64,000 nucleotides of DNA from Blumeriella jaapii (Eukaryota; Ascomycota; Leotiomycetes; Helotiales; Drepanopezizaceae), in the NCBI GenBank assembly GCA_009599575.1, contig VWND01000015.1:930001-994000 (forward strand). Direction: 5' to 3'. The notes beneath the pieces are model-generated. The model worked only from the letters and a program-made list of their open reading frames with translations, was not told where the DNA came from and made no database searches. This document shows positions 1 to 64,000 of the stretch, in pieces (within the stretch, counting starts at the first letter, position 1; every line of letters begins with the position of its first letter). The position numbers and the translations under genes are program-made.

Positions 1-606
1 CTCGGGGCCTTCATGCACGGCGGCCAGGTGTGCATGGCGACGGAGCGCATCATCGTCGTGAAGGGCATCACGGACGCGTTCGCGACGGCGCTCAAGTCCG
101 CCATCGAAGCCATCTTCCCCGCGCACGGCGAGGCCCTCGTGCTCTGCACCGCGGCCGCCGTCAAGAAGAACCGGGCGCTGGTGGCGGACGCGCGCGCCAA
201 AGGCGGCGCCGTCATCTTCGGCGACGACGCCGTCGAGGAGGCCTCCCCCGCGCGCATGCGGCCCATCGTCGTGCAGGGCGTCTCGCGCGAGATGGACCTG
301 TACTACACGGAGAGCTTCGGGCCCACCGTGTCGCTCCTCGAGGTCGAGGACGAGGAGGCCGCCATCCGGCTCGCGAATGATACCGAGTATGGGCTCAGCG
401 CCGCCGTCTTCACCCGCGACCTGCTGGCCGGCTTGCGCATCGCGAAGAGGATCGACAGCGGCGCCGTGCACATCAATGCCATGACCATCCACGACGAGCC
501 GGATCTGCCGCATGGGGGCGTCAAGGCGAGTGGCTGGGGCCGCTTTGGGTCGCACGGCTTGCAGGAGTGGTACAAGACCAAGACGATCACGTACATGACT
601 TCGTGA
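1..606 (+). CDS. Aldehyde dehydrogenase, C-terminal part (5' end outside window)
   Basis: The frame is open from base 1, so the gene begins upstream of the window; about 201 residues remain. The fragment starts at the catalytic segment: GGQVCMATERI, with the nucleophilic Cys, matches the G-Q-x-C motif of NAD(P)-dependent aldehyde dehydrogenases. It continues through ESFGPTVSLL, ANDTEYGLSAAVFT and the C-terminal HGGVKASGWGRFG block, all typical of the superfamily. The enzyme oxidises an aldehyde to a carboxylic acid. The M-H-G-G-Q-V-C-M context resembles the fungal vanillin/salicylaldehyde dehydrogenase-like subgroup, but the substrate cannot be fixed from this part. No intron is visible, and the stop is TGA at 604-606. 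GC-rich codon use agrees with an expressed gene. Confidence 0.93.
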   Translation, partial: LGAFMHGGQVCMATERIIVVKGITDAFATALKSAIEAIFPAHGEALVLCTAAAVKKNRALVADARAKGGAVIFGDDAVEEASPARMRPIVVQGVSREMDLYYTESFGPTVSLLEVEDEEAAIRLANDTEYGLSAAVFTRDLLAGLRIAKRIDSGAVHINAMTIHDEPDLPHGGVKASGWGRFGSHGLQEWYKTKTITYMTS

Positions 607-1786
607 GGGGGATCGTGCCGTGGTGTTCGTAGACGTATATATATGTGTGTGTGTATGTATGTATGTTCAGGTGCTTGAAAGCGAGAGAGGTGTTGTGCTT
701 AAGTTGCGTTCCCAATATTGACTTCCTCGCTTCTTTCCAATTCTGGTCCAGCACTAGCGCCATCCATCTCCCCCTCAACATCAACATCAACATCAACATC
801 AACAGCAACATCAACATCGTCTCACCCTCACCACCCACCTACTACTTCACCACCAAGACTCGCGCACTCCCCCCCCTCCTCCAGAAAATCGATAGCTAGC
901 TACCCTCTACCCAACTATCCCCCCCTTCCACACTCTACCCCATCTCCGTGCGCCACGCCCAACTCTCTCTCCTCACCTACCGTTTCATACCGTACCGTAC
1001 CGTACCTACCGCAAAGTACACCTCGCCAGAACGGCCGCTGGGCTCCCGTGATCTTGCCATGGCCGCATATGGGTATGTACAGTACAGTACAGCACCGTAC
1101 CGTACCGTGTCACAGTGGCATCTTCGCAAGACCCCCGCTTCTAGCGAGATCACAGTGGAATCGACGGATGCGCAAGAGGGCTGCGGAGAGGGAGGGAGAC
1201 GGCTGGGACGCGCAGACGTGATGTGCGTAGTAGTAGGTAGGTGTGCTCGGTCGTGAAAGGGGTGGGTTTGTGGCGCGAGGAACTCGGTGTTGAAGGGGGG
1301 AGTTTGTTTTGCGGTGGAGATGGGGCGTGGGTTGTTTGGTTGGTTGGCAGGTTGGTTGGTTGGTAGGTTAGAAAATGGAATGAAGATGAAATGAGGGATG
1401 CGAAAGGATTCGTTGGCTTTTAAATGAGGTACTTGGATGGTAGCAGTGTGTACAGGTAGGTAGGTAGGTTTGATAGCTCAGGTAAAGAGGTAGGTGGAAC
1501 AGATTTGTATTTTGGTACACTGTGATACAAATGAGTAGGTAGATAAAGCAGGTACAAGCCTAAACGACTAACAGTACAACGGGGTCAGAAAAGATAGAAA
1601 GATAGAAAGAGAGAAAGGGGTATCACGATATCTAATCCCTTCCAATCCAATCCAATCCGAACGCCAACCCGCCTTTTTCTTTTTCCTTCCTTTCCCATTT
1701 TTTGCCCATGTCCCACCATCCAGAGACCAAATACTCCATCCCACTTCCCTCCTACTGCTCATTCCATGGCCTCACTCCTTTGAGAT
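607..1786. other. Intergenic region with simple repeats
   Basis: No gene is recognised. The stretch holds a TG/TATG run after the aldehyde dehydrogenase stop, an (ATCAAC)n hexamer array near 775-820, GTACAGTAC/CCGTACCGTAC-type motifs near 985-1105, and GGTT/GGTAGG runs near 1329-1480. The open frames here come from repetitive, Pro/Ser-rich sequence and look accidental. Confidence 0.6.
775..820. repeat. (ATCAAC)n microsatellite
   Basis: Seven or so tandem copies of the hexamer ATCAAC, with one interrupted by CAGCAA. No function is implied. Confidence 0.8.
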
Positions 1787-3817
1787 TCAAACAATCCCGG
1801 CCAAAACAACCATAACCCCCAGATAAACACCCATACACCTACACCCCTCCCTCCCCAGCATCCACCGGCTTTCCACCATCTCGCTCTGCACCAACGCGCC
1901 CCCCATGAAAGCCGCGACGAGCAGCGCAACCACCACGCGGCCTGCGAAGCCAGGTATGACGCCAAATGTCAGGATGGGGACGAGCGTGGTGATGGCGAGG
2001 GCGGAGGCGAGGCTGGGGAGGATGGGCGGCAGTTGGTGGGTCGGCGGAAGATGCGGTGATGAATGTGAGGAGGGAGGAGTGATGGAGGAAGATGGTAAGG
2101 TTGAGGACGAGGAGGGGCCGCGAGAGTGAGGGGTTGGTGGTCGTTGTGGTGGAGAGGAAGCTAAACACACGAGGTCGTGCGCTGGGTTGAGAAATCGCGT
2201 TTCCGTCTCAACGACCGGCTGCTCGGTTTGTAGATATGCGCGGTACAGCTCTATATCTTCGGGAGAGGGGCTAGCAAGGGACTGCGTGCCGTGGAAGGAG
2301 GATAGCGCCTGGTCTGTTTGTTTTGCTCGTTAGTGATGTATGTCCATGTGTCAAGTCACGGTCATTGGCCTTGGATGGGAGAGAGACGTACTATACTGCG
2401 CCAACTTGAATCCAATCTTGCCCAGAATGTCCGTCTTGTGCCACTGCAGCTCGCCGCCAGCCTGAGCCGCCAGCCTCCGTGACGCGGGCACGATATGCCC
2501 GCGCATGTCGATGACACGGGACTGCGTGTCGGCTTGATCCAGGAGCTGGAGCTGCTCCTCGAGCTCGCTTAGCTCGTCTTGGAGGTATAGCAGAAGGCGG
2601 TGGTTCAGTGCTGCGAACTTGCGGTACAGCGGCTTGACACTTGGGCTTTGCTGCTCGCTGGCCCTAGAATCCGACAGACGGGAGGCGAGGAGTTCATAGC
2701 CCGTAGCTGGGAACTGTTCTAAGCGGGGATGAGGGTGGTGTTGCATCTGATATTGGGGTCCCCCGCTTAGTGTTGAGGGGGGCATTGCTGAGGATTGGGT
2801 GTTCAGGCATGGCAAGTTCGGAATCTTGAACGGCTGTGTGGAGCCGTGAATCTTTTGCCGCTCTTGAGCTGCTGCTATCTGGAAGGCGACTTTCCCCAGT
2901 GCCTGGTCTGCTGGCGGTGGTGCGTCTAAGTCCAAGTCGTGGCCGCGCTCGCTTCTTTCTGGACTGCTACTTCGATCTGTGTCCATGTCTGCTGCTGCCT
3001 CGGAGAGATTGTCGTCTCCGTGGAAGCTGCTTGATGCTGAAGAGGATGTACTAGCGTGTTGTTGGTGGGTCGGCGCAGACTCGATGCAGGAGTCCTCTAT
3101 CTGTTTCTGTTGCCAGTGGGAAGCCTTCTCATTCCCCCCCTCTTTCTCCTCCTCCGCCTCGGATTCGTCATCCTCTTCTTCGTCTTCATCCGGCTCGGAT
3201 TCAGGTTGAGGAGATCCATCGTTCTCCAAGAATTGAAAAACATATGGGGGATCTGGCACAGCTAACGAATCGGATTTCTCTCCGGCCTCTTCCACCTCTG
3301 GCTTCTTTCGGGAGATTGATCTTTTCGTCACAGATGCTTGCGTGACGGTTGAATTGCTACCACTGGACGAGCTTGACTTGCTGGTCACAGCCGTTTGCGT
3401 GGTGATCATCGACACCATTGAGGGCGAGGTAAATCTAGACCTGGCTGCCAGTATTGATCTGTAACTCTCGGTTGTTTCTCCTCCACCCGGAGATGTAAAG
3501 CCCAACCCTCGAATTGAGTGCCGTCGGCGACGCCGCAGCCGTGACTCCCCATGCTCACCGTTTTTTGACGAACCAGTAGCTCCTTTAACCTGAGCATTCC
3601 TCGCTTCTCTTTTCGAGTGCTTGCTTCCCGATTTGTACTTCCTCCTAGATTGCTCTGTCTCTCTGCCCACGTTTTCATTCACAACTGCGTGGACGATTCT
3701 CGGATCGAGGCGTTTGACTTCACCAACGTCCCGGTTCTTCACTTCTTCTCTTATTTCATCATCGGAAGAGTCTTCACAAATTGACTTAACAGATGGTATG
3801 CTGTACTTCGTTGCCAT
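1787..3817 (-). CDS. DUF6594 domain membrane protein (2 exons)
   Basis: Exons: 3817-2392 and 2313-1787 (650 aa). The 78-bp intron has donor GTACGT, branch CTAAC and acceptor CAG; joining gives KLAQY-N-QALSSFHGTQ. The N-terminal ~390 residues are low-complexity: acidic, Ser-rich and Arg-rich stretches. The C-terminal third matches the fungal DUF6594 family: a charged helix (KFAALNHRLLLYLQDELSELE) near residue 400, the KxAQYNQAL segment, then the membrane end with hydrophobic segments around LASALAITTLVPILTFGV, RVVVALLVAAFMGG and the last 20 residues. DUF6594 proteins are expanded in filamentous fungi and their function is unknown. The start was chosen as the first ATG of the open frame; a TIR transposon lies 55 bp upstream. 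Family assignment and splice are strong, function is not known. Confidence 0.82.
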
Positions 3818-3872
3818 GATGGAGGTACTACTGCGAAATCGTCGTTATGATTGATGTTTCGTTTAAACTTTA

Positions 3873-4000
3873 ATAGTGGGCTGCCTTCCCACATTTATCC
3901 TGCGGGCACTCGGATAATGTGGGGGAAAGCAAGTGTCCCACTGCATCCAAGTGTCCCATCTCAATTCATGATTTTTTACGATCGCATTTTATAATAAAAC
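3873..4000 (+). repeat. Left terminal inverted repeat
   Basis: Reverse complement of 5106-5231 with few differences: one extra C in the GTGTCCCACTGC stretch, A versus G in TCTCAATTCATG, and scattered changes at the inner end. It contains the twice-repeated AAGTGTCC motif. Confidence 0.9.
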
Positions 4001-5105
4001 ATTATTATTTAATTACGCCAAATTGAGAGGTAATAAAAGCAGGAAGCTATTTTTAGATTCTAAATTAAAAATTTCATTTTTATTAATAAAAAGTTATTAA
4101 ATTATATATTTTCATTAAATTTTCTATTTTTTATTATCGCATTTTGTATCAAAACACTATTAACGCCAGATACTTAATTATAATAAGTTGATAAATAATA
4201 AAAACAGAAAGCTATTATTAAATTATAAGTTAAAAGTTTCATTTTTATTAATTAAAAGTTCTAAAACGAAATGTTTTGTTTTAATTTTTATTTCTTATAA
4301 TCGCATTTTAAATTAAAATACTTTCAACGCCAGTTATTTAATTATAAAAAACTGAATAAAAGTAAATTCAGCTTGTATTCGAATAGAATTTATAGAAAAC
4401 ATATTTAATTTTACGTCGGAACATTCATTTTTGATTAAGTGAAAGTAATTTAAATCGTTTTTGTACGCATTTCCAATCAGAAATTGTATTAATTAAACGG
4501 CTACGAATCGTACAAATACAATATACTTTTATTAAAACTAAATAAAGCTTATATTTTTTTTTAGCTTTCTAGCTATTCTACATATGTTTTTCAGCTTTTA
4601 AATATCGATATAATATTTATATTCGGAAGGTAAAAAACAAAAGGCAAAAGGTAAAAGAAAACCGTTAGTTTTACGAAAAGCTTTTGCTTAAGCGTATAAT
4701 AAGTAAAAGAAGCTGCTTACGAATCTTGGATTTTAGGTTATAAAAGCAATAAAGTTGCAAAGCAAAAAAAAATCGTATTTAAAATAATAAATTGCATTTT
4801 TTTTGCCGAAAATCTTGAAATATAATAAAACGCGAGCTTAATAAAGCTTTTATAATTATCGAATAGCTTATAACCGATTAAAAAGGTTAATCTGAATTAT
4901 TATATAAAATATTTTAATTGCAAACAAATGTAAATAGGCTTTCTGAAAGCGAAAAAGCGAAAAAAAATTGAAAATGCGTACAAAAACACTTGTTTAAATT
5001 AATTTCTATTAATAAAATTTAATTTTTTAAATCAAAATCTAAAAATAACTGCTTGCTTTTATTATAATTTAATTTAGTATAATTAAATATCTGGCGTTGG
5101 TGGTG

Positions 5106-5231
5106 TTTTAATATAAAATGCGATCGTAAAAAATCATGAACTGAGATGGGACACTTGGATGCAGTGGACACTTGCTTTCCCCCACATTATCCGAGTGCCC
5201 GCAGGATAAATGTGGGAAGGCAGCCCACTAT
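5106..5231 (-). repeat. Right terminal inverted repeat
   Basis: Partner of the left TIR, in inverted orientation and ending CAGCCCACTAT followed by the TA duplication. Similarity to the left arm can be followed weakly inward to about 4967. Confidence 0.9.
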
Positions 5232-5233
5232 TA

Positions 5234-6728
5234 GTGAGAAAGCAAACATCCCCGGGTAACAGAAGCTGCAGGCGTACCTGGACCGAGTCACAAGTTTGGC
5301 AGTCCAATTGACAACCTAAGTCTGCAAGCTAGAGGTTTCTGATTGGAATGATGCAAACCGAGCGGAGATTTTCATGGTTGCAGGAGTGAGAAGATCTGGA
5401 GTATTGTACGGTTTAGACGTGTAGACGTTGGTTTACTGAGGATGACGACTCTATCCTCTGATCGACGGTGTCAGGCCTGTTGGGTCCGTTTCGAGGGGCA
5501 GACAGGGGCCGGTAGTGGGGGTTCTGTTGTCTCGCGGGGACGAACTGGGGTTGGAGAGCCAAAGATCTGCGGCCCGGGATCTCAAGATGAGGATCCCTGA
5601 AGGACAGCCATGTTTGGGAATGCCGGCAGGAGAATGCCTTTTGTTGTTGGATGATCGGTTAACACAGTAGGAGCGGGAACGGGAATGTAAGTGTATACTC
5701 GGTATAAGATTGGTGATATGATATGGAGGAAGGGGTTGTAGGAAGGAGAGAGGGTTTCAGTTTAAGCGGTGGATAGAATCTGTTAGATGGTGTGATGTAA
5801 GATGGCGTCTGGGAGGAAGATGTTTTTGTAGTACAGTACTGTAAACTAGATCGGGCGTACAGCACATTGTCCACGCGCTCAAGCTGGTTTTCGTCCGAGG
5901 ACCCGACTTTTTGATGGATGGAAAAGACGACGAAAAGATAAGACATCAAATACACTAGTAGGTATATCAAAGACAAAAGAAGAAGTCAATGTACGAAACT
6001 CTAAGCAGGGCGACGTGCTGTCTTCTTACTTGGCCATCGGTCTCGGAGGCAGGTGGCCAAGACGTGCTCAACACAGATGTACTGTATCGCTGGATGTTCG
6101 AGGTGTGAAATGTGCTAGAAGCATCGGCATGAGAAGGTACTGGAGCATTCACATCGTACTTGTGTGACCGACCAGACCGGGTTCATCAGGTATGTACATA
6201 GGATGCAACCCGGGAGGCGGGCTGGGACAGGTGAGATGGCCTGCTCGAACGAGGTGGTACGAACGACTTTATCATGATCAAGACATACTGTAAGTTGTTG
6301 TCATTGTTCGAAAGAGATTGGAGGTGATGAGACCTCGGAGCTCGAAGAATACTGTAGAGGGAGGATGTAAACAGGAGGCAGAGAATCAGACTCGGCTACT
6401 TGGCTGAGTAAACAATCAGGGGCCGGGCCGACAAAGCGCCGTCCAGTCACGGTTCGGGTCGTCTTGGGCCAGTACTGTAGAACCTCACTTTTCTCAACAC
6501 CGACTGCTTTGCAGCTCCTCTCGACCTCGCACAAGATCATGGTCTTCGACTCTCCTCGGCGCTTGGCTCTCCGAATCTTTGTCGAATCCGCACACTTCAG
6601 AAGCTTGCGAAGCCTTGGTGTACCAGGAAATTAGGGAAATATCTGCATCTTTCGTCCCTCCCAACCACCGATCATCTCACACCAATATCCGTCGTCTCAA
6701 ACCAAACCGCCGTCGATTGACCAGAGCC
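5234..6728. other. Intergenic region upstream of GatB
   Basis: No gene is supported. A 105-codon frame on the minus strand (5976-5659) has a hydrophobic start but no recognisable family and biased low-complexity content. A TAGTACAGTACTGTAA palindrome-like motif sits near 5828. The last ~150 bases before 6729 are open in the GatB frame and probably form its 5' leader. Confidence 0.5.
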
Positions 6729-8537
6729 ATGGCTCGCATTTCTCCGAACATCCTGCGTAGATACTTGTTCGGCGGCCAGCTTCCTTCTCGCGGCTGTCTG
6801 AGACATGCCCGGCCGGCTGCACAATCTGTGTATTGCCTACGGAACCACACATCACAAGCAAACACCGAAAGAAGCACTGCAGACCCTCCGATCGCGTTTC
6901 GGAAGCAGTTGAAAGACGAAGCAAAGCAGCGGAAGGCAGAGGGAAGCGGGAAGAAGTCGAACAAGGACAATCAGACATTGGACAAGTGGGAGTTGACCGT
7001 GGGCATCGAGATTCATGCCCAGTTAAACACCGAACGAAAGCTTTTCTCCTCGGCCGCATCCACGATCAACGATGCGCCGAACACCCATGTGGCCCTGTTC
7101 GATGTCGCGATGCCTGGCTCCCAACCTATCTTCCAAAAAGAGACGTTGATTCCTGCTCTGCGAGCCGCGCTCGCCCTGAACTGCGATGTCCAGAAGACGA
7201 GCCGCTTCGACCGCAAGCATTACTTTCATTGGGACCAACCCTCTGGATACCAGATCACACAGTACTATGAACCCCTCGCGAAAGATGGATACATTACCCT
7301 CTACGCGCACGATGGCATTGCGAAGGAGGATGGCGAGCAGATCAAGATTGGCATCAAGCAGGTGCAAATGGAACAGGATACTGCCAAGACGATGTCCCAG
7401 CCTGGAGATGTACATTGGCTGGACTTCAATCGCGTTGGACTGCCGTTGATAGAGATCATCACGTTGCCTCAGATCCACCACCCAAGTACGGCTGCTGCGC
7501 TGGTTCGCAAAGTCCAGATCTTGTTGAGTGCAGTTGATGCTTGTGTGCTGGGCATGCAATCGGGTGGCTTGCGAGCCGATGTCAATGTCTCGGTGAGAAG
7601 ACGCGGTGCTGAAGAGAGCCACGAGTATGCTGGCGTCAAGGGCCTCGGGCAGAGAACCGAGATCAAGAACCTGAGCAGCTTCAAGGCCGTCGAGGATGCT
7701 ATCATTGCTGAGCGCGACCGACAGATCGCTGTTCTCGAATCCGGAGGTGTGATCGAAGGAGAGACTCGAGGATGGACCATTGGTAGCACGGAGACAAAGC
7801 GTTTACGGGGAAAGGAAGGAGAGGTCGACTACCGCTACATGCCCGACCCCGACCTCGGGCCCGTGGTCATCGGCCAAGACCTCCTCGACCATCTGAAAGC
7901 TACCCTGGGCGTCCTTCCTGACGAGGAACTTGACATCCTCGTCAAGCAATACGGACTCACAGTCAAAGACGCCTTGTCAATGGTCTCACTCAACGACGGC
8001 GGCCGCGTGGAATACTTCCGCAACCTCGTAGACGAGTACAGAGCCCCCGAGGAAGACCTGCAAACCGTCGGCCGCTTCTGTGGGAACTGGGTCCTACACG
8101 AAATGGGCGGCCTCACCCACCCGACCCTCGATGACAATAACCCGCTCCGTATGACCAGCGACGGCTCCTGTGTCATCCCGCATAGCCGTCTCGCGCCCCT
8201 CCTCCGCTTCTTAGATTCGAAGCGGATCACAGGCAAGACTGCTAAGCACGTCCTGTCTAAGCTCTTCCTCGGAGGGCTTGCAGGCAGAGAGGATAGCGCA
8301 GAAGCGATTATTGATAGAGAGATATTGTGGTTTAAGCCGTTGTCGGAGGATGAGCTGGAGAGCATGGCGAGGAGCGTGTTGGATGAAAAAACGGTCACGG
8401 AGATCCTGGCGGGGAAGACGGGGAAGATCAATTTTTTGCTAGGGAAAATGATGAGGTTGGATGAAGAGGGGAGAGTGGATGCGCAGCAGGCTACGGCTGT
8501 GCTGAAGAGGGTCATCGAGGAGCAGAGGGGCGAGTAG
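6729..8537 (+). CDS. PET112: Mitochondrial glutamyl-tRNA(Gln) amidotransferase subunit B
   Basis: Intronless, 602 aa. GatB/PET112 is the tRNA-binding and kinase subunit of the GatAB-type complex that converts misacylated Glu-tRNA(Gln) to Gln-tRNA(Gln) in mitochondria. The conserved N-terminal cradle starts at WELTVGIEIHAQLNT (~residue 80). It continues with the family signature LRADVNVSVRR, the TEIKNLSSF segment, and the C-terminal tRNA-binding YqeY-like tail (LLGKMMRL...VDAQQATAVLKR). The frame is open 50 codons further upstream from an ATG at 6579. I prefer 6729 because of its CCATGGC context and because the Arg-rich, acid-poor MARISPNILRRYLFGG is a good mitochondrial presequence. The length fits fungal GatB plus a targeting peptide. 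Confidence 0.95.
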   Translation: MARISPNILRRYLFGGQLPSRGCLRHARPAAQSVYCLRNHTSQANTERSTADPPIAFRKQLKDEAKQRKAEGSGKKSNKDNQTLDKWELTVGIEIHAQLNTERKLFSSAASTINDAPNTHVALFDVAMPGSQPIFQKETLIPALRAALALNCDVQKTSRFDRKHYFHWDQPSGYQITQYYEPLAKDGYITLYAHDGIAKEDGEQIKIGIKQVQMEQDTAKTMSQPGDVHWLDFNRVGLPLIEIITLPQIHHPSTAAALVRKVQILLSAVDACVLGMQSGGLRADVNVSVRRRGAEESHEYAGVKGLGQRTEIKNLSSFKAVEDAIIAERDRQIAVLESGGVIEGETRGWTIGSTETKRLRGKEGEVDYRYMPDPDLGPVVIGQDLLDHLKATLGVLPDEELDILVKQYGLTVKDALSMVSLNDGGRVEYFRNLVDEYRAPEEDLQTVGRFCGNWVLHEMGGLTHPTLDDNNPLRMTSDGSCVIPHSRLAPLLRFLDSKRITGKTAKHVLSKLFLGGLAGREDSAEAIIDREILWFKPLSEDELESMARSVLDEKTVTEILAGKTGKINFLLGKMMRLDEEGRVDAQQATAVLKRVIEEQRGE

Positions 8538-9729
8538 GAGAACGTCAAGTGTCCCTTTCTTCCCCCAGATCTCGTAAGCGTTCTAGTTGCCATGATGCCA
8601 AACAGCTTTGTCTGTGTTTCAACTAACTCAGCTGAGGTTATGGCAAGACTGTATGATCACCGTAGGCCTTGATCAATTCTTCGCTAAGTGGCAGTAGCCA
8701 ACACCAAGCAGGTCTGGCAACAAACAGCTCCGGCTGCAGAGTCGATCGATGCATGGCTATTTCGCGATCATGATGACTGCTTTCTGGTGCCATGTTGACA
8801 CATCCCTCCAACATCCACGGATGTCCGCCTCCTTCTGATCCATGCATAATTCCTATCAAATCCTACATCAACACGTCAAAAAACCCGAGACCACCACCAC
8901 TTGAGACGAGATAGCACAACCATAACTCAAAACGACGTCCCCTCCTTTATCTAACCTCTTACTTAACAACAAACCACACAGCGAGCCCACTTCCAAATCC
9001 TTCGCATCCGCTCCCCCCCCCCCCTCTCTCTTTCGCGGCCTTGCCATTTTCCGGGCCTGCACCTCTATCTACACAGCAAGAAGAGAAGAACAACAACAAG
9101 CAAGAGAGAACACCACCTTTATCCAGTCTTGCTGTGGGAAACACATGTCCTGGCGAGCTGTACATGTGCAATCCCAGCTCGCGTCCTCCTCTCCTGCCCC
9201 AGTTGGTCTCGTCCGTTGCCGCGAGATCGTGTTTTCTGGTATCGTTACACGCCTCGCGATTGTCGGCTTGCGTGCCCGTTTGCGAAATGGTGTCTGTCGT
9301 GTGCTGAAAAGGGGCTTGGTTCTCGTGTGTGTCGTTTCACTGACTTTTTCAATGTTTTGGATAGGTATTGAGGGTGTCTGTTGATGCTGCGTTGGGTGCG
9401 TTGGGTGCGTTGGGTGCGTTGGGTGCGTTGGGTGCGAGTTGAGGGGGTGGGGGGATGTTTGTTAGATTGTTGTGTACGGTAAGTGGTAGATAGATGACTT
9501 GGGGAAGGAACGGGCTTTTTGTTGGTGATGTACGCGAGGTGGTTTGCTACCTCCCTTGCCTAGGTAGGTAGTGAATTGCCTCCATGTGAAAAAGAGCTTT
9601 ATGAACATGAGTTGAACAACCAAGAACGCAAGGGCCAAGAGCAGGCAATTCTCATATATACCTTGCAGGAACAAGTCCCTACTAGAGAAGTGTTTCAACT
9701 ATCCACATGCCTCTCAAGTCGTAAGCTAT
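8538..9729. other. Intergenic region between GatB and the MFS gene (convergent 3' ends)
   Basis: No gene is recognised. It contains a C-run near 9010-9025, a 9-bp tandem repeat at 9388-9436 and CCTACC/GGTAGG motifs near 9555. Confidence 0.5.
9388..9436. repeat. 9-bp tandem repeat TGCGTTGGG
   Basis: About 5.4 perfect copies of TGCGTTGGG in tandem, non-coding. Confidence 0.9.
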
Positions 9730-11327
9730 CTATAAAGTATACCTGAAGCCCTCCTGTCCCTCGATAGCCTTCCCACCCCTCTCTACCCGCTTATTAGCCA
9801 AGTGGAACTTCAGCGTCAGCGCCAGCGTGATGACAATCACCAACCCGCTACTGATAATGGTCGTCAGGATACCCGGGCCGTACTTCGGCGCATCCTGCTC
9901 GCGGAAGACCGTGCTCCCGATAATGCCGCCGATGCCGCCAAAGCCGACCAGCGTCGCGGAGCACAGGGCGCGCTTCCACTGCCCGCGGATGTTGTTGGCC
10001 TGATAGGTGAGCACGGCGGGGATGTTGGCGTTGCAGGCGATAGTGGCGAGGAAGACGCCGAAGTAGCGCACGCCATTGTTCGACGCGTAGCCGAGCAGCG
10101 GCAGGCCGACGAGGCCCAGGCAGGCGTTGAAGATGATGATCGGCGCCCGCATATGATACTTGTCGCCGAGCGCCGCGGCGTAATACATAACGATGGCGGC
10201 GGCCACGTACGGCGGTGCCACAAGGCACTGCGCTTTGGCGATGCTGAAGCCCATGCCGATGCGCAGGATGACGGGGAGGAAGTAGGCAATGGCGTAGGTG
10301 TTGGTGGTCGTGAGGCCGAAGAGGAACGCGAAACCCCAGACCTTGGAGTCGAGAGCGTTCAAGAGGTAGGACTTGATGGAGAAGGGCTCGGGGATGGCGT
10401 CGTGGCGGTCAATCTCGATACGCGCCACGATGAATTCTGCTTCCTTCTGATTGAGAAATCTGAAGGACTTGGCCGCATGCTCGGGAAAGTCGACTATAAG
10501 GAAGTAGCCGGCGATGCCGAGGACGCAGGTCATAAGGCCTTCAATCTGGGCGCTGTTAGATAGGAGTGCTGGATGGCTATGAAAGGGGGGACGTACGATG
10601 AAGATCCAGCGCCAGCCAGAGAGGTTGCCAAGCCCGTGCATTTGCATTACACCGTAGGCCAAAATACCTCCGCAGGCTGAAGCCATACTGCCAATGAGGT
10701 AGAAGACGGCATTGCGCTTCTGGAGCTCGTATCTGGTGTACCATGTGGAGAGGAGGTAAGCGCAGCCTGGGAAGAAGCCGGCCTCCAGAACACCAAGGAT
10801 TACTCGAAGACCAACCAACTCTTTCCATTTCTTGACAAAGCCGAATGCCTGGAATCGTTAGAGTGGGAACAGTTCGGTCCAGGTAGAAAGATACTCACAA
10901 TCATGATACCTCCCCAGAGTACAACAATAGCCGTCAGAAATTTCCGCGGTCCAATCTTCCGTAGCACAACAGTGGCAGGCGGTTGGAAAAGCACATACGG
11001 GATGAAGAAAATGAGAACAATGAGGTTGTACTGCTCGCCCTTGAGTTTGAGGCCTTTCGACATGCTTCGACATAGTCAGCGCATGGGTAGTGGGCAAGTC
11101 ACAACAGTCAGCGCGTACCCCGCAATGTTGACAGCTCCCAGATTCGTTCTGTCCATAAGACTGCATGCGTACAAAGCACCCAGAGTCAAAACAAGACGGC
11201 GATCGACCTTCCGAATGATTTTTTTCTGCTCGTCTGGTGTGAACTGGGCAATGCGAGCATCGTTGGATTCGTCTGAAATTGTCCGCTCGACATAGTCAAG
11301 GGACACTTTCTCGGGATCAGAAGGCAT
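9730..11327 (-). CDS. MFS transporter, Dal5/allantoate permease-like (4 exons)
   Basis: Exons: 11327-11119, 11064-10899, 10848-10597, 10545-9730 (480 aa). Introns are 54, 50 and 51 bp with donors GTACGC, GTGAGT and GTACGT and branch sites CTGAC, CTAAC and CTAAC. Spliced junctions restore family blocks: DRTNLGAVNIAG-MSKGLKLKGEQYN, LWGGIMI-AFGFVKKW and GWRWIFI-IEGLMTCV. The D-R-x-N-x-G motif after TM1, the RFFLG-like RVILGVLEAGFFPGCAYLLSTWY and about 12 hydrophobic segments place it in the anion:cation symporter (Dal5) family. That family imports organic anions such as allantoate, nicotinate, pantothenate or biotin precursors at the plasma membrane. The exact substrate cannot be read. Intron 3 is a multiple of three and stop-free, so retention would only insert 17 residues. 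Confidence 0.93.
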
Positions 11328-12785
11328 GATGGGATAGCGAGAATGGAAGTTGAGGTGATGGGAGAGAAATGTCGGAGAGGAGGCAGTGACACAGCTCAGC
11401 AACAAGATATGAGAAGTAAGAAGAGGTGGAAAAGTGTTTGTCCCTACGTCAAAATGAGGCACAGTGCGGGGAAATCTGGGATTTAGACTCCTTGAACTTG
11501 ATCATGCACACTGGCAGCTGCTAAGCACAACAGTTCTCCGATTGAATGGACAGCATGATCACTGGATCTGGATCGAGCTTGAGCGTGCCGCCTGTACAGT
11601 AACACGACGAAGGTACTTGGCACTGTAAAGTAACGAATGATAGCGTAGCGCACCTCCTTCAGCGAGGAGAACAAGGTCCGAAATCCAGAGTAACGGAATG
11701 GGTGTTGCCAAGAACGTGGCTTCAAAGACATGGCCTTCGAACCGGGTACGGTGTGAAGCAGAGAGACGGCTGTGGTTCGTAGTTCATGTAACTTAACGCC
11801 TTGGCCAGAGGCCAAAACTTGTGCATGGTCAGCGTCGACAGTCTTGACAAGAAAGAGATAAAATCCAGAGCTAAAACTTGCTTGAGTGTTGAAGGTCGTA
11901 AAGTTGATAAAACTGTTTGCAGAGCCGCAATTGACTTAAAGAAGGCAATATTTATCCAATTGAGGCCCAAATTGGCAAACCTTACGGAACAGTCCCGGAA
12001 CTCAATCTGCAATTCTGGACCTGGGTTAATCAAATTGCACCCCGATACAATTTGGTCAGCTTTCCATGACTCTCGTGGGAAGTCGATTCCTTCGCTAGCT
12101 CCACAACACGCTTTGACCCAACATTGCTTGAATAGGTTGCTTTCGCATTGAAAATTTGGGGACATATCGTATCTCGCATAAGTAGTGCCATGCGGGGTAA
12201 AAATGGTCCAAAAGGGTGCCATACATGTGCCTCATGCCTCGTACTGTACAGTATAGTACTGTGCCTTTGTTTCTCGGGAGTTGAGATCGGCAAACCCCAT
12301 CTTCGCCAAAGTCGCTTGACAATGTCAACCTCCCGCGCCGCAGGAATTTTGTCCGAGACATTGAACAAGAGAGAGACGCGCGGATCAGCAATGGTCCGGT
12401 AGTGTTCGGAAAGCTTGCCTCCATGTAGCAACCTGGTTGGGGCATCGAAAGTATGTCGGCAGAGATCTAACACATCAGCTTACATACTACCGAAAGGGAA
12501 AGTCGTTAGGCGAAGAACTTCATCCAACGCTTGGCCACGCAGAGAATGTTGTGCCAAGAAGAGTTGACAAGTAGAGATTTGATCTTTCAGGTCTCGCCAG
12601 TCTCCCAGGGGGATGTTGTAACTTGGTATTTTGAGATCGCCGAGGCGAAATCCAACCATGCAAGAATGGAGCGGGGTTTCCTAGGTAAACGCCACGTCCG
12701 AATGCCACAGTTTCCAAAGCGCCAATCGCAGCCCTCGAATTCCACGTAGAAATTCACGGCTAGGAGTTCAGAGATCCTCGGGATT
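11328..12785. other. Intergenic region, no gene recognised
   Basis: Upstream of the MFS gene and downstream of the RMND1-like gene. Frames of up to 166 codons exist on the minus strand (12222-11722), but they show no family, no splice support and unremarkable codon content. A GTACAGTATAGTACTGT motif lies near 12245. Confidence 0.45.
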
Positions 12786-14061
12786 TCATCCAAGTCGTTC
12801 TCTTTCCAATCGTTCCTGCCTCTCCTTCCAAAGGCGGCGGAGCTCGAAACCAACCTCGACAGCGATCAATATGATGATGATCCACTCCAGATGGATACCG
12901 TGTTTCTCGCTCATCGTCTGTCTGAGGATGCTTGCAATCTCCTGGGCATAGTCCAACTTTTCGTTCAGTGCTTTGATCCGAACCCCAACATCCAAAGCTC
13001 GTCCCACCTGGTCGTAATAGCCCTCCAGGCCCAGTTCATGTCTGCTGTCCCAGAACAGGTCCGGTAAGGAGTCGGTGAGTTCGGAATAGTGATTCAGCTG
13101 AGCTCTGAGTTCCAGCAGTTCTCCCGTCTTTTGCAGCATGAATTTTCTATCGAACGGGAGCTTCGCACCCCGAGAAAGTATCAGGGGTATTGTCCGGGTT
13201 GATTCAAGGTATTTGCTCAGCATTGTCTCGAGTACAGCGAGCTTTGTTGATCTGGCAAGCCCCGAAGAAAAGGCAATCTTTGCAAGAGTGGTATCTACAC
13301 GTGAGCTATGGACTGTTAGTTGCCATTCTTGCCGGACCAAGGAGAAGAGCGAACTCGGTATTGTTGGCCTGAGCACAAGATCTCGTTCCAAGGGTAATGA
13401 CGTCTCCTTTGATGCCACTATTCTCCCGCTTGGGGTCCTCTGTATATTCCAGATCCTCTATTTCCACTTGTCCGGTATGGGGGATGACCGCAGCTGGTAG
13501 CAGGGTTTTCGTTGCCAGGTCGGACACCACATCCTCTGACAAGGCCCATGCCACCACCGAGCCGGAGGGAAAGACGAAGATATCCCCGTTGTTCACTCCG
13601 CGGGTGTGAATGACCTGGTCCATCTCGAAGCCGGTTGCATCGGGGTCGATGGAAAAGCCGTGGGACCTCAGGATCCGCACCACGGCCTCCATATCAAAAT
13701 GATCTGCCACCGAGACCGCCGTGACCCTATTGCTTCTGGCGTCCTCTCCAACCACATTTTGGCGTTTGGTCGCGCTCTCCCGCGACCGCTGGGCCTCTAC
13801 AGCGACTCTGCGAAGAGATGTCTTCCCCGCCGGCGAACGAACCGGTTTCCTTTTCCGCCGAGGCGGGAAATCCTTCGCGGGATCTATGCTGGTGGGCTGT
13901 TCTTGTTGTAGAGTCGCCTTTGAGGAGAGGTAGTTGCGCTTTCGTAGAACTCCTGCTGTTGCCAGGGCACTGTGCCATTTCAGCGGCTCAAGTCGCAAAT
14001 TTCCATCTGTGAGAAGTCGCCGGGCTACAGGCGCACAGAACTGTCGACCGAAGCTCTGCAT
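12786..14061 (-). CDS. RMND1/DUF155 family mitochondrial inner-membrane protein (2 exons)
   Basis: Exons: 14061-13355 and 13305-12786 (408 aa), with a 49-bp intron (donor GTTCGC, branch CTAAC, acceptor TAG). The donor is weak; I chose it because it joins NNT-DSRVDTTLAKIAFSSGLAR in the family register. The N terminus (MQSFGRQFCAPVARRLL) looks like a mitochondrial presequence. The DUF155 core includes GDIFVFPSGSVVAWAL, the FSSGLARSTKLAVLE helix and a single C-terminal membrane helix (EWIIIILIAVEVGFEL), the layout of human RMND1 and yeast Mrx10/YDR282C. Those proteins associate with mitochondrial ribosomes or the inner membrane and support mitochondrial translation. The start lies 192 bp from the divergent VPS41 start. 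Confidence 0.88.
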
Positions 14062-14253
14062 AGCCTGTGTGAAGCTTGACTGGAGTATTCGCAGAGGTCG
14101 TCGAAGGGGTAGTCGTGGACATAAAAGTTGCGGTCAACAGGACGTGACCGAGCGCGGCTAAGCTCCCAACTTCACTGACGTCGTCAACCTCGTACGCGTC
14201 GTCGCAGAACACTTTCTCCCAACCACCAGATATGATCAGCAGAGCGCGCCGCC
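14062..14253. promoter_or_regulatory. Short bidirectional promoter region between RMND1-like gene and VPS41
   Basis: The 192 bp between two divergent start codons must hold both promoters and 5' leaders. No TATA box or specific operator is evident; CGACG/CGTCG steps are frequent. Confidence 0.6.
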
Positions 14254-17200
14254 ATGGCCGCAGAGTCGACGGATCAGGGCAATGCCCAAAATGCAGAGGG
14301 AAAGGAAAAGAAACGGGATGAAGAGCATGCAGTCGACGACGAGAGTGCGGACGACAGCGAGGAGGAGAGCGACGGCGAAGACGATGAGGACGACGACGAG
14401 GACGACGAACCCAAGCTGAAATACGCCCGCTTGACGAGCAGTCTGGCACCGGTATATCGGAATGGAGACGCTACAAGCTGCTTCGCCGTTGCGGGCGACA
14501 AGATGGTATGTTGAGGGCGGGGTGGATGATGGGCATTTCGCTGAATCGTGTACAGATCATTGGAACCCATAATGGAAACATCGTAAGCCAACTCCTCGAT
14601 AAATCTCATGTACACAACTAATAATCCCTCAAGCACGTCTTATCGCTGCCTTCCTTCCAGCTACTGCGAGCATACCGGGCTCATACCGCCTCCACCTCGA
14701 GCATATCCATCTCTCCATTCCCTCCACCGAGGGCCAATCCAGTCCCAGAAGCAGTCAGTCGAGTGGTCTCTCAAGCGCAAACCCCACGAAGAACCCCGTC
14801 AATAGCGTCCGAACTCTCTATGTCCTCGCCGCGTGGACCCCGAACAGCACATGTCATTGCGAATACACCCTCGAACGCCATATATATTGCGACTTCTTCG
14901 ATCGATGGAAACGTCTGCGTGCAGTCGCTAGTCGATGTGAAGGATGTCCAACTCAGAAACTTCGGAAGGCCAGTACAAGCTGTAGCTATCTCGCCCGACT
15001 ACAAGAACGACCGGACATACATATCTGGGGGCCTGGCGGGGAATCTGGTTCTCACGGTTGGTGGCAAGGCTGGCGCTTCACAATCGACGACTACAGGCAC
15101 TGCTGCGGCTACTGCGTCGGGCTGGCTAGGGGCCATTGGGCTCGGGGGCAATGCGGGCAAAGATACTGTACTCCATTCGGGCGAAGGTACTATCAGTACT
15201 ATCAAATGGTCACTCTCAGGGAAGTACGTGGTCTGGATCAACGAACATGGGGTCAAGATCATGCGGACACATCTACATCTAGATAGTGCCGATCTCGACG
15301 CGGCCTGGAAAAGGATAGGCCATGTTGACCGGCCCCAGGATAACGGATGGGAGGAGATGGCGAGCGTCTGGAAAGGCCGGGCAGAGTGGGTTGACGAGAA
15401 GAGCCTGGAGACCGACGAGGATGACCGGGCTCGTGAAATGTCCGTCGCATCTCCGGCTACCGCGAAAGTGAAACAACAAGCATCGAAGGCCGGTCAGCGT
15501 ATTGAAAAGCTGGTTGTGGGATGGGGAGGCACGGTGTGGATCATCAATGTGCATCCTGGGGGCGTTGGCGTTGGTAAAAACATTGGAGAAAGGTCGGTTG
15601 GAAGGCCGGAGATTATCAAAATGTGAGGACCCCCCGATGCTTGTGGGATTGATGAGCTGACCATCTAGTTTACGCATGGATTGCATCATTTCTGGATTGT
15701 CGTTATATACCCCAACTTTGCTTCTTGTACTTGCTTATGTTACGCCCGGCGGCGAGGATGAGGAAGAGTCCACGCCCAAAGGACACAAGTCGAACGCATC
15801 AAACACCTCTTCGGGCAGCGAGCCTCGAGGCGGCATTCGTCGTCGACACAATGCCAAGTCACCTGAGCTCCGGCTCATCGATCTGAATTCGTCCCAGGAG
15901 GTCGATACGGACACTCTTACTGTCAGTCGATTCGAAAGACTATCAGCTACTGACTACCATCTCGGTGTCCTGCCCGCTGCACGAGCTGCACCCGTCGCCC
16001 AGTCGTCGCGAGGAACCTTGGAAGCTCTGGCGGGCATGGGCAGTGGCATGTGGAATGCCACCATCAACGCGACTACGCTGCTGAGTTCGAGCACAAGTGT
16101 ACGAAGCAATGGTAGCAAAGAATCCGACACGAAGCAGAGTGTTGGGACCAGTGCTCGGGCCAAACCGGGCCAGCCTTCGTCCCATCCACACATTACCGTG
16201 CCAGGCATGAAAATCTTCATTCACAGTCCCTACGACTGCATATTGGCAACCAAGCGAGATCTCTCAGACCATCTTTCGTGGCTCCTGGACCATGAGAAGA
16301 ACCAAGAAGCATGGGAGTTGATAGACGAGCACCCCGAGGTCATTTCTGCGTCTGCAGAGAAGCTTGCCGAGATTGGACCTGGTCTCCCAGAGAACAGCCA
16401 GCACAGTGACGACTTCTACGATGATGTCTCGACGGTCAACTCTGCCAGCAAATTGATCAACTCCTCGGTCGAGAAAGAGAAGCGCCGCATTGGAGAGCTC
16501 TGGATCCAGCAGCTGATCAAAGCCGGCGACTGGGCTGGCGCCGGCAAAGTGTGTGGCAGGGTCCTTGGTACCGCTCAGCAATGGGAGGAGTACGTCTACA
16601 CTTTCGTTGGCGCCAGAAAGTTCGATGAAATTACCAACTACATCCCGACGACGCAGATGAACCCGCCCTTGAAGTCCGAGATCTTCGAGGTCATCTTGGG
16701 CCACTACGCTGCTCGGAACCGGCCCAGGATCAGAGAGCTGTTGGAGAAATGGTCTCCCGATCTCTTCGACATCAAGAGCGTCACGACCGTGCTGGAGAAC
16801 CAGATCAAGTATCGCGACCTCCGCGAAGACAGCGTCGAAGACGGCGAAGTCGGCAGAGACTGGCGAATCGTCATGGAGAGTCTGGGGAAGCTTCACGTGG
16901 CCGCTGGACGGCCACGCGAGGCGTTGAAATGCTACATACGACTGCAAGACGCCGACACGGCCATGTCGCTAATCAAAGAGTACCACCTGGTCGATGCCGT
17001 CGCTGACGATATCCCCGGCTTGATCCTGCTGCGGGTCTCCAAGGAACAGAAACGCAGCGCGTCGATCGACGAGCTGCAAGAACTCACCTCGGAGGCCGTC
17101 TCGATGCTAGTGGACGAGGCTCAGCATGGTCTCGTTAGTCCGCAGGTCGTCGTCAGCCAGTTGCAGGAGAAGAACATGACGCTGTACTTGTTCTTCTACG

Positions 17201-18319
17201 TCAAGTCCCTGTGGAAAGGCGATGGCATTGAAGAACACCAGGGCGAGACACGAGAAAGGCTGCTCGCTGAAAGCAAGTCTCTGGTCGACGACCTCGCCGA
17301 TCTCGCCGTCCACCTCTTCGCCCTCTACGACCGGGACCTCCTCATGGACTTCCTCAAATCCTCTACCTTCTACACCTTTGAAACTGTACGCTTCCCACCT
17401 CCGAACCCACCCCACATTAACATCTCACTAATACCACCACCAGGCCACGCAAGAATGCGAAGATCGCGAGTACATTCCCGAACTAGTCTACCTCTACTCC
17501 AAAACCGGGCAGCCCAAACGCGCTCTTCTCCTCATTATCGAGCGTCTCAACGACGTCTCCCAAGCCATTTCCTTCTGCAAGGCCCAAGACGACGCCGACT
17601 TGTGGGATAACCTGCTTGACTACTCGATGGACAAGCCGCGCTTCATCCGCGGCCTGCTCGAGCAGGTCGGCACCGCCATCGACCCCATCACGCTCGTGCG
17701 GCGCATCCCCGAGGGTCTGGAGATCGAGGGCCTCCGCGAAGGTCTGGGCCGCATGATCAAGGAGTACGAGCTGCAGCACAGCATCTCGTCGGGCGTGGCG
17801 CGTGTTCTCCGCGGCGAGGTGGCGCTCGCGCAGACGACGCTGCGCTCCGGGCAGCGTAAGGGCGTCAAGTTCGACGTTATCCGCAAGCCAGACGACCACC
17901 TCGACGTCGAGGCCTCCGACGTCCCAACCAACACGGACGGCGTAGCCTCATCCAAGATAGCCGCACGCGAGTTCGCCGACGCCGCCACGGCCCCGGCGCC
18001 GCCCGAGCCGGGCCATTGTGTTGGCTGCCGCAACCCCTTCTCGGCCCAGGAGATGGAGACCCTGGTTGGATTTGCGTGCGGCCACGTCTTTCACTTGAGT
18101 CACCTGCTTAAGTTCGGGGGTGTAGGCGAGGAGAGGCCCCTGACGCCGCCGGAGGATGAGGAGGCGTTGGATGGAAATGCCGATGGGGACGGAGAATGGA
18201 AGGTGGAAGAGGCCGGCACGCATGGTGTCGGTGCCAAGGTGACGCACGCCAGGCTGCTGAGGGATCGTATCCGTGATGGATGTCCGGTGTGCGTGGCTGT
18301 GAAAGGGGAGTTGGCGTAG
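14254..18319 (+). CDS. VPS41: Vacuolar protein sorting protein Vps41 (HOPS subunit; 5 exons)
   Basis: Exons: 14254-14505, 14556-14582, 14634-15622, 15669-17385, 17444-18319 (1286 aa). Exon 2 is a 27-base micro-exon (IIGTHNGNI). All introns are GT-AG with CTGAAT, CTAATA, CTGACC or CTAATA branch sites. Vps41 is a subunit of the HOPS tether, acting in vacuole/late-endosome fusion and AP-3 vesicle delivery. Visible parts: an acidic Glu/Asp-rich N terminus; a WD40/beta-propeller region (YARLTSS...TSCFAVAGDKM, IYIATSSIDGNVCVQSL, IISGLSLYTPTLLLVLAY); a clathrin-heavy-chain-repeat alpha-solenoid (SWLLDHEKNQEAWELI onward, FLKSSTFYTFE-ATQECEDREY); and a C-terminal RING-H2-like zinc motif (CVGC at ~1187, CGHVFH, CPVC at ~1275). 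The start is in CCGCCATGGC context. The last intron shifts frame if retained. Confidence 0.95.
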
Positions 18320-18546
18320 TCGGCGCAGGGGATATATGTGTATCAGCTTCCACCCGGCCACCTAGATACCTAGGCATCAGGGACCCAAAGCTTTGTTAGG
18401 ACCAAACGCCGCCAGCTGAGCGCTTTATCTAGTCCGAACGCTTCCCTTCATTCCAATTCGAACCCAATTCCCAGCTCGAGTTCGGATTCGCCTTCGCATT
18501 CCAGTTCCAGTCTTGGTTCGAGCCCGAGGTGCGATTCAATCAGCTA
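18320..18546. other. Convergent 3' intergenic spacer
   Basis: 227 bp between the stop codons of VPS41 (+) and the hydrolase gene (-). No gene or clear terminator motif is seen. Confidence 0.6.
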
Positions 18547-20803
18547 CTAGATAGTACCCACTCTCACAACCCTTCTAACCCCCATCTCCTCCCCCTCCTC
18601 CCCCTCCTCCTCCTCAGGACTCCGCCCATTGCGATACAGCCACAGACGACTCATATCCTTGACCTTGAAGTGTCTCTCTCTCTGTCTCTGCCCTCTATCT
18701 CCCGCTCTCATACTCCTCTCCTCATTCTCCGCGAGGAGCTGAGGTTCGCTTTCCCCTGGATTCGGTGTCCGTTCGTTGGGGTGGTCGCTGCCAGCGCCAG
18801 TGGCGCGGCTGTTGGAGCTGCGGATGTGCTCGTGGAAAGCGGACATCTCCAAGCGCGTGCTCGTGGAGGGGGTGATGGGACTCGTGCCCCAGAGCCAGAC
18901 TTCGGTCTCGACCTCTTCCTCCTCGACGTCGAGGGCGTCCGACGTGCGGCTCCCGCCTCGGCTTCCAGTTCCACTTCTGCTCTCGCCTCCTGCGGCCTCG
19001 TCCTCGTCCTCGCTCATCGTGCCGTCGTCTGCCTCGCGCCCGCCCGCGGCACTCCCCCTCTCGCCATCACGACCCAGCGCTTGAGCGGCAGAAGCGCCGA
19101 CCGCATGCGTCCCCCGGAACGAAACCTCCATGCTCTCGCGTCTCGCGCCCGCATCCACCGTCCTGCGATCCCGCTTTCCGCTCCCGCTCCCCTTCTCACT
19201 CACGCCAGAACTAGACCCACAGCCGGCATCCAGTCCAAGCGGGGAGTTCATGAATGCGTCTGGCGCCGGCGGATCGGCACAGCCCAGGAAACCCGTGTTC
19301 GCTATGCCGCCCCGCTCCTTGTGAGCCTGTGTTGAGCCTTTCAGGAGCAGTGCGAGAAGATTTTGGAGGAGGAGGGTGAGGTAGGTTGTTAGGGAGGCTA
19401 GGAGGCCTGTTATGGAGACAGAGGTGGGTGTCGAGGGGGGGTTCGGGGAGGGTGCGGTTAAAGGGGGCGAAGAGGGGGGTGAGGATGGGCGAGGAGCACG
19501 AGCAAGCGGGAACATGGCGTCCAGGTAGTGCATGTTCATCTGATGGCCTTTGCCCTCGCGCTCGAAGACGCGGCCCATGAAGCGGGGGGCTACGGACGGG
19601 GGTGAGTGAGATGGCGAGGTGAAGTTCAGGACGCCCCAGCGGGCGACAAAGTCCAGCGTGTGGGCGTAGTGCTCGATGTAGCGGATCGTCTTGCCGGAGG
19701 GAGATTTCTGACGACTCGCCTCCGTTCTGATCGTTGGGACTGTCATCTTGCCGTTCCCGTTGCGGCTGGGAAGAGACTCGCGGTACTTTACCGAAGTGAT
19801 GGTCTCGATCGTGCCGTGCCCACCTGAGCGGTTCTGGCTCAGGGCGGCGTGTTGACTCACGAGGTGCAGGTGAGGGTTGTTGAAGTGGTTCGCGGCGTTG
19901 CCGAAGGTGTAGACCTCCAGCTTTGCGAGCAGGTCCTGGGGCACCTCCTGCAAAAGCCAGTCGATGATCATGCCGCCCTCGATGCCGCCCTGCGAGTGCA
20001 GGATGAAGACGACCTTGCTCCGGCGCGGGTCGTAGAGCATGCGCTTGATGACGCGGTAGCCGTCGCGCACATCTTGCGTGGCGTAGGTGAAGTTGCGCTG
20101 GATGAGGCATTGGATCACGTCGAAGATGACGCCGTTCCTAGAGAGATCTTCAGCATTTCGGGAGAAGACGAGAACGACGAGAAGAGAAGAGAGGGAGACC
20201 GACGTGCGGTTGTGGACTCCCAATACTGGGCGCCCGAATGTCAGAGCGAGCCGGTCGACGTTGTTCTGTAGCCAGTTGTGCCTGTTCTTGTTAGATTGGT
20301 GGTCGTCTCCGGTGTCAATAGATAAGCGAGGGGAGCACGAACCCGACCGCAACGCCATTCAGAAAGATCCACTGCTCATGCTCATGCTTCCTTTTCCTCT
20401 CGGCATAGCCCTCCGTACTCCAGATCTCCGTCTCCTTGCCATTCAGCAGATAGCAGATCGCCTCGTTCACAGCCCAAAACCCCGCAATCCCAATCAGCAC
20501 CCACCACACGGGGAACAGCACCCAGAAGGGCACGCTCAGCACGAACGGCAGCTGCAGCACGATGAGGATGAGGTGCAGAGAGATGTCGTAGAGGTTGGCG
20601 GCCGAGGGGTAGAGCTCGCACAGGGGCCCCGAGTCGAGCGGCGTGAGCGGGAAGACGATGTAGGGGAGCAGGAGGATGAGCGAGAAGGCCGATGCGATGT
20701 CCTGCTGCAGGAGAAGCCAGGGCGAGCCGGTGTAGGGGTAGGGCGTGGTCGCGCTGCCGCCCACCTGCGACCCGTAAAAAGTGGTTTGTTTGGAGAGAGT
20801 CAT
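18547..20803 (-). CDS. Membrane-anchored alpha/beta-hydrolase-fold protein (3 exons)
   Basis: Exons: 20803-20343, 20281-20204, 20137-18547 (709 aa). Introns are 61 bp (donor GTTCGT, branch CTAAC) and 66 bp (donor GTCGGT, branch CTGAAG). Spliced junctions read FLNGVAVG-HNWLQNNVDRLAL and GVHNRT-NGVIFDVIQCL. The N-terminal ~150 residues hold three or four hydrophobic segments (AFSLILLLPYIVFPL, ISLHLILIVLQLPFVLSV, FPVWWVLIGIAGFWAV), so the enzyme is probably membrane-embedded. The catalytic region has the nucleophile elbow VFILHSQGGIEGGM. The last ~300 residues are low-complexity, Ser/Pro/Glu-rich. It looks like a conserved fungal lipase/esterase-like family without a characterised substrate. The second intron is in frame and stop-free. 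Confidence 0.82.
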
Positions 20804-22946
20804 CTTTGGATGTTGCCGTGGTGTTGCCTCTTGTTGACGACGTCGGGAGAATGTGGAGGGGAAGATGAGACCGGCGCTGGCGTGAGTTGGCCAGCACACG
20901 TGACCATTTACAGACCGCGCGGCAACAATCTGGAAATGAGAATATATGAACGTGGTAGAGTTGCGAGAGGACGCCGCGTCCACAGGAGGTGATATGATAT
21001 TGCGGTGATGGGACAAGTAGTGGTCGGATATGTGTTGTAAATAAACAAATAAACGGGAAGCGTTACACAGGCTGCCTGTTTCGCGGACGTGAGAAAGATG
21101 AGATAAGATGAGAACGATGAGAAAGATGAGATGAGCGAGATCAGAAGCGCCCAACAGGTCGCCGGCAACTCCGCCCCAAGCCATGTTTGATGCTCGCACC
21201 GCTGAGTCTTGTTTTTAGCTGCTGCTGCGGTGAGGAGGCGAGGCGAGGCGCGGGTCGAAAACTTGGGTCAGTTGGGTAAGATAGCTAGATAGATGTTACG
21301 TTAGAGATGTGGCTTGGTTCGGACTACCGTGTAGGCGAAAGAGAGATGATATTTTCCTACCTACTCTTAACATATTTTGGCTTAGCACTTTTGATTCAAA
21401 GGTCATGTTTGGATGGTGTACGGAAGCGAAGATGGTTCTTGGGTGTAACTTTAGTGCTGTCAGTACGAGGTTCACTTGACATTAGGTACAGTACCCGATG
21501 TCTGATTTTGAACCCACTGTCCGAGTCATTAATAGGTACTAGTGCTCATCGTGACAAGAGCTTGGTGTCTCCTGACTTTCCTCACAGGACTCTCCCTGTT
21601 GCTCACACGCTCGCTTACTGTACTTTACAGTACGTTGATCTTCGGATAGAATAACAACAGCTGGCACGTGAAAGCTCAATTCGAATGCTCTTCATAATAA
21701 CGTAATAATCGCGCCTTCTTACGATTAAATCTGTTTTGATTAAGTTGATGTCTAAGCCTGAACTCGATTCCAAACACACACTCCACGACACCACAACAAG
21801 AACTACTTATGCATTTGTCAAACTGTTCCAGGTGGCATCGCCTTCTCAGCTCTTTCTCACCACGCCTGATCATTTCCTCAAAGAAAGACACTCGTACGCA
21901 TCAAGAATCAGTGCTTTCAACGCCTGCAGAACAATCATGAAGAACAAATAGCCGCGCCCTGGTCTTATGCCGCCCAGCGGTCTGCGAATCCCGTCGAGTC
22001 GCAGCCGCATTGCGGCCGTATATCAACATCCCGCAAGTCAGCGCCACTTGGCAACAACTTGCACAACGGTGAGATGTTTTGGATTTTCAGTTACACGATC
22101 GCAGCCGAACACGTGAGTAAACCCATTCCCAACATCCGAATCCTCACCGGTCCCCAGCGCAGGGTGGTGACAATCCTCTAATCCGCCCTGCTAGAAGCAC
22201 ACCAGTCATCTCCTCACATCAATCTCCCCGCCTTAGAAAGCAAAGTGGTGGATGGAGCGTGAGGCTGAATCCCCGAAGGCGTCGCTCTGTAGTAGTATGG
22301 ATTAACATCTAGCAGATTGCCATCGATAGACTCCCGTTCTAGGACCTCCCAGGGAGGTACGGAGACGATGCTCTGTGGTCGTTGGTGTGACGGAGACTTT
22401 TTGGTTGCCCCTTTTTAGATGACTCGATCTTGGGTAACAGAGGGAAATTTTTGGTATAACGAACGACCGGTGGTCCGATATATTGCATGCAGGAACGGGT
22501 TCTTGCAGGTTTGTATCTCGGTTCGTGATGCTATTTTCATCGATGTTGTTTTGGCGCAAGAGCGCTGAATCGCGGTGAGTTGTTGGTGCCAGGCGTAAGG
22601 AAGGTATCATGAGCCCTCTACTTCAAAATTGACATCTTGGATACTGCGGTTCTCTGATGCATCTACCCCCACGAGGGTGATGTGAAGAAGTGCATCCCCT
22701 TCCTCGAATAGTTCATCTTTTCTTGTACGAATGGCTTGGCAGAGCATGGCCTTCAGGGCTGTTCACCTATGTCTCAAGACGCCTACAATCACACCCAATC
22801 TCCCGAATATTGGTGACATGAACTTCAGCTGGTGGCTTGCTCGAGTCCCCACGCTTTGCTCTTAAGATCATGGCCATCGCTACTCTCTCTCGGCCAAAGC
22901 GTGCGTCTCGCTTCCCTGTCTCGCCAAACATCCACACTCGTTCAAG
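20804..22946. other. Intergenic region, no gene recognised
   Basis: Upstream of the hydrolase (-) and of the HET-C/vWA gene (+). The hydrolase frame stays open upstream to 21199, but the added sequence lacks similarity and I take it as leader. GTACAGTA motifs occur near 21484 and 21620. Confidence 0.45.
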
Positions 22947-25900
22947 ATGCTTCAACCACACTCGCTTAGCACACTGCTCCTCCTTTCTCTATCTCTCCTC
23001 CTCCTCCCCGTCCATGGCTTCTTCCCCACGACCTGGAAAGAAGTCGTCTTCGGCAATGGTGGCACCTCGCACGTCCAGATCACCGAGACGGCCTTCGAAG
23101 ACCGGGCAAAGTCCTATTTCCCCAGCCTCACCAAGATCACCCGTCAAATGAAGAAGGCACGCGACGAGATTGCCGACGCCAACGCCAAGGTCGACGACGT
23201 ACAGGACATTGCCTCCTACCACTGCGACGGCGAGAGCTTCGGTGAGGCCCAGACCCGCATCCAGGAGCTGAAGAAGAAGGCAGTCGATGCCCTCAAGGCC
23301 GATCAGCCGCAAGTGTCCGTCGCGCGCGACAACATCGGACAGGCGCTCCACACCATCCAAGACTTCTACGCCCATAGCAACTGGGTAGAGTTAGGCAAGA
23401 GCACGCCTAATGCTGATCTCATTCGCAACCGCGATATGGGCTCGTACTCGGCCACGTTTGCGGACCAGACCTGTGTTGCTTGTTTGGACATCTTGCCGCC
23501 TCCTTTCTGGGATGGGACGACGTCGTTGCCGTGCGGTGGCTATGACTGTGCAGCGAACACCAACGGCTTCTCCAAGTTGACCAGTGGATACTACTTTGGG
23601 GAAGACCATCCTCTAGGAGGTGCTCCCATACCTGCGTACAAGTGCCACCACGGCAAGTAGCCCGGAGAAGCTTCTTGAGCAATCAAGAGAAGCGAAAGTA
23701 CTGTGCTAACCGGACGCAGGTGGACCAACGGATGATGCTCGGGGGGCAGTCGTTGGGATCCTGATTGGGACGAAGCCGGGTATCAACAAGGACAGCTTGA
23801 ACTGTGTCTGGTCTCCCCACGCCGACCTGCACACGCCTGCTGCGAGCATGGCCACCGCGGCCACGAACCAGTACTTCGACGACCTCAGAGAGGCCCTGGA
23901 CTCGGACAAGCTGCTGCGTCTGCTCTTCGGGGTCCCGAGTCTGGCTTTCGCCATCGACACCACGGGTAGCATGGGCGGCATCATCGACACTGTTCGCTCG
24001 CAAGCCATCGAGGTGGCGACGTCCCTCATCGGCACCAACGACGAACCAGGCCTCTACGTGGTGTCTCCCTTCAACGACCCAAGCACCGGTCCCGTCACCG
24101 TGACCAGCGACTTCGACACTTTCCAGTCTGCGATCAACAGTCTCTCCGCGGCCGGTGGCGACGACTGTCCCGAGCTCTCCGTCACTGGAATGATGAACGC
24201 CATCGAGGTCATGGACCCAGGTTCGACGCTCCTCATGTTCACCGACGCCGCCTCCAAAGATGCGGCTCAGTGGACGGCCATGGCGGCCGAGGCCAACAAG
24301 AAGAAGATCGACATCAACATCTTCAAGTACGACTCCGGCTGTGACGACGGTGGATCCGGCTCGCTGAGACGGCGTCAAGACTCCCAGGCCGACCGTATAT
24401 ACAGCGAAATCTGTGCCGTCACTGGAGGTCAGTATCGCACAGGGCCTACGTCCGATGTCAGCAAGATCTCGACCTTCCTCAAGAATGTGATCACGGCCAA
24501 TCCCATCAGCATCCTGCGCGTCGAAAGTTCGCTGGCAGGGGGAACTGATACGTTCAACGTCCCCGTCGACTCTTACACGACGAGGGTGAGCATCGCCCTC
24601 CTCGCTACAGACTTCAACCTCACCGTCACGCAGCCAGATGGCACGCTGCTCGCTCCATCCTCGCCGGGCGTCATCTGGAACACATTCTCCTCCAGCATAT
24701 CCATCACCATAGCCTCACCCGTCCCCGGAAGCTACATCGTTTCGCTGTCTGGAACCGGCTCCTACATCCTGAGCAGCGACGGTGTCTCCGAGCTCCAACT
24801 CACCTCCTTTAACTTCGCCAGCGTCGGCGGCCGTCCGGGACATACGGGATGGTACCCCTTGGGCGGTCCACCACCATACAACCAGGCCATCGGCGCCACC
24901 GCCCAGATGAGCAGCGAGTTCAAGACGGCGACGTTCTCGTTCCGCGCCCCGTCCTTCGCCCTTCTGAGCACGGCGTCCATGGAGCCTGGATCCGGAGACG
25001 TCGGCTATCCGGCGACGAACGACTTCTTCGCCATCCTCAACGTGCCCAGCCAGGTCTTCCTGGTCTATGTCAATGGTGTGGACGACCGAGGCCTGCAGTA
25101 TCAGCGGCTCCTCGAGACACCGATTGCTCCCATCCTCGCTGAGAAGCCCTTCGCCCTGGCTGGCAACCAGACCTTCAATCTGGCTGGGAACCACACCACG
25201 AGCCACGCTTCGTCGAGCAGCAGCAGCAGCAGCAGCAGCGGCGGTAGCAGCAGCAGATGGAGCAACGAGACGACTCCACGGACGTCTACATCTACAGCTC
25301 ACCTGTACCCTACCTTGCCAGCAGGAAATCACTCGATAGCACCTCCAGACGTCCCCGTCTACCCCACCGCACCAACAGACGCATACTCGACGAACCTCCC
25401 CTCCCTCTTCCCCGTTTACTCGACCGCTCCCTCACTACCCTCTACTCCACCCAGACCATCCTCTCAACCCGCACGCACACCCTCACGTCCTGCCCTCACT
25501 GTCCCGCCCCCTCACCTCACCAGCGCCGAGACCCTCGCCCTGGGCACGACTCTCTGCCCCGTAACGCTCACGACGCGCACCGCGTACGCCACGACGACGT
25601 ACACCGTAAGCGAGTGTCCCAACCTGGCGGACACCTGCGGCGGGAAGGGCAGCGTGACGACGAGGGTGCTGGCTACGGCGTCCACTGTTGTTGCTGTGCC
25701 TGTAGTGGATGCGAGCGGGCCGGAGGCTGGCACCGATCACGATGTGGGAGAGGGTGAGGACAGCGGTGTCCCTCTGAACGAGGGTCCGACTGCGGGCGTT
25801 TTCTCGCTTGAGGTTGAAGTGCCATCGCCGACTGGTCCTGGTACTGGTCCTGATACTGGTCTTGATACTGGTCCTGATACTGGTCCTGGTACTGATGCTG

Positions 25901-26376
25901 GTACTGGTACTGGTACTGGTCCTGATACTGGTCCTGATACTGGTCCTGGTACTGGTCCTGGTACTGGTGTTGGTACTGGTACTGGTACTGGTACTGGTAC
26001 TGGTCCTGGTACTGGTGTTGGTAATGGTACTGGTACTAGTCCTGGCACTGGTGTTAGTAATGGTACTGGTACTAGTCCTGATACTGGTCCTGATACTGGT
26101 CCTGGTACTGGTCCTGATACTGGTCCTGGTCTGGGTATGTCGAGTCCCGAAAGGCCCAGTTCAGCGCCACCTCCTACGACTTCAGACTCAGACGTGGATG
26201 CAGATGCAGATGCAGATGGAATCTCATCAGGAGCCCCGAGGGCCGTCGAGACGCCCGGATTCAGCTCCAATCCGAACGCAACCCAGATCTACGTTACCGC
26301 GTCCGCATCCACGCATGTTCTCGGAATGCAGATGCTGCTCGCTGTGGGATTCGTCGGCCTGGTGGTTTTCATGTAG
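22947..26376 (+). CDS. Secreted HET-C/von Willebrand factor A protein with GPI-anchor signal (2 exons)
   Basis: Exons: 22947-23652 and 23720-26376 (1120 aa). The intron is GC-AG: donor GCAAGT, branch GCTAAC, acceptor CAG, 67 bp. Only this donor keeps frame and joins [13 protein letters not shown]. The protein starts with a signal peptide ([17 protein letters not shown]). A HET-C/VWA7-like region follows, containing the helix [14 protein letters not shown] (residues 133-146). A vWA domain has a MIDAS-like DTTGSMG at 315-321. After ~residue 700 come a Ser run, a Thr/Pro/Ser-rich stalk and a long Thr-Gly-Pro repeat array. The end is a hydrophobic tail ([16 protein letters not shown]) typical of GPI attachment. 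A cell-wall or membrane surface role is inferred; the ligand is unknown. HET-C-like proteins are linked to heterokaryon incompatibility in some fungi, but this alone does not show it. Confidence 0.87.
25832..26138. repeat. Coding hexamer repeat (GGTACT/GGTCCT/GATACT)n
   Basis: About 50 tandem hexamers of the type GGT-ACT, GGT-CCT and GAT-ACT encode a Thr-Gly-(Pro/Thr)-Asp/Gly stalk in the HET-C/vWA protein. Because the unit is six bases and lacks stop trinucleotides in every register, long accidental frames run through it on both strands. Confidence 0.93.
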
Positions 26377-29322
26377 GTCAGTAGCGACGTGGTTGGTCGG
26401 GGAGTCGATGGGTGTCGTCCGGGCGCTGGTGGGCGATTCGTATTTCAACGTTCAGCTGCGGCTGGATTGCATGTTGATACCTGTGGGGACTTTTCTTGCA
26501 ATGTGTGTATCCCCTGGAATTGGAATGGAATGCTTACCCAGTTGAACTATCCGTGGTTCTCCAGATGTGTGTTGATTCGCTTACGGAGGAGCTCGCCTCT
26601 TTTTTTCTTTACTTTACAATTTTTTGAAAAAAAAAATATATATATATATATATATATTTTGGCAATCATGAGTGTTTAGTGTCTAAAAGTGAGAACTGCT
26701 TGCTTCGATTCTATTACAGCAATTTTGACTTACACTACCGACTTCTTGACAGGGACGTGATCAACAGTCGCGGTTTGGTTGTGTCATCACGTGACCAAAA
26801 CAAAGCACCGCAAGAACCTTTCGAGGTGATCTGCCTCAGAGTCACAAAGCAGACGAGAGACTTGTGCTAGCCGTTATTCCACACCACCCTTTTTTCGAGA
26901 CTCGCCGTCGTCGTCTCTGATCACGTCTTCAGCTCGCCTCGCCTCGTCCAAGCCTCGATAACTAAAAAGACTGAGCCTAATGTAACAAGAAAGAAGACGC
27001 CTAGACCCACAGAACGTACAGTTCCACGTTTAGATGGAAAACAGGACCCCTTTCTCGAAGGAAACAAACGGTGTATGAAAGGGCCGAGTTGGCGTCGGCA
27101 TCGACGGGAGGGATATACATCTCTCTTCTGAAAACCTTCTTTCTCGAGACGGAGATGCTCCTCCTCGCCGGAGGGAAATCAGCAGCTACCTCTATCCCGG
27201 CTGACTAGGAACGACCTACAGTACAACTGTGCTGTTCAGTACTGTGCTATCTCTTGACTTGCTCCCTAACCTATCTCCATACTGTACTGTATTGTACGGT
27301 ACGGAGATGGTCAGATGCCGTGAGCCGCACAGCACACATGTGACGGACCTCGTCGCGGGCCCCGTGCAGCGGTCTCGGCATCCCATGCTGTGAGACATCT
27401 CCCCTCACCACAAGACGCCACAACGCGCCACATGCAAGGTTGGGGAGGAGCGAGACGCGTGTTCTGGGAATGGGTAGAGCGTGTGTAGTTGAGCGGGGGT
27501 TTGAATGGTGCTGATTCGTGGGTGCAAAGGCGCATGGTTTGCTTGAGGGTGTGGGTTTTGAGCTGGCCGGGGTGTTGGAACAAGAGGAGGAGGAGGAGGA
27601 GACGACCGAAGTTGTGGTGTGGGGTCGTCGAGACGTGAGGCGCAGAGGGTCGACTGGCAAGAAGGGTGAGTGGTCACGGCATCGAGGAGACAAGGGGAGG
27701 GGGGCAGAGGCTTTCCTCTAGTCGGTTTGTGTTGGAATGTAGGGTGATGTACGTATCTTTGGTGGTGGGGGTTATTGACTACTCGGGGAGCTGATGGATA
27801 TGTGTCTGTTGAATCGAACCTGAGGCCTGGGAACAGAAAGGAGGGGAAAAGTTGTTGAGGTCTCATAATGCAGTGCTTTTTGAGCGGACACTCTTTCTTG
27901 GTCATGGGCTCCTGTGTGTAGGATCAGACCTGCCGCGTTGTACAGGTCGAGTACTATGTATGTCAAAGCAGGCACAAAATCACACTGATACGCATATATG
28001 TCGGCGGGTGAAAGAGTCTAGGAAACAAACTAGAAAGAAACAAATCACCACTGGATGAATGGGAGCAGCTATGAGCTGGAGAAGGTCGTGGTTGTGATAT
28101 CCAAGGGAGATGAACATCTCTCCCGCACAATGCCAGTCCGGGAAAAGCCATGGAATGCTCTGGGATCAAACGCTTTTCACATATCCTCAATAGCGTGTAC
28201 TACACATCGCTTGGTTTCGTACTCGCATCTCGGGGCAGACTGCTATAGAAAAAGATTTTGTGTTACGTAGTGTGGAGAAGAAGGTTCGATCGCCCTATTT
28301 ACCTTGCAAGTATGTAACATAGGTACGTACGTATGTACGTACTGTAGAAGCAGCTTGGTCAACCCATGGTCGTGCGGCTGTATCCCAGGTTGTGGTTGTA
28401 CTTCAATCGGAGCACGACTGCAGGATATTCTCCGATGCTGCAGCCGCTCAGGCGTTTCTCGATGGTCAGCCACCGTCGGCGACGAGACGGAATCCTCATC
28501 GAAGGAATGTTCAAATGCCCTGCCGGAGGATTGCACGACCGACCAGAACTACACTGGCTTCCGCGTTTCCCCTGGTTAAGGTTCGACCCGGACCCCGACA
28601 AGCGGTCGAGGGTCACAGTCGTGTTTGGAATCAGGGACCATCACTGACAGTCGAACCTAGGAGCCGAAGAAACATCGCAAAAGTAAACAAACTATCCGAA
28701 AAGCCGAGAACGCTAGTCTGACGCTACGCAAGGCCGTCCCCACTGTAATCCCTTGGCGCCAAGGTGCCACGGTCTTGGTGCAAGGTCCATGAATCACGTG
28801 TGCCGAACGGCACCGATACTATCCTCGGTTCTTCGGATCTCAGGCGGAAGTAAATAAAGTAAGCGAGGTTGGAAGGTAGTCCCCGGAGAGGTAAGATACT
28901 GACTGTACGCTTGGGGATCAATCGATAACCAGTAAATACTAAGTAATGCTTGTACGTACAGTACACCCGGGCTTCCTCGCAGAATCAAGCTTTCGTTCCG
29001 CGGGCTTGAGTACCGGAAGCGAACGGCCCCCGTACCAAGCTTCGTGAGCTTGTTGATTGGACCCCTAAAACAACATATGGCCCCTGAACAGCTCCTGCCA
29101 CCTCTCTGAAACAACAAATGCACTTCTCCCCCCGTTTTTCCTTCTCTGACGACTTCTACTTACTTGCACAACCTTCGCGATAACATCTTCCTTGGCTCGT
29201 CAACGAGATCGCTTCTCCATCCGTCTTGAGTTTCCATCGCCCGGTCGAAGGCCCATTGCAGAGGGCCATTCCTCGGCAGCAGCGTCAGCACGATTCATCA
29301 ACAACGTGATTATCCAGCGGTC
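26377..29322. other. Long intergenic region, no gene recognised
   Basis: Contains a poly-A/(TA)n tract near 26628-26658, several GTACAGTAC/ACTGTACTGTA motifs (27220-27302), a GTAC-rich palindromic run near 28322-28345 and ordinary sequence. Open frames of 70-166 codons are present, but none shows a family, conserved splice pattern or good start context. Confidence 0.45.
26628..26658. repeat. Poly-A followed by (TA)n microsatellite
   Basis: Ten A residues followed by about eleven TA dinucleotides, non-coding. Confidence 0.85.
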
Positions 29323-30680
29323 ATGAACAATGCCGAGCCTTCCATCGTCGAGAATGGGCCCGATGAAGCCTTCTTCACTATATCCGACAACATCGTGCTC
29401 GAGGAACTCTACAAGGACATCCTGGACGTCAAGGCCGGCGCCCACGCCTCCCTCGGCGAGGATCGGCCTTCTCTTAAGCAATTGGAAGACATGAGCAATA
29501 CCAAACACCCCGACTTTCAACCCACCATCTGCTCAACCTGGGACCGCAACCTCGCCAGCTCGGACCACAAAATCCTCAATTCGATCCGCTTCGCCGTCCT
29601 CCAAAGATACGTCACATGGGCGCGCACCGTCGTGCGTCACGAGACCGACGTCGTCTTCGTTTCTCACCTCCTGATGTACTTCTTCACTTCCGTACCCAGC
29701 GCGCTGTACCTGTTTTGCGGGAACTTCACGTACCTGCATGGAATCGTGCATCTACTGGTCACCGTGTGGTACTCTGGCGGCTTCACGCTCATGATGCATA
29801 ACCACATTCACAACAACGGGGTGCTCGCGAAGCCGTACCATGCTTTCGACTGGGCTTTTCCTTATATCCTCGAGCCGCTGATGGGACATACGTGGGATTC
29901 GTACTATTACCACCACGTCAAGGCCCACCACGTCGAAGGCAACGGGCCGGACGACTTGTCGACTACCATCCGCTACCAGCGAGACTCTGTCTGGTGCTTC
30001 TTGCACTATGAGATGCGGTTTCTGCTGCTGTGCTGGTTTGATTTGCCCAAGTACTTCATCAGCAAAGGGAAGTACAACTTGGCGTTCAGGGTGACGTGCA
30101 CCGAGCTCGGGTCGTACGCTTTCCTCTTCCTGCTGGCGAAGTGGCAGTTCAAGCCCACGCTTTTCGTGCTCTTGCTGCCGTTCATCGTCATGCGCATCGG
30201 GTTGATGATTGGCAATTGGGGTCAGCATGCTTTGGTCGACGATGTGGAGCCGAACTCGGATTTCAGGTCCAGCATTACCTTGATCGATGTACCCGTAAGC
30301 CCGATAGCCCTTCTGAAGAACCCACCTCTCAACGATCTTGAGCTAACCTGCATTAGTCCAACCGCTTTTGTTTCAACGACGGTTACCACACCTCTCACCA
30401 CCTGAATCCTCTCCGCCACTGGCGCGACCACCCCCACGCTTTTCTCAAAGCCAAGGAACGCTATTCCACAGAAGGCGCCCTGGTCTTCCACAACATAGAT
30501 TATCTGGAAATCACGTTTCGCCTGCTGACGAAGAACTACATGAAGCTGGCAAAGCAGCTGGTGCCGATTGGGGATCAGATTGGCATGAGTCAGCTGGAGA
30601 TTGCCGAGATGCTGAAAAGGAAGACGAGGAGGTTTAGTGAGGAGGAGATCAAGTCGAAGTTCGGAAAGGGTGCGAAATGA
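29323..30680 (+). CDS. Fatty acid desaturase-domain protein (2 exons)
   Basis: Exons: 29323-30294 and 30357-30680 (431 aa), with a 62-bp intron (donor GTAAGC, branch CTAAC, acceptor TAG) joining SITLIDVP-SNRFCFNDGYH. Three histidine clusters of the membrane di-iron desaturase/hydroxylase fold are present: HNHIHNN (159-165), HHVKAHH (197-203) and HTSHH (335-339), the last encoded only after splicing. Hydrophobic segments between them (VFVSHLLMYFFTSVPSALYLF, LHGIVHLLVTVWYSGGF, LFVLLLPFIVMRIGLMIG) fit an ER membrane enzyme. It would use O2 and an electron donor to desaturate or hydroxylate an acyl chain. No cytochrome b5 domain is fused. The regiospecificity and substrate cannot be inferred. Confidence 0.9.
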
Positions 30681-32294
30681 GAAGTGTTTAAAGAAGCGAA
30701 GGCTAGCCGGTGAAAATGGATCTCGAGAGTCCCAGGGAATCTGGAGCATGGAAGAGAAAGTACCCCGACAGAGGCGTTATGGGGAGATCCCGGAGAGGAG
30801 CATTCCATTCGGGCTTTTGCTTTCTATGCTGTAATGCTCGCACTCTGGGAACGTTGCTTGGTGTTGGTAAAGTGTATAAGATAATGCTGCCCATATGGGA
30901 AACAAGAGGAGCTGGCTGTCGCCTCGTGCTGGGTGAATTGATGTTTATTAGCACACTCTTGCTTTTTGAAACCAGGTCTGTGAAAGGAGTGCAATTACAA
31001 TTGAAGATGTAGTATGGTTAAAATAGGGTTTTTAGATTGCTGATACTGTACGTACTGCAAACAGGGCAAACAGGGCAGACACTGCAGACACGACAAACAC
31101 TGCAAACACTGCACACACTGCACACACTGCACACACTGCACATACTGCACATACTGCACACACTGCAAGCTATAAAAGATGGAATAACGACGTGATAGAT
31201 TGATTTTGCAAAATGCTTTTATTAGATATAACAGCCTTATTCGAGAACTAAAAGTAGAGCAATAAACCTTGATTTATGGTTAAAGTATTATATTTCGCAC
31301 AAAATCAATCTGCTCACGAAGTAAATACTTTAGGCTTTGCGGTATTCGCCGCTAAACCAGAACCAAAAAATTCTAACACCCAACCAGATCATTAGAAGTT
31401 TTTTCTGTGAAGAGCAAGTGTTTGGCAAGTGTGAATATCTTAAAAGATATAGAGGATCCCCCCGTGACCTGGTAAGGTATTGATTTGTGCTACTTTTACC
31501 TTTTTTTTTTTCGGTCGAAAAAGGCCTAGCTATTGGGGGTTTTTTAATCTCTTGTTATTCTCACGTCTGGAGCATCGAAAGGGAAAGGCTTGAAGAGCCA
31601 GATTGTTCAAGGGTTCACTGCATGGATTGGCTATCGGGCTGAGACTCAGGGGATTTTTGTTACAGCATTTCTAGTATATTAAAAATGATTTAATTAATCC
31701 AACGTATACTTATAATGTTCTACAAGTACTTTTTATAAGAACTGAGTTTTGAAAGATTTCCGATCTGAAAAACTGGCGGGTTGGCGGCAAAGTGCAAAAC
31801 TAAATGGTTTTTTCTAGAGCAGGTTTATCCTCTCTTGAATCTGTTTACTCGGTATGATATTAACTTGAAACATATTCGTTAAGCTCCCGCGATATTATTA
31901 AATACAACATCGTCCATATTTCCAGATTTAGACAAATACCTTATTGGTATAATAGGTATTATTGTTTTGTTTTGTTTTCTTTTAGAAATACGCAATTGGT
32001 TGCCAGGCACCTGCGGTAACTTAAAGTCACGTGTATGTTGCTGCAAAGGGCAGCTACCTTAAAACAGCTCCTGCCCCACCAATCACCCTCCCTTATTTTC
32101 AGTCGGCATCTTCTTTCAACCACTTCGATTGTATTCAGAGTTACAGTATTAATCGGACGCAGGTGACAGACATCTACACTCTTCGAATTCTCGAATCAAA
32201 GGAAAGCTTCGACGGCAACGTACATCTACTATCTGGTTCAACAAACGCCAAACCACCGTCTTGACTTCCCCTTCCCAGATCGACCTCCGCGGAC
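30681..32294. other. Intergenic region with minisatellite and AT-rich stretch
   Basis: No gene is recognised. A 9-bp minisatellite lies at 31056-31168. 31200-32000 is richer in A+T and may be a decayed repeat, but I see no diagnostic ends. Confidence 0.45.
31056..31168. repeat. 9-bp minisatellite ACTGCACAC
   Basis: About twelve copies of a 9-base unit (ACTGCACAC and the variants ACTGCATAC, ACTGCAAAC and CAGGGCAAA), decaying toward the 5' side. Confidence 0.88.
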
Positions 32295-35200
32295 ATGGAA
32301 AATATCACAAAGATCGTGTTCAATCCTCTCCTGTCGAGCAAGGCCGCTATCGTAGCTTTCCTGAAAGATGCTTCGATCGGAACAGCGCATGCGTACAGCC
32401 CCAAGAAGCTGCTACTTTACAAGACGAAGTCGAATATACAAGAGATCGATATCTCGAAGTATGACGAGAGCCATTTCTTCAATGCCGTGGATCTCGATAG
32501 GCTGAGTAACACATTACAGGAGCGCATGGAGAGATTTGGAACGGAGCTGCAGCTGTTCAACGACGAGTATACTGTGCAGCAAGCTCCCAGTGCGGTGTTC
32601 AAGGTCCCGATTGAACCCTTGAAGCCCGCTATCCTGGCCGTTTCGCAGATGCATCCCAGCTACTACGATCTCTGCGTGGCTGATGAATCGTGCAACACCG
32701 TTTGCTTCGAAAACATGGTGAACGGTCGTATTCCGGGTCTGATACACAGCGGAGATATCATCGAGCGCTCGAATGTGGTGCATCACATCAGAGCCAGTGA
32801 GACGCTATTCATGGAGAGCAGAGGTATGCAAGCGCCTTTCCCTTCCTTGTATCTCGTGATTTTCAAACGCTAACTCTGAGGCAGGATACGCCGTCTTCGT
32901 ATCTGGCTACCAAACGACCCAGCTGTGGAAATTTAAGGAATGTAACCCGGTAGTAATGATCGCCAATCATGCTGATAAAGTACTGTACACTGTTCCGATT
33001 CCTCTTGATACTGCCACAATTGGGAACGCAACGATCTGCTCCCCACTTGTCATAAAGCGCGAGAGAGACGAACTGATTTGCTCCATCCTGGCGACGCCAA
33101 CTACGGATGTGGACATGTGTTGTCAAGCACATTCCTTGGATAGCCCATCCTTCGCTGAAGCTATCTGTCGTGCTGAGTGGAAGATTTCTGCTCCTACTAC
33201 GGCTACTTCTACCGTTCCTGCAGCTGACCGGATGTTTCCCACGCCTCTAATTGGCAATTCACAAGCGAGCTTCAAGGAGAACGTCATATTCGTGACTGAG
33301 AAGACTCGACTACGATCACCCATCAACAACTCTAATACACAGCTCATACGCTACGGAAAAGGCTTGGATTTTTTACGCAAAAATGAGAAGTTTCGGATTT
33401 CAGATGTTTACTCCGATGTGGTGCTCCCTTGCGTGCTTGGATCCCAGCTAGAAGGCCCATTGTTGCTCGCTACAGGAACGGTTCCTGAGAAGATGCCATT
33501 CCCAGACACACAGTCTTTGCACGACTATTACAATCAACTTAAGAGTGTTGTTATTTTCGCCGACGAGCGGATGACCGACAATGCCAGAAATCTAGCCCCG
33601 CCCTTGAGGATTAATGCTGTCTTCGTCATTCAGCCAGACCCTCAACTTGAGGGATCAGATGTCGTTAGGTCGTTAGAGTTGGTGAACATCAACGCTGTCA
33701 CGGCACTTGCTGGTCCTCAATCCCTTGTACTTGTGGAGAATATGGAGAAGTACTACTTCTACCGAGGTCTCGCGGACCCAAGCCATCTTGATACTTCGAA
33801 GCTATCTTTCGGCGCCGAAGTCACCGCAGTCGTAGAGAGCGTAGGACTGCAGTCTCTCCTGGATCCGAGGGTCAAGCGGATAGTCAATCTGGCCGAAGTC
33901 AAAGTAGCCCTTCTCCAAAGCTCAGGGCAATGGGTTCAGCCAAAGATTCTCAAAGCGCTGTTCCAGAACACCGCCATTGACCAAATCGGGCAGTTCGGAG
34001 CTGACATCTCTGCGGTGGTCCCCCAATTGCAGGTGTTGATGAACCAAAAGGACCTCGTTAACTTGTCCCGAGACTTGGTCTCCATTCTCGGTGTCAAATT
34101 CGGCAATTTCGTGTCGCCGCTGAGAAATAAATACGTCAACTACCTGCTTGAACACGACCGTGATGATCCTGAGTCGGTCAAGGTCAAGAACACGATGCTG
34201 TAAGTGCTCACTAAATCGCTTTTCTATTGTCTTAGGCTTGCTGGTAACAAATCTCAAAGTCCCCTACCATTGTAGCCACTGCTAATTGCATCGCGATTTA
34301 GGAGCGACCTCAGAAGGCTAAGTAAGGGCATCCAGAAAACCTTGGAGCCAGTTATTTCATTTCTTAGCAACATGATCTCTGCTCAGACCTCTTCCAAGCG
34401 AGCCCACGACCTCCAGCGCTTACGGCGTCAAGCTGCCATCCAGAGCAATGTGGATTTGGTCAAGTCCATGACGTTCGAGACCATGGCTGGACTTCTCGAA
34501 ACCAAGGCATCTGAGATGGGGACTCTGCTGCTGAACATCGAGACTTTACCTTACCAGCAATTACTAAGAAGACTCAAGACGGAATCGTTGGACGCCTTCC
34601 CATGTTGCGCACTAGACTCTCGAGTGCTGTTTCTGGAAGGAATTGACGCCGGTATTGTCATGGAACAATCGCAAGCCCATCACGAGGGCCCACTCAAACA
34701 TCAGCTTGGTCCTTCCCATCCAATTCTAGCCATTCCGTACCTTTCTAAGGATCGCGGCACCGGTTCGATGCTGGCCTGGGTCTGCTGGGATGAGTTTGTC
34801 AATCTCAAGTCTCCATTCAAGGTGAGATGGATGGAAAAGAGCAACGAGTCGCATATCGCTGCTTTCCGCATCATTATGAGAAATACTCTCAGTCAGGCCG
34901 TGTCATCGAGAGAGCATAATCTGCGACCGGGCGATAAGGAGACGGGTCAGCTTTACTGTGCGCTGCTGATGGCTGCGATGGCCAGACTTGCTAGCATGCG
35001 AACGACTGCCCCGACACGTACTGTCAATGCCGAAGACAGCGTTACGAAGCTGATGCGCGGGCTCTTCGGCAACCTCTTGACTACAGCTGGCAGTGGAGTC
35101 CAACCGATGTCAATGGTGTGGCAATTGTTCGGCCTGGAGCCCAGACTCGAGGTCCCCCAATGCCCTGTTGCATGGAGCTGGTATGAGAAAGTCGTGGCCT

Positions 35201-36000
35201 TATACCCATACAGCGGATGGCCACTCGGCAGCTTCCACGCCAACCTGGAGAAGCTCCTCGACAAGGTCATCATTGCTGTCGTCACCAAAAACGAAGACCA
35301 GACAAACCTCAAGGCAATTCGCACCCAGGAGTTAGTCAATTACTGCAAGCTCCGCAACATTCAGCTGGTCCACTCGAGAACAGTTATCACTATTTTCATG
35401 CGGATGATGCAGGATGGCGTGGACCGCAAGGCCGTAGCGACTCGCCTACTAGCTGTTCTGCCGCTTCACCTCGAGAAACAGACGGAATCCTATCGGCGTG
35501 TGATACGCTACCTGGCCCATCTGTCTCAGACCGGCGTCCGCCGTGAGCACGATGATTTCGTTGCCGTCAGCATCTACCTCAAGCGTTCAGCCGTCTTCAA
35601 AGACCTCAAGCAAGCAGTCGCAAATGCCTGCAAACTCCCCGATTCTGACGATGCTACGATCAAGACCAGTTGCGTTGCTCTGATGTCCATGTTTGCAGAG
35701 ATTGTGAATTCGTGGCATTTGCCAAACTCCAAACTTACCTTGCAGAATGGCAAGGCGTACCAGGGCCTGCTCGATTCCCATCCAGAGGAAGGCGTCGAGC
35801 AAGATGAGACCACCAAGAGCCAGCGCCGCGGATTCGTGAAGCAGGTTCTTAGTGACGCCGAGAATAGCAGAGTCCCATGGCACGTGGTCTTGACGAAGGG
35901 GGACTTTGGAGATGAGATCGAGCCACTTGACGAGGCATTGTACGTCCCCTCTTTACCCTGTTTCCGTGGTAGAATCGTGGATGTGATTCCGCTCTCTTGA
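32295..36000 (+). CDS. Large protein of unknown function (3 exons)
   Basis: Exons: 32295-32823, 32885-34199, 34302-36000 (1180 aa). Introns are 61 and 102 bp with donors GTATGC and GTAAGT and branch sites CTAAC and CTAAT; both junctions keep frame (FMESR-GYAVFVSG and KNTML-SDLRRLSK). I do not recognise the family. The sequence is soluble-looking, with no signal peptide or membrane helix. The first ~500 residues alternate short beta-like hydrophobic strands. The second half is mostly helical and charged, e.g. KRAHDLQRLRRQAAIQSNV and LRNIQLVHSRTVITIFMRMM. Size and composition would suit a scaffold or complex subunit, but no motif supports a function. The start is the first ATG of the frame (CGGACATGGA context). 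Confidence 0.8.
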
Positions 36001-36121
36001 CTACGCAAGCCGTAGAAGTCGCCTATCCTCTGAATATCCGTCAGACACTTCAACCATCCCCGATTCGAAACCAGCTGGCTAAGCAATTGCTAATTCCACG
36101 TGTTGTAGCTGCCACGAGATC

Positions 36122-36677
36122 ATGACCGGCAAGAGAAAAGCTCCCTGTGTGCTCGAAAAGCCCTCCTCCTCCTCACCTCACGCCGAGATATCCTCCGTCA
36201 TGGAAGTCGCGACGCCCGCTCAGCGCTTCGCTTTCAGCCACTTTTCTGCGCTGATAAAGCCCTCCTTCATTTCAGAGGTTAGTTGATCCTTCTTCTCCTA
36301 CCAGTTCCTCACCTTCACATCTTCACTTACCTCCACACCTCTACACCGTTTCATTAACCTCTCACTCCCCTCTAACCCCTCCGCGATTTTCCTCTCGTTA
36401 TCCTCCAAGCCCCAGAACAGCTCACTCACGTACGAAATCTGAACAGATGGACTCCCTCACAACAGCTGAAGACGTCTGCCGCATCCTGGACATTCCCCTC
36501 TCGACCATGCAGGTGTTCGCCACAGCTTTGAACCCGGGTTTCGACGTTGGCGGAGAGCTGGGCGAGAACTTCAGGGAGGTTGTTGCGGGCTTGTTGAGAA
36601 ATCGGATGCAGAGAGAGAAGAGTGGAGCTGGGAGAAGACTGGTGGGTTTGGGTCTGCGTCTAGGCGAGGAGGTGTAG
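36122..36677 (+). CDS. Possible small two-exon gene, unknown function
   Basis: Exons: 36122-36277 and 36447-36677 (128 aa). The 169-bp intron has donor GTTAGT and acceptor ACAG directly before an ATG. I do not recognise the product. Exon 1 encodes a Ser-rich basic start (MTGKRKAPCVLEKPSSSS) and a helix (TPAQRFAFSHFSALIKPSF). Exon 2 encodes SLTTAEDVCRILDIPLSTMQ and ends with a basic helix. A CTAAT...GTAG intron end lies just upstream of the start, so a 5'-leader intron is possible. It begins 121 bp after the large unknown gene. Alternatives are a different exon pairing or no gene at all. Confidence 0.42.
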
Positions 36678-38579
36678 GAGATGGGGCATAGGGACGAGAT
36701 CTTGAAGGACGGGGTTGAGAACGAGGTTTAGCTGGAGCGGATGGGATGTTGGAAGTTGTGAATGAGAGAAGGGAGGGAAGGAATACGTGAGTGTACATAC
36801 AGTAGTAAGTGTAAGTAAATATGGTTGACGGTTTGCCTTGGGATTTGAGCACAAGATGAGAAAAGAACTTGCTTGCTTTGGTCTTTGGGCCGCTGGGCTA
36901 GGGTACTCGCGTGGCACATACACGTACTGTACTGCTTCCTTCTCAATCCACGCCACGCATCACCGCCCTCCCCCCAATTTTCTTCTTCTCGGGTCATTTG
37001 AGAGTTGGGCATTTGGAAAAAGGGTGGATGAAACCTGGAAGCACAATCTCGAGTCCAGTGTCGAGGTTGAGATCGAGGTTGAGAGGTCGCTGACTACCTA
37101 TCCCGACCTCGCCCCTCTTTGTTAAGCGACACGAATCCAAATAACGAAATCAAAATCCGCTTTCTGCCAGCAAACCTACGTAGATTCTGGGAATGGAGAG
37201 GAAGAGAGAGGAGATGTTGATAGATGGGATGTGTAGAGTTGCTTGCTTGCTTGCTTGTTTGGCTAGTAGGATCATACAGTACCACCTACCTAAGGCATCG
37301 CTGCTGCAGGAGCAGCTACAGTAAGTAGTATAGTCTTGGATTTTCGTCTAAAGTAAGCAAGCATTCTTACGCGAGTTGTGATTGAGGGATGAGGGCAAGG
37401 GAGTGGGCGGTTGTGGAGGTTTGTTTGCTTCGAATCTAAATCTTCGCTTGTGGCTTGACTACCTTAGGAGGTAGGTACGGTAGGTACATACAGTAATGCG
37501 ATGACAACACAAGGAACGTCCGAGGCGCTACCTGAAACGTGCTGGTTCTGAGAACAGCGTGAGGCTTCGACAGGAACGGTGCGAAGAAGGCTGATCGTTC
37601 CGGAGCCATCGTGTTGGCGGTTTTGGGGAGGGTCTACGATTGTGTGGGCGCTGCATTGTGTGGCGAGCGAAGCACGCCTGCCATTGAGATGAAGCATGGC
37701 TTCTGCTGCATGCAAAGTGGAATAGGCAGGTCGAAGTTGAGGGAGGTATCGAGTGGAGAGGTTGCTTTTAAAGATGCTTTTTCGGATGCTTTTTCGGATG
37801 CTTTTTCGGATGCTTTTTCGGATGCTTTTCAAGATTGCCTTTCAAGATTGCTTTTTAAAATGCTTTTCAATATTGCTTTTTAAATTGCTTTTTCGGATGC
37901 TTTTTAAAGTGCTTTTAAGTTGCTTCTTAAGATGCTTTTAAGATGGGGGAGATGTTAGCGGATCTCATACTCCCTTGACTATTAGAGGGGATAGAGGGAA
38001 CGGGCTTTAGTCGTTGGCTGCAGTCCGATTTCAGCGGCTACATCGGTCTCTGGAGCAGTACTCATACTTCAACCAGGCATTCAATCCGTACTTAGCCGAT
38101 GTAGCTACTGCACTGGTCTAAGCAAGACTGCGTGTGAATGAAACCATAAAAATCGGATGTCCTCATCGCGGAAGGCCGATGTGAATCGTGAATCTAGCGA
38201 GGGTATCGATTTCCTACCTACCTATCTTGTAGCCTGCACATCTATGAGGCTTTCCTGTGGTTTGTGTTCGTGATCATCAGCTCCCCTCTCTCACTCGAGG
38301 CTTAATGTCCACGATCAACATGCTAACTTTCCGCTGCTCGGGTAGTTCTCGCTGGTGGGATGTCCTCCAGATAAGACTGACACAATCCTCGTCTTCGACA
38401 TGGAGGATACTGGTTCCGTTGTGTCCATTTCGCTGCGAGCAATTCCTGACTCTGTATTTCCACAAGTGAGTACTCGAAAGAGACAGCCAGTCCAAGACAG
38501 TTCAGGCGCCGCGTACAAGAGCGCGGCAGGACGGATGACGTACCTGAAGTGCCAACTTGTCTCAATTGTGTACTTCCAT
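36678..38579. other. Intergenic region with tandem repeats
   Basis: No gene is recognised. It includes GTACTGTACTG motifs near 36918, a (TTGC)n run near 37240-37258 and the 12-bp repeat at 37773-37941. An ORF on the plus strand at 38355-38921 overlaps the 3' end of the membrane-protein gene and looks like its shadow. Confidence 0.45.
37773..37941. repeat. 12-bp tandem repeat GATGCTTTTTCG, decaying
   Basis: Four perfect copies of GATGCTTTTTCG (37773-37820) are followed by degenerate derivatives (GATGCTTTTCAAG, TTGCTTTTTAAA) to about 37941. The minus strand reads as a Lys-Ser-Ile-Arg repeat, but no gene supports translation. Confidence 0.85.
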
Positions 38580-39650
38580 CTACAATTGATCCATTCCTGG
38601 CATTCCCTCCATGCCACCAACCTTTGCCCAGAACTGATCGAAGTCTACTTCCTGGGCCTCAAACATGGCTTTGGCTTTGGCCATCGTCTCAAGCTGTCGG
38701 TCAGGTGTGAAACCTCCAGGTCTCGTCGACTCATATTGCACCAGTTCAATCCACTTGAAGAAGAGGTTTTCCTTGCCCATTGCCGTCAACTCGTCCTTGA
38801 ACGCCACAATCTTCCTCCGGCCCTCTTCTTCTGCAACACTTCCGCCAGCAGCTCCACTTTCAATGACCATCCATCCAAATTCCTCGCTATGCACCAAAAT
38901 CGTGGTTTTAAAGTCCTGTAGCGAAAGGTTCTTCTTGTCCACCAGCTTTGTCGCTACGATCATGGTCCTCCAATCCAGGTCCCACTCGTTGTTGAGCATC
39001 AGGTACCCCGTCTTCTCAGCCATCCAAATCGGGTCTACTGCCCTCCTCAAAATGTCAAGCATCTGCTCCTGCCTACCTCCTTCCTGCGTGGCATCCTCAA
39101 TCATGAGATCCCACTTCCTGCTTCGCCGTATAATGATCTCCTGTGGGCGAAAGCGCACAGCGAATCTCCATGCCACCGGGTTCCCTATTCGCCTGCCCAC
39201 GAAAAATTCCCTTGGCCATGGCCAGACAAAGACGTACAGCAGTAGGTCCACCATAAAAGTCGCGAATCGCTTTAGCAGCTCCCACACAGAGTCATTGAAT
39301 GGTAAATGCGCCGTATCGATTGTGGTCTCGTTGAACTTTCCCATCAGGGATTGACATATCTTCAAGTAGAATGGCCCAATCGTTTTGATTCTCCATATCA
39401 GAAGTCCAACTATGGCTATGTTCATGAAAACGGGTACCAGGAAGATTTTTTGTTTGAAGTCCGCAGGTTTCGCATCGATATGTGTGATGTAGATGTGCGA
39501 TTTGTCCAGCTCGGAGAGGAAAGGCTTGAGGGACACCGGCGCGCGTTTGAAGGGTTGAGGAGGTTCCAAAGACGGCGAGGGGGGAGGTCTTGGAGCCGAG
39601 GATGTAGTCTTGAAGGCTCGCACCTTTGATTTTGCCTTGGGAGCCATCAT
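38580..39650 (-). CDS. Conserved-looking two-pass membrane protein, unknown function
   Basis: Intronless, 356 aa; two adjacent ATGs (39650, 39647) could start it. The order is: a basic, Pro-rich N terminus (MAPKAKSKVRAFKTTSSAP); a hydrophobic segment KIFLVPVFMNIAIVGLLIW (~67-85); a second one, FATFMVDLLLYVFVWPWP (~134-151); then a soluble domain with EFFVGRRIGNPVAWRFAVRFR, RKWDLMIEDAT and GYLMLNNEWDLDWRTMIVATK. It ends in a Gly/Met-rich tail. I do not recognise a named family. The coherent composition, absence of stops and compact divergent arrangement with IF-2 argue it is real. ER or mitochondrial membrane location is possible. Confidence 0.8.
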   Translation of the reverse strand: MMAPKAKSKVRAFKTTSSAPRPPPSPSLEPPQPFKRAPVSLKPFLSELDKSHIYITHIDAKPADFKQKIFLVPVFMNIAIVGLLIWRIKTIGPFYLKICQSLMGKFNETTIDTAHLPFNDSVWELLKRFATFMVDLLLYVFVWPWPREFFVGRRIGNPVAWRFAVRFRPQEIIIRRSRKWDLMIEDATQEGGRQEQMLDILRRAVDPIWMAEKTGYLMLNNEWDLDWRTMIVATKLVDKKNLSLQDFKTTILVHSEEFGWMVIESGAAGGSVAEEEGRRKIVAFKDELTAMGKENLFFKWIELVQYESTRPGGFTPDRQLETMAKAKAMFEAQEVDFDQFWAKVGGMEGMPGMDQL

Positions 39651-39812
39651 GAGCGTGCGTGACTGTGGTATCGGAATTGAGTTTGAGGTTGAACAGAAGA
39701 TACGCGCAGACGCGCTTATCGGTAGTCGTCACGTGATAGGAATGATGGGACCAAAAAGTTCCTGGACAACAGTTTGTCGCCGCATTCCCCCTCCTCAACC
39801 ATTCGACAGAAC
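39651..39812. promoter_or_regulatory. Short bidirectional promoter region between membrane protein and IF-2
   Basis: 162 bp separate the two divergent start codons. A CACGTGA E-box-like site is visible near 39730; no TATA box is seen. Confidence 0.55.
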
Positions 39813-42800
39813 ATGAGAGGCCGCAGTCTACTACGGGTATGATAGACGACGCCATGTATGTTCCAATGCTGATGTTGGTCTAGGAAACACGCTGTCCATC
39901 GCTGTGCGCCTTCTGCGCCCACAGGCTCGGTCAAGCCCGTCAAGCCTCCCATGTTCAACGCCGATTCCTCCAATCTTCTCGACCCGTCGCAAAGCCGACC
40001 GGAGAAGCGACAGCAGCGCAAGATGATGCCTCCAGAATTCCGCAGCCAACATGGGGCCGTCCAACGGGACCAGGTCTGGGGCCAAGTTGGGGGTTCGTAG
40101 GCGCTGGTTCTGGGATTCCTCCTGTTGGACCGAGCTGGGGAAAAGCTGGGAGCAATGTACCTGGCGTGGGTGTCACCTCAAGACCAGGAGAGGTACCGCC
40201 AAAACCGTCCGAGTTGGCACCATCGTCACCGAATCTCTCAGGTCCCGACAAGCAGTCTGCGTCTCTGCGAGATTCGGTATCTCATGACACCCCGACGAAA
40301 GGATTTCAGGCTGGAATACAAACCGAACCTCAGGCCCACACACCCGCGGAACCGTTCTCTGGTGCCCCCAGGATTCTTGATCCGCATGAGCAGCGAGCCC
40401 GCGATTTGATGCTTGCGAAGGAGGCCAAAGCGCAGGCAAGACAGGTCACCCAAGGGTATGGAGATGGACCAGGCACAACCCGCAGTGGAAGACCTATACC
40501 GCTGCCACGGGTGGAGCGATTTGCGGCAGCGCCAAGAGACTTTGGTAGAAACCTTGAGGCGAGGAATCATGGCACAAATCCGATAAAGGCACGACATTTC
40601 CTCAGTGACGACGAATATCGAAATACCGATACTACCGAAAGAGAGCAGTCGAACTGGGGGTATCTGAGGAGAGTTCCTGCTCGGGAAGCCGAAGGAAAAC
40701 ACAACGATAATGTCGGAATCAATTTCACTCAAGGCCGCGCAGAGAGGGAGGAGCAGTCGAACTGGGGGCATTTGAGGAGAGCTTCTGCTCGGGAAGCCGA
40801 AGGAAAACGCAAGGATAACGTCGGAATCGATTTCACTCAAGGCCGCGCAGAGAGGGAGGAGCAAGCGAAATTTGCGACTTATACGCCGCTCGCACCTGTC
40901 CGCGATGGTGCAAGAAAGCCAAACCCTTTTCCGTTCAGTTCTCGGCAATCTTCTGCTGTCGATGAACGACAGGGTGAGGTGCAAAATATCCGTTCGGGAC
41001 AGCAGCCTAGTGTGACTTACAAGCCGTTGTCCTCAAGCGTACCAGGTAGGAATTTGGGCGCGCCGGTTGGCGAAAACAAGTACACGAGGACGATCGAAGA
41101 AGAAAGTCCCTGGCCGGCGAAGGAGCGCAAAAGGCGAGGACAGACTGCAGAGCCGGCTTACGAAGATCCTAGAGGCAAAGCCAGAGACAAGGCCAAGAGA
41201 CGTGGCCACTTCGTGAAGCACGAGGACATTGAAGCCGTGAACGAGGAAGCTTACGCTCGAGCTGAAGCAAAAGCTCAACGAGCACGAGAGAAGGCAGAGA
41301 GAAAAGCTGCTAAGCGAGCTGCGCCGACTCCTATACTCTTGCCCGAGTTCATCAGCGTGTCGAATCTGGCAGCAGCGCTCAGAGTCAGGTATGAAGTTTT
41401 TGTCCGGAAGATGGAGGAGCTCGGATTTGAAGACACGAGTCACGGCTTCATCTTGAATGCAGAGAATGCTGGGCTTATCGCTCAGGAGTACAACTTTGAA
41501 CCCATCATCGATCGAGGAGCATTGGGCGACCTGAGGGCACGAGATCCACCTGAAGATCCTACAGTATTGCCCCAGAGGCCTCCTGTTGTCACGATCATGG
41601 GGCATGTTGATCACGGCAAGACGACTCTGCTTGATTACCTACGAAAATCCTCCGTCGCTGCGACCGAGCATGGTGGAATCACTCAGCACATTGGAGCCTT
41701 TTCCGTGCCGATGCCGTCTGGCAAGCTCATTACTTTCTTAGACACACCTGGGCACGCTGCTTTCCTGAGCATGCGCCAACGAGGGGCACACGTCACCGAT
41801 ATTGTTATTTTGGTTGTTGCGGCAGACGACAGCGTGAAGCCACAGACAATCGAAGCTATCAATCATGCCAAGGCTGCGGGAGTACCAATGATCGTCGCTA
41901 TCAACAAGATCGACAAGGAGGACTCGAATATTGACCGTGTGAAGCAAGACCTAGCTCGTCACGGTGTCGATGTCGAAGATTATGGTGGCGATACCCAAGT
42001 GGTCTGTGTCAGTGGTAAAACCGGCCAGGGCATGCCGGAGCTCGAAGAAGCTGCTGTCACCTTGTCTGAAATTCTCGATATGCGAGCCGAGACAGATGGT
42101 CCAGCTGAAGGATGGGTTCTCGAGGCCAGCATCAAGTCTGTGGGCAAGGTCGCCACCGTACTTGTCCGGAGAGGTACCATGCGTCCGGGCGACTTTATCG
42201 TTGCGGGTAAGACATGGGCAAGGATTCGTTGTTTGCGTAACGAAGCCGGCGTCGAGATTGAAGAAGCTGGTCCTGGGACGCCCATCGAAATTGACGGCTG
42301 GCGCGAACAGCCCCTGGCTGGCGACGAAGTTCTCCAAGCCCCTGACGAGAACAAGGCCAAGAGCGTGGTTGATTACCGACTCGAGAAAGAAGAGCGCGAC
42401 AGACTCGCCGAAGATATGGATGTCATCAACGAGAATCGCAAGGCGCTTGACGAAAAGAGAGCCCGTGAGAAGGCCGAGGCCGAGGCAGCTGCTGAGGCCA
42501 AGGAAGCCAATGCAGAAGCTCCTGAGAAGGTACGCGACTGCGCCGTCTGGGCCAAAACAGGTGTACTTCATTATCAAGGGCGATGTCAGTGGGTCCGTCG
42601 AAGCAGTCATCGACCAGATATCGGGGTTAGGCAACAAGGAAGTCCAGCCTCACATTCTCCGCTCGGGCGTTGGGCAGCTGTCCGAATTCGACATTGAGCA
42701 TGCTGCAAGTGCCAAGGGCCACCTCATCAACTTCAACACAGACGTCGAGCCCAACATCGCGGCCTTGGCTGAACGGGCGAAAGTCAGCATCATCAACCAC

Positions 42801-43223
42801 AACGTCATCTATCGGTTGGTTGATGATGTCAAGATGGAACTGAGCAAGCATCTACCGCCGCTGATCACGCACCGTGTTTTGGGTGAAGCGGACATCGCAC
42901 AGGTGTTTGAGATTACGGTGAAAGGACGACAGCACAAGTCGATCGCGGGATGCAAGGTGCGCAACGGGACGATCAGCAAGAACGCAAAGATCAGGGTCTT
43001 GCGGGGCGGGGAGAATATATTTGATGGTATGTTGTGCTCTCTCGATTGCGGACTTTGCTAATCGTGGCTAGGGACCCTGGCTTCGCTGAAGAACCTGAAG
43101 AAGGACGTAGAGGAGACGAAGAAGGGGAGTGAGTGCGGGATGGGCTTTGACAACTGGTTTGACTTCAAGGTCGGGGATCAGGTGCAGGCGTATGAGGAGA
43201 TTCAAGAGAAGAGGTACTTGTAG
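39813..43223 (+). CDS. IFM1: Mitochondrial translation initiation factor IF-2 (3 exons, internal frame break)
   Basis: Exons: 39813-39836, 39884-43026, 43072-43223. Introns are 47 bp (GTATGA, branch CTGAT) and 45 bp (GTATGT, branch CTAAT). The 8-codon first exon and start of exon 2 give a presequence ([18 protein letters not shown]). A Gly/Pro-rich region and a 36-residue tandem duplication (40643-40858) follow. The GTPase domain has G1 GHVDHGKT, G3 DTPGH and G4 NKID. Then come domain II, a charged helix and the C-terminal domain with [11 protein letters not shown], ending [10 protein letters not shown]-2 places initiator tRNA on the mitochondrial ribosome. Near 42524-42560 the frame changes by +1. 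Skipping one base gives 1105 aa; a 31-base GTACGC...ACAG intron gives 1095 aa. The family call is certain, the exact product is not. Confidence 0.93.
40643..40858 (+). repeat. 108-bp in-frame tandem duplication inside IF-2
   Basis: Two 108-bp units, starting at GAGCAGTCGAACTGGGGG (40643 and 40751), encode 36-residue repeats with few differences ([14 protein letters not shown] / [14 protein letters not shown]). A third, short start (EREEQAKFA) follows. It lies in the N-terminal linker ahead of the GTPase domain. Confidence 0.92.
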
Positions 43224-44265
43224 ACTGTATATGTAAATTGTGTAGATACGTGACGCGTGGGGTGGGTAACATTTGCGAGGCGTCTACGAGAGGAGGGTGT
43301 TATGGAGCTTCCGAGGTTGTACTCACCACTCAATACATGTACCAAGACTATCATTACGCACAAAAAGTACTCGGAACTTGATCGCAGAAGTACTGCTAAG
43401 CTGAGTGAGCCACTGGACGATACTAAGCTCATAGCACGCCGGTCCATCATTCTACCTCTCTCCCGGGGACAGATAAGGCTAGCTGTGAGCGCTTGTTGTA
43501 ATGTTGAAAATCCTGTATCAAATGCGGGAAAGAAAGTAACGCTATTATGGAAGGAAATGTATTTGTTTATTATATATAAAAAGTCGTATCTTCCAGGCAG
43601 ACGAAACGTACAGGAAAGTGTAAGCAACTTTTGCCTCAATATTATTTGCTCGTTAACTGTGGCAGCTAGCCTTATAAAAGCTTTTTTTTTCGAAACTCCA
43701 CTTTGTGTCTTTCTAATATTCCTCAGTCCGTACGTACAGTATAGTAAAACCCCTCTCGCCACGTCGTTCTTGTTGCCGCTGGCTCGTGGTGTCTTCTTTC
43801 CAGCGGGAGTGACCTCGTCGTCTTCCTGGCGACGTTCTCAGCGAGTCCTCGCAAGTTCTCCAAAAGAAAAAAAAAAAAAGAGGTCATTTTCCTAAGGCCC
43901 TTCCTTTCATTTGCATAGCCAGTCGCTCCTTTTTTGTAGCTTGCCGGCGACCTTGGCGGCTTCTTCTGGCCACAGCAACGATTGGTACTGTATCACGGCT
44001 TGGGGGGGGATCCAGTAAAGACGAGTCTTGAATCGTTGGGTGTGGAATCTGTATGCTTTCTACTAGGTGTGCGAGTGCAAGAATACGGGGTAGTGGTGCG
44101 CATACGCTAGTACGGCACCACGTGATCTTGATGTCATGTGACTTGTGCATGACCCTCGACTGGGGTATCCCCACAGTGATGCAGTCGTGATCTGCTTATG
44201 GTCCATGCTACCAGTTCCAGGCTGCTGGTATCACAGGGGTCCGGAAGTAGTCTTTTGGGTTTTGG
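43224..44265. other. Intergenic region, no gene recognised
   Basis: A 212-codon plus-strand frame (43257-43895) and a 186-codon minus-strand frame (43762-43202) overlap each other; neither has a recognisable family. A GTACGTACAGTATAG motif lies at ~43731 and an A-run at ~43865. Confidence 0.4.
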
Positions 44266-44504
44266 TGTCGATGCTCATGCACGTGAATATATCACGTGCA
44301 CACCACTTCTGCAAATACTGTGGTTTCACCAAGGGGGGTTCAATAATCTACTTTAGATGGGCCTGCAGCCTAACGTGGGCTTGGCGCAGTCACGTTAACA
44401 AGTGTGTCCACGTGACCCATATTCCACACTGGCAACTCTTTTTAAAGGGGTGCCTCTGTCAGCGAGCCAAAACAATTCAAATATTGTACAAAGTAACCTT
44501 ATCA
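44266..44504. repeat. Copia 3' LTR (complete-looking)
   Basis: Starts TGTCGATG and ends CTTATCA (TG...CA). It contains the CACGTGAATATATCACGTG palindrome near its start. Confidence 0.75.
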
Positions 44505-44750
44505 TCTCTCCACCCAGCCTTCCACTCGTACCTCAATCTCATTGCTGTTGATGAATGTCGTGAGAGCCTTATTAGGGGTCGATTTTGTCATTGCGTCAGC
44601 TGGATTATCGTGCCCATCAATCCATCTGACTTCAGCCAATTCTCTCTTTTCGTAGCTTTGACGCAATGCCATGATGTCAATCATGAGTCTCTTTTCTTTA
44701 GTTGTACCCAATTTGACTAGGCATTCATACAAGGAATGCGAATCGGTACA
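44502..44750 (-). pseudogene. Copia RNase H C-terminal fragment, copy 1
   Basis: The minus strand encodes LGTTKEKRLMIDIMALRQ, RWIDGHDNPADAMTKS and a VEGWVER end, the typical RNase H terminus of copia polyproteins. Upstream (44716-44750) the match continues in another frame after a shift. The stop TGA overlaps the first bases of the LTR. Confidence 0.78.
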
Positions 44751-44759
44751 AAATAAACG

Positions 44760-44965
44760 TTGTAAACGCTTTGTTCGGAACTGCCTCCGTCATACACAGC
44801 GTCTGCCAGGTTATTCTTGCCATTTATCCATCGAATTTCAGCTATTCCTCGTCTTTCGTATGATTGGCGAAGCGCCATAACGTCGACCATTAGCCTCTTC
44901 TCCTTGGTAGTTCCAAGTATTGCTAGTATCTTGACCAGTAGGCAGAGGGAGCAATAAGTGCACAC
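44760..44965 (-). pseudogene. Copia RNase H fragment, copy 2
   Basis: A second, diverged copy of the same segment (LGTTKEKRLMVDVMALRQ, RWINGKNNLADA) abuts copy 1 in the same orientation, breaking off after the N-x-A-D-A motif. Confidence 0.75.
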
Positions 44966-45089
44966 GATAGGGTTGGTTGATTTGTAGTAGTATTCTAGGT
45001 GTGGTGTGCGCCTTTATAGGGCGTGCACGGTACTCGGGAACTGGTCGTTTTGGCAACCAGTCATGTGAGCAACACGTGACACTTAATCT

Positions 45090-45518
45090 AGCAACACCAA
45101 GTTCACTAAACATTCGTACAATAAACAGGAATCCGTGCATACAATCAGTGAGTGGGATCCTCGGTAGACTAAGTTGTTAAGTGATTTGTTCCAAGGTAAT
45201 AGCAATTGCAATTGCTAGGTCGGCGCCAGCTACCATTCCCAAGATTTCGCTTGCTAGCACGCTTCTTGTAACACGTCGGCTTTTGGTAGAGCTGAAGTGA
45301 ATGATATTGCTTTGTACGAAGAAGTCGTCGTTCTCAAACGATATATCTTCATTGCCAATAGCTTTCACATAGCCAATCTGGCTACTCAGATCTTCGTTAT
45401 TCGCAAACGAACCGTCCACAAAGACGTATAGCTTCAGGCGATTGAGATCGAGGGGTATGTAAGTCAGCCCTCGGTCCTGGTTGTCTATCATCCATTGCAG
45501 TCGTTTATTCAATTCCAC
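45090..45518 (-). pseudogene. Copia RNase H N-terminal part, fragment 3
   Basis: The minus strand encodes LKLYVFVDGSFANNEDLSSQ and FSSTKSRRVTRSVLASEI, the start of copia RNase H (catalytic Asp in the VFVDGSFA block). A stop and frame changes then interrupt the continuation LSLPRIPL. Confidence 0.8.
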
Positions 45519-45724
45519 GATCTCCTTCTGGCCTGGGTTCTTGAATTGGGCCGCTGGCGCAGTGCACGAGCTTCAACTCGTGATCCCTGTCACCTGATAC
45601 CCACGTGACGCCTATGGGTACTCCCACATCGTGGAATTTGCTGCAATAAGGCTGCCTCTCATTTTGAATAAGTTCTCAAGCTTGTCCTCATTGCCAAAGA
45701 ACACTTCGTAGCCGATCTGTGAAC

Positions 45725-45791
45725 TGTTGATGCTCATTCATGCACGTGTACATATCACGTGCACACCACATCTGCAGACCTCTCCCCAAGG
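45725..45791. repeat. Copia LTR fragment (first ~67 bp)
   Basis: TGTTGATGCTCATTCATG onward matches the start of the left LTR through CACGTGCACACCAC and a CCAAGG block. Similarity is lost after 45791. Confidence 0.7.
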
Positions 45792-46459
45792 TCTCCTTAT
45801 CCATGGCTTCTGCGATACCAATCCTGCCTTCCTTTGGATCGCCATGCATATGGTTCGGTGTGGTTGTCGGTCTGCAACTTTGTCGGTGGCAGACCGTGCT
45901 AGCTCTGGGAATGTACAGTACGTCGACCAGGAGTAGAAGAAGGCGTGCTCGGCACTTCCGTAATCTTGAGCGCTGCAGCGTTTCAGGGTGTGGCTTTTAT
46001 GTTACTGCTCGGGATGGGTGGATAGGAGGGTAGGTAGTTTTCGTGTAATGAGGTACAAGCAAGAGAGCTTGCACAAGACCAGTGTACGCCACGCTCTTGT
46101 ACATCGGAGCTTGGAAAATTCATGTGGAATGGAGGAGTTATGGGGAACAACGGATATCAGAGTTTTGTAGTATAAGATACTATGTGTCTACTGTGCTTTG
46201 CTTGCTTGACTTGGGACTACATACAGGTGAGGAGTGTCGGTATTATATAGACTGAAAACTAGAAACGAGAAGCTTCTACAGCTCGGAGTGATTCGTGACT
46301 GTAATAATTGATACTCGCATCTGAAGTCAACTTCACAAACACCATGGAGAACCATCCCGCCTGTTGGGGAAGGGCCCAAATAGCGGGCTTATTAACCAAA
46401 CAGTTCTTTTATATAACTGCTTTTTCGAGGGTCTCTTATATATAAAAATCACCAGCTTA
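45792..46459. other. Intergenic region, no gene recognised
   Basis: Ordinary sequence between the copia remnant and the LINE-like tail. A TGTACAGTACGTCG motif lies at ~45912. Confidence 0.4.
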
Positions 46460-46520
46460 GCACGTCTTACATGCCCTACGGGGGGCTGAGGTGGCTTTGC
46501 CCCTCCTAACGTTAAACAAT

Positions 46521-46556
<36 letters not shown>

Positions 46557-46557
46557 T
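46460..46557 (+). mobile_element. Possible 3' end of a non-LTR retrotransposon with (ATC)n tail
   Basis: A short GC-rich block (CCCTACGGGGGGCTGAGG, TGGCTTTGCCCCTCCTAACG) leads directly into twelve ATC units at 46521-46557. Fungal Tad-like LINE copies often end in such a block plus a simple-repeat tail. No coding remnant is seen upstream, so this would be a heavily 5'-truncated insertion. The identification is an inference. Confidence 0.4.
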
Positions 46558-46997
46558 AAAGCCAAAAAGAAAGCGATCGTGTACAATAAGAATTAGTCGA
46601 ACAAGCTGATTAGACATTAACAAAAGATTGGAATCAAGCGAGACTGATTGGCAATTAACAACAATCCAAAGCGAGCAATCGATCAAGCTGAGAAAAACTG
46701 GCATATCAACGAGTATCCATTCTGGCACAAAGTCATTTACTCAACCCAACACCGATTCAAGGCACACATTTTAATTTCTCACGACGCAAACTGGCTTGAT
46801 TTGCGACTTTCCTTTATGTGAAAAGATTTCACAGAATTTTGCTTCTCAAGTCTTTCCTGATCGTTGTCGATTTTTCCGCCCCGCATCACCAGGGCGGGAC
46901 TGACTCGCTTAGCCCTCAAACTCGAACGCACACGTGTACCAGTTTTTTGAAGTAGCATAAAGCTTACTACCAATACTGGCCACATCAAATACAACAC

Positions 46998-47172
46998 GCC
47001 CGGCTGGCACAATTGGTTAGCGCGTGGGCCTTTTACAAATGTTGCTTCCGTTACTCTGATGGATAGTGACAATACTTGAAAAGCCCAAGGTTGAGAGGTA
47101 AGATTCACTCTCATACAATTGCTCGGTTTGGTTCCTCACTAATATTCAACAGTTCGAGCCTCTCGTCGGGCG
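46998..47172 (+). tRNA. tRNA-Lys (UUU) with anticodon-loop intron and a second, spliceosomal-type intron in the T arm
   Basis: Acceptor stem GCCCGGC/GTCGGGC (46998-47004 / 47165-47171) pairs fully with one G-U. The D arm is GCAC-AATTGGTTA-GCGC with one A-C mismatch. The anticodon stem TGGGC/GCCCA (47025-47029 / 47083-47087) is perfect, with loop CTTTTA-A giving anticodon UUU. A 46-base intron (47036-47081) sits at the canonical position 37/38. The variable loop is AGGTT. T stem GAGAG (47093-47097) pairs CTCTC (47160-47164) with loop TTCGAGC, but 55 bases (47098-47152) interrupt between positions 53 and 54. This insertion has donor GTAAGA, branch ACTAAT and acceptor CAACAG. The A box (TGGCACAATTGG) is intact. 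The B box (GTTCGAGCC) is also complete, because the insertion ends in G. Discriminator base G. A T7 pol III terminator follows. It could alternatively be a disabled copy. Confidence 0.88.
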
Positions 47173-47180
47173 ATCCCACA

Positions 47181-47187
47181 TTTTTTT
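47181..47187 (+). terminator. RNA polymerase III terminator of tRNA-Lys
   Basis: Seven T residues starting 9 bases after the discriminator base. Confidence 0.85.
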
Positions 47188-47295
47188 CGCCATTGAATCA
47201 ATAAAATTTTTACGTTTAAATTTTTCTTCCAAATTTGAATTTACAATACGGAAGTTATGATTTTGTACGTATGCTTATAACAAACAACAATCAAA

Positions 47296-47332
47296 TCGAG
47301 CCTCTCGTCAGGCGACAGTTATATTTTTTTTT
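47296..47332 (+). pseudogene. Partial duplicate of the tRNA-Lys 3' end with T-run
   Basis: TCGAGCCTCTCGTCAGGCGA repeats the tRNA 3' half (T loop to acceptor, one G-to-A change) and is again followed by a run of nine T. Downstream similarity (ACGGAcGTTATG at 47362 versus ACGGAaGTTATG at 47248) shows a tandem duplication of about 100 bp that lacks the 5' half. Confidence 0.75.
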
Positions 47333-47373
47333 CGCTACAAAATAAAAAACGGAATTTCAACACGGACGTTATG

Positions 47374-49275
47374 GTCCTCCTGCTTGCGATCCCTCACGTT
47401 GGCAAAAGCTGAAGCTTCTTTTCTGCCACTCCTAGCCGGGTCGGATTTTTTTATGTCTACCAGCGGCCTAAATGGAGCCTGTCACTCGCGCTGTCTCTTG
47501 CTCTTGCTCCTCGTCTCCTTTCATTCGATCTATCCTGATCCCAGAACTGCAACACAAGTACATCTGACAGTCGTTACAACTGGTCTGGCTTTCTGCTCGT
47601 AAGCGCTATTTATGACCCCGTAGAACCAACACCTCTGATTCTGGCTCTCTTTCGATAGTTGTTAGTTAGCATGGTGCGAAACATGAGCCCCGGTTTGTAG
47701 GTCTGACATTCGTTCGGGCGGGCCTCTTCTCTCTTTTTCTGGTTGTTCCTCTGCCCTTTTCTTGCGCAGATTGTACAGTACAGTACAGTATGAGTGTATA
47801 TAGTAAGCGAGCTACAAACACATTTGGACCAGGCAGGGCTTGAAAATGATAAGAACCTTGTGTTTGCAGACAAGCACTCGGGGTGGCGGTTTGATTAGGA
47901 TAATCCAGACCAGCTTGTCTACTCGGGATTGTGTGTGTGTCTGTACCTTATGCTCTCCAAAGGTTGTGCCTATCAATCAATCAATCAATCAATCTATGCT
48001 GTCCAGCAAGCGTTGCAATTCTCAGAGGCCCAACCAACTTAAGCCAAGCTCCGCCATTTGCCTCTCAGTCAAGATCACTCACTCACAGCTTCCGTTTGGC
48101 GCTGACTCCATCCACATTGGAGGGCGAGCAGACTCTGGAAGGGGAGAGAGAGCACAGTGTCGGGCCCTAACTCGGTCTGGCGGCCATTCACGAGGTTGTC
48201 CGCGGGAACAGCAAAACTCGACGGCGATCATCTGCCGATGGAGTGGAGAGATGGATGGTGTGCTCTGTCCGGCTGTAGTCTGCACCGAGATCAACGGACT
48301 GCTGCTGCGCGGGGGACATGACGTATTCCTCGTCCTGCGCTACCAGCGCCAGCGAGTAGAAGTCGGGGTGTAGAAGTCTTGTGGGGGTCTAGATGCGTTC
48401 TGCTGTTGCGTGTCTTTCTAGCGGTTGTTTGTTTACAGGAAGAGCGAGCTGTATGGAGCCTCGTCAAGCCGCTCGCGCGAGCGGCTTCTACGGTACTGTA
48501 CCTTAGAATCAGAGAGCAGATGGACGTTGAATGCAAGCAACATCGGGGGGCCTGTCGTGTGGCTGCGGGCTCCATCGACGTTATTTTTGTCGCTGAACTG
48601 GGCGCTGTCATACTGAAGAGGAAGAAGTTTGTCGTGTTGTGGATTTAGCAGAAAACGCGGGAGAATTCAGACATGAGGGTAACTAACTACCTACCTAGGT
48701 ACCTAGGTACAGTACAGTACAGTACCTGTTTGGCCACATGACCGTTCGATGCCGTGACACTGAGTCAACCGCGAGATAATAAGACGGTGAAAAATCTCTA
48801 TCTAGAATGGGAAATCTGGAAGGTCGTAGATACATGATTATCATCTGAGTGTACTAGAGTAGAGTATCTAGCTAGGTACGCTTCGATTCAAGAGCAAAAA
48901 CACCGCGGGATTCCCAATGTAAACAAACACACCTCATTTCTCCCTCACCAGTAAGTATCTTTAAGCCATGCCGTGCCGTGCTGTACCGAACCGCGCCATG
49001 CCATGCCATGCCATGGTGAAATTTAATTTTTTGTTTTCCGCCCCATCAATGCTCCAGAAACGACAAACTGATAGCATACACCTGCAATGCAAAGGGGCTC
49101 TCCTCGTCCTGAACCGCGCTAGATAGATAGCAGAAACGCCGACGAATGCTAGCCACACACAAGCCAACTGTGAAAAAAGAACACAAAGAAAAATTTGAGT
49201 ATCCAAATATAAAGACCACAGTGCCCTCAGCACCTTTCATATGTTCATACATCCCCTCCCCCCTCTATTTTCCCC
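47374..49275. other. Intergenic region, no gene recognised
   Basis: Holds (CAAT)n near 47970-47992, GTACAGTACAGTACAGTA near 47774 and 48707, and a CATGC-type pentamer run near 48967-49015. Frames of 70-177 codons occur but have no recognisable content. Confidence 0.45.
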
Positions 49276-52200
49276 TTACTCCCTCTCGACAATCCCCAAC
49301 CCGACATCCCTCCTCTCGCCCCTTGCAGCCCTCTCCCTCTCCCTCCAACTCCGCACAACCCTCTCCCTCGCCGTCTCGAGATCCACCGGCTCGGGATAAT
49401 CTCCAAACTCAATGACCCGCCCTCGGACCTTCACGCCGCCGCTCGCACTGCCATTACTCCCATGACTGCCGCCCCTTCTCATCTCGGCACCACCCGGGCG
49501 GGAACCAGCCGCCCCCATCGGCGGCGAGTTGGGCCGGGAGAGGAAATTCGAGACGGGCGTGTTGGAGGACGGGTGAGGGTACGGGTGCGAGGAGGTGAAG
49601 GATTTGGGCTGGGCGTAGTATGGAGCCAGGGCAGGCGAGGAGGGGAGGGAGCCGTGGCTAGACACAAACGGCGCGGGATCGAGAGGCGGGAAGGCGGGCG
49701 AGAATGTGAAGTTGGAGGAGGAGGAAGAGGGGGAGAAGGGGGGTGCTGTGGGGTTGAAGGGGCGCTTTGGGGGCTGTGGTGGTGTTGAGTTGGGACTGGG
49801 GAGTTAGCCGAGATTTGTTGACTCTTGAGAGAGGAACCTTACACCTCCTGACCCCAATCATCCAACTTCTCGATCAACGCCGCTCGCGCCGAATCCAACC
49901 GCGGACTCCTATTAGCAGCGCCCCGGCCCGGGCTCCCCCCGCGGGACTCCGAGCCTAGCAGTCTCTGCTGCCTGCTGCTCCAATTCTCCAGCTCGTCCCG
50001 CCGCCGCATGCTCTCAAAGACCTGGAAGCTCGTCGGCGCGATCCGTGGACTGAACGTCGGCAGTCTGGGTTCCGGCTCCGTCGCGGCCACACTCGAGCGC
50101 CTCTCTTTTCCCCTCTCCTCCCGCTCTAGCTTCAACTCCAGCGAGCCTGTCGAGCGTACAGCTGCCGATTGCCACGACGGGTCGCGCGACATGGGATAGC
50201 CGCCTTGGTGAGATGGCTCTAGGCCGGACCAGCCGTCGCCTGGAGAGCCGGAACGAGGATGCGCCGTGTCGGGTGAGGTGAGGGAGAACAGGTTTGTCTC
50301 GCTGATGCTGGGGCGAGAGGCTAGGAGCGACGCCGGGGTGGATTCGGCTTGACGTAGAAGAGTAGGACGGTCGGGGAGGGTTGGCGCGGCAAAGCTGGGT
50401 AGGGCGTCTTCGACTGGAGGGGGGCCTTCGAGACGTGGGTAGACGCTGGATGGAGCGTTTTCACTGCGTGACAGGTCTCTATCCGCCGAGAAGTAGTTGT
50501 TTGACATCGAGGAAATGTATGGCGTCACTGGGTACGGCGGTATGACTGATGCAGGCGATCGGACGGAGAAGACTCTTTGCAGAGACTCGATGGCCGAGCC
50601 TTGATATCTCTCCGTCGAAGCCGTGCTCTCACTCTCGCCCACAAAATCCATCGGGGACGCAGGCTCCCTCAGGCCAGCGACGGTGTCTCGGGTCGGTCCA
50701 GCCACGGCGGTGGAATACGACGGCAGCCTCGACGTGAGACGACCTCTCTCCACCGGCTGGGTCGATAACGGGCGCCGATCCTGGATCATGCCTTCGCCTC
50801 GGACAGGCGGCGGGCTGGTCTGCGTGATTTGAGCCAGCGAAACCTCAGCACTGGACTGTCCAGACAGCCGGCCGCGCGACTGAGCTCGCGCTGGACTTTT
50901 CTGCAAGTAGCCCTGAGCGTAGTCACGACTCAGCCTAGGATCTATGGCGCTCGTGGCACGGTACGCTCCGGTGTCTCTGTATCTGGGCCTCTCTGGGTTC
51001 TTGATCGTCCGGTGTAAAGGCAGCCCTTCAGCTCGACTTGGTCGTAGGACGGTCCTTTCCCACGGCTCTTCCGTGCCAGCACGCTGAGATGGCTTGGGCC
51101 TCATCCCTTCCCGGTCACTTTCATATCCCGGATCTTCAGGCATCAAAAGTGGGTAATACGCACTACGACCGAAGTCAGCATCATCGGTGACCCTCGCAGG
51201 CGATCCATATTGCTCCTTTTCAATATCCAACCCCCATGCCGTGGTTCCCTCACGACTACCATCAAACTTCCCTGGTGTCTCGGGACCCGCATCTGAGGAA
51301 CTGCTCGCCCGGTCAAAGATCGAAGTCTGGAACTGATCATGCTTGCCTCCCAGAATAACGTGCGACGATTCCGGAGTCCGGCGCGCGATCTCCACTTTGA
51401 TGGCCCTCAGCCTTTCATCCAGCATCTCCTCGTCTTCCTCTATGATCTCCTTCTTGTCTCGCGACAATCGCCGTGACATGTGCCGCGTCAGGTGCTCTCT
51501 GATCTTGATGCCGTGGATCTCGTACAACCTGTAGTCCTCTACGAGGCCTTGGTGAAGCTTGCGCGAGATCCGCTCGTTCGCCATGTCGTACGAGCAGCAG
51601 AAGACCCTGACTGCGCGATCGAGCCACAGCAACAGAGTGCCGTCACCATGCAAGGTGTCGAGGAAGAAGCCTTGCACGACGCTGTGCAGACGGATCACGT
51701 CAACGTTATCTGCAAGCATGTCCGAGCTCCCTCTTGAGCTCTGCGACGAGTGTATGTCGGCCTCGTGGTCGCTACGGTCAATGAGTGCGAAGGTGTTGAG
51801 GATTTTGAAGGTGTTGTTTAGCGAGTGTCCTGAGACTGGCTCGGAGGATTTGACGTGCACGTCGAGAGCTTTCAGACCCAGCGAGATCATCTCTACGGGG
51901 ATGTGTTGGGAGAAGAAGCATATGATGTGGATGAGATTTAATGCTTCTTCGGCTCCAATGCTGATCAACTGTTCTACTACGGCGATGTAGGTACCTAGAC
52001 CTCGTAGTCTAGGTTCCGACGAGTACGTCCTGGCGAACTACAAAGTAATCAGTTAAGCAAATCAAGTTCACGGCGTCAAAGCAACAAATGTCGTATCAGG
52101 GAACGATCAGGGAAATTGGAGCGGATGCATTCCCGTTTCTCACCTTCGAAAGCGGCTCGTCCGTCGTCTTCAGCCTACTCGCAACGGCATGAATGACAAC

Positions 52201-54305
52201 AGGCAGGAAGCCCATCGACTGCACAAGCTCCATCGAGTACTTCAAATCGTCCTTCGCAAACGGCTCCATCCTCCCCAGCTCTAGCAGCAACAACGTTTGC
52301 GCTTCCCTCGCCGACAGCAGCGGCAGCCTGATCAACTGCGGGTTCATGAAATGGTGATCGCCCATGACCGACTTCTCCGTACTCGTGTAGATGAGGCTGG
52401 TGTTCGTGCTATCAGGGATGAACTTGCGCAAGGCGGCCGAGTTAGCAAAGCGGATGCCGTCCAGCACCATGAGCCAGTCGTGTCGGTTGTTGAGCCACTG
52501 TTTGACCATCTGAATGAATTCCTCCGGGTCGTCGAGGGAGCCGGTGGCGTCTTCGGCGCCGGCCACACGCTGTAGCGCCGCTCGGCGTGCAATGTCCCAG
52601 AAACCGGCCGCGAGTTCCGTCTCGCTCTTAGCACGCAGCCAAAAGATGCCGCCGGGAAAGTCATCCTTGTGCTCGTAAACGTATTGGCGTGCCAGGTGCG
52701 TTTTGCCTCCTCCTGGGAGGGACTGCAGCAGGACTGCGGAGGTGCCGTCCGCCCGCTTCTTCTTGTCAAACAGCATTTTGTGCATTTGGTCTAGTTCCGA
52801 TTCGCGACCGACGAAGAGGGAGTTGGGACGAAAGCCGGAAGGCTTGATGAAATAGCCGGCGTCTGGCTCGGTGAAACCGGGAGGGATGCTGATGGGTGAT
52901 TTTGCAATGACTATTGAGTTATGTACAGAACCCGGATCTACAAGATATTGAATCAGCCCTGTCCACCAAAAAAACCGAACTAAAACAAACGCAAGAAACA
53001 CGGCGCATAGAATCCGATTGGATGCAGCAAATCAAGTGTAAATCAAGATCTCAGTGTCAACAAAGCATCGCCAAAATGACTCGGCAATCGGAGAATGAAA
53101 ATGACCTAAGCCAGTACTTCAACCCTAGTCATCCTAGGGACAGCCAGGCGGGTGAGCGAGAGACGGACTGTAAGACCTACCAGGAGTATTTCGGGCACTC
53201 ACCTGAGGAGTCCCGTGGGACAATCCCGACTGCCGATTGTTAGCAAACCCAGTCATCGCACTGATAGGAAAGGAAATACCCACCATCCTCTGAAGTTGAG
53301 CAATTTCGTCCTCTCGCTTCTGCCGCCTCAAAAGCCTCTCGCCTTCCCATCTCGTCTGGATGAAGTCCGGACACTCCTGCACCCACGACCGCAGCGTGAC
53401 CGAGACATTCGTAAAGCCCGGGGAGTTCTTGCTCTCAAACTTACACATCCCCGAGTGCGTGGCCTCGATGCCGAAGTACTGGACGTCGGGAAGTTGAGGA
53501 CTGGCGGCCGTCTGGTCGACGATGAGATGCTTGGTGCCTTTGAGATCGGTGGGGTGGCCCTCGTGAACCATGCAGACGCGGAGGCGGTGCGGGTAGAGGT
53601 CGAGAAAGCGAAGATTGATGTTCTGCAGGGTCTCGTTGTTGCTCATCAGCGTCTTGACGAGTTGCGAGTGCGTCTCGAACAGCTTTTTCGGAACGAGGGC
53701 GTTGACCATGCCTTGGAGCATCATGCCCCATTTAGCCGGGTCGGCTCCTGTGTGAGGTGTTCCCAGAAAGATGACCCCGAAAGTCGAGACAAAGATCGAG
53801 CGAAGGTCGTCATCGTGATTGCCTTGGAGGTCGAAAGACAGCTCGAGGGCTCGCTTGACGAGGATCCCTCCTAAGCTGTGTGCTACCCATATGATCGGGT
53901 GTTCCTGGACTTCCTCGCTCTTGCGTTCCAGCGCCAGGTTTGCGAGAAGGGTTTGCGCGTGTTGGTGAATCATGTCAGAACTATCTACCGTCAAGATGCT
54001 ATCATCCTTCCATGTCGTCTCAACACATACCTCGGGCCACTCTTGGCTCCGCCGAAGGTGTAGACGTCCGCATTATACCCGTATACCAGTATTCGCGCCT
54101 GGTGCGACTTTAACGACGCCGGTAGAAGCTGGCTGGGCCAGAAGACGCCATTCGGAGCCGTCCAAGTATTTTTCGGGTTGCCGTTCAGGCCGTGAACCAA
54201 GACGATGTCGACTTTGGCATCTGGGTGACAGTACACCTCCGTGACTTCGTAGCGTTTGATCTCGTTGGGGTTGATTGCGGAGCCCTGCAGCGAGCGATAA
54301 GCCAT
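49276..54305 (-). CDS. Fungal NLR-like protein: SesB-type serine esterase + NB-ARC (5 exons)
   Basis: Exons: 54305-54031, 53980-53181, 52937-52144, 52037-49843, 49795-49276 (1527 aa). Introns are 50, 243, 106 and 47 bp; the 243-bp one (donor GTAGGT, branch CTGATT) is least certain. Domain 1 (~30-300) is an alpha/beta hydrolase: VHGLNGNPKNTW oxyanion region and the nucleophile elbow VAHSLGGI with Ser127, as in SesB/LipA-type effector domains of fungal STAND proteins. Domain 2 (~395-640) is an NB-ARC NTPase: LPGGGKTHLARQ P-loop (433-444), WLMVLDGI Walker B (513-520), TSLIYTST sensor and MGFLPVVIHAVASRL in the GLPL position. A helical segment follows, then ~600 disordered Ser/Pro/Arg-rich residues. 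No ankyrin, TPR or WD repeats are seen. A role in self/non-self recognition or regulated cell death is inferred from architecture only. Confidence 0.88.
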
Positions 54306-55954
54306 TTATTCCATGGTACTGACTGTACTTTTAAAAGCTGGCGCCAAGGTAAACAAACAAGCCGTAGGAAGCTGACCTACCATGCTTGTGCTTGTTTCCG
54401 TCCTGTTTGTTTTTGACTTTAGACTCCAGGAACGGCTGAGCTTATATCTATGCGCGGTATTGGCACGGCGGTGCAGTAGTCATGGTTCGGGATCCACCGA
54501 ACAGAACCCTCGACCAAGACGGCTCAAGGAGATCGGTTTGTTGAACGAGAAAGAATCCGCTGGAAGACGTCTACGCGTCTAAGGGGGTACGTAGTTGATG
54601 ATGGGGTACAGTGTGAGCAGGTGGCACGCGCAGAGCACCCAGTCACACGGAGGACACGAACTCCTAGTGCGCCTCCAGAGAGTCAGCATACGACGAGGGA
54701 CAGGTAAGTGTATCGTGATGAGGGTGTGAGGGAAAAGGAAAAGACAGAAGATGGCATCTCGCAGGTCAGCTGCCATTGGCCTCCCACATGCCTGCTGGGT
54801 CTCGCTGATATCTGGAGCGACAGGGATCGGCAGCAAGCCACCCGTATGAACTGGGACGCTCCGCATGCGTTCCTGCGGGCATGGCGCCTCTATTGCACTA
54901 CCGGGCGAAGGGCCGGCAGCAGCCTTGTGGGCATCTGCCATCGAAGATCAACATCAGCACCAACACCGCCGGGAGACCGTTGCGACTGAATTCGGGGCTA
55001 AGACATCTGTCTCGTGCCTCTCGCATGCTAGAGGATGGGCTCACACACATGCGACACTGGTGTGCGGTACTTTCAAGACATGAGCATGTCTTTACATGGG
55101 ACAGCACTGATTGTACGTGATGTCGGGAATCATCACGAAGCTTGGGCACTTGCCTGTAGCTCTAGCTGCCAGTGCAGGGCTCTCGCAAACACCGTACTGA
55201 GACTCCTCTGCGCGCCACATGCCGCTAGCTGGGCACACATCCTGGAGTCGAGACTCGTAACAGTCGAGCGAAAAGCCTCGACGGCCTCGCACAGGAAGCC
55301 AGCTCTTGCAGCCAAAATAGAAGCCGGGAACGGTAGCGTGGTATTCGCGTGGTGGCTTGTCTAACTTGAGAGGCGCAGCGCCACTTAGGGGATGGCAACA
55401 ACTAAGAGAGCCACGATTCGGAAAATATCAGAAACACCACGCTTTGGCGATCGAGAGGAAGGAATAAGCTTTGTGGTCGCACTCTAAAGTGACACCAGAG
55501 TTCATCCTTAAGGGCAGGCTGTAGCTGTACTACCGAGCGATTTGCGTTATGACTCCGGTCACTTACCCCCGACACGTTTGGACACACGTGTGACAGATCC
55601 CCAGGTTTTGCAAGGTCGATATTGGGATACAGACGTCCGTGGATAGAGTACCGGCTCTCAAGGCCATTGGACGATTCCTCGTGGCCGTGGCATTCTTCAA
55701 CGGTGAACAGCGGGACAGATCAAGCCACTTCGTCATAGAGCTCGAGAGGCCTCGAAGTCTGAAGTGCGGTGACAGCTTTCAAGAGGCAGGCGGACATCAG
55801 CATTGCTCCCTACTTTGGGTTGATAACGCCCAACAGTAGTTCGTATATTTGGTGAAAGCTAGCGAAACCGCGAAGGGCCGATTGCGACTGGACTGGTAAT
55901 GCCGACGTAGAATCTCATATCGAGCCTCGTCGTAGCGGCTTATCCTCTGTCCAT
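54306..55954. other. Intergenic region, no gene recognised
   Basis: Upstream of the NLR-like gene and downstream of the FHA gene. Only short frames; no repeat or RNA gene identified. Confidence 0.45.
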
Positions 55955-56866
55955 TCAAGCCCTGGACAGCATCAGCACGTATTCCCTCGTACTGTGCCCA
56001 AACTGAATCATGTCCTTGTCCCTCAACTCCAGATACCGACTAGGCGGAACCTGCTCCTTGTTCAACAAAGTCCCATTCGCAGATTCCAAATCGATCAGAT
56101 ATGGTCGAACCCTCCCAGTCTTGTCTCCGTACTCATTCTTCTTCTCGATGTACCTGAACTGAATCACGGCATGCTGCCGGCTCACACTCGGATGCTCCGC
56201 AGCCATGTCGACCACAGCCACCTCCTTGCCTACCAACCAGCAACTCCTCAGACTGAGATCGATCGTCTCCAAGATATCGCGTCCCTTGAAAACAAACAAC
56301 TTCCACTCGTCTTTTGCAGGCGGCTTCCGGGCTTCCGACGGTTCGTGATACTTCAGCGCGATTGCAGATCCATCCGCCTGTGTGACCGAATTTGACGCCG
56401 CCGCCAACAAACCCGTAGGCTTGTAATTGGGCATCTGCTTCTCCGCGTCGCCTGCAACAACAACAGCCCCATCTGCATTTCCGCCCGCCTGAAAAGACGA
56501 CGCTTGTGACGGAAGAGGCCCCTTAGCCCTCCGACTAACCTGTGTCGCCGACCCCTCCCTCTCATCCCTCCCTTCTTTGTCCTTCGAGCTTCGATACGGC
56601 GACCGCTCTCGTGTACTCTTGTGCTTCGATCCGCGTTCTTCGTGGCCCCTCCGCCGCGAAGACTCGTGCTTGGGGCTCCTCGATCGCGATCGTGATCGGC
56701 GTCGATGTTGATTTCGACCCTCCTCGGTTCTGTCCTTCCTGTCGTCTCTCTCGGCCATTTCCCTCTCCTTGCGACGTCTTCGTCGACGTCTTTCCTCTTC
56801 CGAATCGTAAGATACCGATCGCGATCGTCGACGAGGGCGGCCTTCGCTCTCGCGCGGCCTCTCCAT
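55955..56866 (-). CDS. FHA-domain RNA-processing protein of the SNIP1/Pml1 family
   Basis: Intronless, 303 aa from the ATG at 56866 (AGCAATGGAG context). The frame is open upstream to 56995, but the extra 43 residues do not look like this family. The N-terminal half is Arg/Ser-rich (RRRSRSVSYDSEEERRRRRRR, RRSRSRSRSPKHESS), typical of splicing-associated proteins. Next come NYKPTGLL and a WKLFVFKGRDILETIDL lead-in. An FHA domain occupies the C-terminal ~150 residues, with the phosphothreonine-binding signature SVSRQHAVIQF, PYLIDLESANGTLLN and QFGHSTREYVLM. Relatives (human SNIP1, yeast Pml1, plant DAWDLE) act in nuclear pre-mRNA retention/splicing or small-RNA processing. Pml1 belongs to the RES complex. 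Confidence 0.92.
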   Translation of the reverse strand: MERPRESEGRPRRRSRSVSYDSEEERRRRRRRKEREMAERDDRKDRTEEGRNQHRRRSRSRSRSPKHESSRRRGHEERGSKHKSTRERSPYRSSKDKEGRDEREGSATQVSRRAKGPLPSQASSFQAGGNADGAVVVAGDAEKQMPNYKPTGLLAAASNSVTQADGSAIALKYHEPSEARKPPAKDEWKLFVFKGRDILETIDLSLRSCWLVGKEVAVVDMAAEHPSVSRQHAVIQFRYIEKKNEYGDKTGRVRPYLIDLESANGTLLNKEQVPPSRYLELRDKDMIQFGHSTREYVLMLSRA

Positions 56867-58714
56867 TGCTGCGACTCGATCGCGTCGCTGCCTCCGTCCA
56901 GGGCTTAAGCTTGTGTACGACGTGCGCAGCGCAGCGTGATTCTGCGCATAGACTTGTGTCGTCCAACGATAATCGAAGCAGAAGACGCGAGGCAAAATCG
57001 TAATGTAGAGAGTCTTGGGTTGGGAAGGCTGAAGCAGATGGAGGAGACCGATTAAAACTTTTGGCGGCGCTTAATTAACTAGCGCGAGCTGGCGCTTAGA
57101 ACGTCGTGCACTCGAGGCCACTGCTTTCGGAATTTAGTATGAACAGCCACTGTTCGCCTGTTCGATCGTTCCTCACAATTGCTACACATCTAGCCTTCAG
57201 CTTGACTTGTTTCTTGCCGCAGCTTATAAGTATTTAAAACATATCTAAGCCAGGTGGCCATCAGCTGTCTCCCTGGCCAGGAATTGGGCTGGGACATCCT
57301 GTCAAAGCAGCGTGATGCAAGATACATTGCGTGTGATCTTGTCTATCTTCTTCTTGCGGTTTTAATATCGATATTTTTGCTAGTCATCAATAAAAGCTCA
57401 ACAACCAAGTGAAGTGTCTCGAGGTATGAAGATTGCTGGCACGGCTGGCAGGAGTGAAAAGGCTGCAAATCACTTGGAAACGGTTTAGTCCAGCTATTAT
57501 CGAATGGAAATAAGCAGCGAAGAATCGATCAAAAATGAAAAGACGATCTGTATTGTTCTGCCCGGGTATGCTAAGCATGCTTGCATTGTTTGCCTAACGG
57601 TCAACAAAGGGTTTGCTTGAGATTAATACTATCTGAGTTCCAAATTCAGGAAGGACATTTGTCACTTTGCTTCTCCTTGTTGATATTTTATGTAGCGCTT
57701 CAAATAGTCTCCATTTGTGATTCCCGCAGCTGCATTCTTCCGAAAGAGTGATTGTTACATCCTCTGATCAAAGGCTGCGGTTGAATCTACAAAAGCGCTT
57801 CGGCGTCTGTGCCTGCATCTACTACCCCGAGCTTCCACAGTTTCCCTCTTGCTACTCATCCTTACTACTCGTCAGCTCTAATATTCTGTTTTAATTTCTA
57901 TATACACCCAAGTCGTTGTCCAAGCCAGAATGCGATTTTGGATGATATTACCTAACTCAGGCCGCACGCATCTTGCCCAAGCAGCTTGCGGAATCCCCAT
58001 CTAGCGTCTTACGCGGGATGCGTTCGGATATACAAGATTTTATTCAGCAATCATAGCTCCTGAATCCCGGTTAAAAAGACAACATTTTGGGACCTTCACG
58101 AACTAGTGTTTTTAGTTGGTTATTTTATGCTTGTGGGTCCTGCATCTTACTACCCTCCATGGTATAAGATTAGACCTACCCCCTTATATACTACAATCCA
58201 GGGCTCTTCTCCACCTCATAGCTCTACCCTACGTTGTAGCGTGATTTTCGGTCTCCCAGAACATCTCCTAGCCCCTTCTACCCACCGATTTGAGGCCATA
58301 GTTGCATGGTTTTTACGCCTGCTTTTACAATAGCCATATCGCGATGTATGGCGCAGTGCTTGGAACATCTTCTGGTGCTAGGGTGGACCAAGTCATGTCG
58401 CATGAGTCTTTGAAGGGCCAGTGATCTTCATTCGCCTGCTCTAATCTCCTCAAATAGCTTTCTACTACAAACTGTCTCGAGTTTGTATTTGTCGACCTAA
58501 CTTAAAGACCCGTCTACGGGAGCTCAGAGGTTGACAGTGCTTTATGTGATTGCAGAATAGAAGAACGCAGAACACTCATCACGCGACGTACAATGTGAAG
58601 TTATCGGCAACATTTGATGAAGTCACCCTAAAAGAATGACTTACGCCCGTTCAGACATCTGTAGAACGGCCGAGAAGGGCTGAAGTGCCCAAACGATCGA
58701 GTCTAAATCTATTC
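56867..58714. other. Intergenic region, no gene recognised
   Basis: A+T content rises after 57.2 kb and codon-like structure disappears. Frames of 60-75 codons have no family. Confidence 0.45.
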
Positions 58715-59961
58715 ACGGCTCCAGAAATTGCGTAACGAATTCACGCCGTACCGGGAGGTCATTCAGAGATTTCAAATGGGGAAGAAATTCCGTTATCTAC
58801 ATCCGAGTCCGTTTTCGAAAAGTTGCATTCGACCGCCTACAGCTGACCAAATTCCTTTACCTGCTGCTCAACTGTGCCGTCTGCCGTTGTCGAGCCGGAG
58901 GACACCATGAGGAATACGCACCCGTCACAGCGAACTGATCACTCAAATGCGCAAAAAAGATCCTTGCCTCCCTATCGAGCCTAGATGCAATACGGCAGGA
59001 CTAAATGTAAGCCTGATTCTCAATGACTTGTTGTAATTACCTAATTTGATACTTTTTCTAACAAACAGTAGATGACACACTCACCGCAATCGAAAACCGT
59101 AACCAACAGCTCCTATCTTGAGCACTGGCCCACAAAGAATCAGCAAAAGTCCTAATGGGAGAGGATACAGAGCTTCAACTCCTGATACAACGCTACACCC
59201 TGACGACCCGCGCAAGATCCACTCCTTCCTTCCCTACTCACTGAACACAAGTAGAACGATCATCCGATCCCGAAAACTTAATCCCGTTTTCGATGTTCAG
59301 CCCAAGCATCGACCAAGTAACCCTTGCCCCTCGTTCCGGCTACCATCGCTCTGTAAGTGATCCAAATGCCACTTCCACCGCGTCCGGAACGACAGCTCCA
59401 ATCCCGGACACTCACGCCTCTCTGTGCGTCACATAACCCGTACCCCATCAACACCTCCGACTAGCAAGAGTAATCGCAGTACCCGCTGTCAAAAAACTGG
59501 ACCCTCCCGCCGCCGAGGCCCATATCTTCACCCTTACACTCTGTCCTCCTGTCTCCCATCACCACCTCTACCACCACCAGTCACAACCAAGCGCGCAATC
59601 AAAACCTCAAACATTGCCCATGAACAGTTCCTCTTGATTTCCTCCTTTCCCTTTTTCAGCAACCACCCTGAGGGCTGAGCTCAAGCTCAGATACGCCTAC
59701 CACGCTCCGGAACGCCAACGCCCAGAGCAAGACGCCCGTTTCAACTACCACCTACCGCTGCCTTCGGAAATTGGCTATCGTGGCATTTCGACTGGACTTG
59801 CGGAGATGGGAACCGCGAATGGGAGGAATGATTGGGGACGCGAGGCCAGGTTCAGCGGGAGAGATGGTAGGTGCTGGCAAGAGGATCCGATGGCTCGGCA
59901 ACTTACCTCGGAAATCGAGGTGATTGTGATTGCTTGCTTAGAGGTAGTGCAATTGGTGTCT
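58715..59961 (+). pseudogene. Decayed gene with coiled-coil/STAND N-terminal-like content
   Basis: From 58715 the plus strand reads RLQKLRNEFTPYREVIQRFQ, then after a frameshift KVAFDRLQLTKFLYLLLN and AKKILASLSSLDAIRQD. A plausible intron follows (donor GTAAGC at ~58996-59011, branch CTAAC, acceptor CAG at 59067). Then VDDTLTAIENRNQQLLS continues for ~290 codons interrupted by only four stops (TGA 59119, TGA 59242, TAA 59434, TGA 59635). A random frame of this length should hold about 14. Two of the stops could come from CGA by C-to-T, as in RIP. The helical opening resembles fungal proteins with a Helo/STAND-type N-terminal domain; I am not sure of the family. The last ~108 codons are open. 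Confidence 0.5.
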
Positions 59962-61434
59962 TAAGAGTCTTCCCTTGGGGGATGCATCCAAGGTTCAGCG
60001 ACTTTCGCAGCTGCAGCTTACAATATCTCGCGGTATGACTGCTTCCACTTGGTATACGTCCTCGTGCTTTACGAAGTGCGCTTGTGCTATATTGTGCGTA
60101 GGTATTTGGTGTTGCGACGGAAAAGATGTTGAGGCCGTCATTGACGATGAAGTGATGCCCGTGGTGCAAGATCGGCTTTAGCGAGCCCCCTTTCTAAGCG
60201 AGCTCGGTATCAACACCACCTCAACGGCCGTCTGACCAAAAGGTACACGAGTTAGTTGGCAGCTACGATACATTCTACTGCAGAAAAAGCATTTCTCAAA
60301 GTTCTCACAACAAAACAAAGCTCTCAAATCACATAGTCATGAAATGAAACGAAATGGCAACCTTCATTACGAGCCAACCCTCCGAAAATACGCACCATCT
60401 TCAACCAGATCCCGAGCCTTCCTGTTTTTGCTCCCACCACTACACCACTACCAAAGATCCGCTGCATCAGATCCGCAACAACATCAAGCGTTAGACAGAG
60501 TTGGCAAGCTAGTACAGGCACTGCTCACTCGGGAAAGAACATCACCCGAGCAAGCCGACACCGCGTAATCGGGAACTACAGCAACATCAGTCACCACAAC
60601 CATAGCATAGCGGTTACAAATCGATAGCAAATCCTGCAAACACCCCGGGATGCCGGAGGCCCGAAGTCCGCGCAGACAGTCGTTAGCATTACATCCTCTC
60701 GGTGTGCGGTATCTTTACCATGTGTCGAGCATACGCTTGGTGTGCAGAGCGGTGAGCTCTTCGCAGCAGGAACTTCAGGAACTCTGATCCGCATCTTCCT
60801 CTTTCTCTTCTTGCGCTGGTTGATAGGCTGGGATTTTGTGGTTGTGGTGCTTGCTTGCTTGTAGAAATGACCCATGCAGTTGAGGTTCATGTCAAGTCTC
60901 TCGGCGGCAGGGCTGCTGTCTCGCCCAACCGGGCGGCTTCTGGTGGGCGACAGTTGAGTAGGGGTTATCAGCGATCAATTCTCCGGCTCCCGCGCAGCTC
61001 GCGCCTTGGAATGTATGAGACAGTCCCTTGCACCACTCGATTTTAGCATAGATTTTTTGCTTGAAGTGACAATTCCTCAGATGGCCATCTTCGTGCGTAG
61101 CTGTTTTCCCAAGTTTTGCTGTCAGCGGCGTCGAACTTTCTGCTGAGGCAAGATTACATTGAATGCTCCGGATCTTAGTGGGGCAATTGGGGTAGAGAAA
61201 TGCGCGTATCGCAACATAGTACCTCTTAGAGAATATTAAAAGTACAAGTTTGAAGTTTTTTAATCGCCGTTACGAAGTGCAGTATGCACGGGTAAATCGG
61301 ACGCAGAACCAGATTAGCTTACTGCTCTAGGATAAGTGTTTGCCTCTGTTTATTTAAACAGCTGCTTAGAGTTCGACAACTTCAAAAGATTCTGGCAAAA
61401 AGATAAAAAGAACTTTCACATACAGGATTCACCG
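59962..61434. other. Intergenic region, no gene recognised
   Basis: Small unrelated frames only. Confidence 0.4.
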
Positions 61435-61881
61435 TCAGATTAGTACCTTAACGGGCAAATGATGTGGCTTGGGGCTTGAGATCTTGTGATAAAAGCTTCT
61501 CAAGCTGGTCCGGGCAGAGGTTTCACCAAAGCAATTATCCAAGACCTTGAGCTGTGATTCAAGCCGAGTTTGTGAAATTATCCCCCCTATCGGGTTATTA
61601 TTCAATACAATGACGTGCATCCACATAGTGACCATAATATCACCTAATGGCCAAGGTTCAAGGCCAGTAGAGTTTGATGTAACAGCTACACGGAGCGAAT
61701 CGAAGGTTTCTACAGAAGAATTCCCTGCATTTATCACCGCTTCGACGGCAGCAATATCTTTAGCTGTCACTGGAGTACCCCGTTCTCCCCCGCCAATATT
61801 TCGGACTGTCGGGTCTGCTGGGTGAGCGAAGAGGAAAGGGGGATGAGCAAGGATTATGGTGACAGAAGTGAGGCGAACCAT
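61435..61881 (-). pseudogene. Possible truncated M43 (pappalysin-like) metalloprotease N-terminal fragment
   Basis: A 148-codon frame begins with a hydrophobic stretch (MVRLTSVTIILAHPPFLFAH). It later reads MHVIVLNNNPIGGIISQTRL followed by ESQLKVLDNCFGETS. This resembles the V-H-V-I...G-G-x-I...Q-I-x-V-L-N-x-x-F segment of fungal secreted M43 metalloproteases. The sequence then diverges and stops before any HEXXH zinc site; none is found downstream on this strand. It is therefore either a broken relic or an unrelated small secreted protein. Confidence 0.32.
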
Positions 61882-64000
61882 GATCGCAGATCAGCTTAAT
61901 AAAGTGGCCCGAAATTGCAAGCGATGAGATTGGATTCCGAAGAACTCATCCACATTCGTATCGAAAAGGCCTTGCCGTACGGTACTATTGAGCGAACTAT
62001 CTACTCCAGGGAGGGGATCTCCTCTCGTCCAGACAGCGTTCCCCACGCGAACTGATGGCTAGCAAGTTTTTAACGCAGCGGCTCAAAACACACATTGCGG
62101 AATGCTAACCGGCCATGGATGTTATACCTCTCTATCTTCCTACGAACGCAGCACTAGTATGGTAAGAAGTAAACAACATGTGTGAGCTACTCCCAATTGT
62201 GTCGTCTCTCCCCTACTTACAATGAATTTTAGTGTAAAAAAGACCAAGAAGATGCCCAGGCCACCCAAGCATCATCGTTTGATTCTCACAGATACTTCTG
62301 ATACCCCCCTTGAGTATCGTCGCCTTCCTGAATAGATTGACATGCCAAGAAGCGACAAGCCACGATTCCAGTGGCGTAAAGATAAGCATGATTCCGAAAA
62401 GCTTGGTGCTTTTGACACTTTCTGGAAGCTGAAACCTACCAAATGAAGGAGATTTTGGCGAGATCAAGTCTTGTATGGAACTAGGACTCGATGAAAATGA
62501 TACACAGATCTCACGCCGCGCTTCTAGGAAGTATTTCCCGCGGACTTTGGTGTCACGTTTCAGTCTTCTGATATCAGGGATTTCTATTCATTATGCACAG
62601 TGAGTTCGAGCAAAAATAAGACCACTTTTCGGTATGCTCCTCTGAAAGTAAGAATACGGATGTAACGGCTCTTCAAGACCGCCGCGTCAACCCCACGAGA
62701 GTAATGACCTTCATACAACATCTGATTCGTGCGGCTCTACTATCCATCCCACTCTCGGCCTTTGAGTTTAGGTCAAGCCTTTGCCTTGAAGATGACAGTG
62801 AGGGAATATTACAATCCCGCGATCTTGGCTAAAGTCGATGAACATTGACACGAGTAGACCGATCCGAGAGCGACGTGCTTGGCATCTGTCAACGATGAAC
62901 CCCACAACAAGCGCCAGTGTGCAGTTTTTGCACTCGATGGAGACGAGATGGCCGCAGGAGGAGGTGCATGGGCAAGAAACCTTGGACTGACCCTGGCGCA
63001 AAATGAAAAGAATGAAGAGGTTACGTGGAGGTCGTTGCCGCAGAGAAGCTATTGATCATTCTGGCGCTGGTACGTTTGTCGGAGCCTTTGTCCGGACCGC
63101 ATTGCTGATCGAAATTTCCTCCGGGACTCTTTGGGTGAAGGCTATTGGTACGTTCGTGGCAGACTTATGTGTTTTGCTCAACTCAAATTCTTCAACGGAA
63201 TTTTCCCCGACTCGGTGATTGCAGCTCAAGCAGGGCTGCTGGCTAGTAGTAGCCTTAGTAGAGCGCAATTATTGAACGCAAAATCTGGGGATGTATCGTG
63301 GACTGGGACAGAAGATGCAGAAAGTTGGTGTTGCTGATTGGGTTGTTTGGCAGCGGTAAGTTGGAATCATGATGTTGGAGCTCTGTCGTGTTTGGTTTCT
63401 CGGTAAGCTTCTCGCAAGCGATGCTGTTTCGGGCAATGAGCATAGTGCTGGAATACCGGAGCAATGAGAACCAGAGTATCGGAGATCGTACCAAAAGGGA
63501 AAATGTGCCTATTCGCTCTGTGAACAGCAGAATTTAGCCTCACTCTAACCTACCCCATTTGTCATCCCTCAAGCAGCGGGAGAAATCCACAACATGTATA
63601 CCTGCCATGCAACCTGATACCAGTCGATGCAAGGGCAATTCTACTCTCTACGAGGTTGTGTCACAGCTGGCCCTGTCCTGGGTGGGATCCTGGCAAGTCC
63701 TGAATTTTCGGGTACGTCAATCTCTTCGTTCAATATCGCACACGGAACATTGTGAGTGCCTTCCTCATCCTATGTGCGAAATCAGGGTTGTCCGTCGGGT
63801 GATGAGACAGCGGTTCTTGATTTGGTTCCCGCTACACCGACTTTACCATCGAGGCTGAAGACAGTTCCGAGATGGAGACACAAGTTCCCGTTCTGGCGCA
63901 TGTTGACACACAACGTGGTTTGTACGCTGGTGGTGCATCGGAAGTCCCTGCGAAGTCGTCGTGATTAGTACTTTTCCTCATAGTCGAATTATACATACAG
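61882..64000. other. Terminal region, no gene recognised
   Basis: Only short frames on both strands. An 84-codon minus-strand frame (62467-62213) has a hydrophobic stretch (KLFGIMLIFTPLESWLVASW) but no assignable family. Confidence 0.4.

Follow-up and report, generated by a model that had tools for sequence, protein, structure and literature searches.

Candidate spliceosomal introns in the T and D arms of tRNA genes of Blumeriella jaapii

The window analyzed here is a stretch of 64,000 nucleotides on contig C15 of the Blumeriella jaapii assembly (47.4 Mb, 91 contigs). Its forward strand carries, at 46998..47172, a tRNA-Lys(UUU) gene that is interrupted twice. By cloverleaf fit, the first exon (46998..47035) holds the 5′ strand of the acceptor stem, the D arm, the 5′ strand of the anticodon stem and the loop through position 37, and includes at 47005..47016 an A box, TGGCACAATTGG, matching TRGYNNARNNGG, which we take to be the consensus. 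It is followed at 37/38 by a canonical tRNA intron of 46 nt (47036..47081), presumably excised by the tRNA endonuclease. The second exon (47082..47097) supplies position 38, the 3′ strand of the anticodon stem, the variable loop and the 5′ strand of the T stem, GAGAG. Between positions 53 and 54 lies the second insert, a spliceosomal-type intron of 55 nt (47098..47152) with a GTAAGA donor, a CAG acceptor and a putative branch site, CTAAT (47139..47143), 14 nt before the intron end, a motif and distance as in four of the five protein-gene introns that homology located in the window. The third exon (47153..47172) comprises the T loop, the 3′ strands of the T and acceptor stems and G73, and a T7 run at 47181..47187, 8 nt past position 73 and at a distance seen in intact genes, is the probable pol III terminator. 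The B box, AGTTCGAGCCT (47151..47161), spans the last junction, its first two bases being the intron-final AG. An earlier note on this DNA had described the sequence, coordinates and signals of the gene and its T-arm insert as we find them.

That note had also held that a cloverleaf forms only once both segments are removed, and this is borne out by the cloverleaf fit and by ARAGORN, to which we submitted the gene in four forms (intact, without the T-arm insert, without the 37/38 intron, and without either). The program calls Lys(ttt) with both inserts removed, and finds no tRNA in the whole gene or with the 37/38 intron alone removed. With the T-arm insert alone removed it gives the same cloverleaf, which it reads by preference as Phe(gaa), placing the intron at 31/32; we keep Lys(UUU), since nuclear tRNA introns lie at position 37/38. 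This genome's Lys(CUU) genes share the acceptor strand GCCCGG with the Lys(UUU) gene. In the mature form the acceptor stem pairs 7/7, including one G-U, and the anticodon and T stems pair 5/5; in the D stem (GCAC/GCGC) A12 and C23 are mismatched, which the earlier description does not mention. The T-arm insert can be placed in two ways 1 nt apart, at 47098-47152 or at 47097-47151, with identical products; of the two, only the former has GT-AG ends. At standard settings neither ARAGORN nor Rfam reports a tRNA anywhere in the window, and Rfam finds none in 46800-47400 even with E <= 10. The three window genes whose codons were counted all use AAA (14, 13 and 9 times), which calls for a Lys(UUU) tRNA. 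We note that the T-stem GAGAG can also pair with an intronic CTCTC (47093-47112), so that a decoy hairpin would enclose the donor in its loop; this stretch is paired in the predicted precursor fold.

The resemblance of the T-arm insert to the protein-gene introns of the window, on which the earlier note had remarked, can be put in numbers. Five such introns, one in the gene for mitochondrial IF-2 and four in that for Vps41, were located through tblastn gaps and by eye. They measure 45-58 nt, their donors are GTATG, GTATG, GTAAG, GTGAG and GTACG, and four of the five have CTRAY, the fifth having CTGAA. The window's IF-2 is itself 69% identical to that of Drepanopeziza brunnea and about 60% identical to those of Diplocarpon, Rhexocercosporidium and other Helotiales.

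The Lys gene is one of a set. Probing the genome with family profiles, DNA searches and sequence patterns, we found four split tRNA genes and a split U6 gene on five contigs (C15, C62, C74, C18 and C7); as the survey for split tRNAs used T-arm patterns, at least four such tRNA genes is a lower bound. A Met(CAU) gene (C62 from 1018547, minus strand) is interrupted at 61/62, reading GTGAG TTCGACTC before the intron, GTAAGT..GCTAATAAGTACTTAG within it and TCAC AGAGGGC A after it. An Arg(CCU) gene (C18:515718-515840) is interrupted at 59/60, with GTGGG TTCGAG, then GTGAGC..CTGAT..GAATAG, then T CCCAT GGTGGTC G. An Ile(UAU) gene (C74:72866-73078) holds two such inserts, one in the D arm at 13/14 (TGACGC, then GTAAGT..CTAAT..CAATAG, then AGTGG) and one in the T arm at 53/54 (GTGGG, then GTATGT..CTAAC..CTGCAG, then TTCGACA). 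Lys, Met and Ile also have the canonical 37/38 intron, which Arg(CCU) lacks. ARAGORN calls none of the four genes as they stand and all four once the inserts are removed, and their T stems pair 5/5 only across the inserts (in Ile as read from its sequence). The spliced Met(CAU) equals an uninterrupted copy on C91 save for one pair, U2-A71 having become C2-G71, a compensatory change whose two halves flank the intron. The spliced Arg(CCU) shares GTGGGTTCGAGTCCCA with an intact Arg(UCU) gene; four of its seven acceptor pairs are wobbles, and Ile(UAU) has a U31-U39 mismatch.

The U6 snRNA gene, found by Rfam search and the single U6 match above the Rfam cut-off in the genome, has a spliceosomal-type intron of 51 nt (C7:1619206-1619256) after CATTTGGTC. 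Its junctions, just upstream of the Rfam match, read GCCTTCGGGCATTTGGTC, then GTAAGT..GATACTAACCTTCATCAG, then AATTTGAAACGATACAG; the match scores 82.8 bits, and its first 27 positions are aligned to what reads as intron. The 5′ exon was recognized from what we take to be the U6 consensus, together with the UUCG hairpin that Rfam's consensus shows.

All six inserts in these five genes have a GTRNG donor, a YAG acceptor and a CTRAY that starts 14-15 nt from the 3′ end, and they measure 47-55 nt, against the 45-58 nt of the protein-gene introns. In random 51-nt sequences at window composition, donor, branch site and acceptor are expected jointly with p 5.7e-6 (5e-6 in 4 million draws). Not all of the inserts were found by their splice signals: a pattern search picked up Met by the undisturbed 5′ half of its T arm, and Met also gave a weak Rfam match, neither search requiring splice signals; Arg(CCU) likewise came up as a weak Rfam match, again with no splice signals asked for. 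The Ile T-arm insert came from a pattern requiring CTAAY + YAG, which required neither its donor nor the D-arm insert. A finder was built for a GTRNG..CTRAY..YAG insert of 38-90 nt in the T arm of a cloverleaf, with at most one unpaired position in each of the acceptor, D and anticodon stems and none in the T stem. It returns a single match in the real window, the Lys gene, and among the fetched loci it returns Met and Arg. Dinucleotide shuffles of the window, amounting to 398,592,000 bases over both strands or about 4.2 genome equivalents, give no match. The finder misses Ile, which has two extra introns.

Further T-arm introns were sought with splice-site patterns. All 20 other matches of the CTAAY + YAG pattern were fetched, yielding Ile; one match, L082, has its pairing stem at 189 nt. 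Of the remaining patterns, one has three matches, Arg, Met and an unfetched place at C2:732114; another has 39 matches, all fetched, none of which fits a split tRNA; and a third has 14, none fitting among the 12 inspected, with those on C36 and C57 outside. Backward-pattern controls returned 45 matches to 21 for the splice-site patterns, 43 to 39, 43 to 14 and 9 to 3. As the controls match as often or more, we place the weight on the cloverleaf and not on match counts.

The inserts also stand in a definite relation to the internal promoter. With RGTTCRANNC as what we take to be the B-box consensus, both 53/54 inserts leave it intact in the DNA, the acceptor AG replacing bases 52-53 before TTCG (Lys AGTTCGAGCC; Ile AGTTCGACAC). 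In Lys the insert-final AG equals the A52 G53 of the mature T stem, which bears out the earlier suggestion of a surviving B box. In Met (61/62) the B-box core precedes the intron, and in Arg (59/60) the B box in the DNA is weakened by the loss of C61. Past position 73, a T-run (T6-T7) begins after 8 nt in Lys, 14 nt in Ile and 9 nt in Arg, and after 6 nt in U6. The first run of four or more T in Met, a T5, lies 68 nt past position 73, the distances in 43 intact genes being 0-62 nt.

Whether these genes could be spared depends on the rest of the tRNA inventory, which, resting on Rfam and patterns, is a lower bound. Rfam gives 60 tRNA matches with E <= 0.001, 23 on C36 and 37 elsewhere, and ARAGORN confirms 37/37 of the latter; patterns added six further intact tRNA genes, and many of the tRNA genes have 37/38 introns. 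Contig C36, with its A+T-rich tRNAs crowded together, is probably mitochondrial. Several tRNAs occur twice on its 91,675 bases, about 51.1 or 61.4 kb apart and with uneven spacing, as though the assembly of a circular molecule had run beyond its end. Lys(CUU) is represented by four genes (L043, L045, L048 and L049) with identical mature sequence and T at position 73; their 37/38 introns differ in length (9-16 nt) and sequence.

In 207 fetched loci, ARAGORN gives other Lys(ttt) calls on C36 alone, and BLAST with the Lys(UUU) gene against the genome returns the self match alone. The pattern GGTTAGNGCGNNNNNCTTTTA hits the Lys gene at 0 mismatches and 14 places at 1 mismatch, all in one repeat in which ARAGORN finds no tRNA; at 2 mismatches its coverage is that of the matches listed. 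With 1 mismatch, GGTAGNGCNNNNNNCTTTTA has 21 places: six known tRNAs, among which the four Lys(CUU) genes serve as positive control, three on C36, the Lys gene, four without a tRNA and seven unfetched. One of the unfetched places, C17:464975-464994, has the full D-arm motif GGTAGCGC + TTTTTA, and a pattern search for T arms of the form AGGT..GTTCGA gave none in its vicinity. The pattern AGGTNNNNNGTTCGANNC has 32 places, of which 19 are tRNAs, including the split Met and no further Lys(UUU); four of the remaining 13 were fetched, and none has a tRNA. The earlier note had associated a dead tRNA copy with several intact Lys(UUU) genes elsewhere. Among the BLAST and pattern matches inspected outside C36 (the seven GGTAGNGCNNNNNNCTTTTA places lying outside these), none is a further Lys(UUU) gene. 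A 1-mismatch pattern for Ile(UAU) likewise found no second Ile(UAU) gene outside C36: its eight places are the Ile gene, three Ile(AAU), the Lys gene and three without a tRNA, ARAGORN finding none at the C28 match.

Two ideas on the origin of the inserts were tried and rejected. The six introns do not form a mobile family, since apart from the signals they show no likeness (best p 0.06 over 15 pairs, against core shuffles); Met and U6 have GTAAGTT(T)CATTGC in common at the 5′ end, with p 0.15. The other idea concerns duplications. Downstream of the Lys gene, at 47296..47315 on the same strand, lies a diverged second copy of exon 3, 19/20 identical, in a tandem duplication that continues downstream; this stretch (47296-47376) and one downstream of Met (L108, C62:1018344) are diverged tandem copies of the last exon plus 3′ flank. 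The Met copy begins exactly at the first base of the last exon and the Lys copy within 1 nt of it. Read as footprints of intron gain, such duplications are found in 2/4 split genes versus 0/42 intact ones (Fisher p 0.006), but the cut was set post hoc. The scores are 33 for Lys, 24 for Met and 21 for the best intact gene. In two intact Ala(AGC) genes (L193 and L195, on C7 and C62) the tRNA is followed after 10-14 nt by another hairpin resembling a T arm (CTTGGTTCAATTCCAAG and CGTGGTTCAATTCCACG); its stem differs on both sides between the two genes, and it is perhaps an extra B box. Given the post-hoc cut, the scores and these hairpins, a link between duplication and introns is not established.

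The Lys insert is real and precise, and it has counterparts in other genes; its anatomy, its signals, its recurrence, the compensatory change in Met and the lack, among the matches inspected outside C36, of another Lys(UUU) or Ile(UAU) gene are observations. We consider it highly probable, on the evidence of sequence, that it is a U2-type spliceosomal intron in a working tRNA-Lys(UUU), and that such introns occur in at least four tRNA genes and in U6. A spliceosomal-type intron in the T arm, as the earlier note had proposed, is thus the best-supported reading, with three further tRNA genes and U6 now known to have like inserts.

It is also conceivable that these are dead tRNA copies with chance intron-like insertions, and short insertions in the T or D arm of eukaryotic tRNA genes are, according to PMC4090602, commonly taken as the mark of pseudogenes. 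The stem flaws (A12-C23 in Lys, U31-U39 in Ile, the four wobbles in Arg) and the displaced terminator of Met would suit decay, and an insert-free Met(CAU) copy exists, so the split Met could be dispensable. Yet none of the five tRNA inserts lacks a donor, a branch site or an acceptor, a combination with a chance of about 5.7e-6 per insert; the T stems are complete only across the inserts; Met has a compensatory pair; and the matches inspected outside C36 include no further Lys(UUU) or Ile(UAU). We regard decay as improbable.

The tRNA splicing endonuclease might instead cut these inserts as ectopic tRNA introns, as in red algae, nucleomorphs and archaea, and here position and multiplicity agree. 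PMC4090602 and PMC3978253 place archaeal introns at 53/54 and 59/60 and describe D- and T-arm introns in algal nuclei and nucleomorphs. GT, branch site and AG are not needed by that enzyme, yet are present in 5/5 tRNA inserts, and the nucleomorph introns span 3-24 nt. In a test for the bulge-helix-bulge, the tRNA inserts form 2-3 of the four central pairs, and the canonical Lys intron itself just one of four, so this simple test has no power to discriminate. Excision by this route strikes us as very improbable. An assembly or sequencing artefact would fit with a single assembly having been examined, but five genes on five contigs have the same precise type of insert and artefacts do not add splice signals, which leaves it a negligible chance.

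For the reading as spliceosomal introns in working genes, we infer transcription, splicing, the order of splicing and function, and a plausible course can be proposed. Pol III would read the Lys gene from the A box and B box that survive in the DNA, the AG of the 3′ splice site standing in for T-stem positions 52-53 and so preserving the B box. The spliceosome would excise the T-arm intron first, in the nucleus, and with this intron gone the T arm and the tRNA body could fold. The tRNA endonuclease, measuring from the tRNA body, would then cut the 37/38 intron, and tRNA ligase would join the halves. We think it likely that at least two essential tRNAs, Lys(UUU) and Ile(UAU), are made only by way of the spliceosome, acting before the tRNA endonuclease, and that tRNA genes are open to the gain of such introns where the AG can double as part of the promoter (53/54) or the B-box core stays whole (61/62).

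If this is so, tRNA precursors made by pol III can be processed by the spliceosome, essential tRNAs rely on mRNA splicing for their supply, and translation depends directly on the splicing machinery. tRNA introns and spliceosomal introns are usually seen as separate realms with separate enzymes, and such genes would offer a clean natural test of the places where new introns can land. Unspliced split genes are missed by Rfam and ARAGORN, and such insertions are usually deemed pseudogenes (PMC4090602), so more may sit unnoticed in fungal genomes.

In kind, these inserts belong with the ectopic spliceosomal introns of non-coding RNA genes, tRNA being the class for which we found none described. 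In the open-licence literature searched, preprints mostly lying outside it, a spliceosomal intron in a tRNA gene is not described in the parts available of PMC3978253, PMC5832005, PMC4494063, PMC8527467, PMC4090602 and PMC3443670. The nearest precedents, which the earlier note had named, are the mRNA-type introns in fungal U6 and rRNA genes, and both are documented, in PMC5832005 and PMC8527467. Spliceosomal introns are known in U6 genes of fission yeast and other fungi (PMC5832005), and like ours they are mRNA-type introns in a short, structured pol III RNA; the U6 of this genome is itself interrupted, by 51 nt. U6, however, sits in the spliceosome, whereas tRNAs lie outside it and have internal promoters and a splicing enzyme of their own. 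The rDNA introns of lichens and other ascomycetes are also short GT-AG introns in non-coding RNA genes, and yeast removed lichen ones from pol I transcripts (PMC8527467); they differ in residing in a pol I transcript, and in rRNA. Cyanidioschyzon, the Guillardia nucleomorph and the Thermoproteales offer the same D- and T-arm positions, 53/54 and 59/60 included, and several introns per tRNA, but there the introns are removed by the tRNA endonuclease at a bulge-helix-bulge, or by unknown means, and the available parts of those reports mention no GT, branch site or AG. The canonical eukaryotic introns at 37/38, finally, occur in Lys, Met and Ile alongside the new ones, from which they differ in position, in enzyme and in having no spliceosomal signals.
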